Part shown: positions 1-64,000 of the stretch, in pieces | How positions within the stretch are numbered: the stretch's first letter is position 1 | How the letters are laid out: every line of letters begins with the position of its first letter | DNA from: Pontiella desulfatans | GTDB taxonomy: Bacteria; Verrucomicrobiota; Kiritimatiellia; Kiritimatiellales; Pontiellaceae | Assembly (NCBI RefSeq): GCF_900890425.1 | Contig: NZ_CAAHFG010000004.1 | Location: 366,798 to 430,797, forward strand | Direction: 5' to 3' | Length of the DNA stretch: 64,000 nt | The notes under the pieces: model-generated | Databases searched by the model: none | What the model was told of the DNA's origin: nothing | Seen by the model: only the letters and a program-made list of their open reading frames with translations | Made by a program: the position numbers and the translations under genes

Positions 1-91
1 GCACTTTTCTTCTGTCCGGGATACATCTGGTTTCCTTTGTGTTGCCTAGCCTGGGTTTAAAGCAGGAGCCGTGCCGTTTATTCGGGCAATT

Positions 92-122
92 AGAAAGCGA
101 GCCGCGGTTTCCCGCAGCTCGC
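92..122 (-). terminator. Intrinsic terminator downstream of trpB2-like gene
   Basis: Read on the minus strand, GCGAGC and GCTCGC enclose a second pairing stretch (GCGG / CCGC with a GAAA loop) and are followed by TTTCTAATT. It lies about 30 bp past the stop of the TrpB-like gene, as expected for a rho-independent terminator. Confidence 0.6.
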
Positions 123-150
123 AGTCACGGCTTAATCGTCATGCATCCCC

Positions 151-1515
151 TTACGGCATCGGCAGTCCGTCCATGGAGTGCTGCGATTTTTCGAGCAGCT
201 CGTCGGGCAACGGATAGTCCTGCAGGTTGCCGTCGAGATAGGCCTCGTAGCCCTTCAGATCCATCAGGCCGTGTCCCGACCAGTTGAAGAGGATGGTCTT
301 TTCCTTGCCTTCTTCTTTGGCCTGCTTCGCTTCGCGGATCGCCTGCGCAATGGCGTGCGAGGTTTCCGGCGCGGAAATGAAGCCCTCGGTACGGGCGAAC
401 TGGATCGCCGCTTCGTAGCACTCGGTCTGGCCGATCGATGCCGCTTCGATAAGCCCTTCGTTGAGCGCGTGGCTGACCATCGGCGCCATGCCGTGGTAGC
501 GCAGGCCGCCGGCGTGCAGCGGCGGCGGCACGAAGGTGTGGCCGAGGCTGTGCATCGGCAACAGCGGGGTCATCATGGCCACATCGCCGGAGTCGTAACG
601 GTATTTCGCGCGCGTGAGCGTCGGGCAGGCCTCGGGCTCGGTACCGATGATGCGCATGTCCGCGCCGTGGATCTTTTCGTTCGCATAGGGGAAGGCCAGG
701 CCGGCAAAGTTGGAACCGCCGCCCGCGCAACCGATCACGATGTCCGGGGAAGCGCCGATCTTCTTCATCTGCGCCTGCGATTCCAGGCCAATAATCGATT
801 GGTGCAGCATCACGTGGTTGAGGACGGAGCCGAGGGCGTAGCGGGTATCCTCGCGCTGCACGCACTCCTCGATCGCTTCGGAAATGGCGATGCCGAGGCT
901 GCCGGGGGTGTCCGGATCTTCCGCCAGGATCTTGCGTCCGGTTTCCGTATCCATGCTCGGGCTGGGGACGCAGTTGCCGCCCCAGGTGCGCATCATCACC
1001 TTGCGGAATGGTTTTTGGTCGAAGCTGATCCGCACCATGAAGACCTTGCACTCGATGCCGCCGACGAGCGAACAGGCGAACGAAAGGGCCGAGCCCCACT
1101 GGCCGGCGCCGGTTTCGGTGGTGAGCTTCTTGATGCCGAATTGCTTGTTGTACCACGCCTGGGCCACGGCGGTGTTGGGCTTGTGCGAGCCGGCCGGCGA
1201 AACGCCTTCGTTTTTGTAGTAGATCTTGGCGGGGGTGCCGAGCGCCTTTTCCAGGCGGCGGGCGCGGTAGAGCGGGGTCGGGCGCCAGATCTTATAGTAG
1301 CCCAGGATGTCTTCCGGAATATCGACCCAGCGGTCGGTGCACATTTCCTGCTCGATCAGGTTCATCGGGAAAACCGGGGCCAGTGCTTCAGGGCCGATCG
1401 GGTTTCCATCCATGCCCACCGGTGGAGGCATCGGCTTGGCGAAATCCGCGTTCAGGTTGTACCACTGCCTCGGCAGCTCGTCTTCGGTCAAGGTAACTTT
1501 GATTTGTTCACTCAT
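151..1515 (-). CDS. trpB2: TrpB2-type tryptophan synthase beta-like PLP enzyme
   Basis: Cytoplasmic PLP-dependent enzyme that would join indole and serine to give tryptophan, or carry out a related beta-replacement. The 454-residue protein is longer than classic TrpB (about 400) and has the extended N-terminus of the TrpB2 group. The PLP lysine lies in the [11 protein letters not shown] stretch, and a glycine-rich phosphate loop ([12 protein letters not shown]) is present. The start at 1515 is preferred over one 42 bp upstream because GGGGGTG precedes it at a good distance and the family begins there. No trpA or other trp gene is adjacent, so it is probably an orphan TrpB2 used for indole salvage or another beta-elimination reaction. 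The family call is strong; the exact substrate is inferred. Confidence 0.9.
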
Positions 1516-1719
1516 GTGTGCACCCCCATGTGGTTGATGAATTGCGTTAAAAAACAACGGAACAATCTAAGCGTTCACCCCCCGAAAGGTCAAGAGGCGC
1601 GGCAACCAAACCTTATTGAGACCGGGTTGCAAGATGGACGCTTCCACGATCCAGCAACATCTTTCCAAGAACCTCTTTATGGATATCAGTCCTATGAAAT
1701 AATGTTTTGGTGCGGGTTG

Positions 1720-4700
1720 CTAGTCCTCGCGATACCGGTCTCCGGGATGTGAACAAACCTCCACCAATGGGATCTCCCATTCATCGGGGCAGCCTTTGGG
1801 AACCTCGTCGAGGTATTCCTTCCGCCAGGTGATGATGGAATGGACCCGCGCTTCCTTGACGAGCGGGAGCTTGCCGTGCCAATCGAGGCTTGCCGCCTGG
1901 GACAAGGCCCCCACCTTCAGCCCGGCTTCGTTGCGCAGGAAAATCCTGTTTTCATCGGCGTGTTTTTCCAGGCCCACCACCGAACCCACCTTTAGCGCTG
2001 CAATTCGCCGCCGCGTTGCAGGGGAATAGACGGGGTAACCGATATAAACCTGCTTTAGATCGAGTAGTGCATATTGTGTCTGCAAAACCGCGGCATCGGG
2101 ATGCTCCAACGCGCCTGCCCGCAGCCTTCTGGTTCCCGCCAAAGCCAATTTTTCCGTGAACGGGTTGCTGTGCCCTTCCAGCGTGCACAGCGTCAATGTT
2201 TGGCGCGCACGCGTCATGCCCACGTAATAGAGCCGCCGTTCCTCTTCCTGCTGATCCGTTGCCACCTGCCCGTTCCATTTTCCGAGCATGATTACATGGT
2301 CGAATTCCAGCCCTTTGGCGGCGTGCACGGTGGAAAGGTAGACTTCGTCGCCCACGCAGGGAGCACGCTGGAGTTCGTGCAGCGCTTCGTAGATGAAATC
2401 GACGGCATCGCCTGGCATGCGGGCATGGTTCCCGGTTGCCTCTTCCCACTCGGCCAGGATGCCGTCCACCATGCGGCACCAAGGGCTGTTCGATTCGTAG
2501 ATTTCCATGTCGCGGAATGCCCGGCGCAAGCGGCTGGCCGACACCGTGGCCTGGCCCAATCCCTTGATGAACGCAATCAACGCCTGCGGCTCGCGCAGGC
2601 GATGGAGCGGAACGTTGCTTTTGCGCCCGGCGGCCATGGCCACCGGAATGCCCTCGGATTCCAGCGCGGCGCGGATGGGGTGCAGCTCCTGGTTGGTGCG
2701 GGCGAACACGGCGATGCTTCCGCCGCCGCGAGCCCGGATCTCTTCGAGAACGAAGCGCGCCTGGAGCAACGCATCGGAACAGGCCACAATACGCACGGGT
2801 TCGCCGGGTGGGTCGGAGCGCCGCGCCTTGTTGATTTGGATCGGGTGGCTGGTTTTCATGCGGTCGCGGTTCAGCGCGATGAGCTGGTTAGCGGCGGCGA
2901 TAATGTTTTGGGTGGAGCGGTAGTTTTCGACGAGGAAGTGGGTACGCGCGGCATAGTCCTGCTCGAACTGCCGGATGAAGCGGATATTCGCGCCCTGGAA
3001 GGAGTAAATGTTTTGGTCGTCGTCGCCGACCGCCAGGATGGAAAGCCTGGCATCCTCGTTGTCCGATTCCAGCGTCCGGCCGGCGATGGCCGAGACCATG
3101 TCGTACTGGTCCTGGTTGATATCCTGGTATTCGTCGATCAGGATATGGCGGCATCCGGCCAGCAGGCGCTCGCGCATTTCGTCGCGCTCGAGGCCGGGCA
3201 GGTCGCACTCACCCCGCAGCAGACGGGTGGCGTCGCGGATCATCTGGTCGAAATCGGGATTGTCCTCCTTCTTTTCGGAATGTTCGGCCAAGGAGGCGCC
3301 GACCAGCCGCATGGCCAAACCGTGGTAGGTTTGCACGGTTACGCCGGCGGCATCCTTCCCGGCCAGTTCGCGGATGCGCGTCCGCAGGCTAAGCGCCGCC
3401 GCGCGGTTGAAGCACACCACCAGGATTTCGCGCGGCCGCACGCGCTCGACGCGCAGCAGATAGGCGCACCGGTGCGCGATCACCCGGGTCTTCCCCGATC
3501 CGGGGCCGGCCAGCACCAGCATATTGTCGTCCGTCCTGGCCGAGACCACGGCCACCTGCACGCCGTTGTTCAGCTGGTCGACGATCTTTTGGTAGGATTC
3601 CGCGCTGGTTGCGCGCTCGATCATCTTCTGTTCGCCGGGAAAGAACGTCTTCACGAACCCGGTCTTATCCATCGTGAAGTAGGCGGCGACCAACGCCAGC
3701 GCACCCTGGATCTTTTCCAATCCGAGAGCGGCGTAGCGGTTCATCACATGGATTTGGAAATTGCGCTCGCGGTAGTGCTCCTTGAGCGATGAAAAGTCGC
3801 CCGTGGTAAAGCGCCTTCCCTTTGCTTCCGGCAGGATCGTGATCGTCATGGCCGAACGGAACACGGCCAGCCCCTGCTGGAGGATGATACAGCGTTGCTC
3901 ATGGAGGAAAAGCAACCCGCGCTCGATCGCCGAGCTAAAATCCTTGATCTGCGCCGCAACGAACATGTCCGTCTTCAACGCGGTGACCAGCTCGCTCTCG
4001 CTGAATTCCACCAAATGCTCGCCGCCCGTCCCCTCCGGGACCTTTCCCGCAATGGCCTTCAGCACAATGCCCGCAACCGCCTGGCGTTTTTCCGCGGTTT
4101 CCTGCAAGGCTTCCCAGCTGCGCTGCAGCTTGACGCGGTAGTGGTCGCGGTCGCGGTATTTCAATTCGATGCTTCCCCTGCGCCCAGCCAGCCCCTGCCC
4201 GTCCATCGCCAGACTTTTGAGCAGGTTGCGCAGGGATTCGGGGGCGGAGGCGTGGTCGTCGTCGAGCAGCCGCTGGTTCAGCCGCCGCAGGCTCAGCGCC
4301 ATCCAGCCCTCGCCATCCGGCTCCTCCTCACGCAGCAGGGCGATCATCGCCTTCTCCAACGCGCAGACCTCCGCCAGCGCCTTCTCGGCGGAATTGGCGC
4401 AGCGCACCTTGACGTAGGCGCTCAGGAGGGTGTCTTTCTTCACCAGCCCGGCATCGACCATGTCCTTCAAAATCCGCAACACCGGCAGTGTATCGTGTCG
4501 CAAGGTGCGATACTGCGCGATCTCCTCCGCCACGGCCATGGAGGGCAGCTCGGCCAGCTCGTCGGCGCTAATCGCCTCGTCGGGATCGCGGTCGAAGAGC
4601 TGCGCCATGATTTCGTGCCACTGCCTTTTAACCCGATCCGCAAGATCCAGCGCGTTGATCTTTTCGATGGCTTCCTCGCGGGTTTGCATCAACGGCTTGA

Positions 4701-6819
4701 CCTGCATCACGGCGGTTTTATTTTCGTCGCGCTGGACAAAGTTGCCGCGCTCCAGCATCGAGACCGCCGTATTGACCTTGGTCGCCGCCATGGGATCGGT
4801 GGTGTTGAATTCCGTTTCCACCTCCTCGTCGCGGAGGATTTCGCCGGCGGTGATGACGACCTCGTTGTCCTCGTTGCGCTTGGCGCGGCGGAGGCCGCGC
4901 AGGATCTGGGCAATGTCGTTGCGCGTGAGCCGCGAAAAGGCACTCATGGAAAACTGGGTTTCGATGTCCTGCTCGTCGAAGAGCAGCACGCACTGGGCCG
5001 CTTTTCTGTCGCGGCCGGCGCGGCCGGCCTCTTGCAGGTAGTTTTCGAGCGATCCGGGGATGTCCGCATGGACGACCAAGCGCACGTTTTCCTTATCGAT
5101 CCCCATGCCGAACGCATTCGTGGCGCAGATATGCTGGATGTCTCCGGCAATGAATTGATCCTGAATCCGCCGTTTTTCGGGCGCTTCCAAACCGGCATGG
5201 AACGCCTCGGCCGAGAGGCCGGCCAGCTGGAGCCACTCCGCCATCTCCTCGGTTCGGGCGCGCGTTGCGCAATAGACCACCGATGCGCCGTTTTCCGGCA
5301 CCCGATCCCTCAGCAGCTGCAAGACGCGCGTTTCCTTCTCCGCCGAATTGATCATCTGAACTTCGAACCGCAGGTTGGTTCGTTCGGCGCCGCCATCGAA
5401 CACGCACAGGTCTTGCGAGAGCTCCTTTTCAAAATGCTGCAGGATTTCCTCGACCACATCGCACTTGGCGGTGGCCGTGAAGCAGGCCACCGGCGGGCAC
5501 TCGACGCGCTGCTGTTCCGCCAGTTCGCGGATGAAGCGCGAGGCGTAGAGGTAGTCCGGGCGGAACGAGTGCCCCCAGCGCGACAGGCAGTGCGCCTCGT
5601 CGAAAACCCAGCATCCGATCTCCCGCTGCTTCACCATGTTCCTGAACGAGACGTTGCGCAGCTGCTCCGGGGAAACATACAATAAGGCGATATCCCCCAG
5701 GCGCACGCGCTCCAGCACGCTGCCCCGCTCGGGCGGGGTGAGCATGCCGTAGAGCGCCGCGGCAAAGTTCGATTCCGTCAGGCGGTTGAGGTTGTCGACC
5801 TGATCCTTCATCAGTGCCTGCAAGGGGGAGATGACGACGGTCAGGACGCCCCGGCGCTGGTTGCGCACCAACGCAGGCAACTGGTAGCAGAGCGACTTCC
5901 CGCCGCCGGTCGGCAGGATGGCCAGCAACGGCTCGTTGTTCATGCCGCTGCGGACAATGGCCTCCTGCAAGCTCCCGCCCTCGGGCAGCGAAGGCTCCGG
6001 GCGGAAATCGTCGAACCCGAAGAAGCGCTTCAGCTGCTCCTGCGGGTTGTGGTTGGCGCGGCAGTATGCGCACCCGGGGTCATCGCATGCGGTCTCCCGC
6101 AAGGTACGCACGAGCTTCACCACTTCGGGGAACCGGTACCGAACCCAGGGCGGCAGAATGGAATTGGAACCGGCCACCCGCAGCCACGCCAATGCATAGG
6201 CCGCCGCTTCACGATTTTCCGAATCCGCCGACCGAGCCGCTGTGGCGCATCCGAACCCCGCCGCATGTTCGGCAAAGAAATCCGCAGCCTCCCGATCCCC
6301 GAAAGGCGCGACCCCCAGCGCCTGGAACAAAGGCTCCATCGTTGCCGTAAAGGCCCATGCATAGAACCGCAAGAGCCCGGCATCGGATTCCCGCAGCGGG
6401 TCGAACGCCTCGAGCTGGTCCTTGAATAGAAGGGCGGCGTTCCGGGCATCGGCAACCGGATCGTTCAAGGCGGTGCTGACGAGTTTGTAGTCCTTCACCA
6501 AGTGGTGGTAGGGATTTTCCGGAAAGGCGATCGGCGAAAGCAACAGCGTGTCGATGACCGGAATCTCGTGGAGAACCAGATGGGGAAACTGCTTCTTCAG
6601 CAGCGGGAGGTCGTGGTCGAGGATGTTGTGGCCGAGCACGAAACGGGCATTCCCGGCCATTCCATCCAATGCCTGCACCACATCGGATGGCCGGAACCGC
6701 CCCTTAAAAAACCGTGCCTCGGCACCGAAAATGGCACCAACTTTAAGAATCCTTCCATCGGGGGCCGTCTCCAAGTCCAGCAGCAGGCTTCCATTCAATA
6801 ATTTTTCAGCACGATCCAT
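1720..6819 (-). CDS. Exonuclease-RecQ-UvrD triple-domain DNA helicase
   Basis: A 1699-residue protein joining three DNA-processing modules. Residues 1 to about 190 look like a DEDD 3'-5' exonuclease (LLLDLETA with D15/E17, then GHNILDHDLPLL and NDPVADARNA). About 285-620 is a RecQ-type superfamily 2 helicase with Walker A PTGGGKS (K308), DEAH at 407-410 and a helicase C-terminal lobe (ATNAFGMGIDKENVR, EAGRAGRD). About 1090-1600 is a UvrD/Rep-type superfamily 1 helicase with GPGSGKT (K1110), DEYQDIN, GDDDQNIYSFQG and VHAAKGLEFDHV. A small cysteine cluster (DDPGCAYC) sits just before the RecQ part. Role in recombination or fork repair is inferred. No good ribosome-binding site precedes the ATG, so the exact start is less sure than the identity. 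Confidence 0.9.
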   Translation of the reverse strand: MDRAEKLLNGSLLLDLETAPDGRILKVGAIFGAEARFFKGRFRPSDVVQALDGMAGNARFVLGHNILDHDLPLLKKQFPHLVLHEIPVIDTLLLSPIAFPENPYHHLVKDYKLVSTALNDPVADARNAALLFKDQLEAFDPLRESDAGLLRFYAWAFTATMEPLFQALGVAPFGDREAADFFAEHAAGFGCATAARSADSENREAAAYALAWLRVAGSNSILPPWVRYRFPEVVKLVRTLRETACDDPGCAYCRANHNPQEQLKRFFGFDDFRPEPSLPEGGSLQEAIVRSGMNNEPLLAILPTGGGKSLCYQLPALVRNQRRGVLTVVISPLQALMKDQVDNLNRLTESNFAAALYGMLTPPERGSVLERVRLGDIALLYVSPEQLRNVSFRNMVKQREIGCWVFDEAHCLSRWGHSFRPDYLYASRFIRELAEQQRVECPPVACFTATAKCDVVEEILQHFEKELSQDLCVFDGGAERTNLRFEVQMINSAEKETRVLQLLRDRVPENGASVVYCATRARTEEMAEWLQLAGLSAEAFHAGLEAPEKRRIQDQFIAGDIQHICATNAFGMGIDKENVRLVVHADIPGSLENYLQEAGRAGRDRKAAQCVLLFDEQDIETQFSMSAFSRLTRNDIAQILRGLRRAKRNEDNEVVITAGEILRDEEVETEFNTTDPMAATKVNTAVSMLERGNFVQRDENKTAVMQVKPLMQTREEAIEKINALDLADRVKRQWHEIMAQLFDRDPDEAISADELAELPSMAVAEEIAQYRTLRHDTLPVLRILKDMVDAGLVKKDTLLSAYVKVRCANSAEKALAEVCALEKAMIALLREEEPDGEGWMALSLRRLNQRLLDDDHASAPESLRNLLKSLAMDGQGLAGRRGSIELKYRDRDHYRVKLQRSWEALQETAEKRQAVAGIVLKAIAGKVPEGTGGEHLVEFSESELVTALKTDMFVAAQIKDFSSAIERGLLFLHEQRCIILQQGLAVFRSAMTITILPEAKGRRFTTGDFSSLKEHYRERNFQIHVMNRYAALGLEKIQGALALVAAYFTMDKTGFVKTFFPGEQKMIERATSAESYQKIVDQLNNGVQVAVVSARTDDNMLVLAGPGSGKTRVIAHRCAYLLRVERVRPREILVVCFNRAAALSLRTRIRELAGKDAAGVTVQTYHGLAMRLVGASLAEHSEKKEDNPDFDQMIRDATRLLRGECDLPGLERDEMRERLLAGCRHILIDEYQDINQDQYDMVSAIAGRTLESDNEDARLSILAVGDDDQNIYSFQGANIRFIRQFEQDYAARTHFLVENYRSTQNIIAAANQLIALNRDRMKTSHPIQINKARRSDPPGEPVRIVACSDALLQARFVLEEIRARGGGSIAVFARTNQELHPIRAALESEGIPVAMAAGRKSNVPLHRLREPQALIAFIKGLGQATVSASRLRRAFRDMEIYESNSPWCRMVDGILAEWEEATGNHARMPGDAVDFIYEALHELQRAPCVGDEVYLSTVHAAKGLEFDHVIMLGKWNGQVATDQQEEERRLYYVGMTRARQTLTLCTLEGHSNPFTEKLALAGTRRLRAGALEHPDAAVLQTQYALLDLKQVYIGYPVYSPATRRRIAALKVGSVVGLEKHADENRIFLRNEAGLKVGALSQAASLDWHGKLPLVKEARVHSIITWRKEYLDEVPKGCPDEWEIPLVEVCSHPGDRYRED

Positions 6820-7053
6820 ACAGCCAAAGTCTAGTTTTTCGCATTAAACACATGCAACAAGGAACTTTGCAAGTAGGCAGATCAACGCCGCTTTCCCCCA
6901 ACGATTGCAAAGAGGCCAAAGATTGTAACACGCCGTCGGGCCGGCCCCCGCCGGAATTCCAAATGGCACACAGGATGCTAACGCTTTGCCCTTGACCCCG
7001 CGGGGCGATTTGTCACATTGTTTCCCGATTTTACACGAAGCAATTTTACTTAA

Positions 7054-8094
<1,041 letters not shown>

Positions 8095-8163
8095 GGCTCT
8101 TTATCCGACCGATTTTCCCCGCCCATGTGCGGCTTTCGCCTGTCCTCCCGTTAGGGACGGATA

Positions 8164-9006
8164 GTGCTGAGGAACAAAAAACTTATCTATGCCGGAGCAA
8201 CAGCCCTGCTGCTGCTCGTGGTGTTCGTTCCGCTACCCTCCTTGACCCAAAAGGGAAAGGGGGCGGTTCGTGACGCCATGGCACCGGCGGAACGCGGCGT
8301 TTCCGGCGTTTGGCAGCGGCTGTCCGAGGCCACCGCGGCCATCCGCGGCATAGGCGGCGCGGTGGAAAAAAACCGCGAGCTGCGGCATGAACTCGTGCGC
8401 ATCCAGGCCGAACTCAACCACCTGCGCGACGCCGAGGAAAACAACGCCCGCCTGCGCCGCGCCTTCAAGTTCCGCAGCATCAATTCCTACACCATGATCC
8501 CCTGCGATGTCATCAGCCGCAATATTTCCGGCTGGTGGAACTCCGTGCGCATCGGCAAGGGCAGCGCCGACGGCATCGAGGCCAACCTGGCGGTCATTAG
8601 CCCCGACGGCCTGGTTGGCCGCACCAAGGAAATTTCGAAACTGACCAGCGAAGTCCTGCTCGTTTCCGATCCCGCCTGCCGCGTTTCGGCGCGGATCGCC
8701 CGCATCAAGGATGGCGGCTACGGCCTGGTGCGCGGCGCCGGCAGCACACTCAAGGGCTACCCCAAGGCTCGAATGGAATTCATCAACAAAGACATCGAAA
8801 TCAAGGTCGGCGACGAGGTCGTCACCTCCGGACTCTCCAGCCGAGAAGGCGAAGGGCAGTTCCCCAAGGGCGTGCACATCGGCTATGTTGATAAGGTCTA
8901 TATGGACAAGACGGGCCTGTTCCAGCATGCCGAGCTCATTCCGGGCGCCACCGTGGGGCTGCTCGACTATGTCTTCGTGGTCTCCAATACGGGAGGTGAA
9001 GGATGA
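8164..9006 (+). CDS. mreC: Rod shape-determining protein MreC
   Basis: Bitopic elongasome protein linking MreB/MreD to PBP2 in the periplasm. It is 280 residues, with one N-terminal membrane helix (residues about 8-24, LIYAGATALLLLVVFVPLPS), a coiled coil at about 55-95 and a C-terminal double beta-barrel domain. The start codon is GTG (8164-8166), preceded by GGGACGG. The stop overlaps the mreD start (ATGA, 9003-9006), implying translational coupling. MreB stops 69 bp upstream. Confidence 0.93.
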   Translation: MLRNKKLIYAGATALLLLVVFVPLPSLTQKGKGAVRDAMAPAERGVSGVWQRLSEATAAIRGIGGAVEKNRELRHELVRIQAELNHLRDAEENNARLRRAFKFRSINSYTMIPCDVISRNISGWWNSVRIGKGSADGIEANLAVISPDGLVGRTKEISKLTSEVLLVSDPACRVSARIARIKDGGYGLVRGAGSTLKGYPKARMEFINKDIEIKVGDEVVTSGLSSREGEGQFPKGVHIGYVDKVYMDKTGLFQHAELIPGATVGLLDYVFVVSNTGGEG

Positions 9007-9512
9007 AGCGCCGCATTCTCATGGCGTTGCTGCTGATGCTCGGCGCCCTGCTCCAGCAGGTGCTGCCGGCCTGGCCGCTCTTCGGCTCCATGAAGCCGCC
9101 GATCCTCGCCGCGATGGTGCTCTACTATGCCCTGCGGCGCGACAACCGCGACATGTGGCTGGTCGTCTTTGCCGCCGCGCTGCTGCAGGATGGCCTCAAC
9201 CTCGGCGCGTTCGGCCCCGCCCTGCTGGCCTTCCCGGTCATCGGTATCCTAGCCAACAAGATACGCAGCGAAGTGTTTGCCGACGGCCTGGTTTCGCAGT
9301 TGATCTTCGGAGCGGCCGTCGGGCTGTTCACCGCGTTCGCCTCGTTGCTGATCTACTCCGCCACCGGGCAACGGCCGATGCATTTCGGCCTTACGCTGCT
9401 GCGGCTGGGCGGCTCCTTCTGGCTCGGCATGGCCACGCTGCCGCTCGTCTCGTTTTCGATCAACAAGCTGGAGGCCGCCCTCCCCAAACGACGGGGGTAC
9501 GGATGGCAATGA
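9003..9512 (+). CDS. mreD: Rod shape-determining protein MreD
   Basis: Small integral membrane protein of the elongasome (169 residues). Several hydrophobic segments are visible (MALLLMLGALLQQVLP, LVVFAAALLQDGLNL, LIFGAAVGLFTAFASLLIYS and a final one near LGMATLPLVSF). Sequence conservation in MreD is low; the assignment rests on topology, size and position between mreC and PBP2. It overlaps mreC by 4 bp and the following PBP2 gene by 10 bp. Confidence 0.88.
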   Translation: MKRRILMALLLMLGALLQQVLPAWPLFGSMKPPILAAMVLYYALRRDNRDMWLVVFAAALLQDGLNLGAFGPALLAFPVIGILANKIRSEVFADGLVSQLIFGAAVGLFTAFASLLIYSATGQRPMHFGLTLLRLGGSFWLGMATLPLVSFSINKLEAALPKRRGYGWQ

Positions 9513-11686
9513 AGGTGAGGCAACAAAAACGCGCTTCGAGCAACCACGTCATCTGGGCCGTCTTCGGCCTGATGGTTTTCGCCATGGGCGTGCTGGCCAC
9601 CAATTTGTGGAAGCTGCAGGTGCGTGCCAAGGGATCGTTCGACGACCAGCTGTTCAAGCAGAGCGTCCGGCGCATCCGCCTGCCCGCCGTGCGCGGCATG
9701 ATCTACGACCGCAACGGCGCCGTGCTGGCCGATAGCGTCCCGAACTATTGCATCGCCATCTACACCGAGGAGCTCTATGCCCCGAAATCCATGGTGGCCA
9801 AAACCCTCGAACTCGTGCACGAAATCTGGCTGCGCGTCGGCCGCAAGCCGGATGTGAGCTACAACGACATCAAGCGCCATCTGCATTTTGCCCCCGATAA
9901 ACCCTTGGCCGTCTACAAAAACCTCACCCCGGACGAGATCCGCAAATGGCGCATCGGGTTCGAGCAGTGGACGGCCCCGCCCAAGGGCTGGAACAAACGC
10001 TATGAGGTGCCCGGCCTGGAACTGAAGAATCCGGTGGTCGACGGCGGCATCGTGATCCATACGGCGGAGCTGGAAGAACGGGCGACCTCCACGGCCGCCA
10101 ACACGCTGGAGCTGGTCTACAAGATCCATGAACGCCTCCACGGCCGGGTCGACATGGAAAAGCTTCCCATTGGCCTGCAAGCCATCAAGCGGCACATCAA
10201 CTCCCAGCGTCCCGTGCCCCTGCTGGCCTGGAAGCGCCTCGACCAGAAAACCATCGCCAAATGGGCCGACACCTGCTCCGACCTGACCGCCACCGACATC
10301 TATTGCCTGCCCGACCGCACCTACCCCGAAGGCGAAAACCTGGCCCACCTCATCGGTTTCACCCGCGAAGCCGACACGGGGAAACCGGACGAGCAACCGG
10401 GCGAACAATTCCACTTCGATGTCCGCGGAATCAAGGGAAAGAAAGGCCTGGAAGGGCTATACAACGAGCTGCTCGAGGGCGAACCGGGCTACCAGCTCGT
10501 CCAGATCGATGCCGACGGCTTCCGCCACCGCGACCTGCAAACCCTGCCGTCGCGCCCCGGCGGCGACCTCCAGCTCACCATCGACCGCAGCATCCAGCAG
10601 TTCGCCAAGGAAGCCCTCACCATGCACCTCGACACCGATCCGTTCGAGGGGCCGGTGAAAGGCGCCGTGGTGGTGCTCGACCCGAACAACGGCGATGTGC
10701 TCGCCATGGTCAGTTCGCCCTTGTTCGACCCCAACGAATACATGGCTTCGAGCGAATATGTGCAAAAGCTGATGACCGATACGAACGCCCCGACGCTCAA
10801 CCGCGCGGTCTACGGGCAGTATGCCCCGGGCAGCACCTTCAAGCCCATCGCCTGCCTGGGCGTCCTGCGCGAGCACCCGGAGTATGCCGACGTGCACCAC
10901 GACTGCCCCGGATACCACATGATCGGCAAGCGCAAGATGCGCTGCCATGCCCGCTACGGCCACGGGGACGACCTCTCCATCCGGCAAACGCTGGAAAAAT
11001 CGTGCAACGTCTACATGTTCAAGATGGCGATCGAAGTCGGCTATGAACCGATCTACCGCATGGCGAAGGATTTTGGCCTGGGCCAGCCCGTTGGCCTCTT
11101 CCCGGACGTCGAGGATCTCTCCGGCACGTTCATGACCAAGGGCAACAAATACGGCAACCTGCCGGAAAAAGCGGTCGGGCTGGCGGGCGCCTGCAACCTT
11201 TCCATCGGCCAGGGCGAACTGATCGTGGCCCCGCTGCAGATGGCGATGGTCGCCGCAACGATCGCCAACGGCGGCCACCTCTACCGGCCCCGCCTGATCA
11301 AGAAATTCAGGTTCGATCCCGAACGGCCCTACGATCCCAACCCCACCTCGAAAATCCGCTACATCCCCATTCCGGACGAAGCCCTCGCGCAGGTTCGCGG
11401 CGGCATGCACGACGTGGTGATGGGCGGCGAGGAGGCCGCGAAGTGCGTCCAGGTGGACGACATCATCATTGCCGGAAAGACCGGCACGGCGGAATACGGC
11501 CCGAAGGAGCTGGGAAAAAAGAACACCTGGATGATTTCCTACGCGCCGTTCCACTTCCCGCGCTACGCCATTGCCTTCATTGTCCAGGACGGCGTCTACG
11601 GCGGCACCACGGTGGCCCCGCGCCTGCACGAGCTCTATTCGAAGATTTTCCACTACGATGGCACGCTCAAAGAGGAGGTGCTGTGA
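9503..11686 (+). CDS. mrdA: Penicillin-binding protein 2 (elongation transpeptidase)
   Basis: Class B PBP that cross-links peptidoglycan during cell elongation together with RodA. The 727-residue protein has an N-terminal membrane helix (about 15-33), a PBP dimerisation region starting at VRGMIYDRNG, and a transpeptidase domain with STFK (S444-K447), SCN (S500-N502) and KTG (K659-G661), so all catalytic motifs are intact. The start at 9503 is chosen because GGGGG lies 5 bases upstream and the frame further upstream only overlaps mreC/mreD. It is longer than typical PBP2 (about 600-650) because the N-terminal part contains a tandemly duplicated helical segment: residues about 99-150 (TLELVHEIWLRVG) and 199-252 (TLELVYKIHERLHG). 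The stop overlaps the rodA start (TGATG). Confidence 0.95.
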   Translation: MAMKVRQQKRASSNHVIWAVFGLMVFAMGVLATNLWKLQVRAKGSFDDQLFKQSVRRIRLPAVRGMIYDRNGAVLADSVPNYCIAIYTEELYAPKSMVAKTLELVHEIWLRVGRKPDVSYNDIKRHLHFAPDKPLAVYKNLTPDEIRKWRIGFEQWTAPPKGWNKRYEVPGLELKNPVVDGGIVIHTAELEERATSTAANTLELVYKIHERLHGRVDMEKLPIGLQAIKRHINSQRPVPLLAWKRLDQKTIAKWADTCSDLTATDIYCLPDRTYPEGENLAHLIGFTREADTGKPDEQPGEQFHFDVRGIKGKKGLEGLYNELLEGEPGYQLVQIDADGFRHRDLQTLPSRPGGDLQLTIDRSIQQFAKEALTMHLDTDPFEGPVKGAVVVLDPNNGDVLAMVSSPLFDPNEYMASSEYVQKLMTDTNAPTLNRAVYGQYAPGSTFKPIACLGVLREHPEYADVHHDCPGYHMIGKRKMRCHARYGHGDDLSIRQTLEKSCNVYMFKMAIEVGYEPIYRMAKDFGLGQPVGLFPDVEDLSGTFMTKGNKYGNLPEKAVGLAGACNLSIGQGELIVAPLQMAMVAATIANGGHLYRPRLIKKFRFDPERPYDPNPTSKIRYIPIPDEALAQVRGGMHDVVMGGEEAAKCVQVDDIIIAGKTGTAEYGPKELGKKNTWMISYAPFHFPRYAIAFIVQDGVYGGTTVAPRLHELYSKIFHYDGTLKEEVL

Positions 11687-12864
11687 TGGACGGCATTAAT
11701 CCCAAGCGCATCGACTGGACCATGCTGGGCACCATCCTATTGCTGGTGGCGATGAGTGTGGCGTTTGTCTACAGCGCCCAGTTCAAGTCGGCCGAAAGCT
11801 ACGGCAACAGCTGGGTGAAGCAGTTGCTGTTTGCCGGGATTGGATTATGCGTCTATGCCGCGTTGGTCTGGTTCGACTACAAGATTTTCTCCGCCCTTTC
11901 CTGGTGGGTCTATGCGGGGTCGATCGTATTGCTCCTCCTGGTCTTCCTTTTTCCGGCCAACAACGGGGCCCAGCGCTGGATCCCGCTGCCGGGCTTCACC
12001 CTCCAGCCCTCCGAACTGGCGAAGATCGCGGTGGCCATCAAGCTGGGCGCCTACCTCTCGGCCCCCGACCGCGACATGGACGAGTGGAAAACCCTTATCA
12101 TGTGCGCCGCCATTGCCGGGCTTCCGTTCCTATTGATTGCGGCCGAACCGGACTTGAGCACGTCGCTCACCCTCGCGCCGATCACGCTGGCCATCCTGCT
12201 CTACATGGGGGTGAAGCGGAAGCTGCTGCTCGGCGGCCTTGCATTCGTTATGCTGGTCGCCGTGGTGGCCTGCACCTGGATCAAGTTTGAAAAACCTTCG
12301 GAAGAGCAGCAGAAGAAAGGCGTCGTGGCCACCAGTCGCCAGGTGCTGCCCAGCATTCCGTTCATGGAGGATTACCAGAAGGACCGCATCAAGGTTTTCC
12401 TGGAAAAGGATTATGATGTCGCCGGCGTGGGGTGGAACAAGCTACAATCCCAGATTGCCGTGGGCTCCGGCGGACTGGGAGGCAAAGGCTATTTGCAGGG
12501 AACGCAGAATATTCTGGGGTTCCTGCCGGCCGCCGTTGCGCAATCGGATTTTATTTTCTGCGTCATTGCGGAGGAGACTGGATTTATGGGTGGGGCGTTC
12601 ATCATCGCGCTCTACACCGTACTGTTAGCAAGATGTATGCGGGTATCGATGCGATCCCGCGATGAGTTTGGGCGGCTCGTGGCACTGGGAATCGGCGTCA
12701 TGTTGTTCTGCCATGTGTTTGTGAATATTGCGATGACGATCGGCATTCTGCCGATCACGGGCCTGCCGCTGCCTCTGATGAGCTACGGCGGGTCCTTCAT
12801 GGTGAGTACCATGATCGCGCTCGGGCTGGTGCAAAGCGTGTACCAGCGCCGGAGAATTAGATAA
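11686..12864 (+). CDS. rodA: Rod shape-determining SEDS glycosyltransferase RodA
   Basis: SEDS-family peptidoglycan polymerase acting with PBP2 in the inner membrane. It is 392 residues with about ten hydrophobic segments, the family stretch PSELAKIAVAIKLG, a conserved acidic site in AEPDLSTSLT, and the C-terminal GLPLPLMSYGGS. AGAGGAGGTG precedes the ATG, which overlaps the PBP2 stop codon. The long loop around 195-245 contains a charged segment (KFEKPSEEQQKKG) before the next helix. Confidence 0.96.
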   Translation: MDGINPKRIDWTMLGTILLLVAMSVAFVYSAQFKSAESYGNSWVKQLLFAGIGLCVYAALVWFDYKIFSALSWWVYAGSIVLLLLVFLFPANNGAQRWIPLPGFTLQPSELAKIAVAIKLGAYLSAPDRDMDEWKTLIMCAAIAGLPFLLIAAEPDLSTSLTLAPITLAILLYMGVKRKLLLGGLAFVMLVAVVACTWIKFEKPSEEQQKKGVVATSRQVLPSIPFMEDYQKDRIKVFLEKDYDVAGVGWNKLQSQIAVGSGGLGGKGYLQGTQNILGFLPAAVAQSDFIFCVIAEETGFMGGAFIIALYTVLLARCMRVSMRSRDEFGRLVALGIGVMLFCHVFVNIAMTIGILPITGLPLPLMSYGGSFMVSTMIALGLVQSVYQRRRIR

Positions 12865-12876
12865 GGAGAGAGTACC

Positions 12877-14463
12877 ATGCTTAAGAAACTAAAAGCCATC
12901 GGTGGCAATAAGCGGGAAAAGAAAGAGATCATCATCAACATCGAAACGCTCGAAACGCGCGTTGCGGTGCTGGAGGATGGCAAACTCGACAATTTCCACA
13001 TTGAACGCCAGGAAGACAACCGTATCGTCGGCAGCATCTTCAAGGGCAAGATCCAGAACCTCGAGGACGGCCTCCAGGCCGCCTTCGTCGACATCGGCCT
13101 GAAAAAGAACGCCTTCATCCACTACTGGGACATGATTCCGGAAGACGCCGCGCGCCTCGAACGCGAGGAAGGCATCCGCGCCAAGAGCTCCACCCGCCGC
13201 CGCAAGAAATACAAGCCCGGCGAAATGCAGAAGATTTTCCCGGTCGGTTCCGAGATCATCGTGCAGGTCACCAAGGATGCCATCGGCACCAAGGGCCCGC
13301 GCGTGACCGCCAACCTGAGCATCCCCGGCCGCTTCCTGGTCATGATGCCCGGCACGCACCTCAAAGGCATCTCGCGCAAGATCGACGATGTGAAGGAGCG
13401 CAACCGCCTCAAGAAAATCCTGAGCCGCCTGCCGATCCCGGAAAACATTGGCCTGATCGTCCGCACCGCCGGCTCCGGCACGCGCAAGGTCAGCTTTGCG
13501 CGCGACGCCCGTACGCTGTTCGAAATCTGGAACGACATCGAATCCGGCATCAAGAACGATGCCGCCCCCACCTGCCTCTATTCCGAGCCCAAGCTCGCCG
13601 AGCGCGTGGTGCGCGACTACCTCACCGAAGACATCGACCGCATCTACATCGACAACCGCGAAATGTTCGATGCCACCCGCCAGATCATCGCCAAGTTTTC
13701 GCGCCGCTCGCGCAACTGGGTGCAGATGTATGGCGGCGAGGAGCCGATCTTCGACTATTTCGAGGTCGAGAAGCAGATCGAGTCCGCCTACCGCCGCAAG
13801 GTCTGGATGAAGTCCGGCGCCTACCTGATCTTCGACGAAACCGAAGCGCTCATCGCCATCGACGTCAACACCGGCCGCCACAAGGGCAGCAAGAGCCAGG
13901 AGGAATCCATCCTGCAGGTCAACCTCGAGTCGGCCGAGGAAGTCGCCCGCCAGCTGCGCCTGCGCAACGTCGGCGGACTGGTGATCGTCGACTTCATCGA
14001 CATGAAGTCCAAGCGCGACCAGAACGCGGTCTACCGCTGCCTCAAGGAAGCCCTCAAGAAAGACCGCGCCCGCACCAACGTGCTGCAGATCTCCCAGCTC
14101 GGCTTGCTCGAAATGACCCGCCAGCGCGTGGAGGAGTCCATCTTCACCTCCGGCTACACCGACTGCAACTACTGCAGCGGACGCGGACGCGTCAAATCCT
14201 CGCTCTCCATGAGCGTCGAGATCCAGCGCCGCGTCAGCGAGTGCATGCGCAAGGACCGCAACGGCACGCACTCCATGCGCGTCACCGTCAACCCGCTCGT
14301 GCTCGACCGCCTGCGCAAGGAAGACGAGCAGGCGCTCATCGACATGGAGAAGGAGTTCCAGGGGCACCTCACCTTCGTCTCCGATGGCCACTTCCACATC
14401 GAGGAATTCACCATCACCAACGACGACAACGGCCGCGTGCTCTTCACCAGCATTGAAAACTAG
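12877..14463 (+). CDS. rng: Ribonuclease E/G family endoribonuclease
   Basis: Single-strand-specific endoribonuclease of the RNase G/E family, acting in rRNA/mRNA processing. At 528 residues it is RNase G-sized and lacks the long scaffold tail of RNase E. It shows an S1-like domain near residues 40-130, catalytic acidic residues in AIDVNTG (D329) and VDFIDM (D372), and the Zn-link CNYC (C430, C433). It follows rodA by 12 bp with GGAGAG before the ATG, so it is probably in the mre operon, as rng is near mre genes in Proteobacteria. A basic, lysine-rich N-terminus (KKLKAIGGNKREKKE) precedes the catalytic core. Confidence 0.95.
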   Translation: MLKKLKAIGGNKREKKEIIINIETLETRVAVLEDGKLDNFHIERQEDNRIVGSIFKGKIQNLEDGLQAAFVDIGLKKNAFIHYWDMIPEDAARLEREEGIRAKSSTRRRKKYKPGEMQKIFPVGSEIIVQVTKDAIGTKGPRVTANLSIPGRFLVMMPGTHLKGISRKIDDVKERNRLKKILSRLPIPENIGLIVRTAGSGTRKVSFARDARTLFEIWNDIESGIKNDAAPTCLYSEPKLAERVVRDYLTEDIDRIYIDNREMFDATRQIIAKFSRRSRNWVQMYGGEEPIFDYFEVEKQIESAYRRKVWMKSGAYLIFDETEALIAIDVNTGRHKGSKSQEESILQVNLESAEEVARQLRLRNVGGLVIVDFIDMKSKRDQNAVYRCLKEALKKDRARTNVLQISQLGLLEMTRQRVEESIFTSGYTDCNYCSGRGRVKSSLSMSVEIQRRVSECMRKDRNGTHSMRVTVNPLVLDRLRKEDEQALIDMEKEFQGHLTFVSDGHFHIEEFTITNDDNGRVLFTSIEN

Positions 14464-14500
14464 GCCACGGTAACAGGCGCCCAACCCAACCCTGCCACCC

Positions 14501-14552
14501 CCCATGCGTCTAATTAGAATTGACGGCCGTCAATTCTAATTAGACGCATGGG
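14501..14552. repeat. 52-bp perfect palindrome between convergent genes
   Basis: Two 26-base arms match exactly with no spacer, centred at 14526/14527. The arm starts CCCATGCGTCTAATTAGA and the centre reads GACGGCCGTC. It lies 37 bp after rng and abuts the end of the convergent GH2 gene. It could act as a bidirectional transcription end, but there is no flanking T-run on either side, so it may instead be a mobile or protein-binding palindrome. Confidence 0.9.
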
Positions 14553-14553
14553 C

Positions 14554-17500
14554 TCATGGAGCCGGGGCCAGCTGCAGGCGGAACATGAGCGCGGGTTCGT
14601 TGGTGCTTGCGGGTTTGACGACAACCTCTTGGGCAGCGCCGTCGGGCGCGGTGGATTCTTCGGAATAGGCGGCGGCGATCCATTGGGTGGGCGTTGCGCT
14701 GCTCTGGATGGAAATGGCGTAGTCGGTGGCCTGCGTGTTCCGCCTGTACCAAAGGCGCGGCTCGCCGTCGTTGCCGAGGAAGATTCCGAAGGGGCTGTCG
14801 TTGCTGGCCAGCGGATCGGTGAGCTGCATGTATTCCCAGATGTTCAGGAGTCCATCCCCTTCCGCATCGCCGAGCAGGTTGGTATCGGCGCCGGAGTTTC
14901 CGGCGAAAGCGGTCTGCACATAGTTCCCGTAGGTGGAGGGCGGCGGAATATCGAGGCGGACCAAAACGACGTCCAGCGAATCGATGTTGACGCCGCTTTG
15001 GCCCGTGGTTTCGAGCAGGATGGTGTTGTTGCCGGCCTGTAGGTGTTGCTCGGAGGATTGGGTGGTCCAACTGGAGGTCCAACCCCCTGAGCTGGGGAAT
15101 TCCCAATCCGTCGCCACCGTAGTGCCGTTGATAGTGAGGTCCATCGGGCGGTTGCGATTAGAATCGCCACTGGTGTAGCGCACTTGGATTTCATAATCGC
15201 CCGGTTGCGATGCGTAGACCATCCAAGTGATGCTCCCCTCGGAGCTGCTGAAATCGGCGAATCCGGATCCGGTCCAGCCGCTGCCGCCGGTTTTGACAAC
15301 GGGGCCGGAAAGCGCTGCATCCTCCGCCTCGTAGGGTCCCGTGCTTGGATAGATGACTTCGAGCTGGTCGAAATTCATTCCGCTTTGACCGGAGGTTGAA
15401 AGCCGGATGAGGTTTGAGCCGTTCTTGAGTTTGCGGGTCGAGCGCACCGTTGCCCACGTCGTGTCCCAATCCCCGGTGTTGGGGAACTCCAACGCATCGT
15501 CGATCCGTTCGCCGTTGAATTCGAAGCGCATCGGACGGCCGCCGTCGGGATCGGCGCCGGCATAGTGGAAGGCCAGCACCACCTCTTCGTCATCGCCGTC
15601 GGTGGTGACCGACCATTCGATGAATCCTTCGCCGTTGGAGAAGTCGAGGAAGCCCGTCCCCTTCCAGCCGGAACCGCTGGCGGCCACGGCCGCTCCGGCG
15701 GAATCCGCGTCTTCGGCTTGATAGAGCGTTCCGACGGCGGAGATGGCGGGCGCGCCCCAATAGAGCCCTTCGTCCTCATCGAACAGCTCTTCGCAGGAGA
15801 CGACCTTTGCGCCGTCGGCATAGATGGCGGCCTTCACGGTTGTGCCGAGGTTGACGGAAAAGCTTTCCGTGTAGGGTGTGGAACTATCGTCCGGTTCTGA
15901 GCCGTCGACCGTGTAGTAGATGGCGATGGTTTTGTTGGCGGGCGCACCCCGGAGGGCGAGTTGGTCCACATGGATGGAAACCCGGTCGGATGTAATCTGC
16001 CGCCGCTCGCCGAGGATCGCGGCGGCCAGCAGCAGGATCTCGCCGTCGTCCGTTGTGGATTCCACGAAAGCCTTGGCCTTGCCCATAAAGGCGCGGCGGT
16101 TATCCGCCCGGTGCGGATCGGTGTCGGTCGGGCCGCCGTTGCCCACGGATTTGAGGGTGGCGGGGCCGAAGAGTTCGAACCAGACGCGGTTTTCGCCGTA
16201 GGGGTAGAACACGTGGTTGGTGTCGTTGATGGAGACAACGACCTCGGCCATGTCGCGCGCGTCCGCCAAAAGATTCGTGTTGTTGCTTTCGAGTTGGATG
16301 CAGGCGGGAAGGTCTGCTGTTTCGATGGATTTTTCGACCACCTTGGTTCCGCCGATGTAGCCCTCGGCCCTCAGGGTTCCCGGAAGCCATTGCACCAGCC
16401 ACTCGGCCGCCATTTGATCCCAACCGCCATCGAGGCCGCCGAGGGCCTTGGTTCCCAGCAGGCCGCCGTCCTTGTAGAGCCGCACCTCTTCGCAGTTGGA
16501 ATAGACGGCCACGGGAACCTCCGTCCCCTCGACCATCACGGGGTGGGTCCAGCTTGGCAGGATGTGGATCATCGGCGACTCGTTGCCGTCGGTCCAGAGG
16601 CTTTGGTAGAGATAGCAGGCGTCCTTCGGGAAGCCGGCGACGTCGATGACGCCGGAGCTGAACAGGCGGAACGGCCAGCCACCGTAGATATAGTCGGCTT
16701 CGCCGAGATAGTCGAAGCCCGTCCAGCGGAAGGCGCCGCTGAGCCAGTCCGACTCCTGCACCTTTTGCTGGAAATGGCGGATGTTGTCGCGCACGTAGGC
16801 GTTGTCGTAGGACGAGTTGAAGGCCCGTTTATAGGTGTGGCTCCCGGCCCAGTCGTAGGTGAAGATTTCCGACGGGGTCAGATTCGGCGTTTCGAGCACG
16901 GTGGTTGCGTTGTAGCCGTCGCGGTACCAGGTTTGTGTGCGGTACACGCCGCGCGCCATCCAGCTATGCGTGCATTCCGTACCGATGAAGGGCGCGGTGG
17001 AGCTGGGATTGGACGTGAAGTTGATTCGTTCGGTGGCGCCGTTTTCGCCGTAGACATCCATCATCTCCTCGTTGGAGCTACCGCTGGTCACAAGGCGGGA
17101 CGGATCCATGGCATGGCAGACGGCGAGCATGTTTGCGGCGGCGGTGGATCCGGAGGTTTCGTTGCCGAGGCTCCAGAGAATGACGCTCGGGTGGTTGCGG
17201 TCGCGCATCAGCCAGTCGGTGATGTCGGTTTCCCACCAGTCGTTAAAATCGAGCGCGCCGTAATCCTGCGCCGCCTTTTGCTTCCAGCCGTCGAAAATCT
17301 CGTCCATCACCATCAGGCCGATGCGGTCGCACAGTTCATAGAAGATCGGGGGGCGCGGATAGTGCGAGGTGCGCACGGCATTGGCGCCCATATCCTTCAG
17401 CATTTGCAGACGGTTGCGCACCACCGCGTCCGGCACGGCGGCGCCGAGCGGGCCGTGGGCCCAGTGGTTGCACATGCCGTGGATTTTGAGGGGCTCGCCA

Positions 17501-18411
17501 TTGAGCTCGAACCCGGAGTTGCGATCCCAGGCGAGCGTACGCACACCGATGGTGGTTTCGTAGCGGTCGATTTCCACGCCGGCAGCCTTGAGCACGCTGT
17601 GAACCGTGTAGAGGTTGGGCGAACCGGGCGACCAAAGGTCTGGATTCGGGATGTGGGCCTGCTGTGAAAAGGTATTGGTTCCGCCCGGCGATACGCTCAA
17701 CGTTTGCGCTGAGCTTTGGCCGACGAGCGTGCCGGCCGCATCGTAGAGCTCCACCTGGCAGCTGACATTGGTTGTGGCGCCATGTTGGTTCACCATCCGC
17801 GTCTCGACATCCACGGTTGCATCGGAGCCGTCGTAGGAGGAGACCACCTGGGTTCCCCAACGGTCCACATGCACCTTGTTGGCGACGGAGGTCCAGACGT
17901 GGCCGTAGATTCCGGAGCCGGTGTACCAGCGCGCGGCGGGCTGCAGGCTGTTGTCCACCCGCACCGCGATCACCAGATTGGTTTTGCCGGCGATATGGTC
18001 GGTGAGATCGTAGGCGAACGAAATGTAGCCGTAGGGCCGGTGCCCCAACTCGGCCCCGTCCGCATAGACCGTGCTTTTGCGGAAGACGCCGTCGAACTGG
18101 ATCGAAACGTGTTGGCCCTGCCACGCCGGAGGAATCGCCAGGTTTTTGCGGTACCACCCGACGCCCGTCGGCAGGTAGCCGATCTTGCCGCCGCCGTTGG
18201 CCGATGCGCTGTATTCGCCCTCGATGCTCCAGTCGTGCGGAACGTTCAGCGACCGCCACGAGGCGTCGTCGAAGCCCAAGGCCTCCGCACCGGAAACATC
18301 CGCCTGGATAAATTTCCAATCAAAATCGGCCGACAGCCTTTGACGCTCTGCGACTGCACAGCTGACAACAAACAGAAGCAAAACCGAGGAACGGACGAGG
18401 GAACATTTCAT
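14554..18411 (-). CDS. Secreted GH2 glycosidase with two CBM6-like domains
   Basis: Glycoside hydrolase family 2 enzyme, probably a beta-galactosidase or related beta-glycosidase, exported to attack polysaccharides. From the start at 18411 it has 1285 residues. There is a signal peptide (MKCSLVRSSVLLLFVVSCAVA), an N-terminal sugar-binding sandwich with VPHDWS, an Ig-like middle, and a TIM barrel with acid/base E418 in LWSLGNE and probable nucleophile E479 in GTEC. A chitobiase-like segment and two CBM6-like modules, each opening with an acidic 'AED' strand (about 890-1020 and 1030-1160), follow. The C-terminus has a Ca-binding-like GDAEGDGLLNIWEY and a small beta domain. An alternative start lies 48 bp upstream, but it would bury the signal peptide. 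The ribosome-binding site is weak. The substrate is not decidable from sequence alone. Confidence 0.92.
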   Translation of the reverse strand: MKCSLVRSSVLLLFVVSCAVAERQRLSADFDWKFIQADVSGAEALGFDDASWRSLNVPHDWSIEGEYSASANGGGKIGYLPTGVGWYRKNLAIPPAWQGQHVSIQFDGVFRKSTVYADGAELGHRPYGYISFAYDLTDHIAGKTNLVIAVRVDNSLQPAARWYTGSGIYGHVWTSVANKVHVDRWGTQVVSSYDGSDATVDVETRMVNQHGATTNVSCQVELYDAAGTLVGQSSAQTLSVSPGGTNTFSQQAHIPNPDLWSPGSPNLYTVHSVLKAAGVEIDRYETTIGVRTLAWDRNSGFELNGEPLKIHGMCNHWAHGPLGAAVPDAVVRNRLQMLKDMGANAVRTSHYPRPPIFYELCDRIGLMVMDEIFDGWKQKAAQDYGALDFNDWWETDITDWLMRDRNHPSVILWSLGNETSGSTAAANMLAVCHAMDPSRLVTSGSSNEEMMDVYGENGATERINFTSNPSSTAPFIGTECTHSWMARGVYRTQTWYRDGYNATTVLETPNLTPSEIFTYDWAGSHTYKRAFNSSYDNAYVRDNIRHFQQKVQESDWLSGAFRWTGFDYLGEADYIYGGWPFRLFSSGVIDVAGFPKDACYLYQSLWTDGNESPMIHILPSWTHPVMVEGTEVPVAVYSNCEEVRLYKDGGLLGTKALGGLDGGWDQMAAEWLVQWLPGTLRAEGYIGGTKVVEKSIETADLPACIQLESNNTNLLADARDMAEVVVSINDTNHVFYPYGENRVWFELFGPATLKSVGNGGPTDTDPHRADNRRAFMGKAKAFVESTTDDGEILLLAAAILGERRQITSDRVSIHVDQLALRGAPANKTIAIYYTVDGSEPDDSSTPYTESFSVNLGTTVKAAIYADGAKVVSCEELFDEDEGLYWGAPAISAVGTLYQAEDADSAGAAVAASGSGWKGTGFLDFSNGEGFIEWSVTTDGDDEEVVLAFHYAGADPDGGRPMRFEFNGERIDDALEFPNTGDWDTTWATVRSTRKLKNGSNLIRLSTSGQSGMNFDQLEVIYPSTGPYEAEDAALSGPVVKTGGSGWTGSGFADFSSSEGSITWMVYASQPGDYEIQVRYTSGDSNRNRPMDLTINGTTVATDWEFPSSGGWTSSWTTQSSEQHLQAGNNTILLETTGQSGVNIDSLDVVLVRLDIPPPSTYGNYVQTAFAGNSGADTNLLGDAEGDGLLNIWEYMQLTDPLASNDSPFGIFLGNDGEPRLWYRRNTQATDYAISIQSSATPTQWIAAAYSEESTAPDGAAQEVVVKPASTNEPALMFRLQLAPAP

Positions 18412-18586
18412 GGTCAAAACCAACTCTCTTTCATTTGGTATGCTAGGCAGCAAAAGCATCTGAGCCTATATATTCATAAACCCCGCCAGACCGCTATGAA
18501 GGACGCGGGAAATGAGTTGCGGCCCAACGCGCCTACCTTTATGGGTGGTATACAAAACCATGTAGATGTGTTTACGTGTTATACCA

Positions 18587-19195
18587 ATGGGTACGAAGTG
18601 GAAAACACGGCAAAGCCTGCTGATGCGGGCGAAGAACCAGGACGACGAGGCGGCCTGGGAGGAGTTCGTTGCGTACTACCGCGATTTTATTGTGATGATC
18701 CTGCGCAAGATGAACCTCTATTCGGTGGATCTTGATGACCTGACGCAGGAGGTCCTGGTCAGGATCTGGAAAAGCCTGCCGAACCATATCTATGACCAGG
18801 ACAGAGCGAAGTTCCGCTCGTGGCTCAGCCACGTGATCCGCAACCAGGTGCTGAACCATATCCGGGCCAACCAGCGCCGCGACACCAGGCACGCCGTGGC
18901 CACCCGCGATGAATCCGTTGGGGGCCTCTTCACCAACGAGGAACCGGAAATCGAAAAGATTATCCAACAGGAGTGGGAAGTCTACGTGGTGAAGCTGGCC
19001 CTCAAGAATATATCCGCCCTGTTTTCCGAAGGCGCCATCAAGGCGTTTACCCTGAGCGTGGAAGGGAAAAGCTCCGCGCAGATTGCCGCGCATCTCGGCG
19101 TGAAGCCGAACTCGGTCATCAAGCTGAAGAACCGGGTGAAGGTTCGGCTTGCGCAGGAAATCCAACACCTCCGAAACGAGTTGGAGTCGGTGTGA
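18587..19195 (+). CDS. RNA polymerase sigma factor, ECF/sigma-70 type
   Basis: Alternative sigma factor of about 202 residues. Region 2 is visible as DDLTQEVLVRIWKSL followed by FRSWLSHVIRNQVLNHIR, and region 4 near the C-terminus as KSSAQIAAHLGVKPNSVIKLKNRVK. The acidic residues of region 2.2 (DLDD) are kept. No clear ribosome-binding site is seen; ATG at 18587 is preferred, with another in-frame ATG at 18566. Its TGA overlaps the GTG start of the kinase gene, so the two proteins are surely co-made and probably form a signalling pair. No anti-sigma gene is present. Sigma factors encoded beside Ser/Thr kinases are known in Planctomycetes and in Vibrio EcfP/PknT; whether phosphorylation controls this one is inference. 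Confidence 0.88.
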   Translation: MGTKWKTRQSLLMRAKNQDDEAAWEEFVAYYRDFIVMILRKMNLYSVDLDDLTQEVLVRIWKSLPNHIYDQDRAKFRSWLSHVIRNQVLNHIRANQRRDTRHAVATRDESVGGLFTNEEPEIEKIIQQEWEVYVVKLALKNISALFSEGAIKAFTLSVEGKSSAQIAAHLGVKPNSVIKLKNRVKVRLAQEIQHLRNELESV

Positions 19196-21249
19196 GCGAA
19201 GCGCCCTTCAACAATGATGAGCTGGACGGCATGGCCCGCATGCTCAGCTCCATGTACGGGGAGCGGGTCTCGGCGGAAGATTCCGAAGGGACGATCCATG
19301 CCGAGCTGAGAGCTTCGGGCGACCGCTACACGGATGCCGAGGTGCTGGCGCGCGGCGGCATGAAGAAGGTCAGCCGGGTGTTCGACACCAAAACCGGGCG
19401 GCAGGTGGCCATGGCCGAGCTACGCGCCCATGCGCCGGCGGAACTCTACGAACCTTTTCTGCGCGAAGCGCGCCTGACGGCCCTGCTGGAACATCCCAAC
19501 ATTATCTCCATCCACGACATCGGCCTGTTCCCCGATGGTCGACCGTTCTTTACCATGGATTTGAAGCGCGGCGATTCGCTGGCGAATATCCTGAGGAAAA
19601 ACAAGATGCCGCGCGAGCAGCTGCTCGAAATTTTCGTAAAGCTGTGCGATGCGCTTTCCTATGCCCACTCGCAAAAGGTGCTGCATCTTGACCTTAAACC
19701 GGAAAACATCCAGGTGGGCCGCTTCGGTGAAGTGTTTATTTGCGACTGGGGGCTGGGGAAGATCGCCGACGGGGATGAAAGCGATGGGCAGGAGTTTGAT
19801 CTCATGCTGTTCAACCCCGACCTGCTGAACAATATGACCCTCTCCGGCGAGCTGAAAGGGACGCCCGGCTACATGGCGCCGGAACAGTTCGAGAAGGGCG
19901 GCGTGAAAACCTTCCAAACGGATGTCTTTGCCCTGGGCTGCATGCTGTATGCGATTCTCACCCAGCAACCCCCGTTCAAAGGGAACCTGGAGGAAATCCG
20001 GGAACAAACCTTGGCCGGCAAGGTTGTTTCCCCGGCCAAGGCCTTTCCGAAAAAAAATGTACCGGCGGGCTTGAACGCCGTGGTGATGAAGGCCCTGAAT
20101 CCAAAACCTGCCCATCGCTACACATCCGCGGCGGAGCTGCGCGACGATGTGAAAAACTTTTTGTCGGGATTTTCCACCTCGGCCGAAAATGCCGGGTTGA
20201 TCAAGGAATCGGCGCTCTTTTTTAAGCGTAACCGAGCGGCCTGCCTGGTTGGACTGATGGCTCTGCTGGTGGTGGTTGCAACCACCGTTCTGTTTATTCA
20301 GCAGCTACAGGGCAGTCTGGTAGACACCCGACAGGCTCATGAGTTGGCCGAAATCCGGCGCGAGGAAGCCGACACGCAACGGCAGGAAGCCGAAGCCCTG
20401 CGGATCGAAGCCGAAACGGCATCCGCCCTCTATCGCGAAGAGCTGGATCGCAATCTGCGGTTGATCGGAAGCGTGGCCGAAAACCGGGAGCAACAGTTGT
20501 TCAGGCAAAACCTCGACTTTATCTATTTGGATCCGGTTTTGGCGATCGAGCTCTCCCTGCAGCAACTCAACCTGCTTGCGAGGGAGGCGCCCTCGCCCTA
20601 TTACTCCGGGGAGATCGGGTTCCGCCATTTTATCCGGCAGGAGTTCGCCGTTGCGGAAGACCATCTTAAAAGGGGCGGCAAGAGCCACATTGATCTGTGG
20701 GAGCTAAGCCGGAAATATAAAAACCGAAAATCCGGCCACTTGTTGAACCTCGACTGGTTCGCGGAGTTGATCGGGGATCTGAAAGCGTCCAAAATGTACC
20801 GCACGGCATTGATGGAGCGGATGCTCGTCTACGACGATGCCGTACGTGAGGACAAGACCGGGTATGAAAAAGTCGTGGAGGCCGTTCTGCGCGGGTGGAA
20901 CAACCGGTGGACCGAAGGCAGATTTGAATATGATCCCGAAAACGCTTCGCTCGAACTATCGGGAATCAACTTAAAGAGGTTCGTGATCCAATCCAATGTC
21001 AACTCCGGCGAAAGCCCGTTGCGGTTTATCAATATCCGGACGCTGGATGTCCACCACACGGGGCTTCAGGATCTGAATCAGATTAAAACACTGCGGATTC
21101 AGTCGCTCGATATCAGCAACACCGAAGTGGTTGACCTAAAACCCATAAGCCTTTTTCCAGCATTGAAAACGCTGATTGTGGCCCCAAACCAGTTTACGGA
21201 CGCGCAGCTGGCCGCTTTGCCGTCAACGATCAGCGTTTCCATCCGCTGA
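19192..21249 (+). CDS. Membrane Ser/Thr protein kinase with WNK-like lysine placement
   Basis: Eukaryotic-type protein kinase of 685 residues starting at GTG 19192 (GGAG 5 bases upstream), overlapping the sigma factor stop. The kinase domain covers about 45-325, with catalytic HLDLKPEN (H165-N172) and DWG (D185-G187). The usual VAIK lysine is absent: the site reads VAMA (72-75). Instead a lysine stands in the glycine loop, ARGGMKK (K58), the position used in eukaryotic WNK kinases. A single membrane helix (about 350-369) is followed by a coiled coil rich in Glu/Arg and an extracytoplasmic region ending in leucine-rich-like strands (LDVHHTGLQDL, SLDISNTEVVDL). The protein probably senses an envelope signal and acts on its partner sigma factor; this is inferred from coupling only. 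Confidence 0.88.
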   Translation: MSEAPFNNDELDGMARMLSSMYGERVSAEDSEGTIHAELRASGDRYTDAEVLARGGMKKVSRVFDTKTGRQVAMAELRAHAPAELYEPFLREARLTALLEHPNIISIHDIGLFPDGRPFFTMDLKRGDSLANILRKNKMPREQLLEIFVKLCDALSYAHSQKVLHLDLKPENIQVGRFGEVFICDWGLGKIADGDESDGQEFDLMLFNPDLLNNMTLSGELKGTPGYMAPEQFEKGGVKTFQTDVFALGCMLYAILTQQPPFKGNLEEIREQTLAGKVVSPAKAFPKKNVPAGLNAVVMKALNPKPAHRYTSAAELRDDVKNFLSGFSTSAENAGLIKESALFFKRNRAACLVGLMALLVVVATTVLFIQQLQGSLVDTRQAHELAEIRREEADTQRQEAEALRIEAETASALYREELDRNLRLIGSVAENREQQLFRQNLDFIYLDPVLAIELSLQQLNLLAREAPSPYYSGEIGFRHFIRQEFAVAEDHLKRGGKSHIDLWELSRKYKNRKSGHLLNLDWFAELIGDLKASKMYRTALMERMLVYDDAVREDKTGYEKVVEAVLRGWNNRWTEGRFEYDPENASLELSGINLKRFVIQSNVNSGESPLRFINIRTLDVHHTGLQDLNQIKTLRIQSLDISNTEVVDLKPISLFPALKTLIVAPNQFTDAQLAALPSTISVSIR

Positions 21250-21251
21250 GG

Positions 21252-21286
21252 CGTGATACGTGATACGTGATACGTGATACGTGATT
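21252..21286. repeat. Short tandem heptamer repeat (CGTGATA)
   Basis: Four full copies of CGTGATA plus a partial fifth follow the kinase stop directly and end in a T-run (GATTTTTC). Slippage-type low-complexity DNA; a similar degenerate string (ATTACG/ATCAC units) is found at 39204-39232. Confidence 0.85.
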
Positions 21287-21491
21287 TTTCAAGACCATCG
21301 TTGGGGCACCAAGGCCGAAGTTGATAAAACCTCCTGCCACCTGATTCCTATTTCTTTTTTCCCACCGGAGTCCCTCCGGGATTTTCAGCGGTGTTATTGC
21401 CTATAAGAAGTAGGGCTCTCAATCCGCCTGCCTGCGTTTTCGGCATCGGATTGGGCTGAACATCAAACAAAGAGAAGAACAGGAGATTAAA

Positions 21492-23477
21492 ATGAGGAAA
21501 ACAACATGGATAGCCGCTTTGGCGGCGGGGATCGTTGGTATTTCAAACGCCGAAACGATTTACATCGATTTCTACGATAACGGAACCGTTAATTCCGCGA
21601 CGGAAACCTATAACGTATTGCATTCCGGCGCCGGGCAGGGCGGAAGCCACCCCTTGGCTTCGGCTAGTTCGGGGCTGAGCATAATGAATATGGTGGACAC
21701 GGGAAATGGCGCGACCCCCGTCGATGCTCATCTCATCTCCTATAATAACGACGGAAATACATCTGCCGGCGGCGGGAATGTCGCCATCGGCGAAATCAGC
21801 GGGATTGCCACCAATGCGTCAAGTGATGCGCTCTGGTGCAACGATCAAGGAACGGCCGGCAGCGACTTTGGTCTGGTTTTGACGTTCAGCAATTTGACCG
21901 GATCCGCATACAACATTTCACTGCTGACCGCGACATCTTCCGGCGCCGGAACCTGGTCTGTGACGACCGGTGCAGGGGATGCAAGCGCTGTAGCCTATCC
22001 TACCGTTGTAAACACGTCGAACACGCTTGATTGGACGTCGGTCGTGCCGGTCGGAGGCACGATTCAACTGACCAGCGCGAATACGTCCGGCGGTAGCTGG
22101 AAAAACATCTGGCTCGCCTTTGCTTCGCTGGAGGCCGTTACCGTTAGCGGTGCACCGCCGAGCGCCGATGCCATCTCGACCAATGTTGTCGAGGACGGAA
22201 GTGTAAACATCACCTTGAGCGGTGACGATACCGATGGCGACGAGTTGACCTACCGTATTCAGTCCATGCCGGCCAACGGCACGCTGACGACGAACGGTAC
22301 GCTCCCGGATGTCACCTACACCCCGGATGCAAACTATGTCGGCGACGACAGCTTTACCTATTACGTCAATGACGGAACGCTTGACAGTACGGTAGCCACG
22401 GTCTCGATCACGGTCGATCCGGGCAACGACGATGCGCCCGTTGCCGATGACAAGGAAGTCACCGTCCTCGAAAATGGCTCGGTCGAGATCACGCTGAGTG
22501 GTTCCGATCCCGAAGGCAGCAACCTGACCTATGCCGTGGTCTCCGGCCCCGGCAACGGCAGCTTGAGCGACACCACCGGGCAGGTGCTCACCTACACGCC
22601 GGATGCGGACTTTTTTGGTTCCGATAGCTTTACCTACACCGTCAACGACGGCGCACAAGACAGCGCCCCGGCCATCGTCTCCATCACGGTCATCGAAGTG
22701 TCTGATGACACATTGATCATCAATGGCGATTTTGAAGCGGATGAGATCGCAGGCAACAATGTACTTGGGCCCGTTACGGGCTGGAATGACGGCGCCAACA
22801 TCAGAATCGATGCCTCGGACTCCAAAACCCCGGGGAACCCGAATACCGTCGTGCGGTTGACGGGAAATTCCACCGTATACCAAAATTTCACCACGACCTG
22901 GAGCTCGAACGATACGTTCAAGCTTACCTTCAATGCCTGCAATGTGTGGTGGAAAACGGGTACCGAGCCCGGCATCTGGGTGTCCATGCGCAGCGCCACG
23001 GGCACGGAATATGCCGCACAGTTGGCCGCCACGGCCCAGACCCATGCGAACACCACCTATGCAGACTGGACGCAAGATATGACCTGGAGCTTTGAATTTG
23101 CCTGCTCCAACCTAGTCGCGGCAGGTGCGAGCCCCAATGACGAATTGCGGCTCAACTTCTGGTCTAAGAACAACAACAACTCGATTAACTGGCTCGACAA
23201 TGTCTCGTTGGCCCTGGAAGTCGGCGAGCTTCCTCCGCCGTCGGAAGTCGGCGACATCTCCATCGAAGTCGTCTCCGGCGGAACCGAAGTGGCCCTCACC
23301 TGGCCAACCGCGGCTGGTTGGAACTATGGCGTGGTGGCAAGATCAAGCCTGGTGATCGGAAGCTGGGATACCGCCACCGACATCACCAATGGCGTTCCCG
23401 GAAATGGCGGCGACGTGACCATCACCATCCCTGCAACGGATGACGTCGAGTTCTACCGCGCTTATCTCGATAACTAA
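21492..23477 (+). CDS. Secreted protein with two Ig-like (cadherin/Big_9) repeats
   Basis: A 661-residue exported protein of unknown role. It has a signal peptide ending near SNAET (residue about 20), an N-terminal beta-rich region, then two tandem bacterial Ig/cadherin-like repeats at about 222-308 and 315-400. Each repeat holds the hallmark ending TYTPDANYVGDDSFTYYVNDG or its variant. A beta-sandwich module beginning INGDFEAD covers about 408-575. A C-terminal domain ends in FYRAYLDN. The NGDFE module recurs twice in the esterase gene downstream. AGGAG sits 7 bases before the ATG. No PEP-CTERM or LPXTG anchor is visible. Likely adhesion or glycan binding; this is inference. Confidence 0.8.
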   Translation: MRKTTWIAALAAGIVGISNAETIYIDFYDNGTVNSATETYNVLHSGAGQGGSHPLASASSGLSIMNMVDTGNGATPVDAHLISYNNDGNTSAGGGNVAIGEISGIATNASSDALWCNDQGTAGSDFGLVLTFSNLTGSAYNISLLTATSSGAGTWSVTTGAGDASAVAYPTVVNTSNTLDWTSVVPVGGTIQLTSANTSGGSWKNIWLAFASLEAVTVSGAPPSADAISTNVVEDGSVNITLSGDDTDGDELTYRIQSMPANGTLTTNGTLPDVTYTPDANYVGDDSFTYYVNDGTLDSTVATVSITVDPGNDDAPVADDKEVTVLENGSVEITLSGSDPEGSNLTYAVVSGPGNGSLSDTTGQVLTYTPDADFFGSDSFTYTVNDGAQDSAPAIVSITVIEVSDDTLIINGDFEADEIAGNNVLGPVTGWNDGANIRIDASDSKTPGNPNTVVRLTGNSTVYQNFTTTWSSNDTFKLTFNACNVWWKTGTEPGIWVSMRSATGTEYAAQLAATAQTHANTTYADWTQDMTWSFEFACSNLVAAGASPNDELRLNFWSKNNNNSINWLDNVSLALEVGELPPPSEVGDISIEVVSGGTEVALTWPTAAGWNYGVVARSSLVIGSWDTATDITNGVPGNGGDVTITIPATDDVEFYRAYLDN

Positions 23478-23502
23478 TTCCATTTAAACAAGTAGTAATC
23501 AA

Positions 23503-23527
23503 CCGGGCGGACGCAGCATCCGCCCGG
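23503..23527 (+). terminator. Strong GC hairpin between two secreted-protein genes
   Basis: CCGGGCGGA and TCCGCCCGG pair perfectly around a 7-base loop, 25 bp after the upstream stop. No T-run follows, so it may be a pause or mRNA-end stabiliser rather than a full intrinsic terminator. Confidence 0.5.
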
Positions 23528-23549
23528 TGAAATAAGGAAAAGGAGAACA

Positions 23550-24269
23550 ATGAAAAAAACAATAGTAGCACTCATAGCGGTGTCCGGCCTGTTGGCCTCG
23601 GCAAACGCCGAGATCATCGTCAACCTTGATTCCCTCGATGTTAACTCATCGTTCGGCACCAGCACTGGCACCGTAGGTGCGGTGTCCGTCCCGTTGGGCG
23701 GCACTTCGGCGACACACTCGTTCACGGTCAGCGGCTTGGACGTTGCCGAGGACAGCACTGCCAATGACACCGTGACGTTTTATTACGATGTGACTGCGAT
23801 TAATGGCAATATCCAGAATATTACCGGTAACGCATTTTCAATCGGCGTCGATGGAACGGGTGATCCCACCGACCACGAAATCGATCCGGGCGAGGGTCTG
23901 ATCTTCGACAACCTGACGGCAACGGTTGTTTTTGGAGACGCCACCACGGACACGCTTGTCATCAATTCTGCGGCTTTCACGTACTTTGGGTTACGCTATC
24001 CGGGGGGTGGTGATGTGTACAATGTGACCACCTTGGCTGGCGAGGAGATTACCACTAGTTCAACCCTCGATGGCGGTTCTTATGATCCTTATGCCTTCGA
24101 AAGCCCACAGTCAGACTTCAAAGTCGTTTCTAGTGCTGGCGGTGGCTTCGGTGTCGATACCATTCAGGCAACCTTCACTTTGTCAGTCATCCCGGAACCG
24201 GCGACACTCGGTTTGGTGAGTGCATTTGGCGGAGCGGTTCTGTTTATCCGCCGTCGTTTCATGATCTAA
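23550..24269 (+). CDS. PEP-CTERM sorting-domain secreted protein
   Basis: A 239-residue exported protein. It has a signal peptide (MKKTIVALIAVSGLLASANA), a beta-rich middle of unknown function, and a C-terminal sorting tail: PEPATLGL, a hydrophobic helix, then RRRF. Such tails are recognised and cut by exosortases, which attach or release proteins in extracellular-polysaccharide-producing bacteria. No exosortase gene is in this window. AAAAGGAG precedes the ATG. A strong terminator follows 28 bp after the stop, so this is probably a single-gene unit or the last gene of one. Confidence 0.85.
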   Translation: MKKTIVALIAVSGLLASANAEIIVNLDSLDVNSSFGTSTGTVGAVSVPLGGTSATHSFTVSGLDVAEDSTANDTVTFYYDVTAINGNIQNITGNAFSIGVDGTGDPTDHEIDPGEGLIFDNLTATVVFGDATTDTLVINSAAFTYFGLRYPGGGDVYNVTTLAGEEITTSSTLDGGSYDPYAFESPQSDFKVVSSAGGGFGVDTIQATFTLSVIPEPATLGLVSAFGGAVLFIRRRFMI

Positions 24270-24297
24270 TCAGAAACCATTCCTGTTGGTTGGAAGG

Positions 24298-24329
24298 GGC
24301 CGCTACAGCATGTGGCGGCCTTTTCTTTT
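24298..24329 (+). terminator. Rho-independent terminator after PEP-CTERM gene
   Basis: GGCCGCTAC pairs with GTGGCGGCC (one wobble) around the loop AGCAT and is followed by TTTTCTTTT. Confidence 0.85.
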
Positions 24330-24419
24330 GGTTGCCGACGACCGGCGGCCCGCCCTGCCCCGTCGAACAGGTAGCGATGTAGAGTTCGTCGAAGAAAAAA
24401 AGCTAGTAAAGGAAGAGAA

Positions 24420-27400
24420 ATGAAAATCAAAACAACCATTTTGGCCCTGGCCGCTGTGGGGCTGCTGGCCTCGGCGCATGGCAACCTGATCCAGAACAGC
24501 GATTTGGAGGCCGATGGGTATACAGGCACCGGGGTGAATAACTTTACCACGACCATTACCAATTGGTCCGGCACCACGAAAATCAGCACCACGGGCGACA
24601 ACAACACGATTCCGGAGGCCCCGAACACGGTGTTCCGGATGCAGGACACGACGAGTGTCTGGCAGAATTTCTACGCGAATTGGGGGGCAACCAACACGTT
24701 CACGGTCACTCTTAACGCCTGCGAAGTCTATTGGAGATCCGGCGCCGCGGGCGCTAATCTGCTGTGGGTTTCGCTGAGAAGCGCCGCGGGCACGGAATAT
24801 GGCGCGGTTTCGATCGATCTTCAAGGCACGCACGGCGGGAGCGGCGTCACCTATGCCGAGTGGCAATCCAACCAGACGCACACCGTCCAGTTTTCGGGGC
24901 AGGATCTCATCGATGCCGGCGCAACCGCCGGAGAGGAGCTCAGGCTGAATATATATTCGGGGGATATTAACTGGGTCGACAACATTGCGCTGACCGGCGC
25001 GGAAGCCGGGGATCCGCCGACCGTGGGCTATGGCTCTCCGTTCCAAAACGGCATGGTGCTGCAGCGCGGCAAACCGATCAAGATCTGGGGAACGGACGAT
25101 CCAGCCAACACCGTGACGGTGTCGATCAACGGCAACAGCGCCCAGTGCGTGGCCGATGAAAACGGCGACTGGCTGGTTGAACTTCCGGCCATGACGGCGG
25201 GAGGCCCGTATGAGCTGGGCGCGAGCAGCAATGGCAAAACCAATACGCTGTCGGATGTGCTGGTGGGTGACGTCTGGATTGCCTTCGGCCAGTCCAACAT
25301 GGTGCGCCCGTTGAGCGAAATGACCAATAAGCAGAGCTATATCGATGATATTTCCACCAACCGCATGATCCGCTGCCTTAAGATTGCCCTGGATGCCGCC
25401 TTGACGCCCCAGAGCGAGGGAGACATGACCTGGCTCGACAATTCCAACCCAGGAGCCTGGGGTTCGGTCGCGGCCGTATTCGCCCACCAGATGCATGCGG
25501 GCAGCGGCGTGCCGACCGCCGTGATCTGGGCGGGCTGGGGCAGCTCGTCGATCGAAGGCTGGATGCCGAGCCAGATGACCGACGACTTTCCGCACTTCGA
25601 CGAGATGCTGGATCTGTATCAAAGCATCGGCGAATACACCACCGGCGATACGATCTCGTCGCGGGTGCCATCAGGATATGCCTCGAATCTTGAATTTATC
25701 ACGGCCGTGCTGAACGGCGAGGCCACGTGGGATGATAATGCCGAAATTTTCATCCGCACGCGCCCCAACATTATCTACAACCAGCGGATCCACCCGTTGC
25801 TCAACCTGGGCATTTCCGGGTTTGTCTGGTATCAGGGCGAGGCCAACAGCGGCACCCCGGAAAACGTTGCCCAATACGGCTTCACGCTGCCCGCATTCGT
25901 GACGGAATACCGCGAACTCTTCGATCAGGGCGACCTGCCTTTCCTGGGCGTGCAGCTTCCCTCGTACAACAGCACCTACTGGGCTTGGTTCCGCGAATCG
26001 CAGAGTCGCGTCTCGGCGCTGAGCAACGCCTTTGTGGCCGTAACCATCGATACGGGATTGGAGAACAACATCCACCCCTACGACAAGGAGCCGATCGGCC
26101 AGCGCCTTGCGCTGCTGGGCCGCAAATATGCGCTCGGCCAAGATATCGTGGCGCACGGCCCAACGTTCGAGTCCATTTCCATCAGCGGCAACGAAGCCAC
26201 GCTCGGCTTCGGCCACGCCGACGGCCTGACGACCGACGACGGATTGGATCCCGCCGAGTTTGAGTTGGCGGGCGCCGATCAGGTCTGGTACGCCGCGACC
26301 AGCTCTTCCATCAGCGGCACGAACGTGACCGTCAGTTCCAGTTCGGTCGCTGCTCCCGTGGCGGTGCGCTATGCATGGTCGCCCGCCCCGGTGAACACGG
26401 TAAACCTGATCAACAGCGACGGCCTGCCCGCCGCCCCCTTCCGCACCGATGATTGGACACCGACCGACCTGGGCGACCAGGCACCGATGGCCGTGAATGA
26501 CCGCTTTGCCGCATTCACCGATGAACTGCTCAGTGTTCCCGCCCCAGGAATTCTGGAAAACGATATCGATCTCAACCGCGACGATCTTTCCGCTTCGCTG
26601 GTGTCGGATGCAGCATATGGCACACTGGCGCTGGCACCCGACGGCTCGTTCACCTATACCGCCGTTGCCGGCTTTGCCGGATACGATTCCTTTGAGTATG
26701 CCGCCTTCGATGGTGCCCTCTCCGCAACGGCAACCGTGACGGTTGTCGTCCAAGGAGAGGTGGCCGGGGACGATTTGATCCTCAACGGGGATTTTGAGAC
26801 CAACGATGGCGCCACCGGAGGCAACACCTTTGCCAACTTTAACAGCTGGGTGGGATACAACGACGGCGACGCAGTGAATATCCGTAATGATCTGGGCAAT
26901 GGCGACAATGTCGTGGGTACTTCGATCATGCCGCGGCTGATCGCGACCAGCACCACGGGAGACCGAGGCGTATATCAGGATTTTTACGCTGGAACCTGGA
27001 ATAGCGCGCATACGTTCATCATCAGCTTCAATGCCTCCGAAGTCTATTGGAAGGCCGGAGGTGCCGATAATGACGGGGTCACCGTGTCCCTGGGCGATCA
27101 GGATGGCGGCAATGCCGTATCGGTCTATCTCAACCTGGATGGCACCTACGATGCCGACGACGAACCTTACACGACCTGGACCGGCAACCAGACCCACGAA
27201 CTGACCATCACGGGCACGGAGCTGATCGATGCGGGCGTAACCGCCGGGGAAGATCTCAGAATTGACCTCTCCGCAACCTACACCGGCAGCGGAAACTCCA
27301 TTATCTGGGTGGATAATATTTCGGTGATGCTGGAGTCCGATGCCGACGCACCCGAATTTGTGCCGGGTGGCGTGACCGTTTCCAACGGAAACCTCGTTGT

Positions 27401-27572
27401 ATCGTTCGCCGGAACCGTCGGCGGTCCGTACACGATCGAGTTCACCGACGATCTGACCGACACCAACGCATGGAACACGGTCACCAACTGGAGCGCCCTG
27501 CCCGCATCGCCAATGGCCGTCACCCTGCCCACCACCAACCCCGCCGCCTTCTATCGCGTTGGAACGCCGTAA
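24420..27572 (+). CDS. Secreted sialate O-acetylesterase-type (SASA) carbohydrate esterase
   Basis: Exported SGNH-type carbohydrate esterase of 1050 residues, expected to remove acetyl groups from glycans. There is a signal peptide (MKIKTTILALAAVGLLASAHG), then an NGDFE-like beta-sandwich (about 22-180, starting LIQNSDLEAD). The esterase part (about 190-670) has the nucleophile motif GQSNM (S292), VWYQGEANSG and an early FQNGMVLQRG strand typical of this family. A cadherin-like repeat (about 690-780), a second NGDFE module (about 783-970) and a C-terminal domain ending in FYRVGTP follow. GGAAGAG precedes the ATG. The domain family is clear; true substrate (acetylated sialate versus acetyl-xylan or other) is not. 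Confidence 0.88.
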   Translation: MKIKTTILALAAVGLLASAHGNLIQNSDLEADGYTGTGVNNFTTTITNWSGTTKISTTGDNNTIPEAPNTVFRMQDTTSVWQNFYANWGATNTFTVTLNACEVYWRSGAAGANLLWVSLRSAAGTEYGAVSIDLQGTHGGSGVTYAEWQSNQTHTVQFSGQDLIDAGATAGEELRLNIYSGDINWVDNIALTGAEAGDPPTVGYGSPFQNGMVLQRGKPIKIWGTDDPANTVTVSINGNSAQCVADENGDWLVELPAMTAGGPYELGASSNGKTNTLSDVLVGDVWIAFGQSNMVRPLSEMTNKQSYIDDISTNRMIRCLKIALDAALTPQSEGDMTWLDNSNPGAWGSVAAVFAHQMHAGSGVPTAVIWAGWGSSSIEGWMPSQMTDDFPHFDEMLDLYQSIGEYTTGDTISSRVPSGYASNLEFITAVLNGEATWDDNAEIFIRTRPNIIYNQRIHPLLNLGISGFVWYQGEANSGTPENVAQYGFTLPAFVTEYRELFDQGDLPFLGVQLPSYNSTYWAWFRESQSRVSALSNAFVAVTIDTGLENNIHPYDKEPIGQRLALLGRKYALGQDIVAHGPTFESISISGNEATLGFGHADGLTTDDGLDPAEFELAGADQVWYAATSSSISGTNVTVSSSSVAAPVAVRYAWSPAPVNTVNLINSDGLPAAPFRTDDWTPTDLGDQAPMAVNDRFAAFTDELLSVPAPGILENDIDLNRDDLSASLVSDAAYGTLALAPDGSFTYTAVAGFAGYDSFEYAAFDGALSATATVTVVVQGEVAGDDLILNGDFETNDGATGGNTFANFNSWVGYNDGDAVNIRNDLGNGDNVVGTSIMPRLIATSTTGDRGVYQDFYAGTWNSAHTFIISFNASEVYWKAGGADNDGVTVSLGDQDGGNAVSVYLNLDGTYDADDEPYTTWTGNQTHELTITGTELIDAGVTAGEDLRIDLSATYTGSGNSIIWVDNISVMLESDADAPEFVPGGVTVSNGNLVVSFAGTVGGPYTIEFTDDLTDTNAWNTVTNWSALPASPMAVTLPTTNPAAFYRVGTP

Positions 27573-27707
27573 ACGCGGCGGGATTCTGTGCAACGTTGAG
27601 CGGTTTGTCCATGATTCTGGCAATCTAATCCATTGCTTTTTTCCAATGAATGCAGAAATGTTGGAAACTGCAATTTGGAACCTTTAGAGCATCCGGGAGA
27701 AAGAGGC

Positions 27708-28742
27708 ATGGGAATCGTTAAAGAATCATTCGGGCAGACCAACGACGGGCAGGCCGTCGACGCATTCGTTTTGGAAAACGCCAAGGGCATGAAGGCCAAG
27801 GTTATCAACTATGGCGCAACGATCGTTTCGATCGAGGCGCCGGACAAGGACGGCAAGGTTGCGGATGTGGTTTGCGGCTTCGACGACATGGCGGGCTACC
27901 AGAGCGACGCGAACCCCTATTTCGGTGCGTGCTGCGGTCGCTACGCCAACCGCATGGCGGAAGGGAAATTCAGCATCGACGGTGTCGAATACACCCTGGC
28001 CGTCAACAATGGCCCGAACGGGCTGCACGGAGGGCACATCGGCTTCGACAAGAAAGTGTGGGCGGCCGAGATGGTCGGCGACACCGTCAAGATGACCCTC
28101 GTCAGCCCCGACGGCGAGGAAGGCTATCCGGGCACGCTGACGGTTGAACTGACCTACAGCCTGAACGACGATGGCGGATTGCAGCTCGACTATTCGGCCA
28201 CGACGGATAAGAAAACCGTCCTCAACCTGACAAACCACAGCTATTTCAACCTGGCCGGCGCCGCCGGCGGGTCGGTTCATCCGCAACTGATCCGCATCAA
28301 TGCCGACCACTATACCGAGGTGGACGACGATTCGATTCCCTCGGGCAGGCTGTTGCCGGTTGCCGGAACCGAGATGGATTTGATTGAACCGACGCCGATC
28401 GGCCAGCGCATCGACGAGGTGCAAGGCCTGGGTTACGACCATAACTATTGTTTGAACAAGAGTGCCGAAGGCGAACTTTCGCTGGCGGCCGTTGCAACGG
28501 ATCCGGAAAGCGGCCGCTCAATGGAGTGCTGGACCACCGAACCCGGCGTGCAGTTCTACACCGCCAACTATGTCGACCACGTTGTGGGCAAGGGCGGCGC
28601 CGTCTACAACAAGCAGGAGAGCTTTTGCCTCGAGACCCAGCATTTCCCCGACAGCCCCAACCAGCCCGGCTTCCCTTCCACCTTGCTGGCCCCCGGCGAA
28701 ACCTACAAGCAGACCTGCATCTATAAGTTTGGAATCGCTTGA
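27708..28742 (+). CDS. galM: Aldose 1-epimerase (mutarotase)
   Basis: Interconverts alpha and beta anomers of galactose or glucose, feeding sugar catabolism. The 344-residue protein has the family landmarks GRYANRMAEGKF, NGPNGLHGGHIGFDKK, NLTNHSYFNLAG and the catalytic-glutamate stretch CLETQHFPDSPN. The start at 27708 is chosen since AGAGG precedes it and the family starts there; in-frame codons 75 bp upstream lack support. No signal peptide, so cytoplasmic. It follows secreted glycan-degrading genes, which fits use of released galactose. Confidence 0.95.
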   Translation: MGIVKESFGQTNDGQAVDAFVLENAKGMKAKVINYGATIVSIEAPDKDGKVADVVCGFDDMAGYQSDANPYFGACCGRYANRMAEGKFSIDGVEYTLAVNNGPNGLHGGHIGFDKKVWAAEMVGDTVKMTLVSPDGEEGYPGTLTVELTYSLNDDGGLQLDYSATTDKKTVLNLTNHSYFNLAGAAGGSVHPQLIRINADHYTEVDDDSIPSGRLLPVAGTEMDLIEPTPIGQRIDEVQGLGYDHNYCLNKSAEGELSLAAVATDPESGRSMECWTTEPGVQFYTANYVDHVVGKGGAVYNKQESFCLETQHFPDSPNQPGFPSTLLAPGETYKQTCIYKFGIA

Positions 28743-28783
28743 TCGCCGGAACCGGTGCTCTTGCTACCTTGAGATCCGCAGAC

Positions 28784-29209
28784 TCACCACCTCGTCAAGA
28801 AGTCGCAACGGAATGCCTGAAGGCTTATCGCGATATACCGGGTTTGGGGATTGGGTCGATTCCCGAGTGGATCCACCTTCATATAGCCGCCCGCATCATC
28901 CAGCTGAATGGCATGCAACGGCCGCTTGTGCTCATCCAGAAATTCAACCTGGGCATTTGCCAGTTTGATTTCCTTGCCCTTGTAGGTGAACTCAATGAAA
29001 TAGGTATGCCCCGAGGTATTGAGTTCAGGGTTTGAACTCTTAACCGCCCGGGTTGTGACCATCTGGTCAAGAACCTCCACTTCGGTATGGCTGTCGTATA
29101 GACGGAAAGAGCACACGGCGACCGCCAACTGATCGGCAATCGACTGCCCGAACGTGGATGCTACAAATAAAGGAACCAACGACGCGACAACCATCCATGT
29201 TTTGCTCAT
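28784..29209 (-). CDS. Hypothetical exported protein, 141 residues
   Basis: Not recognised. The start at 29209 has GAAAGGAG 7-8 bases upstream and gives a clear signal peptide (MSKTWMVVASLVPLFVASTFG). The mature part is about 120 residues, beta-rich, with a single cysteine in AVCSFRLYD and one more near the end (FRCDF), which could form a disulfide. It is convergent with galM (41-bp gap) and divergent from the glycosyltransferase gene. Confidence 0.7.
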   Translation of the reverse strand: MSKTWMVVASLVPLFVASTFGQSIADQLAVAVCSFRLYDSHTEVEVLDQMVTTRAVKSSNPELNTSGHTYFIEFTYKGKEIKLANAQVEFLDEHKRPLHAIQLDDAGGYMKVDPLGNRPNPQTRYIAISLQAFRCDFLTRW

Positions 29210-29365
29210 CCTGCACTCCTTTCGAAAATGCCTAATAAATTGAAACCACAACACCTTATGTCGAGCGGCAGTTTAAAACCCGAAAGAAGAATGGCAAGGC
29301 ATTTCCTCGGCACGGCGGGGAATTGAAGCTTGTTAAGCCCATGCTTAAAATCCAGACTAACAGCA

Positions 29366-30490
29366 ATGAGGATCGGTTTTTCGACATTTGTATTGGATGG
29401 GGGGCAGACGGGGGTTGCGACGTATATCTGTGAGCTGTTGCGCTTTCTGCAATTGGAGGATACGGAAAACACGTATGACCTGCTGATGGCACAGAGGGAT
29501 GCCGACCTGGTTCCGCTCACAAATCCCAACTTCAGCAAAACGGTGGTTCCCTCGATCATCGGCCAGCCGCTGGTCAACCTGGTTTGGCACAACACGGCGT
29601 TGGCGGCGGCGGGCAGGAAGCTCGATGTCCTGCACGTCCCGAGCGCGCGGCGCGTCCCGCTGGTGAAGGGCACCAAGGTGGTGGCTACGGTGCACGACCT
29701 GGCGGCGTTTGCGGTGGAGGCGAAATACGATCCTGCCCGCATGCTCTTCAACCGCAAGCTCGTGCCGGCCATGATCCGCAACGCCGACCACGTCATCACC
29801 GTGAGCGAATTCACTAAAAGCGACATCGTGAAACATGTCGGCTATCCCGAGGAGCGCATCTCGGTGATCTATTCGGGCATCAACCGCGACCTGTTCCAGC
29901 CGGTTGCGGCCGAAGAGGCGCGCGACAGGCTGCAGGTGCTCCACGGATTGGATAAACCGTTCTTCGTCTATGTTTCGCGGCTGGAGCACCCGGCCAAGAA
30001 CCACGTCCGGCTGATCGAAGCCTTCGAACGCTTCAAGTTGCAGAACGACAGTTCGCACCAGCTGGTGCTGGCGGGGGCCGACTGGAACGGGGCGGATGCC
30101 ATCAAGGCGCGGGCGGCGGAGAGCCCGGTGAAGGACGACATCGTGTTCCTCGGCTTCGTTCCGGTTAAATCGCTCCCCCTGCTCTACTCCGGGTGCGACC
30201 TGATGGTCTTCCCCTCGTTGTTCGAGGGTTTCGGGTTCCCGATCGTGGAAGCGCTGGCCTGTGGCGCGCCGGTGGCGTGCTCGAACACGTCCTCGATGAA
30301 GGAGATTGCCGGCGACCTCCTCCCTACCTTCGACCCAACCGATCCGGAGGCGCTATTCCGGAGCATGGAACGAACGGTTGCACAAGGCTGGAGCCCCGAA
30401 ATGCGGACTCGCGGCACGGATTATGCTCTTACGTTCGATTGGCGGAAAACCGCCGAACGTGTTTTGGAGGTATATCGGTCGCTGACCTGA
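29366..30490 (+). CDS. Glycosyltransferase family 4 (GT-B fold)
   Basis: Transfers a sugar from a nucleotide donor to a glycan acceptor at the cytoplasmic face of the membrane. The 374-residue protein starts MRIGFSTFVLDGGQTGV, with an acceptor-side Rossmann half, a middle HVITVSEFTKSDI linker and the donor-binding half with VFPSLFEGFGFPIVEALACG (the conserved E-x7-E pair) and NTSSMKEIAGD. The start at 29366 matches the family N-terminus; an upstream in-frame ATG at 29330 adds 12 poorly conserved residues. The next gene, a sensor kinase, begins 13 bp after its stop, so it is probably the first gene of the signalling/glycosylation operon. Confidence 0.9.
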   Translation: MRIGFSTFVLDGGQTGVATYICELLRFLQLEDTENTYDLLMAQRDADLVPLTNPNFSKTVVPSIIGQPLVNLVWHNTALAAAGRKLDVLHVPSARRVPLVKGTKVVATVHDLAAFAVEAKYDPARMLFNRKLVPAMIRNADHVITVSEFTKSDIVKHVGYPEERISVIYSGINRDLFQPVAAEEARDRLQVLHGLDKPFFVYVSRLEHPAKNHVRLIEAFERFKLQNDSSHQLVLAGADWNGADAIKARAAESPVKDDIVFLGFVPVKSLPLLYSGCDLMVFPSLFEGFGFPIVEALACGAPVACSNTSSMKEIAGDLLPTFDPTDPEALFRSMERTVAQGWSPEMRTRGTDYALTFDWRKTAERVLEVYRSLT

Positions 30491-30503
30491 CCGGGTTTGT
30501 TGT

Positions 30504-33500
30504 ATGAAACGGGGAGCCACAACCCTTTTATGGATGATTGTCGTCGCGGCACTGGTCGTGACGGGCGTGCTCGTCTATCTGGAAATGCCGAAGGAGCAAC
30601 CGAAGCTCGAACTCACCCGCAAGGAGTTCACCTGGCTGCAGGAAAATGCCGAAAACATCCGCCTTGCCCCGTTGCCTGATTCCCGGCCGGTCGATTTCAT
30701 CGACGATAAAGGACGGCACGCCGGGCTGACGGCCGACTACCTCCGGCTGATCGAAAACAAGCTGGGGCTCCGCTTCAGGATTGTCCAGTGCGAAAACTGG
30801 GCCGAGATCCTCGAAAAACTGCGCAATCAGGAGATCGATCTGGTTGGCTCCGTGCAGAACACGCCCGAACGGCAGGGTTTCCTGCGCTTCACCGAGCCCT
30901 ATTTCCGCCTGCCGACCGTCATCCTGACCCGCCAGGACTGGAGCGAGGAATTCAACATCGACAACCTGCAGGGCATGCCGGTGGTGGTGGTGGAAGGTTC
31001 GGCGATCCACGGGCACGTCGCCAAGCTCCACCCGGAATACAACCTGGTTCCGGTCAAGGATGCCGGCTCGGGGTTCCGGATGGTTTCGTTCAGCGAAGCC
31101 GACGCGATGGTGGCCGACCTGGGCGTGGCCTCGCACTATATCGACACCTATGCCATCGCCAACCTGCGGGTCGCCGGCGATATCGACTATCCGTGGGATC
31201 TTTGCCTGGCCTCGCGCAAGGATTGGCCCCTGCTCAACTCCATTCTCAACAAGGCGCTGGCGCACATCACCCTCGAGCAGCGGCGCGCCATCAAAAAGCA
31301 GTGGATCACCCTCGACGACACGGTACGCATTCCGCGCGAAGATTATCTGAAGGTGGTCGGAGGCATCCTGATTGTCACCTTGCTGGCGATTGGCTCGGTG
31401 ATGTTCTGGAACCAGACCCTGCGCAAGCAGGTGACCCACCGCACCGAGGAGCTGGGGCAGGTCCGCCAGAGCCACGCGCAGGCCACACGCGCGCTCGGCG
31501 AAAGCGAAGAGCGCTTCCGGGCCCTAGTGGAATCGTCGAGCGACATGATCTGGGAAATGGATTTTTTCGGCAGCTATCTTTATGTGAGCCCGCGTGTGCG
31601 CGAAATCCTCGGCTACACCCCCGAGGAGCTGATTGGCAAGAGCTCGTTTTCGTTCATGGACAAGGAGGAATCCGCCCGCAACCTGGCCGCCTTGCGAACG
31701 AGTACCGTCAACTACACCTTCGACTGTGAAATCAACACCTTCATCCATAAGAACGGGCAAAAGGTGATCCTCGAATCGAGCGGCCGGGCCTTTGCAAACA
31801 ACAAGGGCGAAGTGGCCGGTTTCCGGGGCGTGGCGCGCAACATCACCGAGCGCATCGAAAACGAGGGCGCCCTGCGGCGTTCGGAGGAGCGGTTCCGCAA
31901 CCTGGTGGAAACCTCTTCCGACTGGATCTGGGAGGTCGATAACGCCGGCAACTACACCTATGCCAGCCCGCAGGTCGAAACCCTGCTGGGCTTTGCGCCG
32001 AACGAGCTGATCGGCCGCCACTTCACGGAAAACATGCCCCCGCAGGATGCCGAATCATCCCGGTCGCAGTTTGCCGGGATCGTTGCCCGGGGCGGGGCCA
32101 TCCATGCCAGCGTTTCCACCAACCGGCACAAGGACGGGCGAACGGTTATGCTGGAGACGAGCGCGGTGCCGTTCTACGACAAGGATTGGAACATCCAGGG
32201 TTACCGCGGCATTGTCCGCGACATCACCGACCGCGTCGCTTTCGAGAAGGAGCTCGAATTCGAGCGCAACCTCTTCCGCACCTTCATGGAACATGCGCCC
32301 GACCTGATCTATTTCAAGGACGCGAAGGGGCGCTTCATCGAGGTTAACTCCGCCAAGGCCAAGGAAGTGCAACTCAGCCCCGAGGATTTGATCGGCCATA
32401 CCGATTTCGACTATCTTCCGCAGGAACAGGCGCAGGTGCGGCTGGAGGATGAACGGGAGGTCATGCGGACCCGCAAGCCGCTCCAGAAGGAGGAGCTTGC
32501 CACCACACCCAGCGGGGATTGCTGGTATCTCACAACCAAGGTGCCGCACCATGACGGGGAAGGAAACGTGGTTGGCACGTTCGGCACCTCCTGGAACATT
32601 ACCTACCGCAAACTGGCCGAAGAACAGCTCCGCCAGCTCCGCGCCCTGCTCAGCAACACGATTGACTCCATGCCCTCCATCCTGGTCGGGGTCGATTCGG
32701 GAGGCACGGTGATCCAATGGAACCGTCAGGCGGTATCGATTACCGGAATTCAACCGGTCGATGCCATCGGGAGGCCCCTGCGCGAGGCCTTCCCCGGCTT
32801 GGTCAAGGAAATGGTCAAGGTGGAACGGGCCCTGCGCGAGCGAGCGCCGCAACAGGAGGAACGCATCCGCATCCAGGAGAACGGGCGCACCCGCTACAAC
32901 GATATCACCGTATTCCCCCTGCTCGACGGCGAAACCGAGGGCGCCGTCATCCGAGTCGACGACGTGACCGACCGCGTCATGATCGAAGACAGCATCCGAA
33001 ACATTGTCGAGGGGGTCGCCGCCGTTGGCCGCCGCTTCTTCAAATCGATGGTCGACCAGCTGGCCAAGACCCTCGATGCCGATTTTACCTTCATCAGCGA
33101 ATTCATCGGCGAAGAACGGACGGCCATGCGCACCATCGCGGTTTCCGACAGGGCGCAAACGGGCGCGAACTTCGAGTTCGATCTCGCCAACACCCCTTGC
33201 GAGCTCGTGCTGAAGGGCGATTCGTGCCTCTATATCGAACGGGCGCAGGAGCGCTATCCCGACACCCAGATGCTGCATAACCTGGACATTGATGGATACA
33301 TCGGCATCCCGCTGGTCGATTCCGAGGAGAATGCGCTGGGAATGATGGTGGCCATGTATCGCAAACCGGTGGAACAGGTTGAGTTCGCCACTTCGATCAT
33401 GCAGGTTTTCGCCGGGCGCACCGCGGCCGAGCTGGAGCGCCTCCAGGCAACAAAGGAACTCGTTGCGCTGCAGAACCTGATGGAAAACATCATCAACTCC

Positions 33501-34637
33501 ATGCCTTCGATCATTGTCGGTGTGGACGCGGATCGCCGCGTGATGCAATGGAACCACCAAGCCGAAAGCCTTTCCGGAATGGATGCGGCGCGGGCGCACG
33601 GCCAACCCCTCGACCGCGTTTTCCCCGACCTCGGCAACGAAATGAACCGCGTGCTCGAAACCATGGGCTCCCACGGTGTGCAGCACCACGAGCGGATCCA
33701 CTGCTCCATGAAGGGCGAGCCGCACATGGTCGATGTCACGATCTATCCGATTACCACCGATGGTTCGGAAGGCGCCGTGATCCGGATCGACGATGTGACC
33801 GACCGCGTGCGCATCGAGGAAATGATGATCCAATCGGAAAAGATGATGTCGGTCGGCGGCCTGGCGGCCGGCATGGCACACGAGATCAACAATCCGTTGG
33901 CGGGCATCCTCCAGAACCTGCAGGTGATGCGCAACCGGGTGACGCACAACACCGACCGCAATATGGACGCGGCGCGGGATGCAGGCACATCGCTCGAAGC
34001 CATCCAGAACTATATGGAGGCGCGCGGCTTGCTGAAGATGATGGAATCCATCTCCGAGGCCGGACGGCGTGCCGCCAAGATTGTCGACAACATGCTCAGC
34101 TTTAGCCGCAAGGACGAGGCGCACTTTGCCCCGAACGATCTCGAGGAGATCATCGAGCGGAGCATCGAGCTGGCCTCGAACGACTACAACCTGAAAAAAC
34201 GGTTCGATTTCAGGCATATCCGCATCGATCGGGATTTCGATGAGCTCGAACCCATCCCGTGCGAGGGCAGCCAGGTGCAGCAGGTGATGCTCAACCTGCT
34301 GTCGAACAGCGCCCAGGCCATGGCCGCCCGCCCGGATGAGGCCCCGGAACCCCGGATTGTGGTTCGGTTGAAAAAAGAGAAGGACATGGCGCTGATCGAG
34401 GTGGAGGACAACGGCCCCGGCATGGATGAGGAAACCCGCAAGCGCGCATTCGAGCCGTTCTTCACCACCAAGGAGGTGGGGCACGGTACTGGATTGGGCT
34501 TGTCGGTCTCCTATTTCATCATCACCGAAAACCACGGCGGAACCATGAATGTGCACTCCGCCCCGGGCCGCGGCGCCCGTTTCAGCATCCGGATTCCGTA
34601 TGAACACCGCATGGAACGTTGGGGGTTGCGCCTGTGA
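30504..34637 (+). CDS. Giant sensor histidine kinase (SBP-TM-PAS5-GAF-HK)
   Basis: A 1377-residue membrane sensor kinase. The order is: membrane helix (about 8-26); periplasmic SBP_bac_3-type ligand-binding domain (about 45-270, with FTEPYFRLPTVILT); second helix (about 285-304); coiled coil; PAS domains at about 335-450, 456-575, 590-710 and 718-830; GAF-like domain (about 840-975); fifth PAS (about 995-1105); HisKA with phospho-acceptor H1126 in GMAHEINNPLAG; and a HATPase domain with NLLSNSAQA, DNGPGMDEE and GHGTGLGLS. It has no receiver domain of its own; three separate receivers follow directly. PAS4 and PAS5 resemble each other closely (SMPSILVGVD / SMPSIIVGVD), suggesting internal duplication. 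The ligand is unknown; SBP_bac_3 folds usually bind amino acids or similar small solutes. Confidence 0.95.
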   Translation: MKRGATTLLWMIVVAALVVTGVLVYLEMPKEQPKLELTRKEFTWLQENAENIRLAPLPDSRPVDFIDDKGRHAGLTADYLRLIENKLGLRFRIVQCENWAEILEKLRNQEIDLVGSVQNTPERQGFLRFTEPYFRLPTVILTRQDWSEEFNIDNLQGMPVVVVEGSAIHGHVAKLHPEYNLVPVKDAGSGFRMVSFSEADAMVADLGVASHYIDTYAIANLRVAGDIDYPWDLCLASRKDWPLLNSILNKALAHITLEQRRAIKKQWITLDDTVRIPREDYLKVVGGILIVTLLAIGSVMFWNQTLRKQVTHRTEELGQVRQSHAQATRALGESEERFRALVESSSDMIWEMDFFGSYLYVSPRVREILGYTPEELIGKSSFSFMDKEESARNLAALRTSTVNYTFDCEINTFIHKNGQKVILESSGRAFANNKGEVAGFRGVARNITERIENEGALRRSEERFRNLVETSSDWIWEVDNAGNYTYASPQVETLLGFAPNELIGRHFTENMPPQDAESSRSQFAGIVARGGAIHASVSTNRHKDGRTVMLETSAVPFYDKDWNIQGYRGIVRDITDRVAFEKELEFERNLFRTFMEHAPDLIYFKDAKGRFIEVNSAKAKEVQLSPEDLIGHTDFDYLPQEQAQVRLEDEREVMRTRKPLQKEELATTPSGDCWYLTTKVPHHDGEGNVVGTFGTSWNITYRKLAEEQLRQLRALLSNTIDSMPSILVGVDSGGTVIQWNRQAVSITGIQPVDAIGRPLREAFPGLVKEMVKVERALRERAPQQEERIRIQENGRTRYNDITVFPLLDGETEGAVIRVDDVTDRVMIEDSIRNIVEGVAAVGRRFFKSMVDQLAKTLDADFTFISEFIGEERTAMRTIAVSDRAQTGANFEFDLANTPCELVLKGDSCLYIERAQERYPDTQMLHNLDIDGYIGIPLVDSEENALGMMVAMYRKPVEQVEFATSIMQVFAGRTAAELERLQATKELVALQNLMENIINSMPSIIVGVDADRRVMQWNHQAESLSGMDAARAHGQPLDRVFPDLGNEMNRVLETMGSHGVQHHERIHCSMKGEPHMVDVTIYPITTDGSEGAVIRIDDVTDRVRIEEMMIQSEKMMSVGGLAAGMAHEINNPLAGILQNLQVMRNRVTHNTDRNMDAARDAGTSLEAIQNYMEARGLLKMMESISEAGRRAAKIVDNMLSFSRKDEAHFAPNDLEEIIERSIELASNDYNLKKRFDFRHIRIDRDFDELEPIPCEGSQVQQVMLNLLSNSAQAMAARPDEAPEPRIVVRLKKEKDMALIEVEDNGPGMDEETRKRAFEPFFTTKEVGHGTGLGLSVSYFIITENHGGTMNVHSAPGRGARFSIRIPYEHRMERWGLRL

Positions 34638-34708
34638 CGCCCATGAGAAATGGCTTGGGTTTGCCCGATGGTTCGTTTTAGCATGCCGGGCTGCTGGAGA
34701 TTATGCGC

Positions 34709-35134
34709 ATGAACGACTATTCAAACATACGGGTGCTGGTGGTGGACGATGAGCCGGGCATTCGCGATAGCCTGTCCGCCTTCCTGGACGATTATGGCTT
34801 CGATGCCATGGGCTGCGGAAGCACCGAGGAGGCGCGCGATCTGATGATCGAGAATACCTTCGATGTCTGCGTGGTAGACCTTCGCCTGCCGGGCCTGAGC
34901 GGCGAGGATTTGATCCTGCTGGCCAGCAAACGCTTCCCCAGCCAGCGCTACATCATCCATACCGGTTCGATTTCCTATAATCTTCCCCAAGAGCTCCGGG
35001 CCATCGGCATGAGGCCGGAACATGTGTTCCACAAACCGGTGCGGGTCTTGAGCATGCTGGTGAAGCGCATCAAGGAGCTGGCTGAAAACCCTGCGGCCCA
35101 ACTGCCTTTGCCCAAACTCCAGCAAGCCGAATAG
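34709..35134 (+). CDS. Single-domain response regulator (receiver) 1
   Basis: CheY-like receiver of 141 residues without an output domain. The acidic pocket is VVDDEPG, the phospho-acceptor aspartate is in CVVDLRLPGLSG, and the conserved lysine is in FHKPVRVL. A threonine/serine switch is present as HTGSIS. The start at 34709 aligns with the paralogue downstream; an ATG 6 bp upstream is also possible. It lies 71 bp after the sensor kinase and is very probably one of its phosphorylation targets. Confidence 0.9.
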   Translation: MNDYSNIRVLVVDDEPGIRDSLSAFLDDYGFDAMGCGSTEEARDLMIENTFDVCVVDLRLPGLSGEDLILLASKRFPSQRYIIHTGSISYNLPQELRAIGMRPEHVFHKPVRVLSMLVKRIKELAENPAAQLPLPKLQQAE

Positions 35135-35200
35135 TCCCACTATGGACTTGGGTTGTGACCACCGAACATTATAGTCTCGAGGTTCAATAAAGGAATCTTG

Positions 35201-35596
35201 ATGGCTGACTACTCTTCAATACGTGTTCTGGTGATCGATGACGAGCCGGCGATCTGCTCCAGCTTGTCCGCCTTTCTCGAGGACTATGGTTTCCGCGCAT
35301 CCACGGCGGAAAGTGCCGAGGAAGCTCTCGACCTGATGAAAAGCAACGTCTACGACGTCTGCATCGTCGATATGCGCCTGCCGGGCATGAGCGGGGAAGA
35401 CATGATCATCCAGGCGCGCGAGCGCTACCCGGAGCAACGCCACATCATCTATACCGGTTCGATCTCCTACAACCTTTCCGAAAAACTCAAGGAGCTGGGC
35501 ATGCGCCCGGAGCACGTCTTCCTGAAGCCGGTCCGCGTACTCTCCCTGCTCGTCAAATGCATCAAGGAACTCGCGCCCGACACCCAGGCGAAATGA
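35201..35596 (+). CDS. Single-domain response regulator (receiver) 2, paralogue of 1
   Basis: CheY-like receiver of 131 residues, close paralogue of the preceding gene over its whole length (VIDDEP, IVDMRLPGMSGED, YTGSISYNLS, FLKPVRVL). The phospho-acceptor aspartate and switch lysine are intact. AAAGGA lies about 8 bases before the ATG. The gene ends overlapping the next receiver (ATGA), giving translational coupling to the downstream glycan genes. Confidence 0.9.
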   Translation: MADYSSIRVLVIDDEPAICSSLSAFLEDYGFRASTAESAEEALDLMKSNVYDVCIVDMRLPGMSGEDMIIQARERYPEQRHIIYTGSISYNLSEKLKELGMRPEHVFLKPVRVLSLLVKCIKELAPDTQAK

Positions 35597-36213
35597 CCCC
35601 GGAACAACCACAGACCAAAGTGCTGGTGATCGAAGACGAAGCCCCCGTCCGCGATAGTTTCCACAATTTCCTCGAAGACCAGGGCTATGCCGTTTTCGAG
35701 GCAACCAATGGGCGCGAAGGAATCGAACAGTTCGACCAATGCCAGCCCGACGTCGTTTTGATCGACCTGCGCATGCCGGTCATGAACGGGCAGCAGGTGC
35801 TTGAACGGCTGGCCCCGAAAGCTCCGGACACCCCCCTGATCATTATCTCCGGCACCGGGCACATCGGCGATACCATCGAGGCGCTGCACCTCGGTGCGTG
35901 GGACTACCTGCTCAAACCGGTGGCCGATCTCGACATGCTCGACCACGCCATTACGGCGGCGCTCGAGCGCGCCCGGCTGATCGCGGAAAACCGCGAATAC
36001 CAAAAAGGGCTCGAAATACGGGTTGAGGAGCGTACACGCGAACTGAACGCGAAGGTGGAGGAACTGACCCGCTTCAACCGCATGGCGGTGGGGCGCGAAC
36101 GGCGCATCATCGAGCTCAAACGGCAAATCAACAACCTGCAGGTTGAACTCGGGCGGGAGCCCCAATACAAGTCGCCGCAAATCATCGACGAAGATCCCTC
36201 CCTGCTCGACTAG
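35593..36213 (+). CDS. Response regulator with C-terminal coiled coil
   Basis: A 206-residue protein: receiver domain (about 1-125; VIEDEAPVRDS, phospho-acceptor in LIDLRMPVMNGQ, ISGTGH, LLKPVADL) followed by a long coiled coil (ERTRELNAKVEEL and IIELKRQINNLQVEL) and a short acidic tail. There is no DNA-binding, GGDEF or phosphatase output, so the coiled coil itself may dimerise or contact a partner. It starts inside the stop of receiver 2 and ends 6 bp before the GT2 gene. Confidence 0.9.
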   Translation: MTPEQPQTKVLVIEDEAPVRDSFHNFLEDQGYAVFEATNGREGIEQFDQCQPDVVLIDLRMPVMNGQQVLERLAPKAPDTPLIIISGTGHIGDTIEALHLGAWDYLLKPVADLDMLDHAITAALERARLIAENREYQKGLEIRVEERTRELNAKVEELTRFNRMAVGRERRIIELKRQINNLQVELGREPQYKSPQIIDEDPSLLD

Positions 36214-36219
36214 TCCGCC

Positions 36220-37026
36220 ATGCCCGACTCCGTAGCCATCATCATGCGCGCAAAGGACGAAATGCCGTATGTCCGGCAGGCCCTGGACATGCTCAAGCGG
36301 CAAACCTTCACCGATTTCGAACTCTGCGCCGTTGATTCGGGCTCCACCGACGGAACGCTCGAGGAACTCGAAACCCATTGCGGAAACCTTGTCCGTATTG
36401 CCCCGGGCGACTATGCCCCGGGAAAAGTGCTCAACGACGCCATTGCGCGAACCTCGTCGGGCATCGTTGTTTTCCTGAATGCCGATGCCGTTCCCCAATC
36501 CGACGATTGGCTCGAACGCCTGCTGGCCCCGTTGCACGAAGGCCGGGCCGATGCCACCTTCAGCAAGCAGGTTGCCCGGGCCGATGCACGGTTCATTGTG
36601 GCCTACGACTATGAGCGGGCCTACAACCCGGCCAGGATCGAACCCGGCTTCTTCTCCGCCGTCGCCTGTGCGTTCCGGCGCGGGCTTTGGGAAAAGCACC
36701 GGTTCCGGGAGGAGGGCTACGCCGAAGACGTTGCCTGGGCGAAGGCATGTGTTGCCGATGGCGCCCGGTTCCAGCTATTGGGAGATTCGGTGGTCGAGCA
36801 CTCGCACAACTACTCCCTCAAGGGTTTGTTTGAAAAGCGGCGCCGCCAGGCGGTCACCTTCAACGAGGTGCCGAACCTCGGCAAACAGGTTGCGAAGTGC
36901 TTCCGGGAACTTGTCCGCGACCTGCTCCATGCCACCCGGAAACTCAAGCTCCACACCGTCCCCTACAACCTCGCCTACCGCATCACCATCCACCGCGCAA
37001 TCCACCAAGGGCACAAGCACCGATGA
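36220..37026 (+). CDS. Glycosyltransferase family 2 (GT-A fold)
   Basis: A 268-residue inverting sugar transferase, cytoplasmic or membrane-associated through its basic C-terminus. The N-terminus reads VAIIMRAKDEMPYVRQAL, with the nucleotide-binding VDSGSTDGTLEEL, a metal-binding-like NADAVP (in place of classic DxD) and an acidic EDVAWAKA for the catalytic base region. The C-terminal 60 residues are basic and amphipathic. It is tightly linked to receiver 3 (6-bp gap) and overlaps the next gene by 4 bp, so its expression is locked to the signalling genes. The sugar and acceptor cannot be told. Confidence 0.9.
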   Translation: MPDSVAIIMRAKDEMPYVRQALDMLKRQTFTDFELCAVDSGSTDGTLEELETHCGNLVRIAPGDYAPGKVLNDAIARTSSGIVVFLNADAVPQSDDWLERLLAPLHEGRADATFSKQVARADARFIVAYDYERAYNPARIEPGFFSAVACAFRRGLWEKHRFREEGYAEDVAWAKACVADGARFQLLGDSVVEHSHNYSLKGLFEKRRRQAVTFNEVPNLGKQVAKCFRELVRDLLHATRKLKLHTVPYNLAYRITIHRAIHQGHKHR

Positions 37027-38000
37027 GCAAATATACCATCAGGGGATCGGAAGCATTGGATGCGCGGATCGATATTCATCTCGAACATATCGCCAAAACC
37101 GTGGCGCCCTATTGCGAGGCCGTCGTGCTGCTGGGCGGCTATGGGCGGGGCGAAGGCACGCCGTTCATCAAACCCGATGGTTCGCAGGCCCCGTTCAACG
37201 ACTATGACCTGGTCGTCATTGTCGATACGCTCAACACGGCGGTGCGCCTACAGTTCAACACGCTGGAAAAACAGCTGACCGAGGATCTCGGCCTGCCCGT
37301 CGATCTCTGCCCCTATGCCAAGGCGGAGCTGCCCTCCCGCGAGTTTTCCCTGCTGAACTATGAAATGAAACATGGCCACATGGTCATCCGGGGCGATGAA
37401 CATGTGCTGGACGCCATGCCGAACTATGCCCACGATGCCATTCCGCTTTCGGAAGGCGCGCGCCTGCTGCTCAACCGCGGCAAGCTGCTGCTCGACATCA
37501 AGCGGCGCCTTTCCAATCCCGAGCCCCTCTTCGCGGTGGAGAGGATCCGCCTCATCAAGTTTATCCACAAGGCGCTGCTGGCCTTCGGCGACGCCGCCCT
37601 GCTCGCCGCCGGGCAATACGACATTTCCTATTCCGTCAAAAAAGAGCGGATCCTTAAAATCGGGGAATGCCCGGGTCGAGAGCGGATTGTCCAAGGCTAC
37701 CTCCAGGCGGTTGAACTCAAGGAATGGGGCGACTTCCAAGCCTTGGACGAGTACGGCATCGAATCCGAATTCAGCGGGGTTTGCGAACAATTCCTGCGCT
37801 TCATGCCGTGGTACCGACATCAATATTCAAGGCGGGAGTGCTCCATCCCCAAGGCGGTTGCACTGAACCTGAAATGGAACCGGCGCCTTTGCACGCAACA
37901 TCCGCGCGTTCAGCTCTACGATGCGATCATCGAGCTTTTGCAGGATAAGGCCGCCATGTCGCACCAACGCTTCTATGAACTGCAACGGAGGTTTTCCTGA
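37023..38000 (+). CDS. Minimal nucleotidyltransferase-fold protein
   Basis: A 325-residue protein with a nucleotidyltransferase core near the N-terminus: LLGGYGRGEGTP followed by FNDYDLVVIV (the G-rich helix and D-x-D metal site) and a third acidic site probably in DLCPYAKAELP. The remaining 200 residues are helical and unrecognised. Such folds add nucleotides to proteins, RNA, antibiotics or phospho-sugars, so the substrate is open. It starts inside the GT2 stop codon (ATGA) and ends overlapping the next gene (TGATG), implying a stoichiometric set of three enzymes. Confidence 0.8.
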   Translation: MSKYTIRGSEALDARIDIHLEHIAKTVAPYCEAVVLLGGYGRGEGTPFIKPDGSQAPFNDYDLVVIVDTLNTAVRLQFNTLEKQLTEDLGLPVDLCPYAKAELPSREFSLLNYEMKHGHMVIRGDEHVLDAMPNYAHDAIPLSEGARLLLNRGKLLLDIKRRLSNPEPLFAVERIRLIKFIHKALLAFGDAALLAAGQYDISYSVKKERILKIGECPGRERIVQGYLQAVELKEWGDFQALDEYGIESEFSGVCEQFLRFMPWYRHQYSRRECSIPKAVALNLKWNRRLCTQHPRVQLYDAIIELLQDKAAMSHQRFYELQRRFS

Positions 38001-39205
38001 TGAAAAAGGAAAAGCTCAGCCTGTTCCTGTTCATCGATGCCTTTGGCTGGGAAGTGAAGCAGCGCCATCCCGAATTCCTGCAAGGCCTGATCCTGGAGAG
38101 CAAGCCGCTCGAAACCATCCTGGGCTACTCCTCCGCCTGCGACCCCTCCATCATCTCCGGCCTCACCCCGGCCGACCACAAGCTGTGGTCGTCCTACTAC
38201 TACGATCCGGAAGGCTCCCCCTTCAAGTGGACGCGTCCCCTCGCCCTTTTGCCCGACTTCATTTTCCGGCGCGGCCGCGTGCGCAACCAGCTAAGCAAAT
38301 GGATCAAGAAACGGTGCGGCTTCACCGGCTATTTCCAGCTTTACGCCGTCCCCTTCAAGCAACTGCACCTGTTCAACTATGCCGAGCAAAAACGTATCTG
38401 GGAGCCCGGAGGCCTCCCGCAAGGCGACTCCATCTTCGACCGCATGGCCCGCAAAGGCATCCCCTACTCCACCCATGACAGCGCGTTTCCGGACGAGGTT
38501 CGCATCGAAAAACTGCTCCAACACATCGAACAGCAGTCCATCGACTTCGCCTACTGCTCCCTCGGAAAACTCGACGGCCTGATGCATGCCGAAGGCATCG
38601 ACTCCCCGAAGATTGGGCCATTGATGGACTGGTACGACGCGCAGTTGCGCAAATTGATGGCCACGGCGGAAGAACAGTATGAAACGGTGTCCTTCTACCT
38701 CTTCACCGACCACGGCATGCACAACGTCGCCCGTTCCTACGACCTCATCACCGACATCGAAGCCCTGGGCCTGGAATGGAACAAGGACTATGCCGCCTTC
38801 TACGACTCCACCATGGCCCGCTTCTGGATCCTCGATGAAAAGGCTCGCGCCCCCATCACGGAATACCTGAACGGGCATTCACAGGGTCGGTTGCTGACCG
38901 ATGCAGAGCTCAAAAAGTTCGGCGTCTGGTTCGAGGATGGCCAATATGGCGACCTGGTGTTCCTCATGAACTCCGGCACCCAGATTATTCCAAGTTTCAT
39001 GGGCGCCAAGCCCTGCAAAGGCATGCACGGCTACCACCCTGACGATCCCGATTCGCTCGCGTCGCTCTCATCGAACAAGCCCATCCCCGAATCCATCACC
39101 AAAATCCAGCACATCCACCAGCTCATGCTGACCGAACTGGCCTTGGAGGGCGAGCCAACCCCGGCAGAAACAGCTCGGACAGAGCCTCGCCCTCCAAAGG
39201 AATGA
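38000..39205 (+). CDS. Alkaline phosphatase-superfamily phosphodiesterase/phosphatase
   Basis: A 401-residue soluble enzyme of the alkaline phosphatase/nucleotide pyrophosphatase superfamily, using two metal ions. Metal and nucleophile sites are all visible: FIDAFGWEV near the N-terminus, a serine nucleophile candidate in CDPSIISGLTP, LGKLDGLMHAEG, LFTDHGMHN and GMHGYHPDD. No signal peptide, so it acts in the cytoplasm, unlike most secreted family members. Position after the GT2 and nucleotidyltransferase genes suggests it trims or transfers a phospho-group on the product they make. AMP or sugar-phosphate chemistry is possible but not shown. Confidence 0.85.
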   Translation: MKKEKLSLFLFIDAFGWEVKQRHPEFLQGLILESKPLETILGYSSACDPSIISGLTPADHKLWSSYYYDPEGSPFKWTRPLALLPDFIFRRGRVRNQLSKWIKKRCGFTGYFQLYAVPFKQLHLFNYAEQKRIWEPGGLPQGDSIFDRMARKGIPYSTHDSAFPDEVRIEKLLQHIEQQSIDFAYCSLGKLDGLMHAEGIDSPKIGPLMDWYDAQLRKLMATAEEQYETVSFYLFTDHGMHNVARSYDLITDIEALGLEWNKDYAAFYDSTMARFWILDEKARAPITEYLNGHSQGRLLTDAELKKFGVWFEDGQYGDLVFLMNSGTQIIPSFMGAKPCKGMHGYHPDDPDSLASLSSNKPIPESITKIQHIHQLMLTELALEGEPTPAETARTEPRPPKE

Positions 39206-39232
39206 TTACGCATCACTCGTTACGAATTACGT
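39204..39232. repeat. Degenerate ATTACG/ATCAC-type short repeat
   Basis: Contains GATTACG, GCATCAC, CGTTACG and AATTACG units in a row, abutting the phosphatase stop. It resembles the CGTGATA string at 21252 read on the other strand (TATCACG), so both may belong to one genome-wide low-complexity family. Confidence 0.5.
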
Positions 39233-39235
39233 CCC

Positions 39236-39457
39236 ATGGAAGAACTATTCCCCGATCCCAAATTCCTGCTCGAACTCGCCGAAGCCCGTATGCCGTTCGG
39301 CAAGCACCAGGGCTGGTTGCTCATCGACCTCCCCGAACCCTACGTCGTCTGGTTCAAGCAAAAGGGCTTTCCCCACGGCAAGCTCGGCAAACAGCTCGAA
39401 ACCATCTACGTCATCAAAGCCAACGGCCTCGAGCACCTCTTCGATCCCCTGCGCTAA
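39236..39457 (+). CDS. DUF3820 family small protein
   Basis: A 73-residue protein matching the DUF3820 pattern from end to end: MPFGKHQGWLLIDLPEPYVVWF, then GFPHGKLG and a C-terminal NGLEHLFDPL. The family is widespread and its role is not known; a virulence or quorum-sensing link is annotated for some members. The ATG lacks a recognisable ribosome-binding site and lies 30 bp after the phosphatase stop, with the short repeat between, so it may be a read-through addition to the operon. Confidence 0.85.
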   Translation: MEELFPDPKFLLELAEARMPFGKHQGWLLIDLPEPYVVWFKQKGFPHGKLGKQLETIYVIKANGLEHLFDPLR

Positions 39458-39473
39458 TCCTTAACCCGGTAAT

Positions 39474-39524
39474 GAACCACGAAATACCTGGAGCAGCGGT
39501 GCCACGCTAGGTATTCCGTGGTTC
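39474..39524. repeat. Imperfect inverted repeat (CCACGAAATACCT type)
   Basis: GAACCACGAAATACCT is answered by AGGTATTCCGTGGTTC with one mismatch and a 19-base loop. It lies just downstream of the DUF3820 gene and may serve as a transcription end, though no T-run follows. Confidence 0.7.
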
Positions 39525-39594
39525 CAACCTCATTCATCGATCCCGGTTCAACCCAAATGACCTCAATTCGAACAACCATCCAACCCGTTTTCTT

Positions 39595-39650
39595 TTTTAA
39601 GTATATCATCCAACCACCACGATCGTGGTGGTTGGATGATATACTTAAAA
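39595..39650. repeat. 56-bp perfect palindrome upstream of bcp
   Basis: Two 28-base arms with zero spacer, centred at 39622/39623 (CACGATCGTG core, TTTTAAGTATATCATCC outer part). There is a T-run on its left flank (TCTTTTTTAA), so on the minus strand it is not terminator-like, and it stands 74 bp before the bcp start codon. It has no sequence likeness to the 14501 palindrome but the same architecture. Confidence 0.9.
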
Positions 39651-39723
39651 CTGGCAAGAGGAGTTTTCAATGCGGGGAAATTGGCCTATGCTTTCGCCAT
39701 TATAGCCAAAGAAAGGAACTGTT

Positions 39724-40191
39724 ATGGATTCACTCGAAGGAAAGAAAGCGCCAGCGTTCACGCTGGAAGGTAGCGACGGAAAGAAGCATTCGATCAAGGA
39801 TTATCTCGGCAAGCGGATAGTGATCTATTTTTACCCGCGCGACAATACGCCGGGTTGCACAAAGGAATCGTGTGGATTCCGCGACCTGCACCAGGAGATC
39901 GGCGATCTGAACACGGTGGTGCTGGGCGTGAGCAAGGATAGCCTCGCCTCGCACGATACGTTTATCGAAAAGTTCAACCTGCCCTTCACGTTGCTTTCCG
40001 ATCCGGAAACGAAGATGATGGCCAAGTATGGCGCATGGGGCGAAAAGGTGCTCTATGGCAAAACCAGCATCGGCTGCATCCGCTCGACGGTGATCGTCGA
40101 TGAAAAGGGGAAGATCATCAAACATTGGCGCAAGGTGCCGAAGGCCGATGCGCACCCCGCCAAGGTGCTGGAAATTCTCCAGAGCCTTTAA
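39724..40191 (+). CDS. bcp: Thioredoxin-dependent peroxiredoxin, BCP/PrxQ type
   Basis: Reduces hydrogen peroxide and organic hydroperoxides with electrons from thioredoxin; cytoplasmic. The 155-residue protein has the peroxidatic cysteine in NTPGCTKES and a resolving cysteine five residues on (CGFRD), the atypical 2-Cys layout of PrxQ. FYPRDNTPGCT, PFTLLSDPE and a C-terminal helix complete the thioredoxin-fold signature. AAAGGAACTGTT precedes the ATG. In an anaerobe with an [FeFe] hydrogenase a few kb away, such an enzyme would protect oxygen-sensitive metal centres. Confidence 0.96.
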   Translation: MDSLEGKKAPAFTLEGSDGKKHSIKDYLGKRIVIYFYPRDNTPGCTKESCGFRDLHQEIGDLNTVVLGVSKDSLASHDTFIEKFNLPFTLLSDPETKMMAKYGAWGEKVLYGKTSIGCIRSTVIVDEKGKIIKHWRKVPKADAHPAKVLEILQSL

Positions 40192-40207
40192 ACCTGGCTG
40201 GACTTAA

Positions 40208-40283
40208 TTGCCACAAAGAGGCTCAAAATGCACAAAGACCCGGACTGTAGTGTCTTCATGCTTCTTGCACCTTTTCGTGGCAA
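40208..40283. repeat. Imperfect hairpin repeat (TTGCCACAAAGAGG type)
   Basis: Two 32-base arms, beginning TTGCCAC and ending GTGGCAA, match at about 24 of 32 positions around a 12-base loop. The purine-rich CCACRAAGAGG-like arm resembles interspersed repeats that I recall from several Gram-negative groups. It lies in the 141-bp gap between bcp and the IS element. Confidence 0.6.
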
Positions 40284-40341
40284 TCTCAACTCCCGCGAGT
40301 ACTACATCCATTCAATATCATTCATGCAATGCTAGAGCAAT

Positions 40342-40908
40342 TTAATTTAAACTGTAGCCGCATGAGGCAAACCAACCTTGAGCATCCGCCGCACTAACGC
40401 ACCCTAAGGCAGCGCCGATCGCATCAAACAGAGATTCCAGGGAGCGCGCTTTTTCCCCGCGAAGCAATTGCTTTACTTTGCTCCACATCTTTTCGATGGG
40501 ATTGAGATCAGGACTGTAGGGCGGAAGGAACCAAACCTCTGCCCCAGCTTCTTCGATCAACTGTAACGAAGCCTTGTCCTTATGAGCCGAGAGGTTATCA
40601 AGCACAACGATATCGCCCACTCGAAGAGTCGGAGCTAGAACCTGTTCGACATAGGCACGGAATACATCGCCGCTTGTGGCGGCATCAATCGCCATGCAGG
40701 CTGTTTCTCCGTTGAAACGAATGGAGGAGATCATGGTGGTGGTACACCAATGGCCATGCGGGGCGTGATCGTAAGCCCGCTCATTTTTCGGCGAGCGTCC
40801 GTACAGCCGAGTCATATTGGTCTTGGCTCCAGCCTCATCAATAAAGACCAACCGAGCAATGTCAAGTTGCCCTTGCATGGCCATCCACTCAGCCCGTGCG
40901 AGTTTCAC
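40342..40908 (-). CDS. IS630 transposase, DDE catalytic part (orfB)
   Basis: Carries the DDE nuclease core: first aspartate in FIDEAGAKT, second in VVLDNLSAHKD, and the closing glutamate in PPYSPDLNPIEKMWS. Its natural N-terminus is supplied by the upstream frame. The open frame continues 5' of the nominal start as KKTLHASEQGREDVKLARAEW-type sequence, reached after a run of eight A residues (40941-40948). The frame relation needs a +1 (or -2) shift. All three catalytic residues are intact, so the element may be active. Confidence 0.9.
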   Translation of the reverse strand: MKLARAEWMAMQGQLDIARLVFIDEAGAKTNMTRLYGRSPKNERAYDHAPHGHWCTTTMISSIRFNGETACMAIDAATSGDVFRAYVEQVLAPTLRVGDIVVLDNLSAHKDKASLQLIEEAGAEVWFLPPYSPDLNPIEKMWSKVKQLLRGEKARSLESLFDAIGAALGCVSAADAQGWFASCGYSLN

Positions 40909-41278
40909 GTCTTCGCGCCCTTGCTCGCTGGCGTGAAGCGTTTTTTTTAAAGCTCATCCCCATGTCCTTGAGTACATAGTGAATGGCAGGCAGCGTGCAA
41001 TCGAGCTCCAGTTGCTCTCGGATCTCCCACAACGTGATATCAGGTTGCCGATCAATCAGCGTTTTCATCTGCTTCCGGTGCTCTTGGGTGAAGTAGGGTT
41101 TTCTTCCTGAATGGCTGTGAAGCGGGGCGATATCGCCGGTTCGCTTCCGTTGCGAGAGGAGCTTCTTTACCATACCAAGCGATACCTTGTATCGGTCAGC
41201 AATGTCCTGCCGGGTTCCTTCTCCGGCATCGTAGGTGGCCAGAATTCTCTGGCGTAGATCCAGTGATAGAGTGCTCAT
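40889..41278 (-). CDS. IS630 transposase, helix-turn-helix part (orfA)
   Basis: A 129-residue frame with the DNA-binding half of the transposase: an N-terminal helix-turn-helix (LRQRILATYDAGEGTRQDIA and YKVSLGMVKKLLSQ) and a second one (HRKQMKTLIDRQPDITLWEI). It ends in an out-of-frame, arginine-rich tail after the A8 tract that would be replaced by the catalytic part through frameshifting, as known in several IS630 members. Confidence 0.88.
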   Translation of the reverse strand: MSTLSLDLRQRILATYDAGEGTRQDIADRYKVSLGMVKKLLSQRKRTGDIAPLHSHSGRKPYFTQEHRKQMKTLIDRQPDITLWEIREQLELDCTLPAIHYVLKDMGMSFKKNASRQRARARRRETRTG

Positions 41279-41333
41279 GCAAAGAACTCTACACAATGAC
41301 TCATCTAATGGCTATAGAATTATTTAAAATGCT

Positions 41334-41579
41334 CTAGTGCTCGAACACCATGGTTTTGCAATCGACGCCACCAATGGCTTGGACGGCTTCGATCATCTGG
41401 CAGGTTTCGGGCGTATCGGCCATTTCCAGCAGGATCAGGCCGTTCGATGGGCAGATATCGTCGTGCATGCCCAAGCGGGTTTTAATCTGTTCGCCGAATT
41501 GCGTGAAGACCGCCTGAACCTTCACGGCATGGGCCTCGCGGTCGACAATGTGAACGCCTACGATAATATGCTTATCCAT
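41334..41579 (-). CDS. TM1266-family iron-only hydrogenase system regulator
   Basis: An 81-residue protein of the small ACT/NikR-C-like family named after TM1266, which is typically found next to [FeFe] hydrogenase genes. Visible landmarks are HIIVGVHIVDREAHAVKVQAV at the N-terminus (alpha/beta start), the middle RLGMHDD and LILLEMADTPETCQM, and the C-terminal GGVDCKTMVFEH. The second of two in-frame ATGs (41579) is preferred because AGGAG lies 7 bases upstream of it. The gene overlaps the ATPase gene by 8 bp. Its TAG stop codon is formed at the TA target of the IS630 element, yet is unchanged in sequence. Confidence 0.82.
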   Translation of the reverse strand: MDKHIIVGVHIVDREAHAVKVQAVFTQFGEQIKTRLGMHDDICPSNGLILLEMADTPETCQMIEAVQAIGGVDCKTMVFEH

Positions 41580-42885
41580 TTCCATTCTCCTGGTTGGTTG
41601 GTGATTCGTTGAGTACGAGAAAGCGCGGATCGACTTCGTAGAATTGGTTGCGCCCCTCTTTTTCCGCGTGGGCGGCCAGGCAAAGATCGACCCAGTTCTT
41701 GAGGTATTTCTGGATCTGCTGCTTGCTCTTTCCCATGGTGGCGGCGAGCGAGCTGTTGGTGAAGCGTCGTTGCCGGACGGCGGCAAGGAAGACTTCCAGC
41801 TCCATGCCGTGGAGCGTGCGCTTCAATTCGCCAAAGACAATCTCGTGCAGTCCCGCCTGTGCATCCTCCAGACCGAGCGGTTGGGCATAGCTATCGGGCA
41901 GGTGGCTGATGAGGGAGGTGATGGCATTCATGACATAGCGTATTTTTCCCGAGAAGGTTTCGTAGAGATAGAAGACCACATCGTAGTCGACCGGCTTGAT
42001 CCATTGCATCCGCGGAACCGCGAGCAACGCATAGCGCTTTTCCATCACTTTTCTTACCGCCTCGTGCGACAGCGGTTCCAGATGCACCGGCGTGTCGAAG
42101 AAGATGCTGCGCACCCGGGGCAACGGGATGATGACCTGCTGGAACATGCCTTCATAGCCCACGAACACGAAATATGCGCCGGGTTCCTGCAGGACATCGC
42201 GGATGTTTTCGAAAAAGTCGCGCAGTTTTTCAGGCGTTCGCCGGGCCAAAAGTTCCAGGTTGTCCAGATGGAAAACGACGCCGGAAAATCCGCGGGTTTG
42301 AATGAGGGCTATCAAACCGGAAAGAAGCTCCCGGAGTTGGTCGTTGGTCACCTCGCCGACCTTGACGGAGGAATTGCTGGTTCGCCCAAACCCGCCTCCG
42401 GTTCCAATCACCGAGATGCTGCCGGAAAACCCGTGCCCTTTTTCAACATGCACGCCGGTGATTGCTGTGATCTTGCGCAGGATCTTGTTTTTGTCGAAGG
42501 CCTTTTCCCCCATTTCCAGGCGCAGGCGCGCCGAGAGCGAAGCGAGAAGGCTCAGGAGAAAATCGCGCTCCCCCCACTCTTCCCTAACCGAGATCTCCGT
42601 CAGCGGGGAAAGCAACCGATGGTCCTTGGACGACTCCCACAGCTGCCGGTGATAGTTGACAAACGTGGTCTTTCCGACCCCCGGTTCGCCTTCCACGACC
42701 ATCCTCCCGCCGCCCGGATTCCGCAGGAAATTCATCAGCAAGCGGGAAGCCGATGAAGAAATATCGCGTTCCACATAGGCATCCTGCACCGAGAGCGGGG
42801 CCGCCTTGCTGAGCGACAACGCCTTCGTATCGTAGGGATTATCGGTAAACCCGTACCGCTCCCACAAGTTCTGCGTAAGCTCCAT
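41572..42885 (-). CDS. AAA+ ATPase with C-terminal winged helix, hydrogenase-linked
   Basis: A 437-residue P-loop ATPase. Walker A is EGEPGVGKTTF (about residues 65-75) and Walker B-like VVFHLDNLELL (about 220). A sensor region and a C-terminal helix-turn-helix-like segment (RRFTNSSLAATMGKSKQQIQKYLKNW) follow, an ORC/Cdc6- or STAND-like plan. It is not a sigma-54 activator, since no GAFTGA loop is seen. GAAAGGA precedes ATG 42885. Lying between hydA and the TM1266-like gene, and preceded by an inverted-repeat operator, it is probably a nucleotide-dependent regulator of the hydrogenase operon; this is inference from position. Confidence 0.8.
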   Translation of the reverse strand: MELTQNLWERYGFTDNPYDTKALSLSKAAPLSVQDAYVERDISSSASRLLMNFLRNPGGGRMVVEGEPGVGKTTFVNYHRQLWESSKDHRLLSPLTEISVREEWGERDFLLSLLASLSARLRLEMGEKAFDKNKILRKITAITGVHVEKGHGFSGSISVIGTGGGFGRTSNSSVKVGEVTNDQLRELLSGLIALIQTRGFSGVVFHLDNLELLARRTPEKLRDFFENIRDVLQEPGAYFVFVGYEGMFQQVIIPLPRVRSIFFDTPVHLEPLSHEAVRKVMEKRYALLAVPRMQWIKPVDYDVVFYLYETFSGKIRYVMNAITSLISHLPDSYAQPLGLEDAQAGLHEIVFGELKRTLHGMELEVFLAAVRQRRFTNSSLAATMGKSKQQIQKYLKNWVDLCLAAHAEKEGRNQFYEVDPRFLVLNESPTNQENGNG

Positions 42886-42911
42886 GGCATTCCTTTCAGT
42901 AAACAAGGTTA

Positions 42912-42974
42912 GGTTTACCTTGGTTGACCAACCCTGTCAAAGGTAAACCGTATAAGGATTACCTTTGTTTACCA
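42912..42974 (-). promoter_or_regulatory. Operator-like repeats before the AAA+ regulator gene
   Basis: GGTTTACCTT (42912-42921) and AAGGTAAACC (42940-42949) are an exact 10-bp inverted pair with 18 bases between. A third partial copy, TTACCTTTGTTTACC, lies at about 42960-42974. They fill the 112-bp gap between hydA and the ATPase gene, and look like binding sites for a dimeric regulator, perhaps the ATPase or TM1266-like protein itself. Confidence 0.6.
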
Positions 42975-42997
42975 TGGATCCTCCCCGCCATTGGACG

Positions 42998-44770
42998 CTA
43001 GATCCGCTCTTTTTCGAAATATTTCGTGTGGAGCAGTTCGTGCGATTTGTGGCCGAGCGGGGCACCGAGGAAATCTTCGTATAGCTTGGCGACGGCCTCG
43101 TTCTCGTGCGACTTGCGCAGGGTTTTTCCTTCGTCCTCGGCATAGATGGCCTTGATGCGCGCCTTGCGCACTTCATCGGTCGTGATGCGGGGCTGTCCCC
43201 CACCCCCGATGCACCCACCCGGGCAGGTCATGACTTCGATGAAGTGGTATTCGGCTTCGCCGGCGCGGATCTTTTCGACCAGTGCGCGAGCATTGGCCAG
43301 CGAATGCGCCACGGCAACCTTTGCGGTGACCCCTTCGAGGAAGCTCCATGCCGGGACGGTTCCTTCGATGGTGATGGCGGCCTCCTTGATGCCCTCGAGC
43401 CCAACAACAGGCGTGACATGCAGGTTTTCGAAAGGCAGCTCGCGGCCCGTCACCAGCTCGTAGGCGGTACGCAGTGCGGCTTCCATCACCCCGCCTGAGT
43501 TGGCGAAGATGTCGGCGGCGCCGGAACCGAGTCCGAGCGGTGCATCCATTTCGGAATCTTCCAACGAAACGAAGTCGATGCCGGCTTCGGTGATCATCCG
43601 GCCCAACTCGCGGGTGGTGAGCACGACATCCACATCCTGCGCGCCGCTGCCGTTCATTTCGGGGCGGGCGGCCTCGTATTTCTTGGCGGTGCAGGGCATT
43701 ACGGAAACCATGAACATTTCTTCCGGCTTTTTGCCTAGCTTCTGGGCATAGTAGGTTTTCACCATGGCGCCCATCATCTGCTGCGGCGATTTGCAGGTGG
43801 AAAGATTGGCGAGCATGTCGGGATAGTAGAATTCCATGAACTGGATCCATCCGGGCGAGCAGCTGGTGAACATGGGCAACGCCACCTCTTCGCCATCGAC
43901 CAGCGCCTTCTTGAGGCGGGTCAGCAATTCAGTGCCTTCCTCCATGATGGTGAGGTCGGCCGAAAAGTTGGTATCGAAGATGGCATCGAATTTCATGCGG
44001 CGCAATGCGGTGGTCATCTTTCCGGTCACCAGGGTGCCCGGTTCCATTCCAAAGCATTCACCGAGCGCGGCACGGATGGCCGGTGCGGTCTGAACGACCA
44101 CGGTCAGATCCGGATTGTCCAGTGCCGCCCATACCTCGGCGGTCTGGTCGCGTTCGGAGATTGCACCGACCGGGCAGACGGCGGAGCATTGGCCGCACTG
44201 CACACAGGTTACCGTATCCAGCCCCTTGCCGAAGGCCGGGCCAATGGTGGTTTTGAAACCGCGGCTCTGCGGAAAAAGAGCTGAAACACTCTGGGTTGCC
44301 GTACATACGGTTACGCAGCGGCGACAGGAAATGCACTTGGCGCTATCGCGCACTAGCCCGGCCGTGCTTTCATCCTGGCAACGCGGCGCCTTTTCCCCTT
44401 CGTATCGCAGTTCGCGAATACCGAGGTCGCGTGCAATGGACTGGAGCTCGCAATCCTCGTTCCGGTCGCAGATCTGGCAGTCGCCCTCGTGCTCGGAGAG
44501 CAAAAGCTCAACGACCAGTTTGCGCGCCTCGCGCACGCGCCGGTTGTTGGTGTGGATCTTCATTTCGTCGGAAACCGGCATGACGCAGGAGGCGACCAAA
44601 TCCTTTACACCCTCGATCTCGACCAGGCAGACGCGGCATGCGCCAATGGCCTGTATTTTTTCGAGATAGCAGAGTGTCGGTATTTTGATGCCCGCCTGCT
44701 TGCACGCCTCAAGGACGGTGGTTCCCTCTTCGACCGAGTACGGTTTGTAATCAATGGTGATATCAATCAT
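42998..44770 (-). CDS. hydA: [FeFe] hydrogenase catalytic subunit HydA, group A
   Basis: Catalytic subunit of a soluble NAD(P)-linked [FeFe] hydrogenase, 590 residues. The N-terminal [2Fe-2S] domain (CYLEKIQAIGACRVC) is followed by a His-Cys3 [4Fe-4S] site (HEGDCQICDRNEDC) and two [4Fe-4S] sites (CISCRRCVTVC and CVQCGQCSAVCPVG). The H-cluster region has L1 TSCSPGW, L2 MPCTAKKYEA and L3 MTCPGGCIGGGG. L1 has Ser where the commoner consensus has a second Cys. GAGGATTT lies before ATG 44770; a longer frame upstream is not supported. It is the third gene of hydC-hydB-hydA. The maturases HydE/F/G are not in this window. Confidence 0.95.
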   Translation of the reverse strand: MIDITIDYKPYSVEEGTTVLEACKQAGIKIPTLCYLEKIQAIGACRVCLVEIEGVKDLVASCVMPVSDEMKIHTNNRRVREARKLVVELLLSEHEGDCQICDRNEDCELQSIARDLGIRELRYEGEKAPRCQDESTAGLVRDSAKCISCRRCVTVCTATQSVSALFPQSRGFKTTIGPAFGKGLDTVTCVQCGQCSAVCPVGAISERDQTAEVWAALDNPDLTVVVQTAPAIRAALGECFGMEPGTLVTGKMTTALRRMKFDAIFDTNFSADLTIMEEGTELLTRLKKALVDGEEVALPMFTSCSPGWIQFMEFYYPDMLANLSTCKSPQQMMGAMVKTYYAQKLGKKPEEMFMVSVMPCTAKKYEAARPEMNGSGAQDVDVVLTTRELGRMITEAGIDFVSLEDSEMDAPLGLGSGAADIFANSGGVMEAALRTAYELVTGRELPFENLHVTPVVGLEGIKEAAITIEGTVPAWSFLEGVTAKVAVAHSLANARALVEKIRAGEAEYHFIEVMTCPGGCIGGGGQPRITTDEVRKARIKAIYAEDEGKTLRKSHENEAVAKLYEDFLGAPLGHKSHELLHTKYFEKERI

Positions 44771-44793
44771 TTTTAAATCCTCGTTAAATCCCA

Positions 44794-47700
44794 TTACCAA
44801 GTGTGAACTTCTTCGCGATAGTCGCAACGCAGACAACGCTTTGCCTGCCGGGTGGCCGTGGCTTCGTCCCACGGTTGTTCGACTTCATCGAAGTTGCAGC
44901 GGCGGCGTTCCACCGGAATCAGCGGTTGCTTTTCACGTTCAAACATAACGGGATCCGCATCGGGATCGAAGGGCGTGTCGTTTCTCTTCTCCTCGCGCCA
45001 GAAGGCGTTGTTTTTCCCGGTCAGGAATTGGTCGATTCCGGCGGCGGCCTTTTCTCCATCGGCCACCGCTTCGATGACGGACGACGGGCCGGTGGCAACA
45101 TCGCCACCAGCGAAAATCCAATCCTCGGAGGTTCCTTTGGAGAGTGCATCCGTCGCCACATAGCCATTCCGCTGTACGTTGAGGTTGAGGTTTCCGGTGA
45201 GTGCTGGAAGATCGACGCTCTGACCGATTGCCGCAATCACCTGATCGCACGGAACAATGAAGTCCTCATCCTCGCCGGCCACCGGGCGCCGACGGCCGGA
45301 ACGGTCGAATGCGCCCAGTTCCATGGGCTTGCACCGAATGCCTACCACCTTTCCATCCTCAACCAGGATTTCTTCCGGGGAAGTGAGCAATTGAAGCTTA
45401 ACGCCTTCAGCTTCGGCCTCTTCGATTTCCTCTTCGTAGGCCGGCATCTGCTCCCGTGTTCGACGGTATAGCACGGTAACGGTTTCCGCATCCAGGCGGG
45501 CGGCGGTACGGGCCGCATCGATGGCGGCGTTCCCGCCCCCGATGATGACCACATGCCGCCCGACCGGTACAGAACCGCGGATGTTGTAGTCGCGCAGGAA
45601 GGTCATGGCTTCATAAACGCCCTCGGCCTCTTCGCCCGGCAAACCAAGTTTGAGACCATCGGGTGCACCGACTGCAAGGAATACGGCTTCGTAGCCCTCC
45701 TCTTTCAGACTCTCCAATGTGAAATCGACACCCAGAGCCTTGTCGCATTCGATATCCACCCCGAGGCGTTCGATCATACGGACTTCGCGGGCAAGAATTT
45801 CGCGCGGTAACCTGTAGGCAGGAATTGTTTGCGCCATCATGCCACCCGGGCGGGGTGCCGCCTCGAAGACCTTTGGCTTGTAGCCAAGACGTGCCAGGAA
45901 GAATGCGCAGGAAAGGCCCGCCGGACCTGCACCGACAATGGCGATTTTCTTGGCGGCATTCTTGGCGTTTTCCTTGCAGTCCGGAACCTGGATAATCATT
46001 TCCTGCTCCACCATGAAACGCTTTACGCCCCGGATGGATAATGGACTATCGAGCGACGAGCGACGGCAATGCTCTTCGCACGCATGGAAACAGATTCTTG
46101 CACAAGCCGCAGCGAATGGATTGCGTTCCCGGTGCAGTTTCAGTGCATCGGCATAACGTTTTTCACCGACCAACGATACGAAGCCGGGCACATCAACCGA
46201 AGCGGGGCAAGCGCTTTGGCAAGGAGCCCTGACCAATCCGGCACATACCCCGGCGCGGCATTTGTGCTCGCGGATGTGTTCCTCGTATTCCACACGGAAA
46301 TGCCGAATGGTGGAGAGTACGGGGTTGGCCGCGGTTTTTCCAAGGCCGCACAAGGCGGTTTCCTTGATCTGCTCACCAAGGGATATGAGTCGTTCAATAT
46401 CGCCCTCCTTCCCTTTGCCATCGCAGATGCGTTCCAGGATTTCGAGCAAACGTTTGGTTCCCACACGGCAGGGTGTGCATTTACCGCATGATTCTTCCTG
46501 AACAAATTCGAGGAAGAAACGGGCGACGTCCACCATGCAACTTTCTTCGTCCATGACGATCAGGCCACCCGATCCCATAATGGCACCGAGCTCATTGAGC
46601 GACTCATAATCGAGGGCCACATTGAGGTGTTCCTTCGGAATACAACCTCCCGAAGGACCACCCAGTTGCGCAGCCTTGAAGGGTTTTCCATCAACAATTC
46701 CGCCGCCAATGTCATAAAGTAGCTCGCCAAGCGATATTCCAATCGGAACTTCGACCAGGCCGGTGTTGTTTACGGCCCCGGCCAAAGCAAATACCTTTGT
46801 TCCCTTGCTCTTCTCGGTTCCAAGCTGGGCATAGGACTCCGCGCCATCAAGAATGATAACCGGAACGCTTGCAAATGTTTCCACATTATTGAGTAAGGTT
46901 GGTTTTCCCCAAAGCCCCTTGATTGCCGGGAACGGAGGACGAGGACGCGGCTCACCGCGGTTCCCTTCGATGGAGGTCATCAGCGCGGTTTCTTCGCCAC
47001 ATACAAAAGCGCCCGAACCCATGCGGATTTCAAGATCGAAACTGAAACCTGAACCTAGGATATTTTCCCCTAGCAATCCCGTTTGGCGGGCCTGGTTTAT
47101 GGCCTTCTGCAAACGTTCAATTGCAACCGGGTATTCGGCACGGCAATAGACATAACCCCGTTGGGCACCAACCGCATAACCGGCGATTGCCATACCTTCG
47201 ATTACGCTATGGGGATCGCCTTCTAGCACACTACGATCCATGAATGCGCCGGGATCCCCCTCGTCCGCGTTGCATACCACGCTCTTAGTGTCCGATTCCG
47301 CTTCCCGGGTGAATTTCCATTTCAGGCCGGTTGGAAAACCTCCCCCACCCCGCCCGCGAAGTCCCGATTCGAGAATACTATTTACTACATCTTCCGATGA
47401 CATCGAGGTGATCGCTTTGGCAAGTGCCTTATATCCTTTAGCCGCTATGTATTCGTTAATTTTAAGAGGATCAATATTTCCACAATTACGAAGCACCAGC
47501 TTTTTTTGGCGCTTGAAGTACTCGATTTCATCAACATCCGCAACCGGCTTTCCGCTTGCAGCATCCTTATGCAACAGGTGCGAAACCACGTTGCCCTTCA
47601 TAATATGCTCTTTAACAATTGTTTTCGCGTCTTCAACCGTTATGCCTTGGTAAAAAACATTATCCGGCATGATTTTCGCAACCGGTCCTGCTGCACATGG

Positions 47701-47949
47701 CCCCATGCACCCGGTTTCTACCAAGGTCGCCTTATGAGAGAGTTCATTTTCTTCAATGTAATTTTTGAATGCCTTGCAAATTTCGAGCGCACCTGAAGCC
47801 AGGCACCCTCCCCCGACACAGACAAGAATCTCCCGTGTTGAGTCGTCGTGCGATTTCGATAATGAGTGATCTGCACGCAATCCAAGTTTTTGAATTTCAA
47901 GATTCTGCAATTTATCCAACGCTTGCGCTGATTCTATTTTTTCATACAT
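44794..47949 (-). CDS. hydB: NuoF-like diaphorase HydB fused to GltD-like flavoprotein
   Basis: Electron-entry subunit of the hydrogenase, 1051 residues, in two halves. Half one is NuoF/HydB: a thioredoxin-like [2Fe-2S] domain (CVGGGCLASGA, GCMGPCAAGP), the FMN/NADH domain (GLRGRGGGGFPTGLKW, NADEGDPGAFMDR) and a [4Fe-4S] site (SCGKCTPCRVGTKRL). Half two resembles the small subunit of glutamate synthase and related NADPH oxidoreductases: a cysteine-rich lead, FAD motif IVGAGPAGLSCAFFLARLG and NAD(P) motif VIIGGGNAAIDAARTAARL, ending FAGGDVATGPSSVIEAVADG. Usual HydB is about 600 residues, so the second half is a true addition. GGAGG precedes the ATG; the gap to hydC is 2 bp. It could let the enzyme use both NADH and NADPH. 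Confidence 0.93.
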   Translation of the reverse strand: MYEKIESAQALDKLQNLEIQKLGLRADHSLSKSHDDSTREILVCVGGGCLASGALEICKAFKNYIEENELSHKATLVETGCMGPCAAGPVAKIMPDNVFYQGITVEDAKTIVKEHIMKGNVVSHLLHKDAASGKPVADVDEIEYFKRQKKLVLRNCGNIDPLKINEYIAAKGYKALAKAITSMSSEDVVNSILESGLRGRGGGGFPTGLKWKFTREAESDTKSVVCNADEGDPGAFMDRSVLEGDPHSVIEGMAIAGYAVGAQRGYVYCRAEYPVAIERLQKAINQARQTGLLGENILGSGFSFDLEIRMGSGAFVCGEETALMTSIEGNRGEPRPRPPFPAIKGLWGKPTLLNNVETFASVPVIILDGAESYAQLGTEKSKGTKVFALAGAVNNTGLVEVPIGISLGELLYDIGGGIVDGKPFKAAQLGGPSGGCIPKEHLNVALDYESLNELGAIMGSGGLIVMDEESCMVDVARFFLEFVQEESCGKCTPCRVGTKRLLEILERICDGKGKEGDIERLISLGEQIKETALCGLGKTAANPVLSTIRHFRVEYEEHIREHKCRAGVCAGLVRAPCQSACPASVDVPGFVSLVGEKRYADALKLHRERNPFAAACARICFHACEEHCRRSSLDSPLSIRGVKRFMVEQEMIIQVPDCKENAKNAAKKIAIVGAGPAGLSCAFFLARLGYKPKVFEAAPRPGGMMAQTIPAYRLPREILAREVRMIERLGVDIECDKALGVDFTLESLKEEGYEAVFLAVGAPDGLKLGLPGEEAEGVYEAMTFLRDYNIRGSVPVGRHVVIIGGGNAAIDAARTAARLDAETVTVLYRRTREQMPAYEEEIEEAEAEGVKLQLLTSPEEILVEDGKVVGIRCKPMELGAFDRSGRRRPVAGEDEDFIVPCDQVIAAIGQSVDLPALTGNLNLNVQRNGYVATDALSKGTSEDWIFAGGDVATGPSSVIEAVADGEKAAAGIDQFLTGKNNAFWREEKRNDTPFDPDADPVMFEREKQPLIPVERRRCNFDEVEQPWDEATATRQAKRCLRCDYREEVHTW

Positions 47950-47951
47950 GG

Positions 47952-48482
47952 TTAGGCCTCCTCCATTTGCGTTTCATAATAGGGAGCAAGAATCTGTTTA
48001 ATTCGTGCTGGCTTCACGCGCTGGTGAACATCGTCATTGATCATGATTGCCGGGGCTAAGCCACATGCACCGAAACACCGGGCTACTTCCAGTGAAAAAG
48101 CTTTATCCTCGGTTGTTTCCCCTACATCGATACTAAGTTCCTTTTTGATTGAATCGAGGACTTGTTTTCCTCCTCTGACATAACATGCCGTTCCAAGACA
48201 GACTCTTATGACATTGTCCCCTCGCGGCTGGGTCGAGAAAAAGGAATAGAAACCGACCACGCCCGCGACTTCGCTATATGGTTTGTCCATTTTCTTCGCA
48301 ATATGGCGAAGCACATCCTCAGGAAGAAAACCGAACAGGCCTTGCGCAATCTGCAAAACCGGGATCAATCCCCCATCCTTATATTTATACTCCTCAAGAA
48401 TCTCATCAAGCTTCTTAAACAGATTTTCATCACTGGATTCCATTCCACAGGAACAGCTTACGGATTTAGCTTCATTCAGCAT
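47952..48482 (-). CDS. hydC: NuoE-like [2Fe-2S] subunit HydC of the hydrogenase
   Basis: First gene of the hydrogenase operon; 176 residues. It is a thioredoxin-like [2Fe-2S] protein of the NuoE family with the four-cysteine pattern CLGTACYVRGG ... CFGACGLAP, after a helical lead (LIPVLQIAQGLFGFLPEDVL). A short cysteine-rich N-terminus (SCSCGM) is unusual. GGAG lies 7 bases before the ATG. Together with HydB and HydA it completes the trimer used by electron-bifurcating or NAD(P)-dependent [FeFe] hydrogenases. Confidence 0.94.
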   Translation of the reverse strand: MLNEAKSVSCSCGMESSDENLFKKLDEILEEYKYKDGGLIPVLQIAQGLFGFLPEDVLRHIAKKMDKPYSEVAGVVGFYSFFSTQPRGDNVIRVCLGTACYVRGGKQVLDSIKKELSIDVGETTEDKAFSLEVARCFGACGLAPAIMINDDVHQRVKPARIKQILAPYYETQMEEA

Positions 48483-48871
48483 ACTACGTCTCCATTGCTA
48501 GGGTTCTCAAGTGCTACATACGGAAAGTCCACTCTCCAAAATACTTAAAAAACCCGAAGATTCAACTACTCTCTATTTTTATCGATATATTTATACAAAA
48601 TATTGATTGTGATTAGGGGGTAGGTCTCAAAGCGGAGCCGCATATATATGCTTAAGGTGATGTTTTTTGTAATATTTTACGTGGTTATACACAACCAATT
48701 CAAAAACCACATAAATTCATTTCAGATGCATTAAGTGTTTATTATGTTGATTTTATTCCATTGTAATAAGGTGTACTTAAGCTGCTGATATGAAGAAAAC
48801 ATATAATATGTACCGCAGAGGTGTCCGAAACCTTAAAGCAATAATAGACTGAAACTCATGAACTAACTTTG
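48483..48871. other. AT-rich intergenic region before the hydrogenase operon
   Basis: A 389-bp gap with no gene. It is strongly AT-rich (runs such as TATCGATATATTTATACAAAATATTG) and holds TTATACACA at 48685-48693, which fits the loose DnaA-box consensus, and a short perfect hairpin AACTAAC/GTTAGTT next to the mnmG stop. The hydrogenase promoter must lie here; a part of the origin-proximal region is possible but weaker than the dnaN-dnaA gap. Confidence 0.6.
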
Positions 48872-50773
48872 TTAGTTTTGACCGGTTTCACGTTTGATAA
48901 ACATCATAAGAATTGAAACATCAGATGGATTGACGCCAGAAATTCTAGAGGCCTGGCCCAAGTTTTCCGGGCGTATATTTTTAAGTTTTTCTCTGGCTTC
49001 GTAGCGTAGGCTTTTAACATTATCATAGTCAAAATCTGATGGTATATGCTGGTCTTCCTTCCTCCTGGCTGCATCAATACGCTCTTTTTCGCGTTTAATG
49101 TATCCAGCATATTTCACCTCAATTTCAACTTGCTTTATCACCTCGTCGCTAAGAGATGAAACATTATGCGGTAAATCCTTATAGGAAAAGTTTGGTTGGC
49201 GAAGCATTTGTCCTAGCGATTTCCCATCAAAATATATGGTCTCTAGTCGATCGCATTCCGCCTGAATTTGTTTGCCTTGATCTGATATTTCCTCAATTTC
49301 AGAAATATCGACAATACCCAGCTTCTTTGTCTTTTCAAATAGCCGATAATAGACATTATCCTGACGTAACGTCAATCGATGCTCCGAGCGAGAGGTAAAC
49401 ATTCTATAGGGTTCATCTGTTCCTTTAGTGACTAAATCATCTATCAGGACACCAATATAGCTTTCACTACGACTCAATGTGAAAGGGCCGCCTCCAAGAA
49501 CCTTTATTGCAGCGTTAGCACCAGCAACAAACCCCTGAGCCGCAGCTTCCTCATATCCTGTTGTTCCATTCAATTGACCGGCAAAGAAAAGATTTTCGAC
49601 GAGTTTAGTTTCCAGTGTATGGAAAAGCTGGGTTGGATTTGAGTAGTCATACTCTATCGCATAGCCAGGGCGAATAATTTCGGCATTCTCTAAACCATGG
49701 ATGGAATGGATCATTTGCCCTTGAACATCCTCAGGAAGACTATTGGAGGTTCCATTTGGATAGAGGCGGATATTGTTCCGGCCTTCAGGTTCAACAAAGA
49801 CATGATGGGAATCTCTACCGGAGAACTTCACAATCTTATCTTCAATAGATGGGCAGTATCGGACTCCGGTTCCTTCAACCAACCCACCATACATCGCACT
49901 TTTTTTTAGGTTTTCAGCAATGATCTGATGGGTATTTTCATTTGTATGGGTTAGCCAACAAGGGATCTGGTCTGTACCAGGCATCCACGGGTGCATTCCA
50001 GGTTGTTCCACGTGGAACATAGCATTCATCCCAATGGAACTTTCCTTCTGGTGTTCCACGTGGAACATTTTCCACTCTTTACGTGCCATTCTAGAAAAGA
50101 AAGGGGGAGGGTTATCGCCTGGCTGTATCTCCATCTTGGAATAATCGACAGAATCCCTATGTATCCGAGGTGGCGTTCCCGTCTTCAATCTACCCAATTC
50201 AAAACCGAACCGATCAAATGATGTGCTTAATTCCTCAGCCGATTCCTCACCCATCCGACCTTCGTTAATACTTTTCATACCAATAAGGACACGTCCACGA
50301 AGAAATGTTCCGGTACAGATTACAACAGCACTAGCATCGATGTCTCCACTTCCTCTAGTCGTCACACCACATATTTTTGATCCTTTTGTTCGGATTTCCG
50401 TGACAATATCATCATGTATGTCGAGATGCTTCTGCATCCCAAGCACCGCTTGAATTCGTACAGGAAAAAGGTCTTTGTCGCACTGGATGCGGTTAGATTG
50501 AACTGCCGGCCCCTTGCGCGTGTTTAACATACGGTATTGAATCCCCGTATAGTCAGAATTACGACCTAATTCACCACCGAGCGCATCCAATTCAGAAACT
50601 AAATGTGATTTCGCAATTCCGCCCACTGCTGGATTACAAGGTAATCTTCCAATAAGTTTTTTGTTTAGTGTTATCAATAGTGTATTAACACCCATTCTTG
50701 CCGAAGCCAAAGCAGCCTCATAGCCTGCATGACCACCACCAACAACAATAACATCATATAAAGTCTTATACAT
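48872..50773 (-). CDS. mnmG: tRNA uridine-5-carboxymethylaminomethyl enzyme MnmG
   Basis: FAD-dependent enzyme that, with MnmE, modifies the wobble uridine of several tRNAs. The 633-residue protein starts with the FAD motif [21 protein letters not shown] and has [40 protein letters not shown] and the helical C-terminus. The start at 50773 matches the family; the 30 residues further upstream are not conserved. Compared with E. coli it carries about 33 extra residues at roughly 225-260, between PGDNPP and the IPCWLTHTN strand. That extra piece contains MFHVEH and MFHVEQ, encoded by two exact parS-type sites. The gene is AT-richer than the bulk of the window. Confidence 0.96.
50004..50019. other. 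parS: parS-like site 1 inside mnmG
   Basis: TGTTCCACGTGGAACA, a perfect 16-bp palindrome equal to a known variant of the bacterial ParB-binding consensus (TGTTTCACGTGAAACA type). It encodes residues 252-257 of MnmG (MFHVEQ) and lies about 5 kb from the likely oriC, where parS sites are normally found. No parA or parB gene is in the window. Confidence 0.85.
50052..50067. other. parS: parS-like site 2 inside mnmG
   Basis: A second exact TGTTCCACGTGGAACA, 48 bp from the first and in the same reading frame (MnmG residues 236-241, MFHVEH). Spacing of 48 bp and identical 16-mers point to selection on the DNA and not only on the protein. Confidence 0.85.
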
Positions 50774-50981
50774 AATTACACCATTTATACTTATCGGGTC
50801 GTGGATAGTTGCACTCAGCAATAGAATGGTCAACGATAGCTTTTGGACAAAATAACGGATCACCTTTAAAACGAGCGTTCTATGAATGTAGATATATGCT
50901 GTAAGCGCTGTTCAAGTTGCGAGATCAGGCGTAAGTTGAGTATATTGATACGGGGAAACACTAATTAAGGAAGGACTGCCA

Positions 50982-51830
50982 ATGAAAATTCTATTGTCTG
51001 GCTCGCATGGATTAATCGGAACCCAATTGATGCGCTCGCTGCACGAAAAAGGACATGAAGTTAAAGCGTTGGGAAGAGATTTTACAAAGGATATGGATTT
51101 CAACGATATAGACGCAGTAATCCATCTTGCGGGTGAGAGCATAGCCAAGGGACGGTGGACTACTGAAAAGAAGAAGCGCATTGAAGAGAGTAGGGTTGCT
51201 GGAACCACCTTACTCTCTCAACAAATAGCCGAAAGCCCACATAAACCTCGTGTTTTCATTACCGCATCGGCCATCGGATATTACGGCGAAAGAGGAAATG
51301 AAATACTCGATGAATGTAGTTCAGCTGGAACGGGATTTCTTGCAGAAGTATGCCGGAAATGGGAGGCGGTGAGTCTTCCTGCAAGGAAAGCCGGAATTAG
51401 AACCGTCAACATAAGAACGGGAATTGTCCTAAGCGAAAAGGGTGGAGCACTATCCAAAATGCTTCCTCCATTTAAAATTGGTGCGGGGGGAATTATTGGA
51501 AACGGTAAACAATTCATGAGTTGGATCAGCCTACATGATCTGGTTGAAGCGATAACCTTTCTAATTAACGACGATGAATCAGTAGGTGCCATTAATTTAG
51601 TTTCGCCCAAACCAATAACAAATCATGAATTCACGAAAACCTTGGGCCATGTACTTCATAGGCCAACCATAATGCCGTTGCCTGCATTTGCTGCAAAGAT
51701 TATGTTCGGAGAAATGGCGGAAGCGCTATTGCTTTCCAGCACCAAAGTAATACCAAAAAAACTAATGGAGGCTGGTTTTAAGTACAAACATGAGGATTTG
51801 AGGGAAGCTTTAGAGGATATATTGAGATGA
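50982..51830 (+). CDS. TIGR01777 family NAD(P)-binding epimerase-like protein
   Basis: Extended short-chain dehydrogenase of 282 residues, homologous to E. coli YfcH. It has the nucleotide-binding GSHGLIGTQLM near the N-terminus, HLAGESIAKGRWT, the catalytic-type stretch ITASAIGYYG and a C-terminal DUF1731-like helix bundle (LLSSTKVIPKKLMEAGF). The substrate in this family is not settled. AAGGAAGGA precedes the ATG. Its last 4 bp overlap the yajD gene, and a 208-bp divergent gap separates it from mnmG. Confidence 0.92.
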   Translation: MKILLSGSHGLIGTQLMRSLHEKGHEVKALGRDFTKDMDFNDIDAVIHLAGESIAKGRWTTEKKKRIEESRVAGTTLLSQQIAESPHKPRVFITASAIGYYGERGNEILDECSSAGTGFLAEVCRKWEAVSLPARKAGIRTVNIRTGIVLSEKGGALSKMLPPFKIGAGGIIGNGKQFMSWISLHDLVEAITFLINDDESVGAINLVSPKPITNHEFTKTLGHVLHRPTIMPLPAFAAKIMFGEMAEALLLSSTKVIPKKLMEAGFKYKHEDLREALEDILR

Positions 51831-52192
51831 AACAAAATGATGCACTGGATAGAATCCATAAACAAATTTCGGAAAAAGAAAAGGGGTATCGCGCCAAGGC
51901 GCTAAAAATGTTTCCACATATCTGCGGCAGCTGTGCCCGCGAATTCGAAGGTCTGAAACTGAAAGAACTCACCGTCCACCACAAAGATCACAATCATCAA
52001 AACAATCCCCCTGATGGATCCAACTGGGAACTGCTTTGTGTATATTGCCACGACCATGAGCATGAAAAGCATAAGATGAAGGGTTTCGGCAATGGAACCG
52101 AAGAAGCTTTCAAGGGTGGGGGATTCAGTGCTTTTGAGGGGTTGGATGCCCTGTTTCCAACCAGTGGAAAGGATGAAGACAGCAAAGATTAG
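51827..52192 (+). CDS. yajD: YajD family HNH nuclease
   Basis: A 121-residue HNH-fold protein. The zinc/metal core is seen as ICGSCAREF, LTVHHKDHNHQNNPPDGSNWELLC and VYCHDHEHEK, with two CxxC-like pairs and the catalytic histidine pair. YajD homologues are small predicted nucleases with no clear role. It starts inside the stop of the TIGR01777 gene and overlaps the following radical SAM gene by 20 bp. Confidence 0.9.
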   Translation: MKQNDALDRIHKQISEKEKGYRAKALKMFPHICGSCAREFEGLKLKELTVHHKDHNHQNNPPDGSNWELLCVYCHDHEHEKHKMKGFGNGTEEAFKGGGFSAFEGLDALFPTSGKDEDSKD

Positions 52193-53144
52193 ATGCGGGA
52201 TCTGCCCAAAAGGGTGCGAACTCGAACATGGCGAAACCGGAGACTGTCAGGTTCGGACAAATATTGACGGATTAATTAGTAGTGTAACCTACAGTCGCCC
52301 CTGCTCAATGAACATCGACCCTGTTGAAAAAAAACCGCTATATCACTTTCTTCCAGGTTCACCGATTCTTTCCATTGGAACCGCCGGATGCAACCTCCAT
52401 TGCAAGCAATGCCAGAACTGGCAGATTTCCCAATCCAATCCAACTTCGCCCAATACGACATCGCCCGGGGAAATCGTTAAGCTTGCGGTTCACAAAGTGT
52501 GTCCGTCGATAGCCTACACCTATGCAGAACCGCTCGTATCTTATGAATACACCCTGGATTGCTGTAAAGAGGCGGCCGACGCGGGAATTAAAAACGTACT
52601 GGTCACGGCTGCCTACATCAATCCCGACCCATTACGGAAGTTATGCGGATATATTGATGCTGCCAATGTTGACTTAAAGTCATTTTCGAATCGCTTCTAC
52701 GAAGAGATTTGCGATGCCCGGTTAAAGCCGGTACTCAATGCACTGAAAATCATGCAAGATTCCGGCGTGTTCCTGGAAATCACCAATCTACTCATTCCAA
52801 CCCTAAACGACTCTGAAGAGGAAACGAAACAGCTATGCGCTTGGATTGCCGAAAACCTAGGGATTGAAACCCCACTTCATTTTTCACGATTCTTTCCGCA
52901 AAACCAATTGCGTCACCTTCCTCCAACCCCGATGGAAACCATTATTCGTGCCAGGGAAATTGCCCTTGGAACTGGCCTGCAATTTGTATACGTCGGAAAC
53001 ATGCATGATGGGGAAGGGGAGTCCACCCGGTGTCCGGGCTGCGGCGTATGCCTTATTGAACGGTATGGTTACCGAATAGTAAAAAACGGGCTAGTGAATG
53101 GAGAATGCCCTGATTGCAAAACAGGCATACATGGAGTTTGGTGA
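52173..53144 (+). CDS. amrS: AmmeMemoRadiSam-type radical SAM enzyme
   Basis: Radical S-adenosylmethionine protein of 323 residues. The iron-sulfur triad is CNLHCKQC. Around it are the N-terminal IRCGICPKGCEL, the family stretch FLPGSPILSIGTAGCNLHC and a C-terminal cysteine cluster (STRCPGCGVC, GECPDCKTG) that may hold zinc. It belongs to the set whose members usually sit near AMMECR1- and Memo-family genes; neither is here. The start at 52173 follows GGAAAGG directly, a tight spacing; an in-frame ATG at 52092 would overlap yajD deeply. Confidence 0.9.
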   Translation: MKTAKIRCGICPKGCELEHGETGDCQVRTNIDGLISSVTYSRPCSMNIDPVEKKPLYHFLPGSPILSIGTAGCNLHCKQCQNWQISQSNPTSPNTTSPGEIVKLAVHKVCPSIAYTYAEPLVSYEYTLDCCKEAADAGIKNVLVTAAYINPDPLRKLCGYIDAANVDLKSFSNRFYEEICDARLKPVLNALKIMQDSGVFLEITNLLIPTLNDSEEETKQLCAWIAENLGIETPLHFSRFFPQNQLRHLPPTPMETIIRAREIALGTGLQFVYVGNMHDGEGESTRCPGCGVCLIERYGYRIVKNGLVNGECPDCKTGIHGVW

Positions 53145-53173
53145 ACTCCCTTGCCTATTCACTCAATTAAAAC

Positions 53174-53413
53174 TCATTTGACCGACTTAACGAATTCACC
53201 GAATTCATCGGGTGAAACATCATCCAGCGACATTCCACGCTTATCCAGTTCATCCTCTATTTTTCGGATAAGTTGCTGAATATACGCATGACTTTCATCG
53301 GATCCCATAAAAACATCATATTTTTCCCCTTTTGTGATCCGAACATGCCCATCCTCGGCATCGAACCCTACACCTAGCAGACGAATGATTTTCTTCTGGT
53401 TAGCCTTAGACAT
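53174..53413 (-). CDS. Hypothetical protein, 79 residues
   Basis: Not recognised. A small, acidic, mostly helical protein: basic N-terminus (MSKANQKKIIRLLGVGF), a middle beta hairpin (HVRITKGEKYDVFMG) and a helical, Asp/Glu-rich tail (IRKIEDELDKRGMSLDD). No cysteine or membrane segment. Upstream start codons would run into the opposite-strand tRNA gene, so 53413 is chosen; the ribosome-binding site is weak. Confidence 0.6.
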   Translation of the reverse strand: MSKANQKKIIRLLGVGFDAEDGHVRITKGEKYDVFMGSDESHAYIQQLIRKIEDELDKRGMSLDDVSPDEFGEFVKSVK

Positions 53414-53473
53414 TTTTTTGATAAACCTGCTTGATCCAACAAGGGGAAATGGATACTTTCTGCCCTCATTCAT

Positions 53474-53548
53474 TGCCGAATGGTGTAATTGGCAGCACAA
53501 GCGACTCTGACTCGCTTAGTCAAGGTTCGAGTCCTTGTTCGGCAACCA
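53474..53548 (+). tRNA. tRNA-Gln (CTG anticodon)
   Basis: Acceptor TGCCGAA pairs with TTCGGCA, the anticodon arm is AGCGA-CTCTGAC-TCGCT (anticodon CTG), and the T arm is CAAGG-TTCGAGT-CCTTG. The CCA end is encoded. It stands alone between a hypothetical gene and dnaN. Confidence 0.95.
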
Positions 53549-53632
53549 TTTTCCCCAAACCACTGGATAAGTGGACTGCTGGTTAACTGGCAAGCTTCCC
53601 AACCACCATCCCACCATTCGGTTTTCCACGCG

Positions 53633-54727
53633 TTAACTCACGCGGATCGGCATGATCACGTAAAGGAACGGGACATTCGTCTTAATCACGCCGGGGCTGA
53701 GTTCGTCCGAGAGTTCCAGGAAGATTTCATCGCTATCAAGATGCTTCAGCGGCGCCATCAGGAAGGCCGGGTTAAATGCAATCGTGATATCCTTTCCAGA
53801 ATATTTCACAGGAACCGCTTCACGCGATTCACCGATTTCCGGAGAGGAAGTCAAAAGTTCCATGCGGTTTTCAGTAATTTGAACCTTCACCGAGGCAGCC
53901 TGGTCATCAAGCATGAGCGAGACACGACGAACGGCGCTCAGCAGCATTTCGCGATCAATGGCAATCCGCTCTTCGCATTGGGAAGGAATAACCTGGCGAT
54001 AATTCGGGTAGGTTCCGTCGATCAGCTTCGAAATAATAAAAATATTTCCGAATTCGAAGGCCACCTGCGTTGCGGAGGTCTTGATGATGGCTTCACCTTC
54101 ATCGCCGAGTGTTTTGATTAACTCATTAACGGTCTTGGTGGGCACCACAATATCAACTTCTGCATCGTCTGGCATGTCGATTTCCTGCTCCACAAGAGCA
54201 AGGCGCCTACCATCCGTGCATACGGTTGTGAGCTTGTTGTCCCGGAATGCCATCAGGGAACCATTCAAAATCGCCCGGGATTCGTCCGTAGAGGCCGCGT
54301 AGGATGTTTTCTGAAGGATATCCTTCAGCGTGCCTTGAACGAGCGTATAGGAGAAACTCTCTTCGAATGTGGGCATAGGCGGAAAATCATCCCGGGAAAG
54401 CCCTTCGAGTTTGCATGTGTAGGAACCGGAGATGATCGTGGCCACATCTTCATTGCTCACGCCGATGTCAACCTGATGGCTGGGCAAGTCTCGGCAAATA
54501 CTGAAGAACCGACGGGCCGGAAGGGTTGTTGCTCCATCCTCATCGATGTCAGCCTCGATACTGGTTCTAACACTGACCTCCATATCGGTTGTTGTGAGCG
54601 TCAGCTTCCCGTTGCCCGCTTCGAGCAGGACATTCGAAAGAATCGGTAGCGTGGTTCGTTGGCCAACGATCGACTGCACCTTTTGCAACGCTTCCAGAAT
54701 TTGATCCTTCTCGATGCTGAACTTCAT
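53633..54727 (-). CDS. dnaN: DNA polymerase III beta sliding clamp
   Basis: Ring-shaped processivity clamp of the replicative polymerase, 364 residues, which is normal. It starts MKFSIEKDQILEALQKVQ and shows the family landmarks LPILSNVLLE, TDMEVSVRTSIEA and the C-terminal VPFLYVIMPIRVS, near the peptide-binding pocket. AGGAGG lies 7 bases before ATG 54727. Order dnaA then dnaN on one strand is the classical origin arrangement. The intergenic region between them (345 bp) is unusually long and holds the probable oriC. Confidence 0.97.
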   Translation of the reverse strand: MKFSIEKDQILEALQKVQSIVGQRTTLPILSNVLLEAGNGKLTLTTTDMEVSVRTSIEADIDEDGATTLPARRFFSICRDLPSHQVDIGVSNEDVATIISGSYTCKLEGLSRDDFPPMPTFEESFSYTLVQGTLKDILQKTSYAASTDESRAILNGSLMAFRDNKLTTVCTDGRRLALVEQEIDMPDDAEVDIVVPTKTVNELIKTLGDEGEAIIKTSATQVAFEFGNIFIISKLIDGTYPNYRQVIPSQCEERIAIDREMLLSAVRRVSLMLDDQAASVKVQITENRMELLTSSPEIGESREAVPVKYSGKDITIAFNPAFLMAPLKHLDSDEIFLELSDELSPGVIKTNVPFLYVIMPIRVS

Positions 54728-55013
54728 TAACAAGCCTCCTGTTATATAGATATACTCTATTTATAAATTCACTATTAGTATTAGTTGTGGATAACCGTTC
54801 AAAAACCTACCGATTTACCGTAACCCCGTCACCCGTAAAAGTTTGAAAAAATCAACAACCCTGTTAATAAGCTGGGCATAAAAACAGGTGTCTGTTCACA
54901 ACCCCGAGTTGTTAATTCCATCATCAGAAACTCCACAGGTTATCAAGGATTCATTAACAGGCCGTAAGCGTAGGGGGAGTCCGCGCCCTCTGTCAAAATG
55001 AATACCTTTGCAT
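54728..55013. other. oriC: Probable oriC in the dnaA-dnaN gap
   Basis: AT-rich gap with a perfect DnaA box TGTGGATAA at 54786-54794 beside an AT-only stretch (TATATAGATATACTCTATTTATAAATT, cited in part, about 54744-54770). Weaker similar sites occur at CCACAGGTTATC (about 54932) and TGTTCACAA (about 54893). Together with flanking dnaA and dnaN this is the best origin candidate; the low number of clean boxes keeps the confidence moderate. Confidence 0.55.
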
Positions 55014-55043
55014 AAGAAAAAAACCGTCCCAGTCGAGACGGTT
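55014..55043 (-). terminator. Intrinsic terminator after dnaA
   Basis: On the minus strand AACCGTC and GACGGTT form a 7-bp stem with an 8-base loop, followed by TTTTTTTCTT. It lies 30 bp after the dnaA stop, so dnaA and dnaN are probably transcribed separately. Confidence 0.85.
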
Positions 55044-55072
55044 CCCATTTGAAAATCAAATGCCATCCAACT

Positions 55073-56452
55073 CTACTGAACCGCTTTCACACAATTCTTG
55101 CTCACCTTATCCTTGAGAATAGAGATCGTTTGTTGCAATCCACGATCGGCCTTGGCCTTTTCAGAGACCTGTTCATGTGCATAAAGGATGGTTGCATGGT
55201 TACGGCTGAACTGCTCGCCAATCACAGGGAACGACTGCGTGGTCATGGTTCTGGAAAGATGCATGGCAATCTGCCGCGGCCAGGCAATATCCCTCGAGCG
55301 TCTCTTTCCGGTCAGGTCGGACTGGCGCAGGTCGAAGTGCTCGGCAACGGTGCGCTGGATAACATCGACGCTGATCGCGGCCTGGGATTCCTTATCGAGG
55401 AGATCGTGCAATAGTTCTTCCACCTTTTGAACGTCCACTTGCTGGTTGGTAAGCGACATGAATGTGGCGACGCGGATCAAAGCGCCTTCCAGACTGCGGA
55501 TATTTGAAGAAACACGTTCCGCTAGGTAATCCAGCAAATCATGGCCGATGTTAAGGTTGAGTAGTTCGGCTTTCTTGCGAAGGATTGCCGTTCGGGTTTC
55601 CACATCGGGCTTGCCGAGTTCCGTAACCAACCCCCATTCGAAACGGGAAATGAGGCGGGGTGCCAATCCTGCCATTTCGCTTGGTGTGCGGTCGGAAGTC
55701 AGGACAATTTGCTTATGGCTTTCAAAAAGTGTGTTGAACGTGTGGAAGAATTCCTCCTGTATACGCGCTTTTCCATCGAGAAACTGGATGTCGTCGATCA
55801 TCAGCATGTCGATTTTGCGGTATTTCTTCCTGAACGCTGCCACGTTATTGTTCTGAAGCGCATCGATGTATTCGTTCAGGAAGGTTTCGCATGTGGTGTA
55901 GCAAATCTTTGCCCGCGGTTTTTTGGTTGCGATATGGTTTCCGATCGCCTGCATCAGGTGGGTTTTTCCCAATCCGACACCGCCATAGATGAAAAGCGGG
56001 TTGTAGGTGCGCGAAGGCGAATTGGCCGCCGCCATGGCCGCAGCATGGGCAAACTGGTTCGCCGCTCCAACCACATAGGATTCAAATGTATAGTTGGGAT
56101 TAAGGTTATGACTCGGTTTCTTGTTCCCAAAACCGAGCGTCGGAAGCGAAATCGGCGACGGAGCTTCCGGCTCCGGTTCCGGTTTAACGGAATCGAAACA
56201 ACTGGAGTCCACTTCCAGCGAGATTTCCATCTCTTTCCCACTCACGACCATCACGGCTTTTCGGATCATGGGGAAATAGTTTTCCTCCAGCCAATCCTTG
56301 TAGAAATCGTTGGCAACCGCCAGACGCATGCGCTCGCCTTTGATTTCCATGCACTGGATCACAGCGATCCATCGGTCATAAATATCACCGGAGAGAATCC
56401 CTTTGAGCTGTTTGCAAGCCTCTTCCCAAATATTGCAGATATTCTTGTCCAT
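55073..56452 (-). CDS. dnaA: Chromosomal replication initiator DnaA
   Basis: Binds DnaA boxes and opens oriC. The 459-residue protein has the N-terminal helicase-interaction domain, a linker, the AAA+ core with Walker A GGVGLGKTHL and Walker B MLMIDDIQFL, RLISRFEWG as arginine-finger region, and the C-terminal DNA-binding domain with the signature FSRNHATILYAHEQV. The start at 56452 (MDKNICNIWEEAC) fits the family; TTTAGGGAA precedes it. A longer frame to 56500 is not needed. Confidence 0.97.
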   Translation of the reverse strand: MDKNICNIWEEACKQLKGILSGDIYDRWIAVIQCMEIKGERMRLAVANDFYKDWLEENYFPMIRKAVMVVSGKEMEISLEVDSSCFDSVKPEPEPEAPSPISLPTLGFGNKKPSHNLNPNYTFESYVVGAANQFAHAAAMAAANSPSRTYNPLFIYGGVGLGKTHLMQAIGNHIATKKPRAKICYTTCETFLNEYIDALQNNNVAAFRKKYRKIDMLMIDDIQFLDGKARIQEEFFHTFNTLFESHKQIVLTSDRTPSEMAGLAPRLISRFEWGLVTELGKPDVETRTAILRKKAELLNLNIGHDLLDYLAERVSSNIRSLEGALIRVATFMSLTNQQVDVQKVEELLHDLLDKESQAAISVDVIQRTVAEHFDLRQSDLTGKRRSRDIAWPRQIAMHLSRTMTTQSFPVIGEQFSRNHATILYAHEQVSEKAKADRGLQQTISILKDKVSKNCVKAVQ

Positions 56453-56991
56453 GTTCCCTAAATTCTGTCCCCTTAACAGGTCTCCTGTACTTATTGACAA
56501 GTTATTAACAGCCAGTAAGTTCCCATTCCATAATGCGATGTTGAAAGGTAGTTAAAGCGGTTTGCATCCTCAAGGCATTAGAGATTCATTGAGGCATATT
56601 TTTTCAATACCACTAAATGTAGTTGCATACACAGGAACAGACACAAGATAGGCGTGTCCATGTTTAGGAAATGTTAAAACAAAAATGTACTGTTGGGGAA
56701 TAGAACTGTTGTAACACAAGGAATTTGAGCAGGTTGTGCCCAAATGATTCAATTAACAGGACTCGTTTAGCGTTGAAGATTGGCCCCAAAGCCATGAATA
56801 GCCTGGTTGAAGTGGTAATCCTGCTGGGGTTCGCCATCGAAATTGGCGTCTCGACCGTGGATGCGGTGGACGGAATGTAGACGCGCCGGCGCAGGTTGGC
56901 GGCCCGTCTGAAAAAGATTGGGCTTTTGTAGGCAATAGCTGGCTGATACCTTTCGTTATACAGGCCGAACGACAAGTTCGGGAGATAACCT
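56453..56991. other. Gene-free region upstream of dnaA
   Basis: A 539-bp stretch without a convincing gene. Near dnaA it has AT-rich DNA with TTATTAACAG motifs and may carry the dnaA promoter. Between about 56745 and 56878 the plus strand keeps an open frame with natural-looking composition that ends MNSLVEVVILLGFAIEIG..., but it lacks a start signal and I do not recognise it; it may be the tail of a decayed gene. Confidence 0.5.
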
Positions 56992-57660
56992 ATGAAAAGC
57001 ACACTATCAATTCTTGCCGCATGCGGTCTCGCCATCCCCGCGATGGCACAAACCAATGAATTTCGGAAAGAGCAGGGCGATCGCCAGCGCTCGGAATGGA
57101 TGAGGGGCGAACAAGGAGGCCGTAAGGGTGAAGGTGAGTATGGCCATCTGGAGCGCTATCGTGAGATATCCCCCGAAGAAAAAGCCGAACGGCAGGAACG
57201 CCGGCTTCAGCTGATGGAAAAAACCCTTCAAGAAATTGGAATCAATGAAGAACAGAAAACCCGCATTCTTGAAGTTCAGAAAAAACTAAAAGAAGATTTG
57301 TCCGTAGCCCAGGTCAAAGCCGACCTGGTGCGCAAAAACCTTTCAGACCTTGAGAAAGCCGGCGCTTCCGAAGAAGAAATCTATGCCGCCATCGATGCCG
57401 TTTCGGACTCCCAGGCGGAGACGATGAAAATCCTGACCAGAAACCGGATGGCCATGGAGAGGATCCTTGGAAAGGAAAAATACAAGCAGTTCATGGATGC
57501 CGCCCGAAACCAGTATCGGAAACATGGTCGACGCGGTGGCGCCGGCATTCCGCCCCGTCCCGGCATTCCGCCCACACCCGGCGAAGGAAATCCAAATCAA
57601 GAGCCACCTCTGCCGGATACGGTGAAAGTTCCGCGAACTCCGCCACCACCTTCAATCTAG
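56992..57660 (+). CDS. Periplasmic helical protein, Spy/CpxP-like architecture
   Basis: A 222-residue exported protein: signal peptide (MKSTLSILAACGLAIPAMAQ), a charged Gly/Arg-rich linker, two long helices (about 60-165; RLQLMEKTLQEIGINEEQK, RILEVQKKLKEDL) and a proline-rich tail (GIPPRPGIPPTPGEG). The helix pair and the 'NEEQ' turn recall the LTxxQ proteins Spy and CpxP, periplasmic chaperones or metal-response proteins, but no exact LTxxQ motif is seen. A strong terminator follows, so it is a single-gene unit. The role is inferred from shape only. Confidence 0.7.
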   Translation: MKSTLSILAACGLAIPAMAQTNEFRKEQGDRQRSEWMRGEQGGRKGEGEYGHLERYREISPEEKAERQERRLQLMEKTLQEIGINEEQKTRILEVQKKLKEDLSVAQVKADLVRKNLSDLEKAGASEEEIYAAIDAVSDSQAETMKILTRNRMAMERILGKEKYKQFMDAARNQYRKHGRRGGAGIPPRPGIPPTPGEGNPNQEPPLPDTVKVPRTPPPPSI

Positions 57661-57682
57661 GGTAACCCCCGAAGGAACAATG

Positions 57683-57711
57683 AAGCCGCATTTCCATAGT
57701 GCGGCTTTTTT
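57683..57711 (+). terminator. Rho-independent terminator
   Basis: AAGCCGCA pairs with TGCGGCTT around a 9-base loop and runs into TTTTTTG, 22 bp after the stop of the periplasmic-protein gene. Confidence 0.9.
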
Positions 57712-57799
57712 GTTAATGCCGATTTTATACCAATCCATGCGGTGAATATAAAAGACAGGTTACAGAACCTGTGTTTCCATTATATGTGGAGATATAGCT

Positions 57800-58906
57800 A
57801 TGGGTAATAAGGGGAAACCGGGGTATTTCGGGAAACATGCAAAATCGAGCGCTGCGCTTGTCAGTTTGGCAATCCATGCGGTTTTGCTGGTCGTTGCACT
57901 GTCGTTCGTAGCCGTTCAGGTCATTGTGAAGGATGAGCAAACCTTCGAGGCGCAAAAAGTAAAACGGCCCAAAATGCAACTCAAGAAGCTCACTGTTCCC
58001 GTGAATGTAAAGAAGAAGAAGGTGCAGAAACCCAAACTCCGTAAAACCATTGTCGTCAAAAAAGAAATAAAGTCGATGGACATCAAAATGCCGGAAGTGT
58101 CCGGTGTTAAGGGGGGAATGGGGTATATGGATGGGGGCGGCGGGCTCGGTGGCTTGGGCTTCGGACTCGAAATCGACCTGTTCGGCGCCAATAAAGGCAC
58201 TGGTAACGAATTCGAAGGCACCTTCTTCGACCTGAAGATGGACCCCGATGGAAAACCAGCCAAAATGGACGAAAACTACTACAAGGAAGTGCTGCGTAAT
58301 TTCGATGGTTCCTGGAACATCAGCCGGTTCGAAAAAAAATATTTCAAGGCCCCAAAGAAAAAATTCGCGACCACCTTCATGTTGCCTAAGATGAAGGCCG
58401 AAGAAGCTCCCAAGGCGTATGCCGTGCAGGATGTCGTTCAGCCCAAACAATGGGTGGCCTACTATAAAGGGGTAATAGCCGCTCCCGAAACCGGGCGCTA
58501 CCGGTTTTGGGGTATTGCCGACGATGTTCTTATGGTTCGCGTCAAGAATCGCTTGGTCATAGACGCCAACTGGCCGAGCATGGGCATCACCGGTTGGACG
58601 AGCAATGACGACCGCGATAAAAAATGGAAAATGTCCGGCCAAAATGTGCGAATAGGCGACTGGTTCCACCTGACCAAGGGCAAACCGACCGAAATGGAAG
58701 TATTGGTTGGTGAGCGTCCCGGCGGCTTTTTCTTTTGCCACCTGCTGATTGAGCAGGATGGAGTCGAATATCCAAAAGGGGAGGGGGGGCGCCCCTTGCT
58801 TCCCATCTTCAAAACGCAGGAAATCCCCGAAAAACTAATCCCGCAAATGAAGATAGAACCCGGAACCTGCACCACGGACGGTCCCACCTTCGGCGTTTTG
58901 AAGTAG
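57800..58906 (+). CDS. TonB-like membrane segment joined to a PA14-like domain
   Basis: A 368-residue envelope protein. The N-terminal membrane helix (about 18-43, ALVSLAIHAVLLVVALSF) carries the Ser-x3-His pattern of TonB-family energy transducers. A Lys/Pro-rich linker (about 50-95) follows, as in TonB, then a glycine-rich patch (MGYMDGGGGLGGLGFG). The C-terminal part (about 210-320) resembles a PA14 beta-barrel (WVAYYKGVIAAPETGRYRFWGIADDVLMVRV), usually a carbohydrate-binding module, in place of the TonB C-terminal domain. Partner ExbB/ExbD are not nearby. A role in coupling proton-motive force to an envelope or glycan task is inference; PA14 itself is a good match. Confidence 0.75.
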   Translation: MGNKGKPGYFGKHAKSSAALVSLAIHAVLLVVALSFVAVQVIVKDEQTFEAQKVKRPKMQLKKLTVPVNVKKKKVQKPKLRKTIVVKKEIKSMDIKMPEVSGVKGGMGYMDGGGGLGGLGFGLEIDLFGANKGTGNEFEGTFFDLKMDPDGKPAKMDENYYKEVLRNFDGSWNISRFEKKYFKAPKKKFATTFMLPKMKAEEAPKAYAVQDVVQPKQWVAYYKGVIAAPETGRYRFWGIADDVLMVRVKNRLVIDANWPSMGITGWTSNDDRDKKWKMSGQNVRIGDWFHLTKGKPTEMEVLVGERPGGFFFCHLLIEQDGVEYPKGEGGRPLLPIFKTQEIPEKLIPQMKIEPGTCTTDGPTFGVLK

Positions 58907-58953
58907 AATCCGTTTTTTCTGCAAAAGCGGTTCTGTTTTGCTACATTCACTGC

Positions 58954-59142
58954 ATGGCGGAAAAACCCCCCAGTCCATTGCAGGCCAGTTTCTGGCTAAC
59001 GAATGAAGAACAGCGCTATATCCTGATTATATGCGCCTTGTTCATTACAGGACTCGCTGCCCGCTATTTATACTTGAAAAACCAAAAGCCCGAGGTATAC
59101 ACACCCGCCGGAATTGAAGAATTGGAGCCGAACCATGAGTGA
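58954..59142 (+). CDS. Small single-pass membrane protein, 62 residues
   Basis: Not recognised by family. It has a cytoplasmic N-terminal 20 residues, one membrane helix (about 24-40, ILIICALFITGLAARYLYL) and a short acidic tail. The gene overlaps the HIT gene start by 8 bp and begins 47 bp after the TonB/PA14 gene, so it is probably co-transcribed with both. The plan resembles the anchor of a ComEA-like protein but without the DNA-binding part. Confidence 0.65.
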   Translation: MAEKPPSPLQASFWLTNEEQRYILIICALFITGLAARYLYLKNQKPEVYTPAGIEELEPNHE

Positions 59143-59548
59143 TTGCATTTTCTGCAAAATCGTTGAAAAGGAAATCCCATCCACCATCGTCTTTGAGGAC
59201 GCGGATGTGCTCGCGTTCATGGATATTGGCCCCATTGTAAAAGGACATGCCCTTGTGATTCCCAAGCAACACCATGATCCGGTAACCGAAACGCCGGATG
59301 AGGTTTTGGCCAAGCTTTTTCTCACGGCTAAGAAAATCGCGAAGGCACAAATGAACGCATTCGGTGCACAAGGGGTCAATATCATGCAAAACAACGGAAG
59401 GGCGGCTGGACAGGAAGTTGAACATATCCACGTGCACGTCATACCGCGTTTCGAAGAGGACGGGCACCACTGGAACTGGAATCCAAAAAGATACGATGAT
59501 TTCGATGAAATGGCCAAATTGGCCGATCAATTGCGGGAACAACTTTAG
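59135..59548 (+). CDS. HIT family nucleotide hydrolase/transferase
   Basis: Histidine-triad protein of 137 residues. The start MSDCIFCKIVEKEIPS is typical, with the zinc-type CxxC, and the triad HIHVHVIPR lies near residue 100. HINT-type enzymes hydrolyse AMP-lysine or similar adenylated compounds. The ATG at 59135 lies within the upstream gene; GGAG at about 59125 supports it. Confidence 0.95.
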   Translation: MSDCIFCKIVEKEIPSTIVFEDADVLAFMDIGPIVKGHALVIPKQHHDPVTETPDEVLAKLFLTAKKIAKAQMNAFGAQGVNIMQNNGRAAGQEVEHIHVHVIPRFEEDGHHWNWNPKRYDDFDEMAKLADQLREQL

Positions 59549-59552
59549 AACC

Positions 59553-59951
59553 ATGAACAATCCAAGCCTAGACGATTTACTCGCCCCGATCCTCCTGAAG
59601 GACGACCGCTACCAGGCCCAGGCCTATGTGTTTGTGCGCGAAGGGCTCGACCACACCGTGCGCAAACTCGAAAAGCCCCGCCACGTAAGCGGCGGTGAAC
59701 TGCTCGAGGGCATGCGCGAATACGCCCTCCAGGAATACGGTCCCGTAACCAAGCGGGTGCTTTCCGAGTGGGGAATCAATGAATGCGTCGACTTTGGCCA
59801 TATCGTCTTCAACCTGGTGAACGAAGGGTTGCTGGGGAAGACAGAAGAGGACTCCATCGAGGATTTCATGGAGGGCTACGATTTCCACGAAGCGTTCATC
59901 CAGCCCTTCCGCCCCAAAAAGCCATCGGCATGCCCGGTTTCCGCCGATTAG
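59553..59951 (+). CDS. Minf_1886 family protein
   Basis: A 132-residue protein matching the Minf_1886 family along its length: YQAQAYVFVREGLDHTVRKL, RHVSGGELLEGMREYAL, VLSEWGINECVDFGHIVFNLV and EEDSIEDFMEGYDFHEAF. The family is best known from Verrucomicrobia, Planctomycetes and relatives, and its function is unknown. It follows the HIT gene by 4 bp. Confidence 0.9.
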   Translation: MNNPSLDDLLAPILLKDDRYQAQAYVFVREGLDHTVRKLEKPRHVSGGELLEGMREYALQEYGPVTKRVLSEWGINECVDFGHIVFNLVNEGLLGKTEEDSIEDFMEGYDFHEAFIQPFRPKKPSACPVSAD

Positions 59952-60034
59952 GCGTTCATGCCGCCCAACCCGGCGGCATGTTGTCTGAAAAGTATTCCTT
60001 CAATACCTCGGTTTCCGTCTTCGGCTACTGAAAG

Positions 60035-60122
60035 GCCAGGGGGGATCAAAGATCCCTCTTCAGGTCCATGTAACCTGCCGGATTCCCTGCTTCAGGCATG
60101 CCCCTTTCATCTCCCTCCTGGC
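60035..60122 (+). promoter_or_regulatory. Structured leader-like region before gspD
   Basis: GGGATC-AAA-GATCCC (60042-60056) forms a tight hairpin extended by wobble pairs. Alternatively GCCAGG (60035-60040) pairs with CCTGGC (60117-60122) and encloses the region, which would compete with the first hairpin. This could be an attenuator or simply a transcription end of the Minf_1886 unit; no T-run follows the hairpin. Confidence 0.35.
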
Positions 60123-60201
60123 TCGTAGGCGCATTATTGTGGCCCGACCTGTCTGAAATCCCTTTCAGCAAAGCGTCACATGGGCGTATATCCTATGATT
60201 T

Positions 60202-60207
60202 TATAAT
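60202..60207 (+). promoter_or_regulatory. Possible -10 box of the gspD operon
   Basis: A perfect TATAAT lies 28 bp before the gspD start codon. No good -35 box is seen 16-18 bp upstream, so this is a modest prediction. Confidence 0.35.
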
Positions 60208-60234
60208 AAAGACCAACACATACGAGGTAGGGGA

Positions 60235-62409
60235 ATGAACACACCCGGCAAGCCGGTCAGCTGGCTTTTGATTGCATCCATGTTTTCGCTCAACCTCCCG
60301 GGCGCGGTGGCCCAGGAGGAGACAAACCAAACCCAGGCGGTTTCAGCTGAAAACGTTCCACCGGGAACGGCCATCACCAGCAGGCGCGATTCCTCCACCT
60401 CCATCCCCCCCGTCCAAACCGGCGTCACGCGCGATGCCTCCAAATCCGAGGTGGCCATCAATTGGGAAAACGTCACCCTCAAGGACTGCATCGAGGTGCT
60501 TTCCCGCGATCTCGGCATGGAATTCATCATTTCCCCCTCCGTCAACGTCACCCAGGAGGTCAGCATCCGCGCCGGCGATGTCACCTCGTGGAACCGCGAA
60601 AACAAGCTCGAACTCTTCGATGCCATTCTCGACACCGCCGGCGTCCAGCGCATCCAGCGCGGCCGCGTCTGGGTGTTCGCCCCGTCCGATATCCGCCCGG
60701 TCATCACCGGAAGTGCCGGATCCGACCTGGCCGACGGCCAGCCCGTCATCGGCGTCATACAGCTCAAAAGCATCAGCGGCGCGCAGGCGCAGCAATTCCT
60801 TGGAACCATTGGCGGCAAGCCCCAGCGCGTATTCGCCATGGGCGGCACGCAGACCATCATCGTGATCGGAACCAAGGCGTTCCTGCGCCAGGTCGAGGAA
60901 CTCATCGCCATGGTGGATGTTCCGCCGTCGGTCATGTCGCACTATGTGTTGAAGAACGCCGATGCCGAAGACGTGGCGACTGAACTGGGCAATGTGTTCT
61001 ACCGCCAGATCGGCAGCAACGGCCAGCCCATCCGCTTTTTCGCCGTGGCCCGCCGCAACGCCGTCGTCGCGCAGAACATTGCATCCGGTATCGAGCAGGA
61101 AGTGGAGAAATGGGTGAAGTTCCTCGATGAAACCGACAACCTCAACGAGCGCGTCACCAAGGTCTACCGCATGCAGGTCATTGAAGCCGATGTCATTGGA
61201 AAAACCCTCTCCAACCTCTATTCCGACCTGTACAAACAATCCCAGCTGCGCGAACGCGAGCGCGGAAAAACCGCCACCAAGATTGCCAAGGCCGGTGCCG
61301 GCGCAAACGGCGGGGGCAAGTCTGCGGCGCCCAGCGCGGATTCCAAAGGTTCCCCGAAAAACCAGGCCGCCAAGCCGGCCGCCCCCTCCCCGAACCAAAC
61401 CTCCGGAGGCGGGAATGGCGGAATGGATGGAATCGCATCCTCGATGGATGAAGAAGTCATCATCCATTCCGACAAGGATACCAACACCCTCATCATCAAC
61501 GCACCCGCCGAAATGCACCGCGAAATCGAGAAAACCATCAAGGAACTCGATAAATCCCGCCGCCAGGTCCTCATCGAAACCGCCATGGTCGAGGTGGTGC
61601 TCGACGACGGCATGGACTTCGGCGTCGAATGGGCCGTGCAGGGCGGGGGCAACCCGGCGCACGCCGGCGCCCAGATGAGCGGTCTCGAGCTCGGCGCGCT
61701 CGCCGCCGGAACCACCCCGCTGACCGAGGCCGCCAACGGCTTCACCTATTTCGTCAAATCGAACGACGAAAAGTGGGCGCTCATCCAGGCCGCCAAGGAC
61801 GAAGACCGCCTGCAGGTGCTCTCCTCCCCGACCGTACTCACGCGCGATGGCATGGAAGCCGAGGTTTCCTTTGGCTCCGAAGTGCCCATCCAGCAGAGCA
61901 GCGTCACCGACGCGGGCAAGGAAAACTTTTCATACGACTACCGCGACGCCAAGATCACCCTCACCGTAACCCCGCACATCGACGACGACCAAATGGTTAC
62001 CCTCAACCTGGAGCAAACCGTACGCCGCGTCGTCGAAAACACCATTTCCACCGATAACGACGCCCCCGTCTTCCGCACCCGCGAAATCCGCTCCAACCTC
62101 CAGGTCGACGATGGCCAGACCATCATCCTCGGCGGCTTGATCGAACGCGGCGACCGCGAAGAACGCGTCGGCATTCCATTCCTGATGGATATCCCCTTCA
62201 TCGGTTTTCTCTTCGGCCGCACCTCGGTCACGAAGGAGGGCACCGAAATCCTGATGATCATGACCCCCTATGTCGTTGATTCGCGCGATGAAACCGACCT
62301 GCTCACGCGCGACTTCCGCCGCAAGGTGCTCGGCGGCCTGAACAAAACCAGCGCCGACATCCGAACACTCTACGATCTTCAGGAAGAAGCGCCCGAGGAG
62401 GCGAACTGA
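60235..62409 (+). CDS. gspD: Type II secretion / type IV pilus-like secretin GspD
   Basis: Outer-membrane secretin forming the exit channel for folded proteins, 724 residues. A signal peptide ends near GAVAQ. Short N-domains (about 75-290; VTLKDCIEVLSRDLGMEF, VIQLKSISGAQAQQFLG) lead to a low-complexity Gly/Pro/Ser/Lys linker (about 355-400). The last N-domain has TNTLIINAPAEMHREIEKTI. The secretin core (about 440-690) has VLIETAMVEVVLDDGMDFG and VDDGQTIILGGLIERGDREE...GIPFLMDIPFIGFLFG. The long disordered linker is not typical of classical GspD. AGGTAGGGGA lies before the ATG. Stop overlaps the gspE start. Confidence 0.93.
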   Translation: MNTPGKPVSWLLIASMFSLNLPGAVAQEETNQTQAVSAENVPPGTAITSRRDSSTSIPPVQTGVTRDASKSEVAINWENVTLKDCIEVLSRDLGMEFIISPSVNVTQEVSIRAGDVTSWNRENKLELFDAILDTAGVQRIQRGRVWVFAPSDIRPVITGSAGSDLADGQPVIGVIQLKSISGAQAQQFLGTIGGKPQRVFAMGGTQTIIVIGTKAFLRQVEELIAMVDVPPSVMSHYVLKNADAEDVATELGNVFYRQIGSNGQPIRFFAVARRNAVVAQNIASGIEQEVEKWVKFLDETDNLNERVTKVYRMQVIEADVIGKTLSNLYSDLYKQSQLRERERGKTATKIAKAGAGANGGGKSAAPSADSKGSPKNQAAKPAAPSPNQTSGGGNGGMDGIASSMDEEVIIHSDKDTNTLIINAPAEMHREIEKTIKELDKSRRQVLIETAMVEVVLDDGMDFGVEWAVQGGGNPAHAGAQMSGLELGALAAGTTPLTEAANGFTYFVKSNDEKWALIQAAKDEDRLQVLSSPTVLTRDGMEAEVSFGSEVPIQQSSVTDAGKENFSYDYRDAKITLTVTPHIDDDQMVTLNLEQTVRRVVENTISTDNDAPVFRTREIRSNLQVDDGQTIILGGLIERGDREERVGIPFLMDIPFIGFLFGRTSVTKEGTEILMIMTPYVVDSRDETDLLTRDFRRKVLGGLNKTSADIRTLYDLQEEAPEEAN

Positions 62410-64000
62410 TGGCCTACCGTCCCATAGGCGATATCCTCGTCGCGAACGGGTGCGTCAACCGCGATGCCGTCGAGGCCGCCCTGCGCAAGCAGAACGAGGG
62501 TGGGGGACTGCCCAAGCTTGGCCGGATCCTCGTGGAGGACGGGGCCATCCAGCCCGCCGAACTCCTCAAGGCGCTCTCCGAGCAATACGATCTGCCCGCC
62601 AGTCCCCACGAAAAACCGGCCGACCACCTTTTCCTCGACGAAAACCTGCCGTTTCCGTTCATGATCGAGCACCGCGTGCTCTTCCAAATGGTCGAAGAGG
62701 CCATCTCCGCCATCACCGACGACCCCTCCGACTGGTCGTCCATCGAGGCCGCGCGCCTGCACCACGGCGAGGCGCTTCCAGTCCACCTGGTGACCGAGGC
62801 GCAGATGGACGAAGCCTTGGGCAAGGTGCAGGCCTTTGCCGAAAACAACCTGAAGTCGATGATGGCCGAGGCCGAGGTTTTCCAGGCCGGCGAGTGGGGC
62901 GACGAGGAGGAGCACCTGCGCGACCTCGCGCTCGAGGCGCCCGTCGTTCGCATGGTCAACCTCATCATCACCCAGGCCGTTGAAAAACGTGCGTCCGACA
63001 TCCACGTCGAGATCGGCGAATACAACCTGCGCGTCCGCTACCGCGTCGACGGTGTCCTCCACGCCGCCGAGATGATCGACCGCAAACACCACGCCGCCGT
63101 CATTTCGCGTATGAAGCTGCTCGCCAAGCTCGATATTGCCGAGCGCCGCATCCCGCAGGATGGCCGCATCAAGATGCAGGTCCACGGGCACGATCTCGAC
63201 ATGCGCGTTGCCACCACGCCAACGATCTACGGCGAAAACGTCGTCATCCGCCTGCTCAACCAGCAACACGTCGAGCTCAATTTCGGCAGCCTCGGAATGC
63301 CCGCGCATGAGGAAGGCCTCTTCTCCAAAATGGTCGAGCAGCCGCAGGGCTTCATCCTCGTCACCGGCCCGACCGGTAGCGGCAAGACCACCACGCTGCA
63401 CACGGCGCTCACGCACCTGAATTCCGACAAGGTCAAGATCATCACCATCGAGGATCCCGTCGAAATCCGCCTGCAGGGCATCAACCAGATCCAGATGAAC
63501 CCCAAGATCGGCATGACCTTCGCCAACGGCCTCCGCTCCATCGTCCGCCAGGACCCGGACATCGTGATGGTCGGCGAAATCCGCGATGCCGAGACGGCCG
63601 ACATCGCCATCCAGGCCTCGCTCACCGGCCATATGGTGCTCTCCACCCTGCATACCAACGATGCCGCCGGCAGCGTGGCCCGCTTGGCCGACATGGGGGT
63701 CGAGTCGTACCTCATCGCCTCCGCCCTCACCGGCGCGCTCGCCCAGCGGCTCTGCCGCCGCGTCTGCCCCAAGTGCGCCGAAGCCACCGTGGTGTCGCGC
63801 TCGCACCTCTCCGATTTTCCCGAAGCGGTCGAGCCCGAATACACGCTCTACCACGGCAAAGGCTGCGAGCATTGCGACGGCACCGGCTTTTACGGCCGCA
63901 TGGGACTCTACGAACTCATGGGCACCAACGATGAAATGCGCGAGCTGATCCAAAAGTCGCCCGAATCCGGCCCCATCCGCGCCATGGCCCGCCAGCACGG
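62409..64000 (+). CDS. gspE: Type II secretion ATPase GspE (partial, cut by window end)
   Basis: Hexameric cytoplasmic ATPase that powers pseudopilus assembly. The first 530 codons are present and the frame is still open at the window end. The start ATG overlaps the gspD stop (TGATG). Residues about 1-85 form an N1-like domain (RPIGDILVANGCVN) and a helical linker follows. The catalytic core has ASDIHVE, Walker A GPTGSGKTTT (K326), an Asp-box IEDPVE, Walker B-like GEIRDAETADIAIQASLTGH and the four-cysteine zinc site CPKC ... CEHC. The C-terminal end is missing from the window. Confidence 0.95.
   Translation, partial: MAYRPIGDILVANGCVNRDAVEAALRKQNEGGGLPKLGRILVEDGAIQPAELLKALSEQYDLPASPHEKPADHLFLDENLPFPFMIEHRVLFQMVEEAISAITDDPSDWSSIEAARLHHGEALPVHLVTEAQMDEALGKVQAFAENNLKSMMAEAEVFQAGEWGDEEEHLRDLALEAPVVRMVNLIITQAVEKRASDIHVEIGEYNLRVRYRVDGVLHAAEMIDRKHHAAVISRMKLLAKLDIAERRIPQDGRIKMQVHGHDLDMRVATTPTIYGENVVIRLLNQQHVELNFGSLGMPAHEEGLFSKMVEQPQGFILVTGPTGSGKTTTLHTALTHLNSDKVKIITIEDPVEIRLQGINQIQMNPKIGMTFANGLRSIVRQDPDIVMVGEIRDAETADIAIQASLTGHMVLSTLHTNDAAGSVARLADMGVESYLIASALTGALAQRLCRRVCPKCAEATVVSRSHLSDFPEAVEPEYTLYHGKGCEHCDGTGFYGRMGLYELMGTNDEMRELIQKSPESGPIRAMARQH

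Follow-up and report, generated by a model that had tools for sequence, protein, structure and literature searches.

The kinase encoded next to an ECF-type sigma factor in the window, the 64,000-nucleotide stretch of the Pontiella desulfatans genome (8.66 Mb) that was analysed, lacks the lysine of the VAIK motif and has a lysine at the third glycine of the glycine loop, which is the exchange known from animal WNK kinases. This reciprocal exchange was found throughout a bacterial kinase clade whose catalytic set is conserved, and in this genome each such kinase is paired one-to-one with an ECF sigma gene and has diverged together with it. The protein is probably an active WNK-like, non-RD sensor kinase of PknB ancestry, with the co-encoded ECF sigma factor as its likely direct substrate and a possible local regulon.

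The sigma gene (18587..19195, + strand) encoded a protein of 202 aa, with a Sigma70_r2 match at E 5.6e-15. The kinase gene (19192..21249, + strand) encoded a transmembrane Ser/Thr kinase of 685 aa, with a GTG start at 19192 and a stop at 21249. An earlier note on this DNA had described the two genes as overlapping, and the overlap was found to be the 4 bp GTGA, shared by the sigma stop codon and the kinase start. The kinase domain (residues 46-313; 19327..20130, + strand) was matched by Pkinase (PF00069, E 4.7e-37), and its predicted fold was nearest to PknB (1mru, Z 32.9, rmsd 1.5; 34% identity). A single hydrophobic helix was present in the kinase (residues 350-369; 20239..20298, + strand), preceded by KRNR, so that its positive side is towards the kinase domain. 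The C-terminal part was predicted with confidence as a separate domain (pLDDT 95 beyond the membrane), in agreement with the membrane helix and outside domain described earlier. This predicted outside domain (residues 435-685; 20494..21246, + strand) was composed of TPR-like helices followed by internalin-like leucine-rich repeats; the predicted leucine-rich part was short, and LRR proteins, with many internalins, predominated among its best structural matches (Z 7.5 to 9.5). By profile matches, TPR families were observed in three of 49 relatives and LRR_4 in six. Right after the kinase stop codon, a perfect 7-bp tandem repeat, CGTGATA, was present in 4.9 copies (21252-21285).

The glycine loop read GGMKK (19354..19368, + strand), in which K58 (19363-19365) replaced the third glycine, the position of PKA G55 and WNK1 K233. 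VAIK was replaced by VAMA (19405..19416, + strand), with A75 (19414-19416) at the place of the expected lysine. Both the missing VAIK lysine and the loop lysine claimed in the earlier note were thus read in the kinase ORF (ARGGMKKV and VAMA). The other catalytic residues, which had been called intact, were all present, namely the alphaC glutamate E92 (19465..19467, + strand), D167 in the catalytic loop HLDLKPEN (19684..19707, + strand) and D185 in the metal-binding motif DWGL (19744..19755, + strand). Beyond that claim, HRD was found as HLD, its arginine being lost (L166), and DFG as DWG.

Pkinase had 26 matches in the genome, spread over about 24 genes. The major kinase type (17 of the 24 kinase genes, the window kinase included) had Lys at the third loop glycine and Ala at the VAIK lysine, hereafter Lys/Ala, and the remaining seven had the ordinary VAIK lysine. 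Relatives were collected from named genomes with the patterns TPG[YF]M[AS]PE and [IVL]C[DE]A..YAHS, and also from 288 genomes of the phylum; since the search patterns were taken from the C-lobe, the sampling was blind to the lysine. Lys/Ala was found in 84 of the 143 kinase domains collected, and none of the 143 had both lysines or neither, two offsets being resolved by eye. Rows L010 (G/V) and L111 (G/A), which appeared to have no lysine, were alignment offsets with VAIK and VMK present, and A2/V2 at position 75 in the comparison of 77 with 49 sequences were offsets too, with VAIK and VMK visible.

The non-redundant set at 85% redundancy comprised 77 Lys/Ala sequences, from Kiritimatiellota, Lentisphaerota, Verrucomicrobiota and one planctomycete MAG, and 49 canonical ones. 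Both exchanges occurred together in 77/77 Lys/Ala sequences and in 0/49 canonical relatives, all 49 of which had Gly or Ala at the loop position along with the VAIK lysine. The check proposed in the earlier note, whether K58 is conserved wherever the VAIK lysine is absent, therefore gave no exception. The Fisher value for the exchange was 4e-36, a figure that ignores phylogeny, the tree needing only about one origin. The positions that differed most between the groups were 58 (Lys in 100%, against G in 92% and A in 8% of the canonical group), 75 (Ala in 100%, against Lys) and 166 (L in 97%, against R in 96%, the change of HRD to HLD), with Q174 and K222 next. K222 (19855-19857), just before the GT of the activation segment, was Lys in 80% of the Lys/Ala kinases and hydrophobic in the canonical ones; as it co-varies with the exchange, it may compensate for the loss of the HRD arginine. 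It could be supposed that the loop lysine is an incidental surface lysine, and that the kinase relies on a different residue or on no lysine at all, given that position 59 of the Lys/Ala kinases varies among basic residues, which are thus common there. This is hardly credible, however, with Lys at position 58 in all Lys/Ala kinases and in no canonical one, and with an exchange with A75 that is reciprocal without exception.

E92, D167, K169, N172, D185 and G187 were 100% conserved in the Lys/Ala and canonical groups alike, which argues for retained catalysis. The loss of VAIK could otherwise be taken as lost catalysis, the protein being a pseudokinase that, in the manner of an anti-sigma factor, keeps the sigma factor bound at the membrane until a signal releases it. 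The absence of both the VAIK lysine and the HRD arginine, the membrane location, and the lack of an anti-sigma gene beside the pair (among the listed domain families of the scanned neighbours) would suit such a role. But 77 diverse sequences have no variation in the HRD Asp, the catalytic-loop Lys and Asn, the DWG Asp or the alphaC Glu, and a lysine at the position of WNK1 makes up for the lost one in every case, a pattern that decaying pseudokinases do not have, so that a pseudokinase is improbable. The bacterial pseudokinase families with degraded motifs (ActPs1-3, DLHK, GLW, CP1 and DYD) were also rejected, the catalytic Asp, Asn and Lys and the alphaC Glu being invariant here. For Hanks-type membership, the Pkinase domain, catalytic-loop Asp, DFG Asp and alphaC Glu were all present, and the VAIK lysine was Ala in 77/77, with K58 instead; judged from these motifs, membership rests on homology and the remaining residues, as it does with WNK.

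WNK1, whose sequence was confirmed against PDB 5w7t_A, could be aligned to the kinase without gaps (ARGGMKKV/GRGSFKTV and VAMAEL/VAWCEL), and so could PknB. The likeness to the GRGSFK and VAWC of animal WNK kinases that had been pointed out earlier is thus exact in position. In eukaryotic WNK1-4, too, the lysine has moved from beta3 to the third-glycine position at the start of beta2 (PKA G55), leaving beta3 without it, and the alphaC Glu and HRD/DFG Asp are kept. The beta2 lysine of WNK1 is catalytic (PMC1821047, PMC10211241, PMC4718504), and its mutation abolishes activity (PMC10211241). By analogy with WNK, K58 would bind ATP and the kinase would be active. The two groups differ in other respects: WNK has a beta3 Cys (VAWC), DLG and the HRD arginine, whereas the kinases here have Ala (VAxA), DWG and HLD, and they are bacterial, membrane-spanning and linked to sigma factors.

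The family profile scored 180 bits with PknB and 75 bits with WNK1, and there was no WNK among the best 60 solved relatives, so WNK family membership by descent was rejected. Since profile and fold are nearest to PknB and not to WNK, the likeness to WNK is convergence. PknB-type Hanks kinases are the closest solved relatives and share the order of kinase, membrane helix and outside sensor; PknB differs in having VAVK with a loop Ser in place of Ala with Lys and HLD, and its outside part is PASTA instead of TPR/LRR. Charge shifts of a similar kind are known elsewhere. In the CAK-chloro subfamily the positive charge has moved from position 72 to 55 (R55/M72; PMC1821047), but this is a distant non-protein-kinase-like family, with Arg instead of Lys and with Phe for the alphaC Glu. 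POMK (SGK196) has a glycine-loop lysine in place of the beta3 lysine (PMC12599244), but its alphaC Glu and HRD/DFG Asp are also lost (PMC10211241) and its substrate is a sugar. If convergence on WNK went beyond the moved lysine in these mostly marine or saline bacteria, the space behind beta3 might bind chloride, and the kinases would sense chloride or osmolarity, either directly or together with the outside cue, and set sigma activity; this is very improbable, and if true, an anion-gated switch for transcription would have arisen here independently.

In a tree of 132 rows, the 79 Lys/Ala rows and L062 formed one group (SH-aLRT 98). In a thinned tree of 50 rows, a branch with support 92 separated the 34 Lys/Ala rows from the rest, and L062 was their sister. 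L062, from the verrucomicrobial MAG OFTM167, whose genome has 63 kinase matches, has a canonical VAMK lysine and already HLD. It may be an evolutionary intermediate showing the order of events, at a placement that is not firm; because it was nested in the full tree but sister in the thinned one, reversion is not claimed. Among the ten best matches in its genome no transitional form with both lysines was found, and all of them, L062 included, were canonical.

The sigma factor was of the ECF type, with regions 2 and 4 only. TIGR02937 (E 1.6e-20) and Sigma70_r2 were above cut-off, and region 4 (E 8.6e-5) was just under it. An ECF sigma gene was located beside 17/17 Lys/Ala kinases in the genome, with the sigma gene directly upstream in ten pairs, convergent in six and downstream in one. 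Conversely, 20/20 good matches to the window sigma adjoined a kinase gene, 17 of them Lys/Ala and three giant canonical. The giant canonical kinases (1199-1489 aa) were situated beside distant members of the sigma family, at C1:209000-216000 (L010), C1:830500-838000 (L018) and C1:845000-852000 (L017); because they also adjoin members, the sigma family predates the lysine exchange or extends beyond it. Within this one genome the sigma and kinase distances were correlated (Mantel r 0.88, n 16, p 1e-4), also without close copies (r 0.71, n 13, p 1e-4). Since all 17 adjoin and both partners co-diverge, the units are dedicated pairs.

In other genomes, such a sigma gene was found in the examined stretch near 27/37 Lys/Ala kinases and near 3/43 canonical ones (p 8e-10), so the sigma-kinase pairing seen by the earlier note in a single locus is general. 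Some Lys/Ala kinases, in forms of 368-461 aa and of about 1000 aa from Lentisphaeria, had no sigma gene in the examined stretch; because of them, sigma control is not the sole use of Lys/Ala kinases. The short forms (about 370-460 aa: L053, L054, L056, L066, L067 and L133-L138), with none of which a sigma gene was found in the examined stretches, mostly comprised a kinase domain and one hydrophobic helix at the C-end; L053 and L138, with possibly truncated ORFs, showed no helix. The absence of an anti-sigma factor, also claimed earlier, held for the neighbour proteins scanned, no anti-sigma domain being among the matches listed (25 of 34 and 25 of 45 families).

Direct phosphorylation of a sigma factor has precedents in EcfK-PknS and EcfP-PknT (PMC13147305, PMC8999054). 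These belong to ECF43, in which the sigma gene likewise adjoins the gene of a transmembrane Hanks kinase, with no anti-sigma factor. Region 2.2 of ECF43 lacks acidic residues, non-charged ones replacing DAED, and a phospho-Thr adds the missing charge (PMC8999054, PMC13147305), which is the sole mechanism proved for sigma-kinase pairs. The window sigma, in contrast, kept the acidic region-2.2 motif as DLDD (D48, D51), with D51 (or E) in 56/56 sigma rows covering the position. The ECF43 switch was therefore ruled out, because the acidic residues that phospho-Thr replaces in ECF43 are already there. Other kinase-linked ECF groups usually keep a DAED-like motif and may work otherwise (PMC8999054); among them, the planctomycete ECF59, ECF61, ECF62 and ECF217 share with this pair the superphylum, a sigma gene beside a Ser/Thr kinase gene and the usual DAED-like motif (PMC8999054), but the kinase lysine exchange is undescribed for them in the open-access literature searched. 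Conserved residues of the sigma factor were T7, S/T10 and W130. T7 and S/T10 could be N-terminal phospho-sites, although they are not specific to Lys/Ala-paired sigmas, being conserved beside canonical kinases as well, and no unique conserved phospho-site stood out in the sigma alignment.

That the kinase is active and WNK-like but acts on another protein (for example itself, a regulator encoded elsewhere or a factor of surface assembly), with the co-inherited sigma factor only transcribing the kinase and its neighbours, is unlikely, though the least so of the alternatives. Such a reading would explain why the sigma factor keeps the acidic motif needed for binding RNA polymerase without phosphorylation, why Lys/Ala kinases exist with no sigma gene nearby, and why 6/17 pairs are convergent and not an operon. 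The strict one-to-one pairing and co-divergence in one genome suggest physical contact, however, and two ECF43 pairs provide proven cases of a kinase that phosphorylates its sigma factor directly (PMC13147305). From the pairing and the ECF43 precedent, the sigma factor is likely the kinase substrate.

We infer the regulon of the pair from the surrounding genes. Possible members are a divergent secreted GH2 glycosidase with CBM35 (14554..18459, - strand), a secreted Big_9/cadherin-like protein (21492..23477, + strand), a PEP-CTERM protein (23550..24269, + strand) and a secreted SASA-type carbohydrate acetylesterase with Big_9 (24420..27572, + strand). PEP-CTERM proteins were found within 8 kb, a distance chosen after looking, of 8/17 pairs against 1.6 expected (2/5000 shifts). 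Secreted proteins of the Big_9/cadherin type made up 10/73 pair neighbours (at most 1/82 in random regions) and SASA esterases five of the 73 (at most one of 82), which suggests a role for each pair in governing surface or carbohydrate genes nearby. Sulfatases were not enriched near the pairs, with 7/73 neighbours against 16/82 in random regions. In the whole genome at least 150 sulfatases were scored, from 555 first-look candidates, a number that agrees with a polysaccharide degrader of the Pontiella type. A motif search upstream of the sigma, PEP-CTERM and secreted genes at the pairs gave nothing shared above shuffles. For the reverse reaction, the genome with its roughly 24 kinase genes gave a single PP2C-type phosphatase match, at C1:629547-630107 next to the double-kinase ORF L009, and six SpoIIE-type matches above cut-off.

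The gene pair would then form a dedicated two-protein signalling unit, in which a single membrane helix anchors an active kinase of the Hanks Ser/Thr type. The TPR-like/leucine-rich outside domain would sense the cue, which we infer to come from the envelope or the extracellular space. Lys58 at the start of beta2, and not a beta3 lysine, would hold the ATP phosphates, with Glu92 as the likely partner, an arrangement that WNK and this PknB-type lineage would have reached independently. The HLD motif lacks the arginine for the usual phosphate contact, and its loss suggests switching on without classical phosphorylation of the activation loop, probably through changes in how the outside and coiled-coil parts assemble. 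As its output, the kinase would most likely phosphorylate the co-encoded ECF sigma directly, whose activity towards RNA polymerase would change, and with it the local genes for surface proteins and carbohydrate enzymes. Counted against this explanation were the acidic region-2.2 motif kept by the sigma factor, the Lys/Ala kinases with no sigma gene in the examined stretch, the one PP2C for 24 kinase genes, the lack of a conserved unique sigma phospho-site in the alignment and the lack of a shared promoter motif at the pairs.

Sigma-kinase pairs, the moved lysine of WNK and the similar charge shifts of CAK-chloro and POMK are already known. What is apparently new is a clade of bacterial protein kinases that has exactly the WNK exchange and is tied to ECF sigma factors, of which no earlier description was found in the open-access literature searched; for the bacterial pseudokinase families, the searched passages of PMC12599244 likewise gave no PVC family or moved lysine. 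According to a 2007 survey, WNK alone among functional ePK families lacks the beta3 lysine (PMC1821047); in this clade the lysine would have made the same move independently. The PVC kinome survey demands K-D-D residues (PMC11032199), and surveys of this kind would therefore score Lys/Ala kinases as non-functional. The clade offers a natural experiment on the relocation of the ATP lysine, in which the co-changing K58, A75, L166, K222 and Q174 are visible and L062 is a possible intermediate. A sigma factor that has both the acidic motif and a dedicated kinase would also mean a second, unexplained route by which kinases control sigma factors.

Follow-up and report, generated by a model that had tools for sequence, protein, structure and literature searches.

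A stand-alone receiver that acts directly on a polysaccharide enzyme is known from experiments on EpsW and EpsZ of Myxococcus xanthus (PMC12802240). In this exopolysaccharide (EPS) pathway, one kinase, DifE, feeds more than one single-domain receiver (DifD and EpsW), and control was shown to be post-translational (PMC12802240, PMC4671073). The locus of Pontiella desulfatans described here likewise combines stand-alone receivers with polysaccharide enzymes. However, EpsZ is a large phosphoglycosyl transferase, whereas none of the eight Pontiella proteins has a Bac_transf (phosphoglycosyl transferase) match by Pfam and the target of their receivers is putative. Moreover, the Myxococcus kinase is chemosensory, while the Pontiella kinase is of a Venus-flytrap/PAS type and encoded in the same operon as the receivers. 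Another parallel is the syp polysaccharide locus of Vibrio fischeri, where the regulators SypE and SypA are encoded within the locus itself (PMC4517449, PMC10120452), as the regulators are here. The likeness extends to related Verrucomicrobial loci with STAS and SpoIIE/HATPase proteins and to one genome (G138) encoding a REC-SpoIIE-HATPase protein, but the Pontiellaceae block contains neither a STAS nor a SpoIIE protein (Pfam).

The block occupies positions 29366-39205 of the window, i.e. the whole 64,000-nucleotide stretch of DNA of the marine bacterium P. desulfatans that was analysed, and consists of eight intact, co-directional and tightly packed genes (Table 1). The overlaps at start and stop codons and the 6-bp spacing between REC3 and GT2 of the original prediction were all found: REC2/REC3 and GT2/NTase (nucleotidyltransferase) share an ATGA (35593-35596 and 37023-37026, respectively), and NTase/phosphodiesterase a TGATG (37998-38002). 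Gaps are wider between GT4 and kinase (13 bp), kinase and REC1 (65 bp), and REC1 and REC2 (about 65 bp). The arrangement appears to be beyond chance, because the same order (GT4-kinase-REC-GT2-NTase-phosphodiesterase) recurs in Pontiellaceae contigs of sufficient length. A promoter and terminator scan of the block returned matches at chance level only. The small conserved ORF following the phosphodiesterase gene may be a further operon member; a family search with it gave no informative match.

Table 1. Genes of the block and the adjacent small ORF (window positions)
Feature	Position	Strand	Evidence
GT4 glycosyltransferase, first core gene	29366..30490	+	Pfam Glycos_transf_1 2e-30, Glyco_transf_4
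Sensor histidine kinase, 1377 aa	30504..34637	+	Pfam domains
REC1, stand-alone receiver	34703..35134	+	Pfam; 67% identity to REC2
REC2, stand-alone receiver	about 35201..35596	+	Pfam; conservation in Pontiellaceae
REC3, receiver with helical/coiled-coil tail of ~80 residues	35593..36213	+	Pfam; ATGA overlap with REC2
GT2 glycosyltransferase, partner of NTase	36220..37026	+	Pfam Glycos_transf_2 1e-18
NTase with helical C-terminal domain, AadA/ANT(3'')(9)-like fold	37023..38000	+	AF2, Foldseek, motif
NPP-type phosphodiesterase, alkaline phosphatase superfamily	38000..39205	+	PF01663, AF2, fold match
Small conserved ORF (73 aa), 3' of phosphodiesterase gene	39236..39457	+	79-95% identity across Pontiellaceae

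GT4, GT2, NTase and the NPP-type phosphodiesterase form an enzyme core that is found in other Kiritimatiellales and PVC genomes without a kinase or receivers between these genes and, more loosely assembled, in many phyla, mostly within exopolysaccharide loci. The enzymes are thus independent of the window's receivers. The original prediction had named a wide occurrence of the enzyme genes without receivers as evidence against itself, and this is what the neighbourhood comparison of Kiritimatiellales and PVC genomes revealed. That receivers are indispensable to these enzymes as partners was rejected, given how widespread the cassette is without them and that, within the class searched, close relatives of REC2 are restricted to one genus. 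The cassette is centred on the NTase/phosphodiesterase pair: across 195 genomes, 51 encoded the NTase and 53 the phosphodiesterase, with 50 common to both. In two deltaproteobacterial MAGs, GT2 and NTase genes are fused and followed by the phosphodiesterase gene (loci L116 and L118); in none of the fetched loci was a REC domain fused to the NTase, to GT2 or to the phosphodiesterase. GT4 orthologues lie upstream of GT2-NTase-phosphodiesterase in other families too, and relatives of the phosphodiesterase are present in Kiritimatiellales, Chlamydiae, Shewanella, Myxococcales, and Cloacimonadota. A literature search found no paper on this gene set, and public family libraries do not recognise it as a polysaccharide cassette.

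The catalytic residues of GT2 were invariant in 34 aligned sequences. The NTase model (AF2, pLDDT 91.7) resembles AadA/ANT(3'')(9) structures (Foldseek 6e-6; Z 12.3 over 217 residues, 3.6 A), and a two-domain fold and the nucleotidyltransferase motif are common to the NTase, AadA, ANT(3'')(9), and AAD(9). Its motif GGYGRGE..ND.D..D/E fits the pattern G[GS]...D.[DE]...[DE] and is well conserved (GG in 55/58 members, D60 in 54/58, D/E62 and D/E94 in 58/58 each). The NTase scores 20.1 bits against PF01909 (cut-off 21), a family matched by 12 of the 58 members at E<=0.01. On the other hand, identity to the AadA group is only 11-14%, the NTase resides in polysaccharide loci and is fused to GT2 in places, and adenylyl transfer is putative for it. 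Aminoglycoside-modifying enzymes rank first among its structural matches, which also include HEPN/MNT proteins, the GlnE adenylyltransferase, and Hailong HalB; LicD was not among the matches listed. A role in anti-phage defence, suggested by the fold common to HEPN/MNT proteins and HalB and by a weak GT4-conflict match of the GT4, was rejected as the best reading, as there was no PADLOC hit and the neighbourhoods are of EPS type.

The last enzyme had been described as a member of the alkaline phosphatase superfamily, which is correct and can be narrowed down to the NPP type by PF01663 and by the fold of its AF2 model (pLDDT 95.9; match to 7n1s, E 1e-17). Fold and conserved active-site residues are common to this enzyme and the NPP/ENPP phosphodiesterases (Xanthomonas NPP, ENPP1-7): D13, S44, D192, H196, D237, H238, and H343 align with ENPP7 and Xanthomonas NPP, and the six metal ligands and nucleophile Ser44 are invariant in 51 sequences. 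However, the aligned ENPPs have Thr where the block enzyme has Ser, and identity is about 15%. It forms a separate NPP/ENPP subfamily linked to polysaccharide loci, with phosphodiesterase activity predicted. No signal peptide was evident. An AMP-type glycan modification by the NTase/phosphodiesterase pair is possible in view of the structural models.

Homologous cassettes sit among genes for Wzx, Wzy, Wzz, Wza, phosphoglycosyl transferase, and WecG, i.e. in Wzx/Wzy-type exopolysaccharide loci, some of them exosortase-linked (as in Lentisphaera marina, where an exosortase neighbours the cassette). EPS assembly genes were detected by Pfam in 32 of 38 long loci, and none of those sought was found in the other six, including the closest compact cassettes (L096, L097, L099). 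The window differs from such loci in that its cassette lies apart from the export genes, which are located elsewhere in the genome, and comes with its own kinase and receivers. Thus, the neighbourhoods of homologues support the surface glycan that had been proposed as the product of these enzymes, and we infer such a role in P. desulfatans.

Only in Pontiellaceae are a kinase and one to three receivers located between GT4 and GT2. The kinase consists of an N-terminal transmembrane segment, a periplasmic SBP_bac_3 Venus-flytrap domain, five PAS stretches, HisKA, and HATPase (Pfam). Its original description as an SBP/PAS/GAF protein holds for the first two domains but not for GAF, for which there was no Pfam match at E<=0.01, although residues ~840-970 look GAF-like by eye. 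Pfam recognised neither a receiver nor an HPt domain in the kinase, which is therefore not hybrid, nor an HPt protein among the genes of the block. With this content of the block, a strict phosphorelay was rejected, and the label initially given to the locus is not supported. In REC1, REC2, and REC3, the phospho-acceptor Asp is retained along with the conserved T/S and K residues (alignment), and, as anticipated, DNA-binding or other output domains are absent by Pfam. Within Pontiellaceae, no other protein of the block is as well conserved as REC2 (median 84%), which is present in all 13 contigs covering its position, while the presence of REC1 and REC3 varies.

The proposed pairing of receivers with these enzymes gains support from other lineages. 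A receiver adjoins the phosphodiesterase gene in 22 of 64 non-Pontiellaceae loci, belonging to Verrucomicrobiia, other Kiritimatiellales, Lentisphaerae, and Cloacimonadota; the background frequency of receivers is 1-3% of genes. Within Verrucomicrobiia this adjacency is partly due to common descent. The receivers in question belong to subfamilies other than those of Pontiellaceae, and some of the loci contain H-NOX/hybrid kinases or STAS/SpoIIE switches (STAS and SpoIIE in 12/64). Receivers have been placed next to these enzymes repeatedly, with sensors as different as a Venus-flytrap/PAS kinase, an H-NOX hybrid kinase, and a STAS/SpoIIE switch. The presence of unrelated receivers beside the same enzymes in distant bacteria suggests that signalling proteins act directly as switches of polymer synthesis, so that gene expression would not be the only level of control.

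We therefore favour, with a probability of roughly 55%, a conserved EPS cassette (GT4-GT2-NTase-phosphodiesterase) with a signalling block inserted in Pontiellaceae, the receivers of which modulate synthesis post-translationally. Such control by stand-alone receivers is plausible. We infer phosphotransfer from kinase to receivers, a post-translational output, and the chemistry of the NTase/phosphodiesterase pair as follows. Into an EPS assembly cassette, Pontiellaceae would have inserted a sensor kinase of the Venus-flytrap/PAS type together with stand-alone receivers, one to three in number. The kinase would sense a periplasmic ligand and the cytoplasmic state and phosphorylate REC2, REC1 might compete with REC2 as a second acceptor or as a sink for phosphate, and a coiled-coil output might come from REC3. 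Phosphorylated receivers would then bind a pathway enzyme and alter polysaccharide synthesis after translation. GT2 and NTase may share one glycan intermediate as substrate, to which the NTase would attach a phosphodiester that the phosphodiesterase takes off again, unless the two process it in another way. Should the receivers indeed act on these enzymes, two-component control of EPS at the post-translational level, for which Myxococcus EpsW-EpsZ is the example shown to date, would extend much further and include new candidate targets.

Alternatively, a separate signalling pathway might be co-expressed with the glycan operon merely by position, with its receivers acting on other proteins. This would agree with the enzymes occurring elsewhere without kinase and receivers, and with the several kb of unrelated genes that lie between GT2 and NTase in other Pontiellaceae, so that a tight link with the last two enzymes is absent there. 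Receiver-GT2 adjacency is nevertheless maintained across Pontiellaceae, and different receivers lie beside the phosphodiesterase in several lineages, which makes this alternative somewhat unlikely. Transcriptional control at a distance, in which the receivers signal to a DNA-binding regulator or a sigma or anti-sigma system elsewhere that governs the polysaccharide genes, might be suspected from the ~65 receiver matches in the genome and from the STAS/SpoIIE partner switches, often sigma-linked, in related loci. However, the block has no DNA-binding regulator (Pfam) or HPt, and stand-alone receivers such as CheY and EpsW usually act via protein contact; we consider it unlikely. A true multi-step phosphorelay, with receivers exchanging phosphate via an HPt encoded elsewhere, seems highly improbable, as the kinase is not hybrid and the block lacks an HPt, even though several receivers without output domain are present and a Verrucomicrobial locus with the same enzymes has a hybrid kinase bearing HPt.

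Other alternatives concern the enzymes. The NTase might be a LicD-like phosphotransferase, transferring a phospho-alcohol (phosphocholine, phosphoethanolamine, ribitol phosphate) from a CDP-activated donor to the glycan, for removal by the phosphodiesterase. A nucleotidyltransferase fold fused or adjacent to GT2 and the structural resemblance of the phosphodiesterase to ENPP6/7-type phosphocholine esterases, among others, would be compatible with this, but it appears quite unlikely: the NTase is closest in structure to AadA/ANT adenylyltransferases and HEPN/MNT proteins, none of the 58 members has a LicD Pfam match, and no gene for CDP-alcohol synthesis was noticed in the block. The pair might also write and erase protein AMPylation and thereby control the glycosyltransferases, the glycan not being the substrate. 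GlnE and AMPylating HEPN/MNT pairs are among the NTase matches, and the phosphodiesterase has the fold of AMP-releasing enzymes. We find this reading very doubtful, as the top-ranked matches act on small sugars and invariance within polysaccharide loci is equally compatible with a biosynthetic step. An elaboration of the preferred reading, the post-translationally modulated cassette, is also unlikely as it stands: the NTase would cap a hydroxyl of a GT2-built lipid-linked glycan intermediate with AMP or another NMP, the phosphodiesterase would uncap it, and phosphorylated receivers would decide which of them wins. Reversible nucleotidylation of the glycan would then serve as the gate for polysaccharide output, a chemistry of which we know no description in bacterial polysaccharides.

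In line with the preferred reading, Pontiella produces N-sulfated GAG-like exopolymers, and a putative sulfated GAG cluster is known from P. sulfatireligans (PMC7356697). No sulfotransferase was recognised within 10 kb of the P. sulfatireligans copy of the cassette (L081) from the ORF starts read, and this copy has glycan-type genes inserted.

The gene block on contig C4 of the 8.66 Mb P. desulfatans genome comprises eight intact genes in one direction and is made of two parts, an enzyme core (GT4-GT2-NTase-PDE) and a kinase-receiver block inserted between GT4 and GT2. Pfam upheld the GT4 and GT2 assignments, matched the phosphodiesterase (PDE) to PF01663 and scored the nucleotidyltransferase (NTase) slightly below the PF01909 cut-off. 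The kinase carries SBP_bac_3, PAS, HisKA and HATPase domains, and all three receivers (REC1-REC3) carry Response_reg with no output domain found by Pfam. The tight packing described in the original prediction was exact, with ATGA overlaps at REC2/REC3 and GT2/NTase, TGATG at NTase/PDE and 6 bp between REC3 and GT2. The phosphorelay it proposed was not borne out: the kinase is not hybrid and the gene set lacks an HPt protein, and the arrangement is therefore that of a kinase with three parallel receivers.

Features of the eight-gene block and its surroundings
Coordinates	Orientation	Feature	Remarks
23550-24269		Protein with PEP-CTERM-like sorting signal	Signal at C-terminus
24420-27572		SASA-type carbohydrate esterase	Ig/cadherin-like domains; adjoins the PEP-CTERM-like protein
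29366-39205	All co-directional	GT4, sensor kinase, three receivers, GT2, NTase, PDE	Kinase of 1377 residues
39236-39457	Co-directional with block	Small ORF	3' of PDE; retained in Pontiellaceae loci
39595-39650		Perfect 56-bp palindrome	28-nt arms, no loop
39724		Bacterioferritin-comigratory-type peroxidase gene	Palindrome lies just upstream
40342-41296	Minus	IS630-type transposase	Split into two overlapping frames, 135 and 188 aa

In another family of the same order (f2; G003, G029, G032, G081, G130), the four core genes are directly adjacent without a kinase or receiver between them. They are also grouped in G004, in G098, where other sequence separates GT2 from NTase, and in Lentisphaerae, PVC and Chlamydia-related MAGs (L100-L103, L112). 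The enzymes are thus widespread without the Pontiellaceae receivers, an observation that the original prediction had named as its refutation, and an obligatory enzyme-receiver link has to be given up. The insertion between GT4 and GT2 was found in Pontiellaceae only. Pontiella sulfatireligans and further members of this family are the nearest named relatives with respect to the locus. Close REC2 relatives (E<=1e-15) occurred in one of the 69 genera searched in the class. REC2 was detected in 13 Pontiellaceae contigs and shows the highest conservation of any block protein in this family (median identity 84%, against 73% for GT4, 65% for the kinase, 63% for GT2, 62% for NTase and 72% for PDE), and the presence of REC1 and REC3 is variable. 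Five Pontiellaceae loci (L032, L035, L036, L081, L092) hold ~6-8 kb of extra glycan-type genes between GT2 and NTase, e.g. an ABC exporter, a GNAT/FemAB-like protein, a carbamoyltransferase and GT2/glycosyltransferases, with unchanged flanking gene order.

The core itself appears to be a functional unit, judging from its distribution and gene order. Across 195 genomes of the phylum, NTase was present in 51, PDE in 53 and both in 50; by genus, 24 of 107 had both, one only NTase and two only PDE (Fisher P 1e-41 for genomes and 2e-20 for genera, uncorrected for phylogeny). Of 38 non-Pontiellaceae loci holding both GT2 and NTase, 25 have the two genes no more than 300 bp apart. In two deltaproteobacterial MAGs (L116, Myxococcales, and L118), GT2 and NTase are fused into single proteins of 695 and 713 residues, the PDE gene following directly. 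A GTDB-wide scan returned 396 PDE relatives, and among the best 80 are proteins from Chlamydiae, Planctomycetes, Myxococcales, Shewanella benthica, Cloacimonadota, Acidobacteria, Elusimicrobia and further groups.

Outside Pontiellaceae, a receiver gene adjoins the PDE gene in 22 of 64 loci. This is far above chance, since receivers account for only ~1-3% of the genes in genomes of this kind (at an assumed density of ~1 gene per kb), although the naive binomial P of <1e-11 includes Verrucomicrobiia loci that share descent. Stand-alone receivers precede PDE in Verrucomicrobiia, in several cases with a 4 bp overlap with its start codon, while a receiver with a C-terminal extension follows PDE in f2 and one Lentisphaerae MAG. 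In addition, HATPase-REC lies 5' of PDE in G009, and REC-SpoIIE-HATPase between NTase and PDE in G138. These receivers are visibly of different subfamilies and the full-length ones retain the phosphorylation site, which speaks for repeated recruitment to the cassette. Directly upstream of the PDE gene in a Cloacimonadota locus is a one-chain REC-DUF4388-STAS protein (L121:8759-9925), uniting receiver and partner-switch themes; STAS and SpoIIE/HATPase partner-switch proteins were found in 12 loci. Four Verrucomicrobiales exopolysaccharide (EPS) loci (L131, L133, L146, L158) encode H-NOX haem proteins, and also hybrid kinases and STAS/SpoIIE proteins; the L131 kinase reads HNOBA-PAS-GAF-HisKA-HATPase-REC-REC-HPt. 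Such loci might represent a nitric-oxide switch for polysaccharide.

Family-library searches found no curated model specific to the NTase or PDE family. AlphaFold2 models built from alignments of window and locus sequences were of high confidence (pLDDT 91.7 for NTase, 95.9 for PDE). Across both domains, the NTase model is nearest to the aminoglycoside adenylyltransferases AadA/ANT(3'')(9) and AAD(9) (Foldseek E 6e-6; Z 12.3 over 217 residues at 3.6 A), followed by HEPN/MNT proteins, but identity to AadA-type enzymes is only ~11-14%, and a common fold is no proof of function. The motif GGYGRGE...ND.[DE]...[DE] is kept among 58 diverse members. PDE matches NPP/ENPP phosphodiesterases (E 1e-17), neither its six expected metal ligands nor the Ser in the nucleophile position varies among 51 sequences, and the active-site residues agree with ENPP7 and Xanthomonas NPP within the aligned stretches. 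As the first catalytic strand of the model begins at residue 3, no signal peptide is evident and PDE should therefore act in the cytoplasm.

At least one type of EPS-assembly homologue (Wzx, Wzy, Wzz, Wza, phosphoglycosyl transferase or WecG) was present in 32 of 38 long non-Pontiellaceae loci and at least two in 31, thus pointing to Wzx/Wzy-type exopolysaccharide or capsule synthesis as the context of the cassette. The query proteins were confirmed by Pfam, with Wzz and Wzy labelled partly by sequence appearance and one Wzz-like query giving no Pfam match. Export genes of P. desulfatans lie away from the cassette, with Poly_export at three places in the genome, which also holds one exosortase. 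Exopolymers reported from Pontiella strains in stationary phase are N-sulfated and glycosaminoglycan-like (PMC7356697). Most likely, the NTase/PDE pair places a phosphodiester on a glycan intermediate used by GT2 and takes it off again, or else processes it. An AMP-type modification is possible in view of the AadA-like and NPP-like folds. Possible alternatives are LicD-like phospho-alcohol transfer by NTase and protein AMPylation by the pair.

In Myxococcus xanthus, DifE phosphorylates the single-domain receiver EpsW, which stimulates the EpsZ transferase post-translationally, and DifD is a phosphate sink (PMC12802240, PMC4671073). By analogy with EpsW-EpsZ, the Pontiellaceae kinase might feed REC2 as its main output, with REC1 competing and REC3 providing a further output of the coiled-coil type, and the receivers would act on some enzyme of the polysaccharide pathway; the transfer of phosphate, the choice of partner and the direction of control are all inferred from this likeness. 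Two-component control of exopolysaccharide synthesis is a known kind of system of which this is a new variant, and the novelty lies more in the NTase/PDE cassette, which is conserved but has no name, and its repeated receiver attachment than in a single Pontiella operon.

Downstream of the block, the two palindrome copies found in the window correspond to the arms themselves, and the split transposase carries HTH_Tnp_IS630 and DDE_3 domains.
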